Shown here: piece by piece, positions 1-30,483 of the stretch
Layout of the letters: every line of letters begins with the position of its first letter
Position numbering within the stretch: position 1 is the stretch's first letter
Source: a virus
Direction: 5' to 3' (one strand)
Virus record (IMG/VR): IMGVR_UViG_3300034120_000659
Coordinates: 1-30,483 of that record
Length of the DNA stretch: 30,483 bases
Made by a program: the position numbers and the translations under genes
The notes under the pieces: generated by a model
Told to the model about the DNA's origin: nothing
The model's database searches: none
What the model saw: the letters and a program-made list of their open reading frames with translations, nothing else

Positions 1-2
1 GA

Positions 3-1889
3 GATCAAGCGATCGCTGGTCCTCGTGGAGAAGGAAAAACAACCATTGCGACCAGAGCCGCACTTTACCTGATGGTCATGGGGATGAGCACATTCCCAGT
101 CGTCATCGGCAAAAGCCAAGGAAAGTCGCAGCAGGAACTCAAGGACATCAAAGAGCAACTGCAACAGAACGAACTATTCGTTGCCGACTATCCAGAGATC
201 GGGATTCCGATGCAAGCGGTTGGAGGATGGTCCAGTCGAGCACGCATGCAGACCGTATCAGGCGTCAATACCAACATCGAACTTGCAGCGGATCACATCG
301 CATTCCCAACAATCGGGCGTTGGCAGCTTGGTCCTGACTGGCCTGAGAGCGTGGTTCCTGCTTCGTGCGGCCAGGTTCTCTACTGCCTCGGAGTCGATGG
401 TCCGGTGCGAGGAACCAAGTTCCGATCGATGCGTCCGACGCTTGCCATCATCGACGACATCGAGGATCGCGAAGCCGCGGCGTCCGATGTGCTCATTGCC
501 AAGAACGAGGAAGTGATCGAAGCGGACATTGCTGGACTAGGTGCCAGTGCGGAACGAATCCCGCGAGTGATGCTGTGCACATGCCAGAATCGTCGTTGTA
601 TTGCCTACCGATTCACCGATCCAAAGATCAAGCCATCTTGGAGAGGAAAGCGATACCGCAAGATGGTTCAGCCTCCAGATCGGATGGACATGGTCGATCA
701 GTACATCGATCAGCGTCGCAGTCGAAAGCCTGACGATCCCGATGCACGCGAAGCCTATCGGTTTTGGCGTGACAACCGACAGATCATCGAGGCGGGATGC
801 GTCGTCAGCAATCCTAACAGCTACTCTCGCAAACTGCACTCCGATGGCGAGCCATTGGAGCTGTCAGCCATCCACGCCTATTACAACCGCGTCGCTGACG
901 TTGGTCCTAAGTCGGTTGCGACCGAGATCGACAACGATCCTCCCGAGGAATCTGGTCCGGTCGGAGCTGGGCTAACCGCAGCGATCGTGCAATCCCGGAT
1001 GAGCGGACTCGCTAGGCGTCAGCTACCAATCAACGCAACGGCACTCACCGCAGCGATCGACCTTGGCAAGTACCGATGCCATTGGGTCGTTACGGCCTGG
1101 TGGCACGGTGCCGGCGGTGTTGTCGTCGATTACGGTGTTGCTGAAGTGTACGGAACGTCCAAAGGAATGGACGCGGAAGCGTCCGAGCCAGCGATCTACA
1201 ACGCTTTGCTGAACTGGCGGGATGAGCTGCTTCAAAAGAAGTTTGTCGACGGGTCAGGAATTGAGCGAAAGGTGGATTTCTGCATGGTTGACTCAGGGTC
1301 GTTCACCAATGCTGCTTATCAGTTCTGCCGTGAGGTTGGCGGCGTTTTTCATCCGTCGAAGGGGTATCAACCCTACACACCAAAGAAGGCAAACACGGCC
1401 ACAATCATTGCCGGTGCCAATATGCACGCCAGCCGTCTCACATCTGCTGGAGTATGGCTCTATGAACTGGACACAGCCTATTGGAAGCAGTTCGTCCACG
1501 AGCGATTCCTGACGCCGACATTTGACGAGCAAAACATGCTGCGTCGAGGATCTCTGTCGTTGTTCACGCTCGACGGATCGCAGCGGCACGCGTCCTACAG
1601 CCAGCACATAACCGCCGAGGAGTTCGTCAGCGAGTTCAAGGAAGGCAAGGGAACGAAGCAGTATTGGGCCGTTCGCAACGACAACAACCACTGGCTTGAT
1701 GCGACCTACATGGCAGCGGCAGCCGGTGAAGCGTGCGGAGTCAAGCTCATCGCTCCATCGGAGATCGAGATTCAGGCAAAGCAGCAAGCCGAGAAGCAGA
1801 AGCAATCGAAGCCGGTCGAGTCCAGGCATCAGCACGGAACTCGATTCAAGCAACGTCAGGGTGGGTGGATACCAAAGAGGAGAGGGTGA
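3..1889 (+). CDS. Phage terminase large subunit (5' partial)
   Basis: ATPase/nuclease motor that packages DNA into the prohead. The frame is open to the left edge, so the true start lies upstream of the window and 628 residues are visible. The first ATG in this frame, at 72, would discard the Walker A motif GPRGEGKT encoded at 18-41, so it is not the start. A Walker B-like stretch LAIIDDIED is encoded near 441-467. The C-terminal half looks like an RNase H-fold nuclease with three acidic positions: Asp codons at 1059 (AAIDLG), 1290 (MVDSGS) and 1698 (WLDATY). The C-terminus is lysine/glutamine rich. The stop overlaps the next ATG. Family membership rests on motifs and on its place before gpW and portal genes. 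Confidence 0.92.
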   Translation, partial: DQAIAGPRGEGKTTIATRAALYLMVMGMSTFPVVIGKSQGKSQQELKDIKEQLQQNELFVADYPEIGIPMQAVGGWSSRARMQTVSGVNTNIELAADHIAFPTIGRWQLGPDWPESVVPASCGQVLYCLGVDGPVRGTKFRSMRPTLAIIDDIEDREAAASDVLIAKNEEVIEADIAGLGASAERIPRVMLCTCQNRRCIAYRFTDPKIKPSWRGKRYRKMVQPPDRMDMVDQYIDQRRSRKPDDPDAREAYRFWRDNRQIIEAGCVVSNPNSYSRKLHSDGEPLELSAIHAYYNRVADVGPKSVATEIDNDPPEESGPVGAGLTAAIVQSRMSGLARRQLPINATALTAAIDLGKYRCHWVVTAWWHGAGGVVVDYGVAEVYGTSKGMDAEASEPAIYNALLNWRDELLQKKFVDGSGIERKVDFCMVDSGSFTNAAYQFCREVGGVFHPSKGYQPYTPKKANTATIIAGANMHASRLTSAGVWLYELDTAYWKQFVHERFLTPTFDEQNMLRRGSLSLFTLDGSQRHASYSQHITAEEFVSEFKEGKGTKQYWAVRNDNNHWLDATYMAAAAGEACGVKLIAPSEIEIQAKQQAEKQKQSKPVESRHQHGTRFKQRQGGWIPKRRG

Positions 1890-2116
1890 TGGCAAGGAAG
1901 AAACAGCGACCACAGGAGTCACAAGAAACGCAAACGATCGAGGCACCCGTCGCCGAGGTTCCGATTGAGCCTCGTCGATTCATGCCACGCGATTGCACGT
2001 TGTGCGTAACGCGTCGAAAGCCAGGCGAGAGCTACGTGCGAGTGTACAGCAAGCACGGATCGATTCGTTATTGTCGGTGCGGCATGTGCGGCAACACCTG
2101 GGCACAGGAAGGATAA
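1889..2116 (+). CDS. Small zinc-ribbon protein (75 aa)
   Basis: A 75-residue protein between terminase and gpW. The start is the ATG in the TGATG overlap with the terminase stop, preceded by a purine-rich Shine-Dalgarno (AGAGGAGAGGG). The N-terminus is a Lys/Gln/Glu-rich tail. The C-terminal half has CTLC and CRCGMCGNTW, four to five cysteines laid out like a rubredoxin-type zinc ribbon. Such a fold usually binds nucleic acid or protein. The position suggests a packaging accessory or a transcription-factor-like role, but this is only inference. No catalytic residues are visible. Confidence 0.7.
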   Translation: MARKKQRPQESQETQTIEAPVAEVPIEPRRFMPRDCTLCVTRRKPGESYVRVYSKHGSIRYCRCGMCGNTWAQEG

Positions 2117-2168
2117 AGTTTTTCTACGTTTGCAACCTGCATAGCAATTGCAAATAGACGCACCAGGC

Positions 2169-2196
2169 ATGCCATGTGATCCTTGATGCATGGCAT
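2169..2196 (+). promoter_or_regulatory. Hairpin enclosing the gpW start codon
   Basis: ATGCCATG (2169-2176) and CATGGCAT (2189-2196) form a perfect 8-bp stem with a 12-nt loop. The ATG of the gpW-like gene lies inside the 3' arm and there is no good Shine-Dalgarno before it. In the mRNA the start would be base-paired, which could keep translation low or couple it to upstream ribosomes. The pairing is directly visible; the regulatory role is inferred. Confidence 0.45.
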
Positions 2197-2405
2197 CCGC
2201 TGCAAGCCTACTCACACAGATTGACGCTGCGATCGAAGCACTTCTCACCGGAGGTGCGTCGTCTTATTCCATTGGATCGCGGAGCGTTACCAAACTCGAC
2301 CTTGCGAGCCTCTTCGAAGAGCGTCGCATGTTGCAGAACCAGGTCGTGCGAGAGAGCGGATCAGGCGGCTTTTCCCTTGGCAAGCTGTCGAGGCATCGCC
2401 GATGA
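2190..2405 (+). CDS. gpW-like head-completion protein
   Basis: A 71-residue protein resembling lambda gpW, which plugs the portal after packaging and prepares the head for tail joining. It has the gpW pattern: an N-terminal helix, A-L-L-T-G at about residues 15-21, a short strand ending G-S-R-S-V-T at about 28-34, then a second helix (LASLFEERRMLQNQVV) and a Gly/Arg-rich tail. Its length matches the lambda protein (68 aa), and its place between terminase and portal is the lambda order (A-W-B). It lacks a clear Shine-Dalgarno and its start codon sits in a hairpin. The stop overlaps the portal start (ATGA). Confidence 0.75.
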   Translation: MASAASLLTQIDAAIEALLTGGASSYSIGSRSVTKLDLASLFEERRMLQNQVVRESGSGGFSLGKLSRHRR

Positions 2406-4183
2406 TCGCAGGACTGATCGATTCCATTGTTTCTGCCATCGATCCGCTTGCTGGCGTCCGTCGGTTGCAGGCTCGAAAGCTGATGCGTTCCTACCAAGGT
2501 GCCGAGCCATCCCGAGTCAGCAGCAACCGCATCCCAAAGAACAACCCAGCCGACCAGGAACTGCTTGGTCCATTCGGAGCCGACCGACTTCGAGCGTGGG
2601 GCCGCGACCTTGTTCGCAACAACGCCTACGCTTGGGGCGTCGTCGATACGATCGTTTCCTCTGTGGTTGGTTGTGGGATCAAGGCACAATCGACCTTTGA
2701 GACACCACAGGGCGACGACGTCGAATCTATCAACGACGAGCGAGACAAGATCTGGGCCGAGTGGTCCGAAGTCTGCGAGATCAACGGCCAGTACACGCTC
2801 GACGAAATGCAATCGCTGGCACAGCGTGAAATCGTCGAAGCTGGCGAAGTGCTGATTCGCATTGTCCGACTTCCATCGAGCGAATACCGAGGCATCTATC
2901 GACCCGTCCCATTGGCACTTGAGCTAATCGAGGCGGATCGACTCGCTGGCGACAAAGACAACTACGCAGCACACCTCGACAACACGACCGGGAACCGCAT
3001 CGTCCGAGGCGTCGAACTCGACGATCTTGGCCGACCAGTTGCTTATTGGATCTACAAGGATCACCCGCTCCAACCGTGGGCATTCACTCGCACACCTGAG
3101 CGAATCCCCGCCAATGAGATCCTGCACCTTTATCGCCACGATCGCATCGGTCAGACGCGAGGCGTCTCCTGGTTCGCACCGGCACTGAGCTGGATTCGCG
3201 ACCTCGGCACCTACGTGGACAACGAGCTACAAGCCTCCGCGGTTGCATCCTGCTTCACTGTCGCCATCAAGACTGAAACACCCATCGGATCGCTCTCCGA
3301 TCCCGACGGTGGAGATTCTGTTGACGCGGCAGGCAACAAGCTCGACTACCTCGAACCAGGCCAGATCGTCCGACTGTCGCCAGGCGAATCGGTTGAGGGC
3401 ATCAACCCAGGCCGACCGACTGCCGGAGCAGAACCGTGGATCGCTTTAATACTCCGAGGCATCGCGGTTGGAACCGGCCTGTCCTACGAGACGGTCGCTC
3501 GCGACTACAGCGGAACCTCCTACAGTTCGTCCAGAACCAGCCAGCTTGAGGATCGTCGTCGATTCCGATGCTGGCAGCAGTATTTGATTCGGCACTTCCT
3601 CCAACCCACCTGGGACGCGTTTTGCGACGCTGCAGCACTTAGCTCCCTGCCGGCGTTCCCCTCCTCCGCCGATCTGCTTAGTGATCGTCGCAGAGCCGTT
3701 CCGGTGGAGTGGCAGACACCCGAGTGGGAATGGGTCGATCCCCAGTCCGAGCAATCCGCCGCAAAGGACGCCATCGAAAACTTTATGTCCACCTACCAGA
3801 CCGAACTCGGTCAGCGTGGCAAGTCATGGCGATCGGTGTTCTACCAACAATCCAAAGAGCGACGCCTCATGGAGCAGCTCGGCCTCAAGACGCTTCAGCA
3901 GCAGCAGGTCGACGTATCCGCGGCTCAATCCTCGATGGCGGCTCCCAGCGAGCCAACACCGATTGGAAGCGGCGAGATGATGGGCCTGTCGACTCTCCAG
4001 TTCAACCGCAACCGCAAAGCGATCGCCAAAACGCTGGACGATCTCGCTAACGGAGTCATCGGCGAAGCAACTGCCAAGGTATTCCTGTCGTCGATCGGCA
4101 TGAACGACACCAACGCACAAGCACTCATCGATGACGCAAAGGATGGATCTGTCGACACTCTGCCAGCCGAGGTGCCTCAATGA
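2402..4183 (+). CDS. Portal protein (lambda gpB family)
   Basis: A 593-residue portal forming the dodecameric ring at the capsid vertex through which DNA enters and leaves. The N-terminal third carries the lambda-portal signature: SYQGAEPSR near residue 30, then WGRDLVRNNAYAWGVVDTIVSSVVGCGIKAQ around 68-98. A central wing/stem region includes the LELIEADRL segment and GVSWFAPAL, and the C-terminus is Gln/Ser rich. It starts within the gpW stop and its own stop overlaps the next start (ATGACA), so translation is probably coupled. Length is typical of lambda-type portals (about 530-600 aa). Confidence 0.92.
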   Translation: MIAGLIDSIVSAIDPLAGVRRLQARKLMRSYQGAEPSRVSSNRIPKNNPADQELLGPFGADRLRAWGRDLVRNNAYAWGVVDTIVSSVVGCGIKAQSTFETPQGDDVESINDERDKIWAEWSEVCEINGQYTLDEMQSLAQREIVEAGEVLIRIVRLPSSEYRGIYRPVPLALELIEADRLAGDKDNYAAHLDNTTGNRIVRGVELDDLGRPVAYWIYKDHPLQPWAFTRTPERIPANEILHLYRHDRIGQTRGVSWFAPALSWIRDLGTYVDNELQASAVASCFTVAIKTETPIGSLSDPDGGDSVDAAGNKLDYLEPGQIVRLSPGESVEGINPGRPTAGAEPWIALILRGIAVGTGLSYETVARDYSGTSYSSSRTSQLEDRRRFRCWQQYLIRHFLQPTWDAFCDAAALSSLPAFPSSADLLSDRRRAVPVEWQTPEWEWVDPQSEQSAAKDAIENFMSTYQTELGQRGKSWRSVFYQQSKERRLMEQLGLKTLQQQQVDVSAAQSSMAAPSEPTPIGSGEMMGLSTLQFNRNRKAIAKTLDDLANGVIGEATAKVFLSSIGMNDTNAQALIDDAKDGSVDTLPAEVPQ

Positions 4184-6381
4184 CACTTGCCGAGATCAAC
4201 GCGATTCGTCGCAAGAAGTTTGCACAAGCCATCGCAAAGAACGATCCTTCGCCAGTAATCCAGCGACAGTTCGGAGTCATCAAGGACGGCAAGGCAGTAA
4301 TCGCCACCGAGACTCCCGTCATGGTTTACGACGAAGCCAGGCGTCAATGGGTCGCTCAGGTACTGCTCATGAATGGAGTCCGATTCCGTCAGGATCGCAA
4401 TCAACTCCCCATCGTCGACAGTCACAACGATCAAACCGTTCGGAACGTCTTTGGCTCAATCCGATCCATCAAGATCGAAGGAGATGCACTCGTTGGACTC
4501 CCCGAGTTCGCCAGCGACGACGAGAGCCAAAAGATCGCGACCAGATACAACGAGGGACACCTCAACGACTTTAGCATCGATGCACAAATCCTCGCACGTC
4601 AGTACGTGCCAGAGGGTCAACGATACACGACTCCGAGTGGGAACGTGATAGATGGACCGGCGGAGATTGTCACCGCTTGGGAGCCACACAACGCTTCGAT
4701 CTGTGCAACGGGTGCAGATCCAAATTCTACTGTTCGTCGGTCTAGCGACCGGGAAGGGATTACGAGAATGGACGAGGCACTTATGGCCGCAGTTCAAAAA
4801 CTCGGCGTGCCGGAAGGTATGACCGATCCAGTTCAAATCATCACGTTTCTTGCTGGTGCAGCCGGCTCGGAAGCGATCGAGGCACCAGAGATGCCAGAGA
4901 TCGAATCGATGATGGGTGAAGAAAAACCAATGGAGGGCGAGGCTGTTCGAGCGGATGCACCAATGCCTGCCGACGCACCATCTCAAGAAGAAGCGGTCAA
5001 GGCCGAGGTTGCACGCCAACTCGCTGCCGAAAAGCTCCGCCGCCAAACCATCATCAATGACGTGAAGCTCGCGAGACAAGATCGGGCACTCGCAGACAAG
5101 CTCATCGATGACAACGTTTCCGTTGCAGATGCCCGACAGGAGATTATTCGACGAATGGCTCAACAACCATTGGGAAGCGGAGCCATCGAAGGCTCCAGCA
5201 TTGCAGTCACCGTGTCCGAGCAAGACAAGTTCATGGAAGTCGCATCCGCTGGCCTCGTGCAGCGATGTTTCCAGGGCCAAGTCAAGCGACAGGCACCTCA
5301 AGTCCAAGGAGCGGAACAATTCCGTAATTTGGGCGTTTACCGTTTGGCCGAACTTTGCGTTCGCCGAATGGGCATTAATCCTGAGCGATACACTCGCCAA
5401 GACGTCGCACGGATGGCGATGGGTCACGAACCCACCTTCAACCGTCTCAACGTTCGACGTTCGGTTGAAGCGTACCACACCAGTGGATCGTTTGCCAATC
5501 TGTTGCTCGACGCAGCAACAAAGACGCTGCGAGCCGCCTACGAAGAAGCACCGTACACCTGGTCGCTTTGGGCTCGCCAAGCTCAATCGGTCGAGGACTT
5601 CAAGAACATCAACCGCATCCAGCTTGGCGAATCGCCAAACTTGGAAATGGTTCCCGAAGGGGCACCGTACCCAGAGGGATCGATCAGCGATTCCAAGCGA
5701 TCGTACAAGGTTGAGAAGTTCGGCAAGAAGTTTTCCGTCACCTGGGAAACCGTCATCAACGACGATCTCGACGCACTGTCGCGAATCCCAGCCATGCACG
5801 GAAACGCAGCTCGCCGAACTCAAGAGAAGGTCGTCTACGACGCACTCCTCGCCAACCCAACGATGGCCGACGGCTTTGCGTTGTTCTCTGCATCGCACAC
5901 CAGCGGAACCAACATCACTGGCGTGTCTGTTGCAGCTCCTGGCGTAACGACTCTCAACGAGGCGTTCAAGTTCATGGGCCTTCAAAAGGGTCTGTCGAGC
6001 GACGTTTATTTGAACCTGCAACCTCGCACGTTGCTCGTTCCGCTTGCTTACTCTGGCACCGCGTTGGAACTGGTCAACAGCCAGTCCTACGCACAGAGCA
6101 ACGGCAACGAAGGCGTCGTCAACATCTACGGCGTGAACGGCGTTCGTCCGTTGCAAGTCGTCTCGACCCCGCTGCTCGACGCGAACAGTGCAACCAACTG
6201 GTACGCGATCGCCGACAACTCGCAGATCGACACCGTGGAAATCACCTTCCTTAACGGTGAAGAGTCCCCAGTCCTCGAAAGCGAATGGAACAAGGACAAC
6301 GACACCTACCACTACTACGTGCGTCAAACGATGGCCGCAGCGGTCATCGATCACCGCGGTATCTTCGGAAACCGCACCTAG
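4180..6381 (+). CDS. Prohead protease / scaffold / major capsid fusion
   Basis: A 733-residue polyprotein. Residues 1 to about 190 resemble an HK97-type (S78) prohead protease, with His82 in VDSHND and a candidate nucleophile Ser132 in HLNDFSID. About 195-340 is an acidic, Pro/Glu/Ala-rich then helical segment that fits an internal scaffold or delta domain. About 350-733 is a Mu gpT-like major capsid domain, with the Y-K-V-E-K-F-G-K-K-F-S-V-T-W-E stretch followed by INDDLDALSRIP and FSASH. Protease-capsid fusions are a known phage protein class. The protease would be expected to cut itself from the capsid domain during maturation. The third catalytic residue was not identified. Confidence 0.88.
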   Translation: MTLAEINAIRRKKFAQAIAKNDPSPVIQRQFGVIKDGKAVIATETPVMVYDEARRQWVAQVLLMNGVRFRQDRNQLPIVDSHNDQTVRNVFGSIRSIKIEGDALVGLPEFASDDESQKIATRYNEGHLNDFSIDAQILARQYVPEGQRYTTPSGNVIDGPAEIVTAWEPHNASICATGADPNSTVRRSSDREGITRMDEALMAAVQKLGVPEGMTDPVQIITFLAGAAGSEAIEAPEMPEIESMMGEEKPMEGEAVRADAPMPADAPSQEEAVKAEVARQLAAEKLRRQTIINDVKLARQDRALADKLIDDNVSVADARQEIIRRMAQQPLGSGAIEGSSIAVTVSEQDKFMEVASAGLVQRCFQGQVKRQAPQVQGAEQFRNLGVYRLAELCVRRMGINPERYTRQDVARMAMGHEPTFNRLNVRRSVEAYHTSGSFANLLLDAATKTLRAAYEEAPYTWSLWARQAQSVEDFKNINRIQLGESPNLEMVPEGAPYPEGSISDSKRSYKVEKFGKKFSVTWETVINDDLDALSRIPAMHGNAARRTQEKVVYDALLANPTMADGFALFSASHTSGTNITGVSVAAPGVTTLNEAFKFMGLQKGLSSDVYLNLQPRTLLVPLAYSGTALELVNSQSYAQSNGNEGVVNIYGVNGVRPLQVVSTPLLDANSATNWYAIADNSQIDTVEITFLNGEESPVLESEWNKDNDTYHYYVRQTMAAAVIDHRGIFGNRT

Positions 6382-6399
6382 TCTTAACTGACAATCTTC

Positions 6400-6425
6400 G
6401 CCCCTGGGCTTATCGGCTCAGGGGC
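6400..6425 (+). promoter_or_regulatory. Stem-loop after the capsid gene
   Basis: GCCCCTGGGC and GCTCAGGGGC form a 10-bp stem (one G-U) around a 6-nt loop, 19 nt after the capsid stop. No T-tract follows, so it is unlikely to be a strong intrinsic terminator. It may be an mRNA-stabilising or attenuating element that helps keep capsid mRNA abundant. The pairing is seen directly; the role is inferred. Confidence 0.5.
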
Positions 6426-6469
6426 ATGTTGACAACCAAAACCACATCAATAAACGGGAATAAAGAAAA

Positions 6470-7126
6470 ATGGGATTCGTGAACCACGCGAAATTCGAAG
6501 ATGACTTCTTCGGCGGAAGAACGTTCACCGCGACGGTCGGTGAAGGCAACTGGAAGATCACCGACACCTCGTCGAGCGGTACTCCAACTTATGCTTCGGT
6601 CAGCCCATCGGCTACCGGAGAGATTGCACTGACATTCGACAGTGCCAACGAAGTTCAAAACGTTTGCTTGGATTTCGGTGACAAGCTTTGCTTTGACATC
6701 GACAACATTCAGCGAGCAGTCTTCATCGTTAAGACCGTTGCAACGCTCAACGCTGCAACGACCTTGGCCTTCGGACTTCAGTCGGCACGCAACGACGACA
6801 CCGACGCGACTGCAAACAACGCCCAGTTCAAGCTTGTTGGCTCGAATGCGATTGTTTGTGAGTCCGACGACGGAACCAGCGATCTTGACGACAAGGCTAC
6901 TGGCCTGTCGCTCGTTGCCACCTATCGCGAGTGTGTGATCGACTTCACTGGCGGAAAGTCTGACGTGAAGTTTTACGTCGACGGCCAGCGAGTCGCATCG
7001 ACCACAACCTTTACGATGGCCGCTGCAACCAGTTCGCTGCAACCGTTCGTTCAGATGAGCAAGACTGCATCGACGAACGTCAACAGCGTCACCATCGACT
7101 ACGTGTCGGTGGAGTGCAAGAGGTAA
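6470..7126 (+). CDS. Beta-rich capsid decoration protein candidate
   Basis: A 218-residue protein directly after the capsid gene. It begins MGFVNHAKFEDDFFGG and has alternating hydrophobic strands throughout, with late GGKSDVKFYVDGQRVAS and VNSVTIDYVSVEC segments. These look like a concanavalin/laminin-G-type jelly roll, in which F-Y-V-D-G-Q-R is a common strand-turn. Three to four cysteines are present and there is no signal peptide. Position suggests a head decoration or head-fibre protein. This is inference from fold-like features and synteny, as no family motif is decisive. Confidence 0.55.
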   Translation: MGFVNHAKFEDDFFGGRTFTATVGEGNWKITDTSSSGTPTYASVSPSATGEIALTFDSANEVQNVCLDFGDKLCFDIDNIQRAVFIVKTVATLNAATTLAFGLQSARNDDTDATANNAQFKLVGSNAIVCESDDGTSDLDDKATGLSLVATYRECVIDFTGGKSDVKFYVDGQRVASTTTFTMAAATSSLQPFVQMSKTASTNVNSVTIDYVSVECKR

Positions 7127-7129
7127 GCG

Positions 7130-7477
7130 ATGACTCTGCACGATGTCATACAGAGCGACTCGATCAACCTGTTCGCGAATCCGAACGATTTCGCCGAGCC
7201 GGTCAGCTACATCAAGCGGACTGGAAAATCGAGATCGATCAACGCGATCGTGGTTCGAGACGCTCTAGCGATCCTGCCCGAAGACGGAGACACCATTACT
7301 CCCGTCTTCGAGGTCAGCGTTGCAAATGACATCACGCAGGGAATCTCTAGCGAAGAACTCGACCTCGGCGGCGACGCAATCGCGTTCGCCGTCCGGGTCG
7401 GACGCAAACCAGAACGCCGTACCATTACCAAGCTTCTGTCGCATGACGAGGGGATGTTGGTCCTAGAATGCCGCTAG
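7130..7477 (+). CDS. Head-tail joining protein (lambda FII-like)
   Basis: A 115-residue protein starting just after the decoration gene stop. It contains N-L-F-A-N-P-N-D-F-A-E-P-V-S-Y-I at about 13-28, a short strand SINAIVVRDA, and a C-terminal RKPERRTITKLLSHDEGMLVLEC strand region. This N-terminal F-x-N-x-x-x-F-A-E followed by a small beta barrel is the layout of phage head-tail connectors of the lambda gpFII/attachment type. It overlaps the next gene by 10 nt, and its place between capsid and tail genes fits. Confidence 0.6.
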   Translation: MTLHDVIQSDSINLFANPNDFAEPVSYIKRTGKSRSINAIVVRDALAILPEDGDTITPVFEVSVANDITQGISSEELDLGGDAIAFAVRVGRKPERRTITKLLSHDEGMLVLECR

Positions 7478-7959
7478 CAGTCAACGAACAGATCGCGGTG
7501 GTTTTGCTCGGACGCTTGGAGGCGATGATCGGAGATTCCACGAATTATCCGATCGACGTCTGCGAGGTGCTGCGACCAACACGTTCCACCGATTTTACAC
7601 CTCGCGATCGCCAGATCGTTCTCGTGCAGGGTTCGGCTGAGATCGTCGAGGAACTGATGCGACCAGGCAATCCGCCTGCTGTCGCCTATCGCCAAACGTA
7701 CCAAATCCGATGCCATTTGATGCCGAGCGAACGCGATGCAGCCACAATCGACGAGCAGCTCAATCTCTTTCATGCTGACGTCGTGCGTGCTGTTTGTAGC
7801 GTCGATTCTACTTGGCACACCCTCGGCGGACTTACCGTCGATGCTCAGTTCCGATCCCCGGAATACGTCTCGGCAGATGGTGGACTCGATGGCGTCAACG
7901 TGCCTTTGCTTGTTACCTACAGGACGGATGAGGGAGATCCAACTGTGGTGAGAACATGA
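7468..7959 (+). CDS. Tail terminator / tail completion protein candidate
   Basis: A 163-residue protein overlapping the head-tail joining gene. It has an N-terminal helix (NEQIAVVLLGRLEAMIG) and a central YRQTYQIRCHLM strand, then a Glu/Asp-rich helix and a W-H-T-L-G-G-L-T-V-D-A segment near residue 112. These features and the slot before the gpZ-like gene match lambda gpU-type tail terminators, which cap the tail tube and join it to the head. The stop overlaps the next start (ATGAGC). The function is inferred mainly from gene order. Confidence 0.5.
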   Translation: MPLAVNEQIAVVLLGRLEAMIGDSTNYPIDVCEVLRPTRSTDFTPRDRQIVLVQGSAEIVEELMRPGNPPAVAYRQTYQIRCHLMPSERDAATIDEQLNLFHADVVRAVCSVDSTWHTLGGLTVDAQFRSPEYVSADGGLDGVNVPLLVTYRTDEGDPTVVRT

Positions 7960-8627
7960 GCGAGGCTTTCAACTTCAAAGTGGACGTCAACCAGGAATCC
8001 CTCCGCAAGATCGCTGAGAATCTCGGCCAGTTCAAGCATCACCTGGCACGCCATCTCGCGACTGCCGTCAACCGCACTGCAAAGACCGTCGGCGTGGAAG
8101 CTGCACAGCAGCTCGGCAAGGTCGTCAACTTCAAGCTCCACAGCACCAACAAGCACACATCGAAGACGTACACCAAGGCGAAGGTGCTCAAAAAAGCGGT
8201 CATCAAAAAGAACAACGCATCGCCTAACAGTCCGCAGGTCACGATCAAGCTTTGGAAGGGGCATGCCTTTCCAGCTCGCTGGCATGAGGCGATGGAGTAC
8301 GGGAAGACTCGCAAAGGAAAGCGACTCCGATCTGGAGTCCGATACAAGACGAACATGGGCGGCGGTTGGACTAGCGTCCTCGATGGATTCACCGTCCGAT
8401 CGTGGGGCGGCAACGTCTACAAACGGGAAGAGGGCGGACGCAAGCTCCGAAAGATATTTGGCAAGAGTCCAGGCGACTACTTCACGCAAACCAGCATTGC
8501 CAGTGATGCCGCTCGAATTGCCGCTGAGCGACTACCCATCGAAATCAAACGCAGGCTTCGTGAGGTCACACTGGCCGCCGAGGGCAAAATCAAACTACGC
8601 ACGTCACCTGAACTAGGAACCAATTAA
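7956..8627 (+). CDS. Minor tail protein Z-like
   Basis: A 223-residue, very basic protein. The N-terminus is a helical region (LRKIAENLGQFKHHLARHLATAVNRTAKTV) with the A-x-N-R-T-A pattern seen in the minor tail protein Z / HK97 gp10-like group. A Lys-rich central part (KVLKKAVIKK) follows, then a Trp/Gly-rich strand region. These proteins are needed to finish tails before head joining. Start and stop overlap or abut the neighbours (previous stop shared; the tail-tube ATG follows the TAA directly). Confidence 0.7.
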   Translation: MSEAFNFKVDVNQESLRKIAENLGQFKHHLARHLATAVNRTAKTVGVEAAQQLGKVVNFKLHSTNKHTSKTYTKAKVLKKAVIKKNNASPNSPQVTIKLWKGHAFPARWHEAMEYGKTRKGKRLRSGVRYKTNMGGGWTSVLDGFTVRSWGGNVYKREEGGRKLRKIFGKSPGDYFTQTSIASDAARIAAERLPIEIKRRLREVTLAAEGKIKLRTSPELGTN

Positions 8628-9563
8628 ATGACGCTACTCAAACGCAAACGAGTCCTTGCCGCAAAGATCGAATCCACTCCAGGAACCGCCGAAGCTTTGA
8701 CTACTGCGGAGGCAGCGTTTAATGCTTACGACGTGATGATCCAGACCGAAACGGAAATGGAACAGCGTGAGGGCCAGGGTTCCTTTGGCATGCGTCCCAG
8801 CGTCGCTGGCGGCTACAAAGGAAAGGTAACTTTCAAGCATGATGCACATTGGGACGGGACCGCGACGGAGCCAGCCTGGGCCGATACGTTCCTGCCTGCG
8901 TGCGGCTGGGTTAAATCAGGCCAGGTTTACACACCTCGCACCGAGGCACCAGGCACCAACGTCAAAACACTGACCATCGGCGTCTACATCGACGGCATGC
9001 GAAAGCTGCTTCGAGGTTGCATGGGCACCTTCAAGTGGAACTGCCCAACTGGAAAAACGGCGTTCCTTGAGTTCGAGTTTACCGGCGTATGGGAAACACC
9101 TACCGACACCGCAATCATCGCTCCAACGTATCCGACGGTTGCACCACTCCGCTTTGCATCGTCGACGACCACATGGAACAGCGTTGACTTGCACCTGGAA
9201 AGCCTGGTTCTCGACAGCGGAAACACGATCCTACTTCGCGAGTCTGCTGGCACCGCGGCTGGATTCCTGGCCGCGATCGTCACCAATCGGATGTGCACCA
9301 TCACTGGCAATCCAGAATCAAAACTCGTCGCAACTCAGGATCGCTACGGAAAACTGCTCGACTACAGCGAGCACGCACTCACTTTCGATCTCGATGGGCC
9401 GACCAACAGCAAAATCACCATCGCAGCTCCGAAGGCTCAGATCACCTCCATCTCGGAGGCCGACCGCGAACGACTCGTGATCGATGACATTACTTGGCAA
9501 TGCAATGCCAACGGCTCGACAGCGGACCAAGAGGTATCGATCACCTTCACCGCTGCTACCTAG
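8628..9563 (+). CDS. Major tail tube protein
   Basis: A 311-residue structural protein. The opening AAKIESTPGTAEALTTAEAAFNAYDV, a central E-x-x-Q-R-E-G-Q-G-S-F-G-M-R-P region and W-A-D-T-F-L-P-A-C-G-W are characteristic of a tail-tube family common in phages (tube_2 type). Beta-rich segments follow, ending with DQEVSITFTAAT, the usual terminal strand. It should polymerise into hexameric rings forming the tail tube. It is followed by a strong Shine-Dalgarno (GAGGAGGGG) for the chaperone gene. Confidence 0.85.
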   Translation: MTLLKRKRVLAAKIESTPGTAEALTTAEAAFNAYDVMIQTETEMEQREGQGSFGMRPSVAGGYKGKVTFKHDAHWDGTATEPAWADTFLPACGWVKSGQVYTPRTEAPGTNVKTLTIGVYIDGMRKLLRGCMGTFKWNCPTGKTAFLEFEFTGVWETPTDTAIIAPTYPTVAPLRFASSTTTWNSVDLHLESLVLDSGNTILLRESAGTAAGFLAAIVTNRMCTITGNPESKLVATQDRYGKLLDYSEHALTFDLDGPTNSKITIAAPKAQITSISEADRERLVIDDITWQCNANGSTADQEVSITFTAAT

Positions 9564-9581
9564 TTTTTTTGAGGAGGGGTT

Positions 9582-9926
9582 ATGCCGATTTTCTTGGAAC
9601 CTGATCAGTCGTTTGAAATCGTACTCGATAGCGATGCTGACAAACCCGTGGCCTCGCGTCCGGTGTTTGTGGCTCGCTCGCAATCGATGCGAGGTCAGCG
9701 AAAGATCATGGAAGCGATCGACATGCTGCACGCCGACGGCGTCACTGTCGCTCAAGTTTTCGATGCAGCGGTCGAGCAGTTGAAGCGAGTCCTAACCGAC
9801 TGGCGAAACATGGGCCGCGAGTACACCGCTGACGCGATCGAGGATGTGCTTAGCTACAACGAATCGATCGAACTGTTGCGCAAGGTTGCCTACAACCAGC
9901 GAATGAGTGGCGACGAAAAAAAATGA
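9582..9926 (+). CDS. Tail assembly chaperone, gpG-like
   Basis: A 114-residue protein just before a chaperone extension gene and the tape measure, the position of lambda gpG. It has an N-terminal strand (PDQSFEIVLDSD), then helices to the end (EAIDMLHADGVTVAQVFDAAVEQLKRVL, IEDVLSYNESIELLRKVAYNQ). The start is set by a strong GAGGAGGGG Shine-Dalgarno about 10 nt upstream. The last codons, GAA AAA AAA TGA, include a slippery heptamer, so part of the product is probably extended into the next frame. Chaperone function is inferred from synteny and the frameshift layout. Confidence 0.75.
   Translation: MPIFLEPDQSFEIVLDSDADKPVASRPVFVARSQSMRGQRKIMEAIDMLHADGVTVAQVFDAAVEQLKRVLTDWRNMGREYTADAIEDVLSYNESIELLRKVAYNQRMSGDEKK
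9917..9923 (+). promoter_or_regulatory. Programmed -1 frameshift site A AAA AAA
   Basis: Within an 8-A run, A AAA AAA is read as codons AAA AAA directly before the TGA of the gpG-like gene. A -1 slip makes the next codon ATG at 9923, which is in frame with the downstream gene, giving a G-T fusion of about 228 residues. This is the lambda G/GT arrangement. The overlapping ATG could also be used as an independent start. Efficiency and any downstream pseudoknot were not assessed. Confidence 0.75.
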
Positions 9927-10267
9927 TGCGAGTCGCTGCTTTGATCCGTCAGGGAAAACTCTGCCGGCATTGCAGCGACAAGGAGTGCGTTGACATGGGA
10001 ACCGAACAAGAACCAATTGAGATCGAGTGCCCGCATTGCAACGGGTCCGGGTGCTCCCAATGTGCTCAGGGGTCGGTACGCATTCAGGGTTGCCCAAATC
10101 GATTCTGCCGTCCTATTGTCGACGTCATTGGACTGTGCGATCTCTACCAAAAGGGATTGCCACCTGTCTCTGGCGGAGCACTCGACCAGGCCGTCTGGTT
10201 CGTCGACGCACAGCGTTTCTTGGAACTCGATGAACTCATGATCAAGGCGGAGGCTCACCGTGGCTAG
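9923..10267 (+). CDS. Tail assembly chaperone extension (gpT-like) with zinc ribbon
   Basis: A 114-residue segment occupying the gpT slot before the tape measure, reached either by -1 frameshift or from its own ATGATG. It is unusual in carrying about eight cysteines: C-R-H-C near residue 14, then CPHCNGSGCSQC at about 36-47, a DnaJ-type CxxCxGxG pattern, then C-P-N-R-F-C. The C-terminus is helical (GALDQAVWFVDAQRFLELDELMIKAEAH). A zinc-binding DnaJ-like module in a tail chaperone would fit binding of the unfolded tape measure, but that is inference. It overlaps the tape measure gene by 8 nt. Confidence 0.65.
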   Translation: MMRVAALIRQGKLCRHCSDKECVDMGTEQEPIEIECPHCNGSGCSQCAQGSVRIQGCPNRFCRPIVDVIGLCDLYQKGLPPVSGGALDQAVWFVDAQRFLELDELMIKAEAHRG

Positions 10268-11660
10268 CGAATCCGTTCAGATCCTGATCGAGGCCGAGGA
10301 CAAAGCGTCTGCAAAGGTTGCTGCTGCTGCTCAGGCAATCGATCAAAACATTAAGTCGGTGAAGGACACCGGAGCCAAGGCGAAAGCCTCCACTGAGTTT
10401 ATTGGCGTCCTTGCCAACCAACTCGGCGGTACGGAACTGGCATCCTACGCAGGTCAGTTGGCGGGAGTCACTGAAAAGGTAGGACAATTTGCCGAGATGC
10501 AAAAGGCTGGAGGTGCCGGTGCTCTAGCGTTCAAGGCTGGTCTGGTGGGACTCGTTGCTACTCTCGCGTTCAATGTCGGCCAGTCGATCGGCAACGCAAT
10601 CTTCAAGACCGAAAAATGGAACAGGCTGCTGGAGGAATCGAGGGCTCGCATCCAGGAATTGAGAGACGCTGCCAACACTGTTCGAGGCATGCGATTTGCC
10701 GAAGACCTCGAAGACGTCCAACTCATCAAGAATCCTGAAGAGCAAGCCGCAGAAGCTCGCAAGCTTTACGACTCGATCGACAAGAATCTTCAAACGGTCG
10801 AGGCTCGTTACGGCAGAGGCGTAACTGCACTCGACAAGATGAGGAATGCCACCGATGCCCTCGGTCGAGTTACTGGCGAGCGTGGCAGGAACCTCGCAGC
10901 AAAGCAGGACGAACTTGCCGCAGATGTGCAACTCATCGACCAGATGCGTGCACAGAAAAACGAAATCGGAAAAATCTACGGCATTCGTGCTCTTGAGGTC
11001 AAAGCCATCAAGGACAAGCAACAGGCCGAGGACGAAGCCGAAGCGAAACGAAAGCAGATTTCCGCCAACTCTCTCTCTCAGATGCAGGCACTTCGTCAAC
11101 AGTACAACGAACTGACGATGAGTGCAGAAGATGCAAAGATGGCTCAGATGCTTGCCGAGGGCAAATCGGAGCAAGACGCAAAGATCATTACCAACCTGCA
11201 AAAGATGGTTGACCTCGAAAAGGAAAAAGCAGACGCCAAAAAGAAGGCCGACGACGAAGAAAAAGCACGCATCCAAAAGATTGACGACCTACGCAAGAGC
11301 GAACTGGAACGACTCCAGGAACAAAAGATCGCCATCGAACAAGGCGAACAAGCCGCCCACGCATTCCGACTTCAGCAGCAGGGACTCGACCAGGGAACCG
11401 CCGAAGCGATCGCCGCAGCTCAGGCCGCAATGGACGCATCGAAAGAAAAGAAGGACGCGAAGGCAATCGAGCAGACCAGCAACGCGGCTTTTGAATCGCG
11501 ATTGCTTAGTCGCGGTCCACGCGAGGACGATCAAAAGAAGATCGTTGAGAATACCAAGCTGACCGTTGAGCAACTTGGAAAGGTTGAGGAAGCGATCAAG
11601 AAACTGGAACCATTGAAAACGCCAAATTCTGACAGAGTAAAATTTGAGGTGATCAAGTAA
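10260..11660 (+). CDS. Tape measure protein (short)
   Basis: A 466-residue protein starting with GTG inside the previous gene. It begins with the typical tape-measure opening (SVQILIEAEDKASAKVAAAAQAID). One hydrophobic stretch lies around residues 83-117 (GALAFKAGLVGLVATLAFNVGQSIGNAIF), followed by a long charged coiled coil rich in Ala, Glu, Lys and Gln to about residue 420. Tape measures set tail length at roughly 0.15 nm per residue, so this would predict a short tail of about 70 nm. There is no peptidase or lysozyme domain. The stop TAA overlaps the next ATG. Confidence 0.75.
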   Translation: MASESVQILIEAEDKASAKVAAAAQAIDQNIKSVKDTGAKAKASTEFIGVLANQLGGTELASYAGQLAGVTEKVGQFAEMQKAGGAGALAFKAGLVGLVATLAFNVGQSIGNAIFKTEKWNRLLEESRARIQELRDAANTVRGMRFAEDLEDVQLIKNPEEQAAEARKLYDSIDKNLQTVEARYGRGVTALDKMRNATDALGRVTGERGRNLAAKQDELAADVQLIDQMRAQKNEIGKIYGIRALEVKAIKDKQQAEDEAEAKRKQISANSLSQMQALRQQYNELTMSAEDAKMAQMLAEGKSEQDAKIITNLQKMVDLEKEKADAKKKADDEEKARIQKIDDLRKSELERLQEQKIAIEQGEQAAHAFRLQQQGLDQGTAEAIAAAQAAMDASKEKKDAKAIEQTSNAAFESRLLSRGPREDDQKKIVENTKLTVEQLGKVEEAIKKLEPLKTPNSDRVKFEVIK

Positions 11661-12565
11661 TGCCAGCCCTTGAAGTCACCGAAATGTGGTCAAAGCCCGC
11701 TCATGACGTGCGACTGGAAGACAACTTCCGAAAGCTCACGGTCAAGCTTCAGCGTGCCTACCAGATCACCAGCACGCCCAACGCTGTCGAATGGGACATT
11801 TACCAAGCGACCGGAATCCCCGCTGCCGGATCATCGTTCAGCGAAGACTTTCCATTTGTCTACGCCGATGGTGCATCCCTAGAGCGAATTTCTCCCGTCC
11901 TATGGATGATGACGATCGACTACAACGGCGAGATCGCACCTGGCATCGATCCAGAAGAGCCCAACAATCCAATCATGGCTCCACCTCGCATCGACTGGGA
12001 CGACGTCGAAAGCGAAGAGGAGATCGATGAGGACTTCGACGGCAAGCCAATCCAGACCGTCAACCGTGAACCGATCGAGGGAGTGAAGGCACTGATCCCA
12101 GACCAGACGGTAAGCATCAAGCGGAACATGATTAGCTTCTCGCCGTATGTCCAGGCACGTTACCGGCGAGCGGTAAACTCGGACAACTTTTTGGGCTGGC
12201 CTCCCGGAACCGCAAAATTGATGAAATTCAGTGCGTCCAATGTCTTCGGCGAGATTGGCGGTTACTGGGAAATCACTGCACAAATTCGATTCCGTTACCC
12301 GTACCGAACAACCGCTGAAAAGGCTTGGTACGCTCGCGTCCGTCATGAAGGCTTCTACGAAAAGATTGATCTGTCCGGGCCAGGTGCCGGAACTCGCATT
12401 GTTCGAGCTGTCGACGGCAACAAAGAACCGATGACTCGCAAGGTACTTCTAGCCTCGGATGGTTATCGACTTCCCGTACCCGCTGAGGGCGAAGAACAGA
12501 TTGCAAACTGGCTTGAGTTCAAGCTCTACGATTCACTCCCTTTCAACGCATTAGGACTACTTTAA
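11660..12565 (+). CDS. Tail-tip/minor tail protein candidate
   Basis: A 301-residue protein directly after the tape measure, where distal-tail or hub proteins lie. The N-terminal half has aromatic and acidic segments (VLWMMTIDYNGEIAPGIDPEEPNN, then a run rich in D/E near 115-130). The C-terminal half is beta-like, with N-S-D-N-F-L-G-W-P-P-G and GGYWEITAQIRFRYPY. I do not recognise a named family. A structural baseplate or hub role is inferred only from position. It has no signal peptide, and only 1 nt separates its stop from the next start. Confidence 0.5.
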   Translation: MPALEVTEMWSKPAHDVRLEDNFRKLTVKLQRAYQITSTPNAVEWDIYQATGIPAAGSSFSEDFPFVYADGASLERISPVLWMMTIDYNGEIAPGIDPEEPNNPIMAPPRIDWDDVESEEEIDEDFDGKPIQTVNREPIEGVKALIPDQTVSIKRNMISFSPYVQARYRRAVNSDNFLGWPPGTAKLMKFSASNVFGEIGGYWEITAQIRFRYPYRTTAEKAWYARVRHEGFYEKIDLSGPGAGTRIVRAVDGNKEPMTRKVLLASDGYRLPVPAEGEEQIANWLEFKLYDSLPFNALGLL

Positions 12566-12566
12566 C

Positions 12567-13193
12567 ATGGCAACAATCGCAAACGTCACCATCCTTCTCC
12601 CCGATTCCTCGATCAACGACGTTGACATCGCAGCGAACGCGAACATCGACCCAACGAAAATGGCTCAACGAGTTCTCGCCGAGTACGTTGTTCCAGTCTC
12701 TGCGTTCCGAGTCTGGGACGCGGTCGCATCCAATCCCGTTTCCGCAGCGGCCAGCGACGATCTCGGCTTGGTAACTGGCACCTGGGGCACCAACCCTGTC
12801 CGGATCACCGCTGGCGATCTAAAGGCCGTTGGAGCGACCACGCGACGTATTTACTTCTCGATCCCCGTGCCTCCCAACTTCGAAAACGGGCAGACGATCC
12901 AAATCCGAGCCAATGCAAAGATGGAGACAACCGTTGCCGATACCACATGCACCATCGATTTCGAGGCGTATGCTGGCTCGTCCGGATCGCCTGGTTCCGA
13001 TCTGGTTACAACGTCGGCGACCAGCATGAACTCACTGACGGCAGCGAACTACGACTTCACCGTCACTGGCTCCAGTCTGGCTGGCAAGCTACTTGAATGC
13101 CGCATGTCCATCGCCTGCAACGACGCAGCGACTGGAACCGCGGTCACTCCAGCGGTTTACAAAGTATCTCTCCTATGCGACACCCGAGGCTAA
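12567..13193 (+). CDS. Beta-rich fibre/tail structural protein, unknown
   Basis: A 208-residue protein of Ser/Thr/Ala/Val-rich strands with several asparagine-rich turns. The early DIAANANIDPTKMAQRVLAEYVVPVSAFRVWDAV segment resembles a short helical bundle or trimerisation region before a jelly-roll-like body (VGATTRRIYFSIPVPPNFENGQTIQIRANAKM). Four cysteines lie in the second half. It could be a fibre, a receptor-binding module or a decoration protein. No catalytic motif is seen. Co-directional tight packing supports a structural role. Confidence 0.45.
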   Translation: MATIANVTILLPDSSINDVDIAANANIDPTKMAQRVLAEYVVPVSAFRVWDAVASNPVSAAASDDLGLVTGTWGTNPVRITAGDLKAVGATTRRIYFSIPVPPNFENGQTIQIRANAKMETTVADTTCTIDFEAYAGSSGSPGSDLVTTSATSMNSLTAANYDFTVTGSSLAGKLLECRMSIACNDAATGTAVTPAVYKVSLLCDTRG

Positions 13194-13196
13194 TCG

Positions 13197-13883
13197 ATGC
13201 CAGACGTTGAGATCGGAGCCTTTACTCCCGAGCGTGCTCGCCGAATCTGGCAGGCCACGCTTGCTTTTGAGCGAGGAATCGATGTCGCAAGTACCGACAT
13301 GCGACCGGCGATCGCTCCACCGATCTACTTCATCAATCTGTCGAGCCATACAGTTCCTCCCTACGGCTGCATCCAAATCAACGGCGTCCAGGAGATCGGA
13401 AGCCAGAACTACTTGCAGATTGCCAGACCCTTTGATTACACCAATTCCGTGATGGCACCGTTCCTCTTAAATGGTCCTTACGAGGTCGAGGCAGGTGATC
13501 TAGGCGTGGCTCAATCTGGTCCGATCTTTCGAGCACTTACCGACGGAACATCCTACGCATGCGGAACCAGGCTTGGACCAGCGGTGGACTCCTTTGAGCT
13601 TACCAAGGGGAGTTCCTTTACCGCGATTGACTACGATGACATCGGAACTGACATCCTCAAGGTGATTGCATGCGAGACGCCACTACTGGCGACCGCAGGA
13701 TCGCTCGGCATCGCCGGCAATAGCAGTGGCACCGTTACGGCCAGGCTCCCCAGCTCCGGCAATTGGAGTCCAGGAACCATCACCTACACCGCATGGGCAC
13801 CGACATCGACACCGATCACTGCGAATGCGATCGTGTTGATATTCCCAGTCGATGCCAAGTGGGTTGCTGTGGAGATCTGCTAA
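13197..13883 (+). CDS. Tail structural protein, unknown
   Basis: A 228-residue protein with an N-terminal helical stretch (TPERARRIWQATLAFER) and then a strand-rich body. It includes I-Y-F-I-N-L-S-S-H-T-V-P-P-Y-G-C and FLLNGPYEVEAGDLGVAQSGP. The layout (N-terminal anchor, small beta domain, Gly/Thr-rich C-terminus ending in alternating strands) suits a tail-tip or fibre-associated component. The stop TAA overlaps the ATG of the Cys-rich gene. No family is recognised. Confidence 0.45.
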   Translation: MPDVEIGAFTPERARRIWQATLAFERGIDVASTDMRPAIAPPIYFINLSSHTVPPYGCIQINGVQEIGSQNYLQIARPFDYTNSVMAPFLLNGPYEVEAGDLGVAQSGPIFRALTDGTSYACGTRLGPAVDSFELTKGSSFTAIDYDDIGTDILKVIACETPLLATAGSLGIAGNSSGTVTARLPSSGNWSPGTITYTAWAPTSTPITANAIVLIFPVDAKWVAVEIC

Positions 13884-15292
13884 TGGGATGCTTCGGTTCG
13901 TGCAACTGTTCGCCGTGCTGCATGGATGCCGCAGAACTTGCCGAGATCGCTACCAGCGTCACTATCGTCAAAGAATCGGAAACAGACACCGTTTCTTTTG
14001 TTTCGAATGGGTGCTGCCACACCGCAACAGCGACCGACGACACCATCTACTACACATGCGACACGCTTCTAGTCGTCGATCGAACCATCAACGAAACGAT
14101 CCAAGTTTCGTCGAAGATGATTAAGTCGCAAAAGTACGTGCTCGATCCGCCTGGAACCTACCAGCAAAACGACGTCTTTTGCACCTTCTTTTACGATGAG
14201 CCAAACGCAAGTGCTGCCGACTTTTGCGACGACGTTTACAACTGCGGCACCGTTGAACGTGCTGTTGAGCTAAAGACGCAGCGATGGATTGCAGTTCGCT
14301 GGGCCTATGGCGAGACGAAAGTATCGATCTACAAAGGCAACATGACTTGCGAGTATGGCGGGACCATCGAGTGCAAGTACGTTGTCGAATGTGCCGTCGA
14401 GGTCCGAGCGGCTCACGGTGCTGGCTCTTGGCAGTCGATGACACGCACCGCAGCGATGAGCGGCAAATCTTCCTGCTGTGAAGAAAACATCCAAGGCTAC
14501 GACTTCAACAGCGGATTTCCTCCTGTCGAAATACCAGGCGAGGAATGCACATCGACAAAACCTTACCACGACTCGCCATTCAATTGTCCCGCCGATGTTA
14601 CGTTTGGTGCAGAGGTAACGTACTGGCTTCTGCGTTATCGCGTTTACGATACACCTGAGGACATCCCAGAGACGATCACCTTTACCGATGCAGACGTCAA
14701 CGAATGCAACTTTGAAACGTGCATCGAGGGCGTCGACTCACTGTGTTTCTATCCAATCGGAGCAAGCCTTGATCCGGTGACTGGCGGGACGATTCGCAGC
14801 ATCGGTTATCTCTACAATTGTCAATTCTGCTTCAACATCGGCATCGAGTGCGATGTCTGTGCCAAGTTCAGCGGCGGATACCCATGCTCTTGCGAGCCAC
14901 GCGAAACCGATCGCACGCACTCGGAATCCAGGTTCACCGAGGACGGAATCATGGAGACGTTCAACGTCGTCAGCAATCCGTTCCTCATCAAAACGACGGC
15001 TTGCCACAATCTCTTTTGGGAGAACTACGCACCAGGCCGATGGGTCCAGGATTGCGACGCATGCGACAACCCGATTTATCCTGGTCCACCTGAAGACGAG
15101 CAGAACGAATGCAATTGGTGGGACTGCATCGATTGCTACTTCTCCGGTGCCGATCCCATTGTTCCTGTCTATCAAATGAAGGTTGCGACCGTCGACAGCT
15201 ACACGTTCGCCGTTAGCTTTACCAAGCAGATTGAGCCGACCGACGAGGTTTGCATACCATTCCCCACGGTCGTCGTCACCCTCAACACCTAA
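13883..15292 (+). CDS. Extremely cysteine-rich tail protein (469 aa)
   Basis: I chose the ATG overlapping the preceding TAA. An upstream in-frame ATG at 13763 would lie deep inside the previous gene. The 469-residue product has 34 cysteines (about 7%), many as CC, CxC, CxxC or C-x4-C pairs: the first 14 residues read M-G-C-F-G-S-C-N-C-S-P-C-C-M. It is also acidic and aromatic. There is no signal peptide or transmembrane segment. The spacing suggests repeated small disulfide- or metal-stabilised modules, as in receptor-binding or adhesin-like tail proteins. Its neighbour has an Erv/ALR sulfhydryl-oxidase-like domain, which is suggestive for disulfide formation but unproven. Confidence 0.6.
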   Translation: MGCFGSCNCSPCCMDAAELAEIATSVTIVKESETDTVSFVSNGCCHTATATDDTIYYTCDTLLVVDRTINETIQVSSKMIKSQKYVLDPPGTYQQNDVFCTFFYDEPNASAADFCDDVYNCGTVERAVELKTQRWIAVRWAYGETKVSIYKGNMTCEYGGTIECKYVVECAVEVRAAHGAGSWQSMTRTAAMSGKSSCCEENIQGYDFNSGFPPVEIPGEECTSTKPYHDSPFNCPADVTFGAEVTYWLLRYRVYDTPEDIPETITFTDADVNECNFETCIEGVDSLCFYPIGASLDPVTGGTIRSIGYLYNCQFCFNIGIECDVCAKFSGGYPCSCEPRETDRTHSESRFTEDGIMETFNVVSNPFLIKTTACHNLFWENYAPGRWVQDCDACDNPIYPGPPEDEQNECNWWDCIDCYFSGADPIVPVYQMKVATVDSYTFAVSFTKQIEPTDEVCIPFPTVVVTLNT

Positions 15293-15301
15293 CAGGCTGC
15301 C

Positions 15302-16618
15302 ATGCGAGTTGGCGTACACTTTGAGAGCCCAGAGACACGATCCTCGGAACCAAAACCGATCGTGCAGCAACAGAATCGAGCGTTCGCCTGGTTTGCTCAG
15401 AATCCTTGGTTTCACCTCCATCGCTACCGCGGCAACGATCCCGAATGGCTTGAGAAATGGGAACGCACAATTCCTCGCTATTGCAAGTGCGAGGAAGGTT
15501 ATCGTCAGATCAAGGAGCGAACGCCGCCACGATTCGAGACTCCCGACGACTTCTTCAAATGGACCATCGATGTCCATAACGAGGTCAACGCAAAGCTTGA
15601 CAATGAACGCAAACGATACCCGCAGATCACCGTCAGCGAGGCACTCCGTCTCTGGCGATCCGAGATTGCATTTTGGCAACCGATCCACTTCGGTGGGCTT
15701 GAGTGCTGGTCGATTTCGATGGCTCGCCGTTTGCGATCTTTTGGAACCGTTGTTCATGGCAACATTGCCGACGAGTCCGTGGCCGAGACGCTGCTGAAAA
15801 TGTCCCCTCGCGTCCGATTACTCGATGCGGCAAAGCATGGCGTTCCAATCGTCATGAGCTGCGTACCAAAGGCAGCACCGATCCTGGACTCCGATTTGAT
15901 ACTTCTGGCTCACGGTTACTGCGACTGGACACGCGACTGGGTCATGAGTTCCCACGGCGTCTGCCGGCGTCTGGTGGGTGTTTCCAGGGTTGTCTCTGAG
16001 CACGTCACTCGATGGACAGGCCGACCATGCGAAACCATCGAGAACGGAATCGAAACCGAGCGACTCATTCCGACAATAAGTCGCGAGGAAATGCGTCTAC
16101 GTTGCGAGATCCCGCAGGATGCCTTTGTCGTTGGCTACACCGGACGCATCGCCACCGAGAAACGCTGCGAGCTGTTAGTTCAAGCCATTGCGAAGATGGA
16201 TGGAGCGTATTTAGTCCTTTGCGGTTGGCTCACCAAGCATGCCAAGCGAGTGCGACAGATCGCAGACGATCTTGGAGTCAGTGATCGCGTTCGCATGCTT
16301 GAACCCATCCAGCACATCGGCGACTTCCTCAACGCCATCGACGTCTTCGCGACTGTTCCATCGAGCGAGGGATTCGGGCTGTCCGTCGTTGAAGCGATGC
16401 ACTTTGGATTGCCAGTCGTCTCGACCAATCTAGGAATCATCAACGATCTGGCAGAGCGTCACGGAGACTTCGGTCCTTCGATCCTCGATGTGGACTCGGA
16501 CGCATCGGCTATAGCACATGCTATAGAAAAGGCTGCAGCATGCACCATCGATCTCAGCGAGTACACAGCGGACGCAATGGCAAAGCGTTGGAGACGGTTT
16601 TTAGCACTCGACACCTAA
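15302..16618 (+). CDS. Erv/ALR-like domain fused to GT4 glycosyltransferase
   Basis: A 438-residue fusion. Residues 1 to about 125 read like an Erv/ALR sulfhydryl-oxidase helical bundle: W-F-H-L-H, a WE..IP.Y segment, C61-K-C63, PPRFETPDDFFKW and H92-N-x-V-N96 (the flavin-binding HNxVN signature). The usual catalytic CxxC is replaced by CKC, so redox activity is doubtful. From about 130 onward is a GT-B type glycosyltransferase with VVGYTGRIATEKRCELLVQAI and the E-x7-E motif E356-GFGLSVV-E364, typical of retaining GT4 enzymes. It may glycosylate a tail protein or host surface glycan. It follows the Cys-rich tail gene by 9 nt. Confidence 0.75.
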   Translation: MRVGVHFESPETRSSEPKPIVQQQNRAFAWFAQNPWFHLHRYRGNDPEWLEKWERTIPRYCKCEEGYRQIKERTPPRFETPDDFFKWTIDVHNEVNAKLDNERKRYPQITVSEALRLWRSEIAFWQPIHFGGLECWSISMARRLRSFGTVVHGNIADESVAETLLKMSPRVRLLDAAKHGVPIVMSCVPKAAPILDSDLILLAHGYCDWTRDWVMSSHGVCRRLVGVSRVVSEHVTRWTGRPCETIENGIETERLIPTISREEMRLRCEIPQDAFVVGYTGRIATEKRCELLVQAIAKMDGAYLVLCGWLTKHAKRVRQIADDLGVSDRVRMLEPIQHIGDFLNAIDVFATVPSSEGFGLSVVEAMHFGLPVVSTNLGIINDLAERHGDFGPSILDVDSDASAIAHAIEKAAACTIDLSEYTADAMAKRWRRFLALDT

Positions 16619-16634
16619 ACACGGACGGACTGAG

Positions 16635-17651
16635 ATGACAGAAAAACGACCTAGACCGCCTCACACGTCAGCTCGTCTTTACCTGGAGGAACTCTGTAAA
16701 AAGTTTCCAGAAGCAAGCAATCTTGGCCTAGCCAAGCGAGCCAAGGCCGAACGACCAAACAGCTTCGCGACCATCGAAACAGCTCGCAGCACCATTCGAT
16801 CAATTCGCGGTGCCCACGGATCTGCCAAGAAAAAACACGCAACACAACCCAGACCAAAGGGAACTGCCGGTCAAGTTCCCAAAATGCCACCGAGCCTATC
16901 AACGGCATGGGAACCGTTTCAGATCGATGCCAAACGTGTTGGAATCATCAGCGACGTTCACATCCCATACCATGACGAGATCGCGTTCTCCGCTGCGGTC
17001 AAGGAACTCAAAAAGCAATCACCCGACTGCCTATTGATCAACGGCGACTTCGCCGACTTCTACCAGGTGTCACGTCACCAACGCGATCCGCACCATCGAC
17101 GGTTCAGCGAGGAGTTGAAGCTAGTGATCTCCGGCCTCGAATGGATTCGCCACGAGTTCCCAAAGGCACGCATCGTCTTCAAACTCGGCAATCACGAAGA
17201 ACGCTGGGACCATTTTATCTGGAACCGAGCACCCGAAATCTACGACCTCGCCAACGTCCGCATCGACGAACTGGTCAAGGCCAAGCAGTTTGGGATCGAA
17301 GTGATCGGCGACCAGCGGCCAATCATGCTGGGCAAGTTACCAGTACTCCACGGCCACGAGCTAGGGCGATCTATTTTTTCGCCTGTGAACCCTGCAAGGG
17401 GAGCGTTCCTGAGAACGCATCATACTGTCTTGGTTGGACACTCGCACCAGACATCATCACACGCAGATACTGACATGTGGCACTCGGAACAATTTATATG
17501 GTCCACTGGTTGCCTCTGCGATTTAGTACCAGAGTACGCGAAAATAAATCGATGGAATCACGGATTTGCTTTAGTGGAAATATCTAAAGACAAGACATTC
17601 AATGTCAGGAATATGAGGATTGCTAAAAATGGTGAAGTTAGAACGGCGTAA
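16635..17651 (+). CDS. Calcineurin-like metallophosphoesterase
   Basis: A 338-residue protein with the full set of metallophosphoesterase metal-ligand motifs: D107-V-H109, G-D138 (NGDFAD), G-N186-H187-E-E, H239-G-H241 and G-H269-S-H271. The N-terminal 95 residues are basic and helical (YLEELCKKFPEASNLGLAKRAK...), possibly a DNA-binding extension. Enzymes of this class hydrolyse phosphodiesters or phosphomonoesters, and in phages some act on nucleic acids. The substrate cannot be told from sequence. The last 160 nt are visibly more AT-rich than the rest, and the following HNH gene starts inside its 3' end. Confidence 0.85.
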   Translation: MTEKRPRPPHTSARLYLEELCKKFPEASNLGLAKRAKAERPNSFATIETARSTIRSIRGAHGSAKKKHATQPRPKGTAGQVPKMPPSLSTAWEPFQIDAKRVGIISDVHIPYHDEIAFSAAVKELKKQSPDCLLINGDFADFYQVSRHQRDPHHRRFSEELKLVISGLEWIRHEFPKARIVFKLGNHEERWDHFIWNRAPEIYDLANVRIDELVKAKQFGIEVIGDQRPIMLGKLPVLHGHELGRSIFSPVNPARGAFLRTHHTVLVGHSHQTSSHADTDMWHSEQFIWSTGCLCDLVPEYAKINRWNHGFALVEISKDKTFNVRNMRIAKNGEVRTA

Positions 17652-18207
17652 GAAAGCAAGGCCAACTCCCGATAACATGATCATCGGGAAAAGGTTTGGA
17701 CGGTTAACTGTTGTTGAAAAAGTTCGGGTGAACAACGCATGGAGGTGGCATTGCAAATGCGAATGTGGAGGAGAGACAAAGACCACTGCACATAAACTCC
17801 AAACAGGATGGACTAGTAGTTGCGGTTGCTTTGCTGCGGAACAGGCCAGAAGCCGACGTGGCGATAGGCGATTCAACTGGAAAGGCGGCAAGTCGATTGA
17901 TAATGGGTATATTCGATTGCTCAAGCCAGATCACTCCAGAGCCAATTGCAGAGGGTATGTCTACGAGCATTTGGTGGTTATGGAAAATCATCTTGAAAGG
18001 CCGTTAACTCAAAACGAAAACGTGCATCACATAAACGGAGATCGAGGAGACAACCGGATTGAGAATCTAGAGTTATGGTCTACCAAGCAACCCAAAGGGC
18101 AGAGGATTCCAGACAAGGTTAACTTCGCAATTGAGATTATTGTTCAATACGCATCGACAGACGACATTAAACGACTCACGGAAGCTTTACGTCTGCGAGG
18201 TGCATAA
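17629..18207 (+). CDS. HNH endonuclease (homing-type)
   Basis: A 192-residue protein. The ATG at 17629 has GAGGA 9 nt upstream and is preferred over the TTG at 17620. N-terminal part: G-K-R-F-G-R-L-T-V-V-E followed by W-H-C-K-C-E-C-G-G and S-S-C-G-C, a zinc-stabilised DNA-binding module frequent in phage homing nucleases. C-terminal part: Y-E-H-L-V-V-M-E-N-H and NVHHINGDRGDNRIENLELW, the HNH_3 type active site. Base composition is more AT-rich than the late genes around it, suggesting a recent arrival. The preceding gene's 3' end shares this composition. It overlaps the next ATG. Confidence 0.88.
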   Translation: MVKLERRKKARPTPDNMIIGKRFGRLTVVEKVRVNNAWRWHCKCECGGETKTTAHKLQTGWTSSCGCFAAEQARSRRGDRRFNWKGGKSIDNGYIRLLKPDHSRANCRGYVYEHLVVMENHLERPLTQNENVHHINGDRGDNRIENLELWSTKQPKGQRIPDKVNFAIEIIVQYASTDDIKRLTEALRLRGA

Positions 18208-18458
18208 TGCGAATGCGACTTCGCGGACGATACTGGACGCTACACCGCGGCAACCCTGGACCAGGCAACGACGGACTCTGCGATCCAGCCACGAAGACCA
18301 TCACCGTCCGCAGCACGCTCCGCGGCGAGGTTGAGCTAGACACATTGATTCACGAGATGCTTCACGCATGCCATTGGGACTTGGACGAAAGTGCCATCGA
18401 GGAAACCGCCACAGACATTGCTAGGGCGTTGTGGCGGATTGGCTATCGGACGAGCTAG
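18207..18458 (+). CDS. Small HExxH putative metallopeptidase
   Basis: An 83-residue protein. LDTLIHEMLHACHWDLDESAIEETATDIARALWRIG carries the zincin motif HEMLH with a downstream Glu (ESAIEE) suited to be a third zinc ligand. It resembles a minimal SprT/ImmA-like catalytic helix pair that recurs in phage genomes, often without a proven substrate. The N-terminus is basic (RMRLRGRYW). It is the last gene of the late block, before a probable terminator. A nuclease-like or peptidase role cannot be separated from sequence alone. Confidence 0.65.
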   Translation: MRMRLRGRYWTLHRGNPGPGNDGLCDPATKTITVRSTLRGEVELDTLIHEMLHACHWDLDESAIEETATDIARALWRIGYRTS

Positions 18459-18515
18459 CATCATCCATTCCTGTCCTCTCCGCTAAAAAACGTGATCGGT
18501 ATTGGCTCTACGTTG

Positions 18516-18549
18516 TCGAGTCATGTGCCACTCGATCGCGTTTCTTTTT
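18516..18549 (+). terminator. Probable intrinsic terminator of the late operon
   Basis: TCGAGT (18516-18521) and ACTCGA (18530-18535) make a 6-bp stem with an 8-nt loop. A T-rich run TTTCTTTTT starts 5 nt after the stem. It sits between the last late gene and the early promoter. The gap between stem and T-run is longer than ideal, so strength is uncertain. Confidence 0.55.
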
Positions 18550-18554
18550 GTGCA

Positions 18555-18583
18555 TTGAATTACCTATACAGGCAAACTATAAT
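18555..18583 (+). promoter_or_regulatory. Sigma70-type promoter of the early operon
   Basis: A -35 box TTGAAT (18555-18560) and a perfect -10 box TATAAT (18578-18583) are separated by 17 bp, the ideal spacing. Transcription would start at about 18589-18591, at the ATG of the HTH gene, giving a leaderless mRNA. It lies directly after the late terminator. Confidence 0.8.
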
Positions 18584-18589
18584 CGCAAA

Positions 18590-18808
18590 ATGATCAAAAT
18601 GCTACAAAATAACTACTACACCGTCACGCAAGCCGCAGAACTGGCCGGAGTTACTGTCAGTTACGTGCGTCAACTGCTCCGAAACAAAAAAATTCGAGGG
18701 GAAAAATTTGGCGAGAGGGCTTGGGTTATTCCTGCAAATCAATTGGAAAAACTCAGAAGCTCGCCTACTGGAAAGCAAGGTCGCACACGAATAGGGCAGA
18801 AAAAATAG
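18590..18808 (+). CDS. Excisionase-type helix-turn-helix DNA-binding protein
   Basis: A 72-residue protein. YTVTQAAELAGVTVSYVRQLLRNKKIRGEKFGERAWVIPANQLEKL is a typical MerR/excisionase-like HTH_17 domain (helix-turn-helix, then a small wing, then a helix), followed by a basic tail. The ATG lies at the predicted transcription start, with a second in-frame ATG at 18599. It is probably an early regulator or a recombination directionality factor. No integrase is visible in the window to decide. A palindrome lies 19 nt downstream of the stop. Confidence 0.75.
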   Translation: MIKMLQNNYYTVTQAAELAGVTVSYVRQLLRNKKIRGEKFGERAWVIPANQLEKLRSSPTGKQGRTRIGQKK

Positions 18809-18827
18809 TCAAGTCATGTTGCACAGT

Positions 18828-18843
18828 TTACCGAAATCGGTAA
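18828..18843. promoter_or_regulatory. Operator-like palindrome TTACCGA-AA-TCGGTAA
   Basis: A perfect 7-bp inverted repeat with a 2-nt centre, typical in size for a dimeric repressor site. It is in the non-coding leader between the HTH gene and csrA. A DNA-binding role, possibly for the HTH protein, is inferred. Confidence 0.4.
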
Positions 18844-18853
18844 TATCTTAATT

Positions 18854-18994
18854 CATCACTGCAAGCCGTAGCACGCAAGCAGTGGTGACGGTATACGACG
18901 GCTTGTTGATCGAGTCTCGATCGACTAGCCACTTTATTGGCTTAGTGGTGCCTGCCTAGTTTTTGGCAATGGATGCACCGAAAGGAATTTACGC
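18854..18994 (+). ncRNA. Structured 5' leader of csrA
   Basis: A gene-free leader of 186 nt (18809-18994) with several overlapping stems. CATCACTGC (18854-18862) pairs with GCAGTGGTG (18879-18887), with one G-U pair. CAAGCCGT (18862-18869) pairs with ACGGCTTG (18898-18905), which shares a base with and interleaves with the first. GATCGAG/CTCGATC (18908-18922) has a 1-nt centre. ACTAG...CTAGT and CCACT...AGTGG (18924-18960) nest. Two GGA triplets lie in the last 26 nt, one within the Shine-Dalgarno. This could be an attenuating UTR or a small RNA. No known riboswitch class is recognised. Confidence 0.45.
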
Positions 18995-19180
18995 ATGCTC
19001 GTTTTAGCACGCGACGTTGGCGAATCGATTCGCATCGGCGACGACATCATTGTTCAGGTCGTCACTTCTTCTGGCGGCAAGCTGAGGCTTGGCATCACCG
19101 CTCCGAGAGACATTCCTGTTCACAGAGAGGAAATCTACGCAGCCATCAAACACGGAAAGGAATCGACCGATGACAACTGA
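18995..19180 (+). CDS. csrA: Carbon storage regulator CsrA (phage-encoded)
   Basis: A 61-residue protein of normal CsrA length. The opening MLVLARDVGESIRIGDDIIVQVV and the closing V-H-R-E-E-I-Y-A-A-I-K-H match the family along their full length, with RNA-contacting Arg6 and the arginine of VHREEIY both kept. CsrA dimers bind GGA in RNA hairpins and block ribosome binding. Its own leader has GGA in the AAAGGAAT Shine-Dalgarno and another 14 nt upstream, so autoregulation is plausible. It is probably used to redirect host mRNA translation or to time phage genes. The start is clear from the family's conserved first residues. Confidence 0.93.
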   Translation: MLVLARDVGESIRIGDDIIVQVVTSSGGKLRLGITAPRDIPVHREEIYAAIKHGKESTDDN

Positions 19181-19604
19181 AGCTGCAATTGATCGCTGCA
19201 TCGAACGCTTCATCGATGACGTTATCGAGGTGATCGATTGCGAGTGGTGCGAGCGTCGCGGGCAACTTGCCGACGATTGTTGCTACTGCGGGGGCAAGGG
19301 ATCGATCGCTCTTGATCACATCGACTTTTACTGGTTGGAGGCTGAGTTCTTGAAGCTCAATCTGCTCAACGTCCGTCCCGCGTGGATGCGTTGCGGACTG
19401 TATTGGATCTGGAACCACGAAACATGCGACCAGGTGTATTGGCTGGTGACTGAGACGCAGGCGTTTCGTCTGCATCCTGAGCGGATCTACGTGATCGCTG
19501 CCGCGATGAATCGACGCGATCGTGAGAACAGATGGCAAGTGCTGTGTGAGTTTGTGCGGTTTTTGTTTTGGATGGGAGGGAGAGATGGGAGTCGAAAACG
19601 ATAG
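19170..19604 (+). CDS. Zinc-finger protein of unknown function
   Basis: A 144-residue protein overlapping csrA by 11 nt. Start: ATG with GGAAAGG about 14 nt upstream. CEWCERRGQLADDCCYCGGKG near residues 25-45 is a DnaJ-like double CxxC zinc module. The rest is Trp-rich and helical (FYWLEAEFLKLNLLNV, CGLYWIWNHETCDQVYWLVTETQAF). Tight coupling to csrA suggests joint expression. It has no similarity I recognise beyond the zinc module. Confidence 0.65.
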   Translation: MTTEAAIDRCIERFIDDVIEVIDCEWCERRGQLADDCCYCGGKGSIALDHIDFYWLEAEFLKLNLLNVRPAWMRCGLYWIWNHETCDQVYWLVTETQAFRLHPERIYVIAAAMNRRDRENRWQVLCEFVRFLFWMGGRDGSRKR

Positions 19605-20409
19605 TTATCACGCCGACACGTCGAGGATTAGCAACTCAATGCTGTCGGTTTTGAAGCGGAGTCCGCAAGAGTTTTTGCAGACGTTCGTCACAGAGACAAT
19701 TGTCAAAGAGCAATCCTCATCGATGGCATTGGGCGAGCTGGTGCACTCGCTGGCGTTGGAACCGAACACATTTAGCAGTCGTTACGCGGTGGTTCCAAAG
19801 TGCGATCGTCGCACAACGGACGGGAAGATTGCGTGGGCTGAGTTCCAGGCCGAGGCAGCGGGCAAGCAGCTCGTCGACGGCGATCTGTACCAGCAAGCTT
19901 GTGAGTGCGTCGAGTCGCTGAGCAATCACGACATTGGACGCTACTACATCAACGAGTTGCCTCGGGATGCGGTGATTGAGGTGCCGATTATGTTTGACTG
20001 GCTCGGTGTTCCATGCAAATGCAAGCCGGACATGGTGCTGCCAGAGTCGCAGATCATTATTGACATCAAGACGACTAGGGACGCGTCGCCAGGTGCCTTT
20101 TGTAAGAGCGTCGGTGCGTTTGGTTATGCGAGGCAGGCCGCGTTTTACAAGCTCGCATGCCGCGAAAAGTACGGAGATGATTTCCGGTTTTTCTTCTTCG
20201 TCGTCAACACTGCTGCACCGTATGAGTCGGCAGTGTACGAGCTGGACGATCAGTCACTTGCAATTGGGTTCGATGAGATCGAGCAGTTGCTCGTTGAATA
20301 CAAGTCGCGTCTAGCAACGGATGACTGGATTGCAAATTGGTCGAGTGGTGTTGTGAATCTGAGCTTGCCGCGTTGGTACGACAAGCATGTTTTTGCCTTG
20401 GAGGAATAG
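19585..20409 (+). CDS. RecE-like PD-(D/E)XK exonuclease
   Basis: A 274-residue protein similar to the phage exonuclease VIII / RecE C-terminal family. It has an N-terminal SNSMLSVLKRSPQEF and S-M-A-L-G-E-L-V-H-S-L-A-L-E-P motif, then the nuclease core with KCK-P-D149 and I-I-D160-I-K162 (D-x10-D-x-K). Y-A-R-Q-A-A-F-Y follows, the QxxxY-type motif of this superfamily. It should resect double-strand ends 5' to 3' to feed the RecT-like annealing protein encoded next. Its ATG lies inside the preceding gene with GGGAGGG just upstream. Confidence 0.85.
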   Translation: MGVENDSYHADTSRISNSMLSVLKRSPQEFLQTFVTETIVKEQSSSMALGELVHSLALEPNTFSSRYAVVPKCDRRTTDGKIAWAEFQAEAAGKQLVDGDLYQQACECVESLSNHDIGRYYINELPRDAVIEVPIMFDWLGVPCKCKPDMVLPESQIIIDIKTTRDASPGAFCKSVGAFGYARQAAFYKLACREKYGDDFRFFFFVVNTAAPYESAVYELDDQSLAIGFDEIEQLLVEYKSRLATDDWIANWSSGVVNLSLPRWYDKHVFALEE

Positions 20410-20413
20410 TTTG

Positions 20414-21088
20414 ATGAGTGTTGTAATTGAAAAAGAGTTGGTGAGTGCTGATGATGTTTCCATCGGTTTTGGAAGCGAAAAGAGTTTCATGCTGACGCAG
20501 CGAGCGGCAAAGCTGCTGTCGTCCTCAACGCTGGTGCCGAAGGAGTTTCAAAACAACATCGCCAACTGCGTTGTTGCTTTGAACATGTCGAACCGGATGG
20601 GTGCCGATCCGCTGATGGTGATGCAGAATCTGTACATCGTGCACGGGAGGCCGAGTTGGTCGAGTCAGTTTTTGATTGCGACGTTCAACAGTTGCGGCAA
20701 GTTCTCTGCGATCCGCTACCGATGGACCGGACAACCTGGCACCGATACGCATGGTTGCATCGCTTGTGCCGTCGAGCTGTGCACTGGCGAGATGCTCGAA
20801 GGAAGCGAGATCACCGTCGGACTGGCGAAGAAGGAAGGATGGTACGGAAAGCAGGGTTCCAAGTGGCAGACGATGCCGGAACAGATGCTTCGCTACCGAG
20901 CTGCGGGTTGGTTCATTCGAGCCTATGCACCTGAGTTGGCGATGGGTCTCCATACCTCGGAGGAAGTTTCCGACACGGTCGAAGGCGAGGTGATCAACAC
21001 CGCTGCACCTCGTCGCGTCGGCAACCTGATTAAGAACGCCGCTCCGCTGCCTGCTGAACGGGTCGCGGAAGAAGCTGTCGAGGTGTAG
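20414..21088 (+). CDS. RecT-like single-strand annealing protein
   Basis: A 224-residue protein 4 nt after the RecE-like gene. The order exonuclease-annealase is the hallmark of phage recombination modules. The core PKEFQNNIANCVVALNMSNRMGADPLMVMQNLYIVHGRPSWSSQFLIATFNSCGKFSAI and the late W-Q-T-M-P-E-Q-M-L-R-Y-R-A-A-G-W-F-I-R segment match a RecT/Red-beta-like family often seen in phages. Its length is somewhat short for RecT (about 270) but in the family's range. The C-terminal 40 residues are low-complexity. Confidence 0.7.
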   Translation: MSVVIEKELVSADDVSIGFGSEKSFMLTQRAAKLLSSSTLVPKEFQNNIANCVVALNMSNRMGADPLMVMQNLYIVHGRPSWSSQFLIATFNSCGKFSAIRYRWTGQPGTDTHGCIACAVELCTGEMLEGSEITVGLAKKEGWYGKQGSKWQTMPEQMLRYRAAGWFIRAYAPELAMGLHTSEEVSDTVEGEVINTAAPRRVGNLIKNAAPLPAERVAEEAVEV

Positions 21089-21090
21089 CG

Positions 21091-21414
21091 ATGACCTTTG
21101 AAGAGATGATGCAAGCGGTTGATACGTTTCGCTCTTGGCCGCTAGATGTGCAGCAGTACTGCGTGAAGATCGGCGGTCATTGCAATCTGCAAGTGGAAGC
21201 TACTGAAAAACCGATTCAAGCGAAAGCAAAGATTGATCGCTTGCGAAATCATTTTTCCGTTTGGGACAGCGAAGACAGCAAGCAGCTTTTAAGTGATGTT
21301 TCCTGCCAAGGTGGTCCTCGTAAGAAAACATACGAAAAGCTTTGCAGGAAGTATGGTCGCACATGGCACAGTTTGAAAAACCAGTATGAAAAACTAACAG
21401 GGGCCAGGAAATGA
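21091..21414 (+). CDS. Unknown small basic protein (107 aa)
   Basis: A 107-residue protein with about 17% Lys+Arg. The first half is helical (FEEMMQAVDTFRSWPLDVQQYCVKIGGHCNL), and the C-terminus GGPRKKTYEKLCRKYGRTWHSLKNQYEKL is a basic helical stretch that might bind nucleic acid. It starts 2 nt after the annealing-protein gene and overlaps the next (ATGACA). No family is recognised. Confidence 0.6.
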   Translation: MTFEEMMQAVDTFRSWPLDVQQYCVKIGGHCNLQVEATEKPIQAKAKIDRLRNHFSVWDSEDSKQLLSDVSCQGGPRKKTYEKLCRKYGRTWHSLKNQYEKLTGARK

Positions 21415-21716
21415 CAACACTCCTAGATTTGATGGAGGCTCGTGCGAGCGATCCGATTACCTCGCAGATCGCTGCCGAGGAAATTGGTCCGAAGCTTGGA
21501 ATGATGGAGCAGACGTTCATCGACTGCCTGCTGGAGCTGGGCGAGGCGACGGCAAACGAGGTTGCAGCCAGAGCGGTTCGGAACGGTGCACTCAATCACG
21601 AATCGATCCGAAAGCGTGCGAGTGCGTTGGTGTCGAAGCTGGTGATTTACCAGCACGATCAACGCATCTGCAATCACACAGGCAAGCTGGCTCAAACGTA
21701 CAAGGTGTACCAATGA
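21411..21716 (+). CDS. Winged-helix-like early phage protein
   Basis: A 101-residue protein. D-P-I-T-S-Q-I-A-A-E-E near residue 14, then MEQTFIDCLLELGEATANEVAARAV and IRKRASALVSKLVIYQHDQRIC, form the pattern of a short winged helix (helix, turn, recognition helix with A-T-A-N-E-V, then a wing). Such proteins are frequent in phage early regions and may regulate transcription or replication. It overlaps both neighbours by 4 nt. Confidence 0.6.
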   Translation: MTTLLDLMEARASDPITSQIAAEEIGPKLGMMEQTFIDCLLELGEATANEVAARAVRNGALNHESIRKRASALVSKLVIYQHDQRICNHTGKLAQTYKVYQ

Positions 21717-21943
21717 TCTACCCAACATCCAAACGGTACGGACTGATTGCACCGATTACGCCGCATGACGCTAGGCGGATTGCGGAGTCGTTGGCAACGA
21801 GTCGATTGGAGACGCTGACCAGAGAACAGATGGCACTCGTCGCACTGTGGCGAGAGCTGAAGAAGGTGGACGAGGTCTGCGAGCAGCAGACGCGAAGGAT
21901 TGAAGAAGTGTACGCACAATTCCCGGTAGTGCAGAGCCGGTGA
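21713..21943 (+). CDS. Small helical protein (76 aa), unknown
   Basis: A 76-residue product: PHDARRIAESLATSRLETLTREQMALVALWRELKKVDEVCEQQTRRIEEVYAQF is predominantly helical and likely a coiled coil. It starts by a 4-nt overlap with the winged-helix gene and ends 5 nt before a tRNA-like gene. No motif gives a function. Confidence 0.55.
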   Translation: MIYPTSKRYGLIAPITPHDARRIAESLATSRLETLTREQMALVALWRELKKVDEVCEQQTRRIEEVYAQFPVVQSR

Positions 21944-21948
21944 TTGTG

Positions 21949-22036
21949 ACCGACGTGGTGTATTCCAGGAAACACACCGGACTGAGGTAACTCACCAGAC
22001 GTTCCGGAGTAGCAGGTTCAAATCCTGCCGTCGGTA
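21949..22036 (+). tRNA. tRNA-like gene with expanded anticodon loop
   Basis: ACCGACG (21949-21955) pairs perfectly with CGTCGGT (22029-22035), then an A discriminator. The T-arm GCAGG-TTCAAAT-CCTGC (22012-22028) is a perfect canonical TpsiC arm, and the D-arm has GTG/CAC with GG in a 12-nt loop. The anticodon stem CCGGA/TCCGG (21977-21981, 22003-22007) encloses 21 nt rather than 7, leaving 14 extra bases that contain a TGAG-GTAA-CTCA mini-hairpin. No 5-7-5 anticodon fold or class II fold works. If the first bases are used, C-T-G-A-G would give anticodon GAG (Leu). CCA is not encoded. It may be a degraded tRNA, a tRNA-like RNA, or a tRNA with an intervening sequence. Confidence 0.65.
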
Positions 22037-22054
22037 TTGAGGAGGGCTAGGACG

Positions 22055-22156
22055 ATGGAAAAGGAAGTTGATTGGGACCGCTGGCCGGTCACGGAAGTGG
22101 TGTTGGTGGTTTCGGTGTTCCTTGCGGTGATGGTGATGCTATGGCTAGTAGGGTGA
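22055..22156 (+). CDS. 33-residue single-pass membrane peptide
   Basis: A short ORF of 33 residues with a good Shine-Dalgarno (GAGGAGG) 10 nt before the ATG. A charged start (MEKEVDWDRW) is followed by a hydrophobic segment of about 19 residues (VVLVVSVFLAVMVMLWLVG), a single transmembrane helix. The ribosome-binding site and coupling to the next gene (16-nt overlap) support it being real. The role is unknown. Confidence 0.5.
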   Translation: MEKEVDWDRWPVTEVVLVVSVFLAVMVMLWLVG

Positions 22157-22467
22157 ACTTTACGGACAAGGCGATCGATGAACTCATGGACGCGATGCTG
22201 TACTCGTCGAGAGATCCTATTGAAACCGCTGGCGAGATGTTCTCTCGCTGGTGGTCGAACAATCGAAACGATTACCTGCACATCGGACGGAACAAGTGCC
22301 GTGATTACTACATGACGCTGGCACGTCAAATCCGGCGTGGGTTCGTTGAGAAAAACCAACATCGATGTGGTAGATGCGGAGCGAAGATTTTGACGATGCG
22401 TTGTCGAGCTTGTGACCTGCTGGAGGACATGCGTTGTGAGCGAAGCGGATTGCATCGAGTGGTTTGA
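22141..22467 (+). CDS. Small zinc-ribbon protein (108 aa)
   Basis: A 108-residue protein whose real start is the ATG at 22141, overlapping the membrane peptide's end. The N-terminus is helical (TDKAIDELMDAMLYSSRDP). The C-terminal H-R-C-G-R-C-G-A-K-I-L-T-M-R-C-R-A-C is a four-cysteine zinc ribbon, with a fifth and sixth Cys nearby. It is probably a nucleic-acid-binding accessory protein. It is encoded with overlapping neighbours. Confidence 0.6.
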   Translation: MASRVNFTDKAIDELMDAMLYSSRDPIETAGEMFSRWWSNNRNDYLHIGRNKCRDYYMTLARQIRRGFVEKNQHRCGRCGAKILTMRCRACDLLEDMRCERSGLHRVV

Positions 22468-22612
22468 GGAACGGGTCGCGATCATGACGATCGATGGCGA
22501 AGCGAAGGAACGAGAAGCAGTGCGGCACGCTTGGGCCGAGCTGCGAAAGATGGTCGGGCCGGATCGGATGCCGGAACATGTGAAACGCAGGATGCGAGAG
22601 GTGATGGGGTGA
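22436..22612 (+). CDS. Small acidic/basic helical protein (58 aa)
   Basis: A 58-residue product starting with GTG at 22436, overlapping the zinc-ribbon gene by 32 nt, with GGAGGA about 9 nt upstream. MSEADCIEWFEERVAIMTIDGEAKEREAVRHAWAELRKMVGPDRMPEHVKRRMREVMG is mostly helical. No family is recognised. It ends 22 nt before the DGQHRL-protein gene. Confidence 0.5.
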   Translation: MSEADCIEWFEERVAIMTIDGEAKEREAVRHAWAELRKMVGPDRMPEHVKRRMREVMG

Positions 22613-22634
22613 GTTTCAAAACTGGAGAGATGTT

Positions 22635-23435
22635 ATGCAAACAACTGATAAACCAAAACTAAAGTCGGAGATGGTTTTTGTTACGCCAGAGATGGCAACG
22701 CAATGGTTGGAGAAAAACAGCAACAACCGATCGGTAAGAAGACACCGGGTTAAGAAATTGCGTGACGACTTGAAAAACAACAGGTTTTACGCGACACATC
22801 AAGGGATAGCGTTTAACTGCAACGGTGATCTCAAAGACGGTCAGCATCGACTTACGGCGATTGCCGAGGAAGGCATTGGAGCATGGATGATGGTGACGAC
22901 TGGATTGCCTTCGTCAGCCTTGGCGTATGTTGACAGAGGAGGCGGTCGCCGGATCCAAGACAATGCAAAACTCGCTGGGTTGGATGTTAGTAAAAACGAT
23001 GTTTCGATTGCATACGTAGCAATGGAGGCACCTTTTTCAATTGCTCACTCGTCGTCAACGTCAGAGCAGTCTGTGCTTGATTTTGTTGAATCGCGAAAGG
23101 ATGCGTTTTTAGCGGTTCGAGGTATTGCCATCAAAAAAAGCCTGTCAAAAGCCGCTGTGCTAGCCGCATTCGTGCGGGCGTTTCCTCATTGTCCAACGTC
23201 TGCATGGCATCGATGTCTATCGCTGTTCATCAACGGTGTAGATGACAATTTTGATCCAATCAAAGAGCGAGCAATTATTGTGTTTCGTGATCTCTGTCTT
23301 TCCGCGGGATTAAAGAACAGTTACGCGGATCGTATCGACCTATATCGCCGTTGCCAGCGGGCGATCAAGGCGTTCATGAACGCTGAAGAGTTGAAGATGG
23401 TTAAGCCTAGTGAGCAAGATTTTTTCCCTCTTTAA
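22635..23435 (+). CDS. DGQHRL/ParB-like phage protein
   Basis: A 266-residue protein. N-terminal V-F-V-T-P-E-M-A-T-Q-W-L-E-K-N is followed by N-R-x-x-R-R-H-R-V-K-K-L-R-D-D-L and GDLKDGQHRLTAIAEEG near residues 67-83. The DGQHRL motif is characteristic of ParB/sulfiredoxin-like domains found in DndB-like and phage early proteins. The C-terminal half is helical with no clear motif. Codon use and AT content from here to about 24735 differ from the flanks, suggesting a module acquired together with the methyltransferase. Confidence 0.75.
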   Translation: MQTTDKPKLKSEMVFVTPEMATQWLEKNSNNRSVRRHRVKKLRDDLKNNRFYATHQGIAFNCNGDLKDGQHRLTAIAEEGIGAWMMVTTGLPSSALAYVDRGGGRRIQDNAKLAGLDVSKNDVSIAYVAMEAPFSIAHSSSTSEQSVLDFVESRKDAFLAVRGIAIKKSLSKAAVLAAFVRAFPHCPTSAWHRCLSLFINGVDDNFDPIKERAIIVFRDLCLSAGLKNSYADRIDLYRRCQRAIKAFMNAEELKMVKPSEQDFFPL

Positions 23436-23451
23436 AACGGACGGCATTTAA

Positions 23452-24735
23452 ATGGACATTATTGCGTCAAGTAGTTGGTTCACTCTCACGGACACTGGGA
23501 TTGTTTTCAATGGTGATTTTACAAAAGAGCAATGGGATGAGCTGGGGAGTGAACTTGCGAAAAGCTCAAAGAGCTTGATGTGGATGATCGGCGACTGGCT
23601 TTTGGCAGGTGCTGATCCAAAGCGGCAATATCTTCCAGAAGGCAAGCTTGATGAAGCATGCAAGCGGTTTGGGATCGAGTACCAAACGGCAGCCATAGCA
23701 AAGCATGTTGGTTCGAGCGTTGAAAGTTTTCTACGTAGAAAAGAACTTTCGTTTCATCACCACAAGGAAGTAGCAGGCCGAGAGGATAAGGTCGAATTGC
23801 TGGAGTGGGCGGTTGAAACAAACGCTACAGTTCGCCAACTCCGAGCCGAGAAAAAGCGCCGGCAAATGAACGAGGAGGTCGAAGTTGATTTTGCTGAAGG
23901 CCGCAAAGGTGATTTGCGATGGCAATTTCTTCATGGGGATTGCCTTTGCCTTGATTACGAGGACGACGAGTTTGATTTGGTGTTTTGTTCTCCACCGTAT
24001 GAATCGCAAAGATCCTATGCCGAGGTTGAGTTTAGCCTTGAAGGTGAAGATTGGGTTGAGTGGGCTGCTGATTGTTTCATGGAATGCTTGAGGGTTTCAA
24101 AAGGTTTGGTCGCTTGGGTGTGCGAAGGTCGCCAGGAGGATTACTCGTATTCGTATACTCCATTCCTGCTAGGAGCTGAGTTGCAAAGGCGCGGTGCTAA
24201 GCTCCGAAAGCCGATTGTCTATCAGCGTCAAGGCATACCTGGAAGCGGTGGGCCGGATTGGCTCAGAAACGATTGGGAGCCAATTATATGTGCCACCAAA
24301 AACGGAAAGCTACCTTGGTTTGATATTTCGGAGACTGGATCAAAGCCTGTCAATGACAAGCCAAGGGCGGCGACTAATCGGCACAAGGATGGAAGCCGAA
24401 AAGAACTGATTTACATTGATCCTGAGTTTGTTAATCCAGGTAATGTTGTTTCTGGAAAAGTGGGTGCCGGTCAAATGGGTTGGAAGGATGCCACTCAAAA
24501 CGAGGCACCATTTCCTGAATGGCTAGCAGAGTTCTTTATAAAGACGTTTTGTCCAGCTGGTGGATGCGTGCTTGACCCGTTCAGCGGATCTGGAACTACG
24601 GTGGCTATGGCGATCAAGAACGGAAGAAGCGGAGTTGGTATCGATCGCAGGGAAAGCCAAGTTTGGCTTGGAGAGACTCGGCTAATGGGGCTTACAGTGA
24701 ATGAAAGAAAGTCCGGTCAGGGTTTGCTTGTTTAG
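23452..24735 (+). CDS. DNA methyltransferase (SPPY, beta-type)
   Basis: A 427-residue protein. Residues 1 to about 145 are a helical and Lys-rich N-terminus that may bind DNA. The methyltransferase has motif IV S180-P-P-Y (FCSPPYES) before motif I D375-P-F-S-G-S-G-T-T (binds S-adenosylmethionine). That order is the beta class, and SPPY is most typical of N4-cytosine enzymes (some are N6-adenine). Between them is the target-recognition part with GRQEDYSYSYTPFLLGAEL and W-L-R-N-D-W-E-P-I-I. An HNH nuclease follows 24 nt later, so either a phage self-protection methylase or part of a restriction-like pair is possible. Confidence 0.85.
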   Translation: MDIIASSSWFTLTDTGIVFNGDFTKEQWDELGSELAKSSKSLMWMIGDWLLAGADPKRQYLPEGKLDEACKRFGIEYQTAAIAKHVGSSVESFLRRKELSFHHHKEVAGREDKVELLEWAVETNATVRQLRAEKKRRQMNEEVEVDFAEGRKGDLRWQFLHGDCLCLDYEDDEFDLVFCSPPYESQRSYAEVEFSLEGEDWVEWAADCFMECLRVSKGLVAWVCEGRQEDYSYSYTPFLLGAELQRRGAKLRKPIVYQRQGIPGSGGPDWLRNDWEPIICATKNGKLPWFDISETGSKPVNDKPRAATNRHKDGSRKELIYIDPEFVNPGNVVSGKVGAGQMGWKDATQNEAPFPEWLAEFFIKTFCPAGGCVLDPFSGSGTTVAMAIKNGRSGVGIDRRESQVWLGETRLMGLTVNERKSGQGLLV

Positions 24736-24759
24736 TGATATAGGAGGGTTGTTGGCATT

Positions 24760-25227
24760 ATGAACGTTGACGAATTGCGTTTAAGCATGGCGATAAAAAA
24801 AGCGTGTCTTGGTGCCGGAGATCGTCCGACGTCAGACCAGCGAAAAGAGGCGGCGAGGCGCGTAATGATTGAGTTCCTGGACATTTTCGATGAATCGTAC
24901 TTCCCATATACGGTGGACGAAATCGAAACCGCTGCGTTACGGTTACGCAAAAGCAAGGACATGCAAATCAAAGTCGATATTGCGTTTGCTCATGGGTGGC
25001 GATGTTTTTGGAACGGAAGAGGAGTTGGGCCGTGCTCGGATGAAATTGAAGCTGGTCACATCATTCCCAAATGCGAAGGCGGCCAGCTAAGCGTTGAGAA
25101 CTGCTGGATTGAATGCAGGGCACATAATAACGAACGACGTGAACGTCACATCGAGCGATATATGCGTAACAAGTTTGAGCAATTCAGTTTTGCCAAGGAG
25201 TCCACGGATGGCCGGAGATTGGATTAA
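24760..25227 (+). CDS. HNH endonuclease
   Basis: A 155-residue protein. The C-terminal half holds the HNH core: H-G-W-R-C-F-W, then C-S-D-E-I-E-A-G-H-I-I-P-K-C-E-G-G and SVENCWIECRAHNNERR, with four cysteines likely binding zinc. The N-terminal half is a helical domain (ELRLSMAIKKACLGAGDRPTSDQRKEAARRVMIEFL). It sits after the methyltransferase and overlaps the replication gene start by 20 nt. It could be a nickase, a homing-type enzyme or a restriction partner of the methylase. Confidence 0.8.
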   Translation: MNVDELRLSMAIKKACLGAGDRPTSDQRKEAARRVMIEFLDIFDESYFPYTVDEIETAALRLRKSKDMQIKVDIAFAHGWRCFWNGRGVGPCSDEIEAGHIIPKCEGGQLSVENCWIECRAHNNERRERHIERYMRNKFEQFSFAKESTDGRRLD

Positions 25228-25930
25228 GATGCGTTGCAATCTCGACACGGACTGGCGGGTGATCCAGATCGCTTCGCAGCTCGAAATGTCGGAGTTGCAC
25301 GTCGTTGGGTGCCTCTGGAAACTGTGGACGTGGGCCGACCAAAACACCGCAGACGGTAACGCTGTGAGCGTTACAGATGTAACGCTCGACCGTTTCACTG
25401 GTGTAACAGGGTTCGCGTCATCGATGCGAAACGTGGGCTGGCTGACTGGCGAAAACTACCAGATCACGTTCCCAAATTTCGTCGAGCACAACGGCTCAAC
25501 CGCTAAAAAGCGTGCGAAAACGCAGCAAAGAGTCACGAAACACCGTAACGCTCGCAGCGTTACAGATGTAACGCTCAAAGCGTTACCAGAGAAGAGAAGA
25601 GAAGAGAAGAGTATTACACACACACACACGGAGGAAAACGTTCCAAGGAAAGACATCCCCGAATGGGTGGTCGATCCGTGGGAGCGGTTCCTCAAGACGG
25701 TCTTCGCGGTGACTGGCCGTCAGATGCCAGAGACGACCCAGGACGCGACGCTGATGGAGGTGCTGCGACGTGGCGAGGCGAAGGGCAAGGCCGATCTCGA
25801 GTTCTCGGTCATGAAGGGGGCTAAGACGCTTTTAGACAGCGGCAACGACTTCCAAGCACGTTCGGTCGGGTCAACAGCTCGGAGTGCGTCTAAGTCGAAA
25901 TCTGAGGCCATTAAGGAATTTTGCAAATGA
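25208..25930 (+). CDS. Replication initiator, lambda O-like
   Basis: A 240-residue protein. Start: ATG preceded by CCAAGGAG. The N-terminal domain (WIKMRCNLDTDWRVIQIASQLEMSELHVVGCLWKLWTWADQNTADG...) is a winged-helix-type domain common in phage replication proteins, ending at F-V-E-H-N-G-S-T-A-K-K-R. A basic linker (AKTQQRVTKHRNARSV...) is followed by a C-terminal helical domain (PEWVVDPWERFLKTVF...). The middle of the gene carries palindromic repeats and a purine tract, as lambda O carries its origin. The gene product would bind those repeats and recruit the helicase loader encoded next. Confidence 0.72.
   Translation: MAGDWIKMRCNLDTDWRVIQIASQLEMSELHVVGCLWKLWTWADQNTADGNAVSVTDVTLDRFTGVTGFASSMRNVGWLTGENYQITFPNFVEHNGSTAKKRAKTQQRVTKHRNARSVTDVTLKALPEKRREEKSITHTHTEENVPRKDIPEWVVDPWERFLKTVFAVTGRQMPETTQDATLMEVLRRGEAKGKADLEFSVMKGAKTLLDSGNDFQARSVGSTARSASKSKSEAIKEFCK
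25356..25629. other. Candidate replication origin (iterons, purine tract)
   Basis: Seven copies of the half-site GTAACGCT / AGCGTTAC lie in two clusters. The first (25356-25386) is GTAACGCT-3-AGCGTTAC-4-GTAACGCT. The second (25545-25586) repeats that block and adds a second palindrome. The 4-nt spacer is AGAT in both. Immediately after, a 24-nt all-purine run of GAAGA repeats (25588-25611) and seven AC dinucleotides (25616-25629) could act as an unwinding element. Location inside the O-like gene matches lambda. The protein encoded here is basic and glutamate-rich, so some repetition may serve the protein, but the near-identical palindromes suggest DNA-level selection. Confidence 0.6.
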
Positions 25931-26421
25931 CCATGACGATTGACGAAGCAAAGCGGGTCATCAAGGACGAGGTTTTTCCAGCCTTGCCAGATGTGGCGGA
26001 CTGGATGGTTCACAAGTCACCTCAGCCTGAGAAGACGCTTGAGCTGTGGGCCAAGTCGTTGACGCGGTTGGAACGTGGCGAGGTGGAACGCGTCATTGGT
26101 CTGTGGTTCAACGGCAGCGTGGATGCTCCCAAGGCTTACGAACGTGAACTCATTCCGCAGTGCATCGTGTCCAACGCAATGCGTTTGCGTTCGGACGCGA
26201 AGATGCGTGATGCGGTAATGCAGGCCAGGCGTGAGCATGAAGAGCATGAATCAACGCCACAGGTGATGGACGCCGTGAAGTCGAACAAGCTTTGGCCGAG
26301 CTGGTTACGGCGTCGTGCTGCGGTGCAGCTCGGCGAGATGACCGAGGAGCAAGCGTTGCGGGAATGGAATGACGAACTGGATATTGAGTTTGCTGCTGGC
26401 AGAGTCAAGTTCACGTTGTAA
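25927..26421 (+). CDS. Replication partner, possible helicase loader
   Basis: A 164-residue protein whose ATG overlaps the initiator stop (ATGA). It is helical throughout (IDEAKRVIKDEVFPALPDVADWMV, LELWAKSLTRLERGEVERVIGLWFNG, WPSWLRRRAAVQLGEMTEEQALREWNDEL). It occupies the position of a lambda P-type loader directly after the O-like gene, but no P-loop or other diagnostic motif is visible. The function is inferred by place only. Confidence 0.55.
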   Translation: MTMTIDEAKRVIKDEVFPALPDVADWMVHKSPQPEKTLELWAKSLTRLERGEVERVIGLWFNGSVDAPKAYERELIPQCIVSNAMRLRSDAKMRDAVMQARREHEEHESTPQVMDAVKSNKLWPSWLRRRAAVQLGEMTEEQALREWNDELDIEFAAGRVKFTL

Positions 26422-26509
26422 ATCCCGCTCGGTGTTATAAGCGTGGTGACGGTCGAAGTTTGAAGATTGTTTTCCTGATCGGGAATGAAATAAAAACAGG
26501 GTACTTTTT
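26422..26509 (+). promoter_or_regulatory. Spacer before the cassette array, possible weak promoter
   Basis: Non-coding, AT-rich sequence between phage replication genes and the first attC-like site. A weak promoter-like pair, TTGTTT (26467-26472) and TAAAAA (26491-26496) 18 nt apart, could drive the cassettes in place of an integron Pc. The early operon may also read through. No integrase gene or attI site is seen. Confidence 0.25.
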
Positions 26510-26580
26510 GTTACATCACCCAGCGGCGGGTGAATTTAATTTAAGCACCTAGCCGCTTGGGTGCATGGGGTTGTTATCAG
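26510..26580 (+). repeat. attC site A (left arm degenerate)
   Basis: CACCCA-GCGGC (26517-26527) pairs with GCCGC-T-TGGGTG (26552-26563), with one extrahelical T. R' is GTTATCA at 26573, crossover expected after 26573. The expected AAC of the R'' box is replaced by TTT, so the site is a truncated or decayed attC, perhaps the scar of the left junction. Confidence 0.65.
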
Positions 26581-26589
26581 GCTTTTATT

Positions 26590-26889
26590 ATGAGCGATGA
26601 GATTTACGAAATTCAGGTCAAAGTTCCGGTGTGCGTTACATTGCGTTTGTCGAAAGAAGATGCCGAAAGCATGTACCATGACGAATTGTGCGAAGTCGTC
26701 GATTCAGTTTTGGACGATATGGAACAAACGATGCGAACTCCAGGAGGACTCAAAGCTGTGGACGGTGAGACATGCGCCGGAAGAGTCATAAGCGTTCTGT
26801 TCAAGGTTGCACCGCATTGGGATCATTTGCCGGTGGATGATTGCGAGTTGACGCTGACCTATGACGGACTGTTTCCAGAGCTGGAATAG
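26590..26889 (+). CDS. Cassette 1 gene, unknown (99 aa)
   Basis: Product of the first cassette. The start is its own ATG 17 nt inside the cassette. An in-frame TTG at 26557 would run through attC A, but that arm's phase differs from the other sites. The 99-residue protein has alternating strands (EIYEIQVKVPVCVTLRL), an acidic helix (DELCEVVDSVLDDMEQTM) and a final strand (CELTLTYDGLF). It has three to four cysteines and is acidic. It is not recognised. Cassette genes are commonly unique. Confidence 0.7.
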   Translation: MSDEIYEIQVKVPVCVTLRLSKEDAESMYHDELCEVVDSVLDDMEQTMRTPGGLKAVDGETCAGRVISVLFKVAPHWDHLPVDDCELTLTYDGLFPELE

Positions 26890-26890
26890 T

Positions 26891-26983
26891 CCTGATAACG
26901 CAATGGATCATCGAGCGGCAAAGGAAAAACTATGAGCAAAAATGAAAGCGTGGATGCCGCTTCGATGCATCCAATTGTTCGGC
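26891..26983 (+). repeat. attC site B
   Basis: R'' is GATAAC in CCTGATAAC (26891-26899), followed by a left arm ending GCGGC. The right arm begins GCCGC (26956) and ends with R' GTTCGGC (26977-26983). The stem is GGAT-C-ATCGA-GCGGC against GCCGC-T-TCGAT-GC-ATCC, with extrahelical T961 and unpaired central bases, as in known attC sites. The loop carries AAAGGAAAAACTATG, the Shine-Dalgarno and start of cassette 2's gene. Confidence 0.85.
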
Positions 26984-27309
26984 ATCTTACAGGCATAGAT
27001 TTTACGGTGGTTGCGAAGCCGTCGGAATATCATTGCGATTTCGAGGTGTTCGAAATTCTGTCGCGAGAGCCAACGCTGCTTTGGCAGCTTCCAAGCGGAA
27101 GAAGCCCAGACCCGACAGCAGACATGGTAGAAGCAGCGAGATTTCTGTATGGGTCGGTTAAGTGGGATGGATGTTCGAATTGGCATTTCGACATCCAGGA
27201 CGATTGCATGATTCACTTTTGTTCTTCAGAGCAAGCGGAAGCAATTGGAGCGTTGTTCCGCGAGCTGTATTTGATGGCGGCAGAGATGATTCCAACGTGG
27301 GATCGGTAA
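26932..27309 (+). CDS. Cassette 2 gene, unknown, started inside attC B
   Basis: A 125-residue protein. The ATG and the AAAGGA Shine-Dalgarno lie in the loop of the preceding attC, so residues 1-15 (MSKNESVDAASMHPI) are encoded by recombination-site DNA and the cassette itself contributes an ORF that is open at its 5' end. The rest has a mixed alpha/beta look (FEVFEILSREPTLLWQL, ADMVEAARFLYGS, QAEAIGALFRELYLMAAEM). Not recognised. If the array is shuffled, this ORF would lose its start unless a similar attC lies upstream. Confidence 0.7.
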   Translation: MSKNESVDAASMHPIVRHLTGIDFTVVAKPSEYHCDFEVFEILSREPTLLWQLPSGRSPDPTADMVEAARFLYGSVKWDGCSNWHFDIQDDCMIHFCSSEQAEAIGALFRELYLMAAEMIPTWDR

Positions 27310-27311
27310 GT

Positions 27312-27401
27312 ATGCCGAACCCCAGGATCACCAAGCCCCCGCAGTGATCCTTTTATTCAGTAACGCACCATCGGGGGCTTTGGTGCATCCAATTGTTCGT
27401 C
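27312..27401 (+). repeat. attC site C
   Basis: R'' ATGCCGAAC (27312-27320) and R' GTTCGTC (27395-27401). AAGCCCCCG (27333-27341) pairs perfectly with CGGGGGCTT (27372-27380), with the unpaired loop between. The right arm TGGTGCATCCAATTG is almost identical to that of site B. The phase across the arm (GCT-TTG-GTG-CAT) stays in frame into the downstream lipoprotein gene. Confidence 0.85.
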
Positions 27402-27418
27402 GTTTAGGAGAGTGGGTT

Positions 27419-27802
27419 ATGACAAAGAAATACGCAGTGTATGTTGCTTTGTTTGCGTGCGTGTTTGTTGGTTGCAATGTATCGCAAAAGCCAGAGCCGC
27501 CAATCGTCGAGGTTAAATGCAGCGAATGCGACGGTGCGGGCAAAGTGACATACGGAACTGATCACCCGATTGTCAAAATGGGGTTCGATGCTGGAACGTA
27601 TGACTGCCCGATTTGTGGAGGATCAGGAACGCTTGAGGACGCGAACGAAAGTAGGACAACGTACAACGGTCGCGGCAAACGTCCAGCGACTATGCCACCT
27701 AAGCGATCAGACGGTAGAGAGTTTGATGGTGGGCCAAATTTCGGAAACGGAAGCTGGGCGCAACTGGACGAGGACGGTGTTTGGCGTAGGTATGGTGGGT
27801 GA
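27419..27802 (+). CDS. Cassette 3: lipoprotein with DnaJ-type zinc module
   Basis: A 127-residue protein with its own ATG after GGAGAG. A longer GTG-started version from 27344 would read in frame through attC C. The N-terminus MTKKYAVYVALFACVFVGC is a lipoprotein signal peptide with a probable lipobox F-V-G-C. It is followed by CSECDGAGK and CPICGGSGT, two CxxCxGxG zinc half-sites like DnaJ. The remainder is Gly/Arg/Asn rich. The mature protein would sit on a membrane surface. Secreted products are frequent in integron cassettes. Confidence 0.7.
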   Translation: MTKKYAVYVALFACVFVGCNVSQKPEPPIVEVKCSECDGAGKVTYGTDHPIVKMGFDAGTYDCPICGGSGTLEDANESRTTYNGRGKRPATMPPKRSDGREFDGGPNFGNGSWAQLDEDGVWRRYGG

Positions 27803-27894
27803 GACGAACGCTACGGTTCATCGAGCCGGAAAGGAAAGATTAACCATGTCAAATAACGCCGCAAGTCCGGCTTCGATGCAACCGTTTGTTATGC
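27803..27894 (+). repeat. attC site D
   Basis: R'' GACGAAC (27803-27809) and R' GTTATGC (27888-27894). Left-arm TTCATCGA-GCCGG pairs with CCGGCTTCGATGCAA, with the same extrahelical T as the others. The loop holds AAAGGAAAGATTAACCATG, the Shine-Dalgarno and ATG of cassette 4's gene. Confidence 0.85.
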
Positions 27895-28109
27895 GATGCC
27901 GCGACTGTGGCGATACTGGAAGCGATTGGTATTGGCACAACGCGAAGGGTCAAAAAATGAAGCAACCTCGTTGCTCAAGGTGTCACGAAGTGTTTATTTC
28001 GCGATACGACACAAAAGAGGAATGTGGTTATCTCGACATGAGCGGCCAAAGTCGGAGGGTGTGCGGAGTGCATCGTCGAGGCGTTTATGAATATCGAGAA
28101 GAGCAGTAG
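27846..28109 (+). CDS. Cassette 4: zinc-ribbon protein, started inside attC D
   Basis: An 87-residue product. ATG and Shine-Dalgarno are in the attC D loop. A second ATG, created by the GTTATGC R' box (27891), would give a shorter form, but without a Shine-Dalgarno. C-R-D-C-G-D-T-G and C-S-R-C-H-E-V-F form a four-Cys zinc ribbon, with further Cys in EECGYLD and RVCGVHRRG. It ends acidic (YEYREEQ). No family is recognised beyond zinc binding. Confidence 0.65.
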   Translation: MSNNAASPASMQPFVMRCRDCGDTGSDWYWHNAKGQKMKQPRCSRCHEVFISRYDTKEECGYLDMSGQSRRVCGVHRRGVYEYREEQ

Positions 28110-28113
28110 ATCG

Positions 28114-28201
28114 GCATAACGCTCGGGATAACCGAGCGGTGAGAGAAGATTAACCATTTGAACCGACGTTGCTACCGCTTCGGTTCATCCCATTGTTCGG
28201 T
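28114..28201 (+). repeat. attC site E
   Basis: R'' GCATAAC (28114-28120) and R' GTTCGGT (28195-28201). Left arm GGGATAACCGA-GCGG pairs with CCGCTTCGGTTCATCCC. Its loop resembles those of D and F but has ATT-TGA where they have ATG, so the translation start is destroyed. The downstream cassette uses its own start instead. Confidence 0.85.
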
Positions 28202-28220
28202 GGCCTTTAAGGAATTTACC

Positions 28221-28469
28221 ATGTTTGGAATGTACGAAGATCGACGGACAGCGGAAGAACGGAAGCGAGACTTTGAGCTACAAGACAAGCGAAGGGGGGA
28301 AAAGTTTCTTGCACTTGGATTCCTGAAGAACACTGTTCGACCATTGCTGAAGGACTCAGGTGCCGATGTGGGGCTGGCAGGTGAAGGAAGTTATAGCGGT
28401 GCGGAGCTACTAGTTGAGGTGGACGGAGTGACGTACAAGTTACAGGCGTCGGTAGATCACCACGAATAG
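28221..28469 (+). CDS. Cassette 5 gene, unknown (82 aa)
   Basis: An 82-residue product with its own AAGGA Shine-Dalgarno and ATG inside the cassette, 26 nt after the crossover point. A charged N-terminal helix (YEDRRTAEERKRDFELQDKRRGEKFLALGF) is followed by a small beta segment (AELLVEVDGVTYKLQASVDHH). Not recognised. It is the only cassette downstream of the start-less attC E, which fits it carrying its own translation signal. Confidence 0.7.
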   Translation: MFGMYEDRRTAEERKRDFELQDKRRGEKFLALGFLKNTVRPLLKDSGADVGLAGEGSYSGAELLVEVDGVTYKLQASVDHHE

Positions 28470-28471
28470 GT

Positions 28472-28562
28472 CCACCGAACGCTCGGATTCACCGAGCCGA
28501 ATAAGAAAGGTAAACCATGAAAACAGACGTTAATGAGGCTTCGGTGGAATCCGTTGTTATGT
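28472..28562 (+). repeat. attC site F
   Basis: R'' CCACCGAAC (28472-28480) and R' GTTATGT (28556-28562). Left CGGATTC-ACCGA-GCC pairs with GGC-T-TCGGTGGAATCC. The loop has AAGAAAGGTAAACCATG, a Shine-Dalgarno and ATG for cassette 6's gene. Confidence 0.85.
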
Positions 28563-28951
28563 TGCCGGATTTCGTCGAGAGAATGAAGGCTGGAGTGAAG
28601 CATATTCAGCAAGCTCAGGAGATTTTCGCTAGGGGTCCATTGGACTATTACCTAGTCAAACTGGTCGAACAGAGCGAGGCACTGCTAATGCGATTTTCTC
28701 CAATCAAAAAAGGGGAGCGTGCTATCATTGTCAAGAAAATCAAATGCGAAGGTGGCTGGTCGGGATCAGAGAAAAATCTGGCTGTAGGTGTTGAGGGCAC
28801 TGTAGTAGATGTTGACTACAGCGATGGAGGATTTGTTTACACGTTCGTGCCGGATGTGCAAATGTATCGCGACCACGAAGGCAACTACAAAGACAAGACC
28901 AGCAAGAGTAGCTATGGCCTAAGAGAAAAGTATCTACATAGGTCAACATAA
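28517..28951 (+). CDS. Cassette 6 gene, unknown (144 aa), started inside attC F
   Basis: Start and Shine-Dalgarno lie in the attC F loop. The leader MKTDVNEASVESV comes from attC DNA, and R' (GTTATG) supplies another in-frame ATG at 28559. The first half is helical (DFVERMKAGVKHIQQAQEIFARG, LVKLVEQSEALLMRF). The second half is beta-rich and Gly/Asp-rich (KGERAIIVKKIKCEGGWSG, AVGVEGTVVDVDYSDGGFVYTFVPDV), possibly a small SH3-like barrel. Its stop overlaps the R'' box of attC G. No known function. Confidence 0.7.
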   Translation: MKTDVNEASVESVVMLPDFVERMKAGVKHIQQAQEIFARGPLDYYLVKLVEQSEALLMRFSPIKKGERAIIVKKIKCEGGWSGSEKNLAVGVEGTVVDVDYSDGGFVYTFVPDVQMYRDHEGNYKDKTSKSSYGLREKYLHRST

Positions 28952-29036
28952 CGCTAATGATAATCGAGCCGCCGCCGATACGGCTCGCCATCACGAAAGA
29001 CACTATCGGCGGCTTCGATTCATCATTTTGTTAGGC
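28943..29036 (+). repeat. attC site G (terminal)
   Basis: R'' CAACATAAC (28943-28951) and R' GTTAGGC (29030-29036), which matches the consensus GTTRRRY exactly. The left arm TGATAATCGA-GCCGCCGCCGATA pairs with TATCGGCGGC-T-TCGATTCATCA, the longest stem in the set. The gene that follows has no attC after it, so this is the right end of the array. Confidence 0.88.
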
Positions 29037-29041
29037 GGCTT

Positions 29042-29491
29042 ATGATCACGATAGCGTTAGTCGGGTGCAGCAAAACCAAGGCGGTCAGCCACCCAAGCGG
29101 ATACGCGGCGGCAAGGGATTTGTACGTCAGCGATTTGTTTTCCAAGCGTGTTGATCACGTCGAAAGCCGTGGCTTGCCGTGGTACATCCTCTCCGCGAAG
29201 TGCGGATTACTGAAACCATCGGTGCAGGTTCGAGCCTACGACAAGACGATCAGCGATCTATCAGGAATCGAAGTTGCCGAATGGCACCTTGGCGTAGCCA
29301 ATCAATTGATGTCGGAGTTGTGGTACGAGTTCGGCGCGCCAAAGTTGTCGAGCGTGGCTGTGGAGCTGCACGCCGGCGCGAAGTATTGCGAACCGCTGGG
29401 GGCGATTCTTCAGATGTTCGGAGTGAAAGTAGTCAAGCCGGTGGCTAGTCGTGGCATCGGGCAGCAGTTGGCGTTCTACAAGTCCGCATAA
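29042..29491 (+). CDS. DUF6884-like protein
   Basis: A 149-residue protein: MITIALVGCSKTKAVSHPSGYAAARDLYVSDLFSKR, WYILSAKCGLLKP, then Y-D-K-T-I and W-H-L-G-V. This is the pattern of a phage/bacterial family (DUF6884) thought to resemble nucleoside-processing enzymes, though activity is not established. Its ATG lies 12 nt after the attC G crossover, and the attC arm phase (GCT-TCG) is in frame with it. There is no attC downstream with the R'' (GCCTAAC) that its 5' end would require. It may be a phage gene into whose 5' flank the array inserted. Confidence 0.65.
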   Translation: MITIALVGCSKTKAVSHPSGYAAARDLYVSDLFSKRVDHVESRGLPWYILSAKCGLLKPSVQVRAYDKTISDLSGIEVAEWHLGVANQLMSELWYEFGAPKLSSVAVELHAGAKYCEPLGAILQMFGVKVVKPVASRGIGQQLAFYKSA

Positions 29492-29528
29492 CAAATAGTA
29501 TGCGGAACTCCGCATATCACGGTGATAT
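29483..29528 (+). terminator. Mutually exclusive hairpins after the DUF6884 gene
   Basis: TCCGCATA (29483-29490), TATGCGGA (29499-29506) and TCCGCATA (29509-29516) allow either of two 8-bp stems. ATATCAC-G-GTGATAT (29514-29528) adds a third hairpin overlapping the last copy. There is no T-tract. It could be an attenuator or an antisense-type regulatory switch. Confidence 0.4.
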
Positions 29529-29566
29529 GTTGAATTTACCATATTCCGAATTGCAAAGGAAAGCCA

Positions 29567-29677
29567 ATGAGTCTATTTGAATTTCGCTACCTAGTGGAAT
29601 CGGCGATTCCGTGGTGGTTTCCGTTTGCAGTGGCTGGTGGTGGTTTGATTTCTTATGCGATGTGGAGGAAGAAATGA
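29567..29677 (+). CDS. 36-residue single-pass membrane peptide
   Basis: ATG 6 nt after AAAGGAAAG. MSLFEFRYLVESAIPWWF is followed by a hydrophobic stretch (PFAVAGGGLISYAMW) and a positively charged end (RKK). It is probably an inserted membrane helix with cytosolic C-terminus. The next gene starts within its stop (ATGA). Its role is unknown, but the ribosome-binding site and coupling support a real gene. Confidence 0.5.
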   Translation: MSLFEFRYLVESAIPWWFPFAVAGGGLISYAMWRKK

Positions 29678-29898
29678 GTGAGCAAGAAGATGGCGGACCA
29701 GCGTTTCCATTCGTTGAGACTGATTTAGTTTGCGGCCATCGGTTTGATCCCGGCATGAGTCTCCGTGATTATTTTGCGGCGAAAGCGATGCAAGCAATGC
29801 TGTCGATTGAGCAAGTGCATCTGGATCACGGCGAAACAGAGATTGCTGTGTGGTCGTATCAACAAGCCGACGCAATGTTGAAAATTAGGAAGGAATAG
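29674..29898 (+). CDS. Small conserved-type phage protein (74 aa)
   Basis: A 74-residue protein: PGMSLRDYFAAKAMQAML, then an acidic helix. The G-M-S-L-R-D-Y-F-A-A-K-A-M-Q segment is found in many small phage early proteins whose function is unknown. ATG overlaps the upstream stop, and GGAGGAA lies just before it. Confidence 0.6.
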   Translation: MSEQEDGGPAFPFVETDLVCGHRFDPGMSLRDYFAAKAMQAMLSIEQVHLDHGETEIAVWSYQQADAMLKIRKE

Positions 29899-29901
29899 GA
29901 A

Positions 29902-29964
29902 ATGAGTGAGCAAGGTTTTCGAGGCATACCAGGTGTACCGTTTGGCGTGGAGGTGACGGAGTGA
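29902..29964 (+). CDS. 20-residue leader peptide overlapping rusA
   Basis: ATG (after AAAATTAGGAAGGAATAGGAA) begins a 20-residue ORF (MSEQGFRGIPGVPFGVEVTE) that ends inside the GTG start of the RusA gene (GTGA). It shares the opening M-S-E-Q with the preceding gene, so it may be a duplicated start or a translational coupler. It may also be non-functional. Confidence 0.35.
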   Translation: MSEQGFRGIPGVPFGVEVTE

Positions 29965-30422
29965 TCCAGGTTTATGTGCCAGTGGTGCCAGTGGCTCAGC
30001 CTCGGCAACGGACGCGGGTGATGCAACTCGGTGGTCGAGCGATCGCTCGGAACTACACGCCGACCAACTCGCCAGCCAACGCAACGAAAGCAACGATCAA
30101 GCTGGCAGTGGCTCAGGTGTTCGTTGGTCCGGTGCTGACTGGTCCGGTTAGCCTGCGAGTGGTTGCCGTGTTCCCTCGGCCAGCAAGCCGAGTCTGGAAG
30201 AAACGAGCGATGCCGCGTGAGTGGAAGCCGAGCAAGCCTGACGGTGACAATGTCGCCAAGCTTGTGCTCGACGCGATGAATGAATTGGTCTGGAGAGATG
30301 ATTCTCAAGTCGTCTCGCTGGAGGTGTTGAAAATGATTGCGGCAGGCGATGAGCAACCGCACTTGGAGATCACAATCACGGAGGTGAACGATGAAGCAAT
30401 TCCGGCACAAAAACGTGTTTGA
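29961..30422 (+). CDS. rusA: RusA-family Holliday junction resolvase
   Basis: A 153-residue protein with GTG start. Central and late motifs: KP-D94-G-D96-N97-V-A-K-L-V-L-D-A-M-N and W-R-D113-D114-S-Q-V-V, the conserved acidic residues that bind Mg2+ in RusA. It cleaves four-way junctions made during phage replication and recombination, and pairs well with the RecE/RecT-like module upstream. Length matches RusA (about 120-150 aa). The next gene's start overlaps its end. Confidence 0.88.
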   Translation: MIQVYVPVVPVAQPRQRTRVMQLGGRAIARNYTPTNSPANATKATIKLAVAQVFVGPVLTGPVSLRVVAVFPRPASRVWKKRAMPREWKPSKPDGDNVAKLVLDAMNELVWRDDSQVVSLEVLKMIAAGDEQPHLEITITEVNDEAIPAQKRV

Positions 30423-30483
30423 GGAAATCAAAAACAAGAGCCACGATGAGGACTGGATCGGGTTGCCTCCGAAGATGGCGACC
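30391..30483 (+). CDS. Unknown gene, 3' partial
   Basis: ATG 4 nt after GGAGGTG, a strong Shine-Dalgarno, and in a different frame from rusA's last 10 codons. The visible start (MKQFRHKNVFEEIKNKSHD) is basic and helical. The frame runs open to the window edge. No family can be assigned from 31 residues. Confidence 0.5.
   Translation, partial: MKQFRHKNVFEEIKNKSHDEDWIGLPPKMAT

Follow-up and report, generated by a model that had tools for sequence, protein, structure and literature searches.

The window, a 30,483-base IMG/VR virus record, carries between phage genes what sequence comparison confirms to be a real integron cassette array. We hold with good confidence that this array belongs to a phage integron system of which it lacks the integrase, and that units made of an attC site followed by its gene would be moved in trans, mainly at one attI-like site.

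attC sites and the seven units

The array is preceded by replication genes, among them a phrog_2509 initiation protein, and followed by rusA, an identity taken over from the preliminary description of this DNA. Within 26498-29036 there are seven attC hairpins, six complete and one truncated, and the right end of the array is at 29491/29492 (Table 1). A covariance model, R1, whose 19 training sites all came from other contigs and none from the window, matched the six complete hairpins on the plus strand with 59-78 bits (E<=5e-12) and truncated site 1 (26498-26579, +), whose outer box is lost, with 27.9 bits (E=1.4e-4), while the other matches in the 30 kb were weak mirror matches (22 and 19 bits) on the opposite strand of two of the same sites. 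As expected of attC, the hairpins are imperfect, with AAC/GTT outer boxes, a covarying stem and, once the bottom strand folds, extrahelical bases in one of its arms; no Rfam family matched them. The stems have undergone 630 two-sided changes, nearly all of them Watson-Crick with G-U pairs almost absent, and therefore folded DNA fits them better than RNA. Additionally, the complementary run between cassette start and end averages 7.2 bases in 100 viral cassettes, against 4.1 (sd 0.15) with the ends shuffled, and such complementary ends together with whole-unit movement, as read from sequence comparison, are those of gene cassettes. Having two or more attC sites but lacking an integrase, the window array is a CALIN.

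Table 1. Coordinates of the array and its boundaries in the window
Feature	Position	Strand	Description
Left boundary	26504..26514	+	CTTTTTGTTAC; common match stops here in L004, L013, L014, L015, L016
Unit 1	26515..26898	+	attC without outer box (to 26579); gene 26590-26889, no match in family searches; R1 27.9 bits; attC core 81% identical to L004
Unit 2	26899..27319	+	attC 26893-26983; gene 26932-27309, phrog_33479, starting within the attC loop (MSKNESVDAASMHPIV-); R1 70 bits
Unit 3	27320..27808	+	attC 27314-27401; gene 27419-27802, probable lipoprotein with CXXCXGXG-like motifs (weak Pfam matches); R1 59.5 bits
Unit 4	27809..28119	+	attC 27803-27894; gene 27846-28109, start in attC loop, possible zinc ribbon; R1 78.5 bits
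Unit 5	28120..28479	+	attC 28114-28201; gene about 28221-28469; R1 66.5 bits
Unit 6	28480..28951	+	attC 28474-28562; gene 28517-28951, start in attC loop; R1 68.4 bits
Unit 7	28952..29491	+	attC 28946-29036; gene 29042-29491, DUF6884 (PF21818, E=1.9e-30); R1 71 bits
attI-like site, right boundary of the array	29490..29550	-	...CCGCATACTATTTG^TT; common boundary of seven contigs

The preliminary description had recognized seven attC-like sites, a 7-9 base complementarity of the cassette ends and integrase-less integron cassettes in a phage, and all of this is upheld by the results above. It withstands both refutations that the description had set, since a covariance model does score the hairpins as attC and, as described below, the cassettes differ between related phages. 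Its count of six cassettes has to be raised to seven units, the DUF6884 gene being the seventh.

In the flanks, a chassis gene A follows the left boundary in L004 and L013-L016 and is deleted in the window, where gene A and two cassettes of L004 are lost at 26514 by an off-crossover deletion that truncated attC 1. Host contamination is ruled out for the window family by its phage flanks, and searches of named phages with the window terminase and replication genes gave distant matches only. Elsewhere in the window, 21949-22036 has an Rfam tRNA match (53.5 bits) without an ARAGORN call, and BLAST self-matches mark short direct and inverted repeats in a replication gene (25355-25394 and 25547-25587).

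Unit boundaries, turnover and polarity

The same locus occurs in six further contigs (L004, L009, L013, L014, L015 and L016), with flanks about 75-95% identical to the window by segment. All seven contigs have the right boundary AACAAATAGTATGCGGA in common, and the cassette adjoining it is different in each, so that the comparison of related phages proposed in the preliminary description did find different cassettes at one locus. L013 and L016 differ by a single 283-bp unit at the right boundary, with identity over 2288 nt to its left and 52 nt to its right, a difference that may have arisen by loss of the unit instead of its gain. In L015, the block 28478-28952, which spans window unit 6, recurs at 100% identity with an AAC boundary at each end, and unit 3 has a 99.8% identical unit in L059; both matches end at, or a few bases from, AAC boxes. 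By these comparisons, cassettes turn over at the window locus among related phages. Near-identical attC cores also occur with different genes (unit 2 versus L009 and unit 7 versus L060, 98.8% each), a pattern not accounted for by the simple movement of units. A swapping of genes between fixed attC cores, considered from L004, was dropped as the chief explanation, as L015 and the L013/L016 pair give clean attC-containing units.

An array whose units were gained long ago and have since undergone only drift and homologous recombination would fit both the truncation of site 1 by an off-crossover deletion and the lack of intI in the window and in the records of L001, L004, L009, L015 and L016. However, we regard such a frozen state as improbable, because recent movement is indicated by the exact, single 283-bp difference between arrays that otherwise match throughout and by units that are 100% identical although their phages have diverged.

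The boundaries also bear on which strand of attC is which. Extra bases are more numerous in the 3' arm of 91 of 95 viral sites, like those of the bottom strand of the aadA1 attC control, for which we used what we take to be its sequence. On the plus strand, the window-type sites have AAC followed by G, and G after AAC at R' is reported for the bottom strand of most attC sites (PMC2727003). Together with the unit boundaries at AA^C, these features identify the window plus strand as the attC bottom strand; therefore attC lies 5' of its gene, and the unit that would move is attC-gene, cut at AA^C. The preliminary description had phased the cassettes as gene-then-attC with a G^TT crossover, which has to be reversed, since the AA^C crossover falls in the box that it called R'' and each attC thus belongs to its downstream gene.

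Polarity was further scored with a codon-based score trained on the window genes and one attC model for viral and host sites. Among 100 viral cassettes from 35 contigs, 71 were inverted and 29 undecided, and none of the 71 decidable ones had the canonical polarity, in which the attC top strand carries the gene and attC follows it on its 3' side. The loci of Pirellulales gave 39 canonical, 7 inverted and 13 undecided, with L108 and L110 left out after their phage-array look was seen; with both, the host count is 20 inverted to 39 canonical. These two Microbacteriaceae-binned contigs (CAKZKU010000221.1 and CAKZKU010000158.1) have phage-type arrays with 13 inverted and 0 canonical cassettes, and are probably mis-binned phage contigs.

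That the window instead holds gene-then-attC cassettes of the ordinary kind, with a G^TT cut, which were acquired together from a chromosomal integron of a host, we consider very improbable. The attC type is indeed that of Pirellulales chromosomes, and the symmetrical end complementarity fits either polarity; but the AA^C boundaries in L013/L016 and in window/L015 refute it unless they are exceptions, the strand-specific model and the side of the bulges speak against it, reading frames cross the GTT box, and host cassettes are mostly of the opposite polarity.

Candidate insertion site, integrases and probable host

Except for an insert of about 25 nt, the right boundary of the array is similar to the point in Pirellula MAG G006 at which array and intI meet (AACATATAGTATGCGGAATTTACCATATTCCG), and this homology, which comes from one host genome, suggests that it is a captured attI. 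One further copy of the motif, with 3 mismatches, was found in 297 genomes of G006's order (L177, G286:C150:3887-3918); it is surrounded by ATATGYKGAATT-like repeats, and the attI reading is weakened by this copy, as the piece read around it holds neither intI nor attC. The boundary could alternatively be a non-classical attG-type site.

No IntI was found in the 30-kb window, itself a fragment, so that no intI adjoins the array as it would in a complete integron, nor in the records of L001, L004, L009, L015 and L016, which are maybe fragments; L013 and L014 were outside this search. The unit boundaries point to recombination of the window attC sites by an IntI, and the integrase for the window array is probably supplied in trans. 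Among 50 related viral records, five have an IntI, four above the curated cut-off and that of G026 just under it, and their tyrosine-recombinase residues, read by eye, look intact. Four of the five (G022, G024, G026 and G036) also carry packaging or head genes, which rules out host contamination for them, and two proteins of G040 gave no match bearing on its phage status. In a tree of 52 sequences, a supported cluster holds the IntI from G024, G026, G036 and G040, with 42 host IntI and the four outgroups falling outside it; the G022 IntI pairs with L127, an IntI of a host MAG. A separate phage IntI group is nevertheless tentative because of long branches (G026, 1.91). L127 (G007:C95:188-1135) lies terminally on a 99-kb contig and is possibly prophage-borne. 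IntI occurs in 48 of 197 Pirellulales-order genomes. The virus Rctr41k has an IntI-like gene annotated xerD (L174, KX853513.1:4680-5678), 35% identical to the G024 IntI, with one weak attC match (21.5 bits) nearby.

A strict ungapped attC pattern found one contig. With gaps allowed, 83 stretches of viral contigs came up, the majority of which the model matched as well (249 attC matches in all, often several consecutive). Of 50 viral records examined in full, 49 gave matches, and about 75 viral contigs have attC of the window type. A genome scan for this type returned 18 contigs, mostly Planctomycetota, and from the attC type, the one pointer to the host, we infer a planctomycete. The 99 cassette proteins sampled fall into 86 families with a median length of 105 aa, and the few with Pfam matches include Lar restriction alleviation proteins, DNA methyltransferases and GIY-YIG proteins.

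Putative translation starts within attC and relation to known systems

Of the 95 distinct viral sites, 52 have an ATG within attC that opens a frame running into the gene (counted if it extends at least 40 codons beyond the GTT box), as in window units 2, 4 and 6. A Shine-Dalgarno-like sequence accompanies 42 of the 52, some of which may be chance frames, notably four in the third phase. Leaders encoded by attC recur (MSETNEASVQSVV-, MSK(K/N)ESVDAASMHPIV- and -EHLGSSDCS-) and are presumably translated. Loop-borne starts with Shine-Dalgarno sequences, and genes all on the hairpin strand, would also suit RNA elements controlling the translation of each gene rather than recombination sites, a reading we give hardly any credence given the near absence of G-U pairs, the occurrence of the same sites near intI and in chromosomal arrays whose genes lie on the opposite strand, and unit boundaries inside the hairpin outer box.

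We return to attC-gene units moved in trans, and propose that an IntI from the host or a co-resident phage would insert and remove single units, mainly at the one attI-like site that closes the array on its 3' side, through cuts at AA^C on the plus strand (G^TT on the other strand), with the attC bottom strand as the coding strand. Transcription of the genes would start at a phage promoter upstream and proceed towards attI, and many attC loops could provide the ribosome-binding site and start codon, so that a unit would carry its own translation start. The phage would benefit perhaps through host-specific early functions, e.g. anti-restriction. We lean slightly towards a wider reading, namely that phages of Planctomycetota possess their own IntI lineage and a shared pool of inverted attC-gene units, in which attC doubles as translation start and N-terminal leader, and swap early genes singly between phages. 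Phages thus seem to run their own version of the bacterial gene-capture system. If true, integrons would be a phage gene-exchange system in its own right, beyond the occasional carriage of a bacterial one, the one-at-a-time swapping of small early phage genes would be explained, and a recombination site would double as the start of the gene it moves, all of which the viral contigs with sites and the five phage-borne IntI genes make directly testable.

The preliminary description knew of no well-described case inside a phage replication region, but Qi et al. (2023; PMC9892861) already describe integrons and CALINs in 21 phages, some with IntI, and recombination by IntI1 of 5 of 6 phage attC tested. 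Phage integrons and CALINs are therefore known, while inverted polarity, attC-borne starts and a separate IntI group are apparently new; a partial literature search, with most subscription journals outside it, returned no earlier account of the three, and their novelty is accordingly not proven.

The phages of Qi et al. resemble the present contigs in their attC clusters with cassettes, some with IntI; however, they have other hosts, and the sections available mention neither inverted polarity nor attC start codons, whereas the present contigs form a whole planctomycete-type group that is uniformly inverted (PMC9892861). Chromosomal integrons of Pirellulales, e.g. of Adhaeretor mobilis, share their attC type and attC/intI geometry with the viral contigs, but mostly carry their genes on the opposite strand with respect to attC (39:7). 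ORF-11 in attI1 of class 1 integrons likewise places a translation start in a recombination site, where it aids cassette expression, but as a separate short frame in a fixed attI, whereas in the viral units the start lies in each attC and is fused in frame (PMC8876359). In the reverse integron of Treponema, intI and the cassette genes read the same way, as here; there, however, intI is turned towards attI and the cassette genes read away from it, whereas in the phage arrays intI keeps its usual position and it is the cassette genes that are turned relative to attC (PMC3607928).
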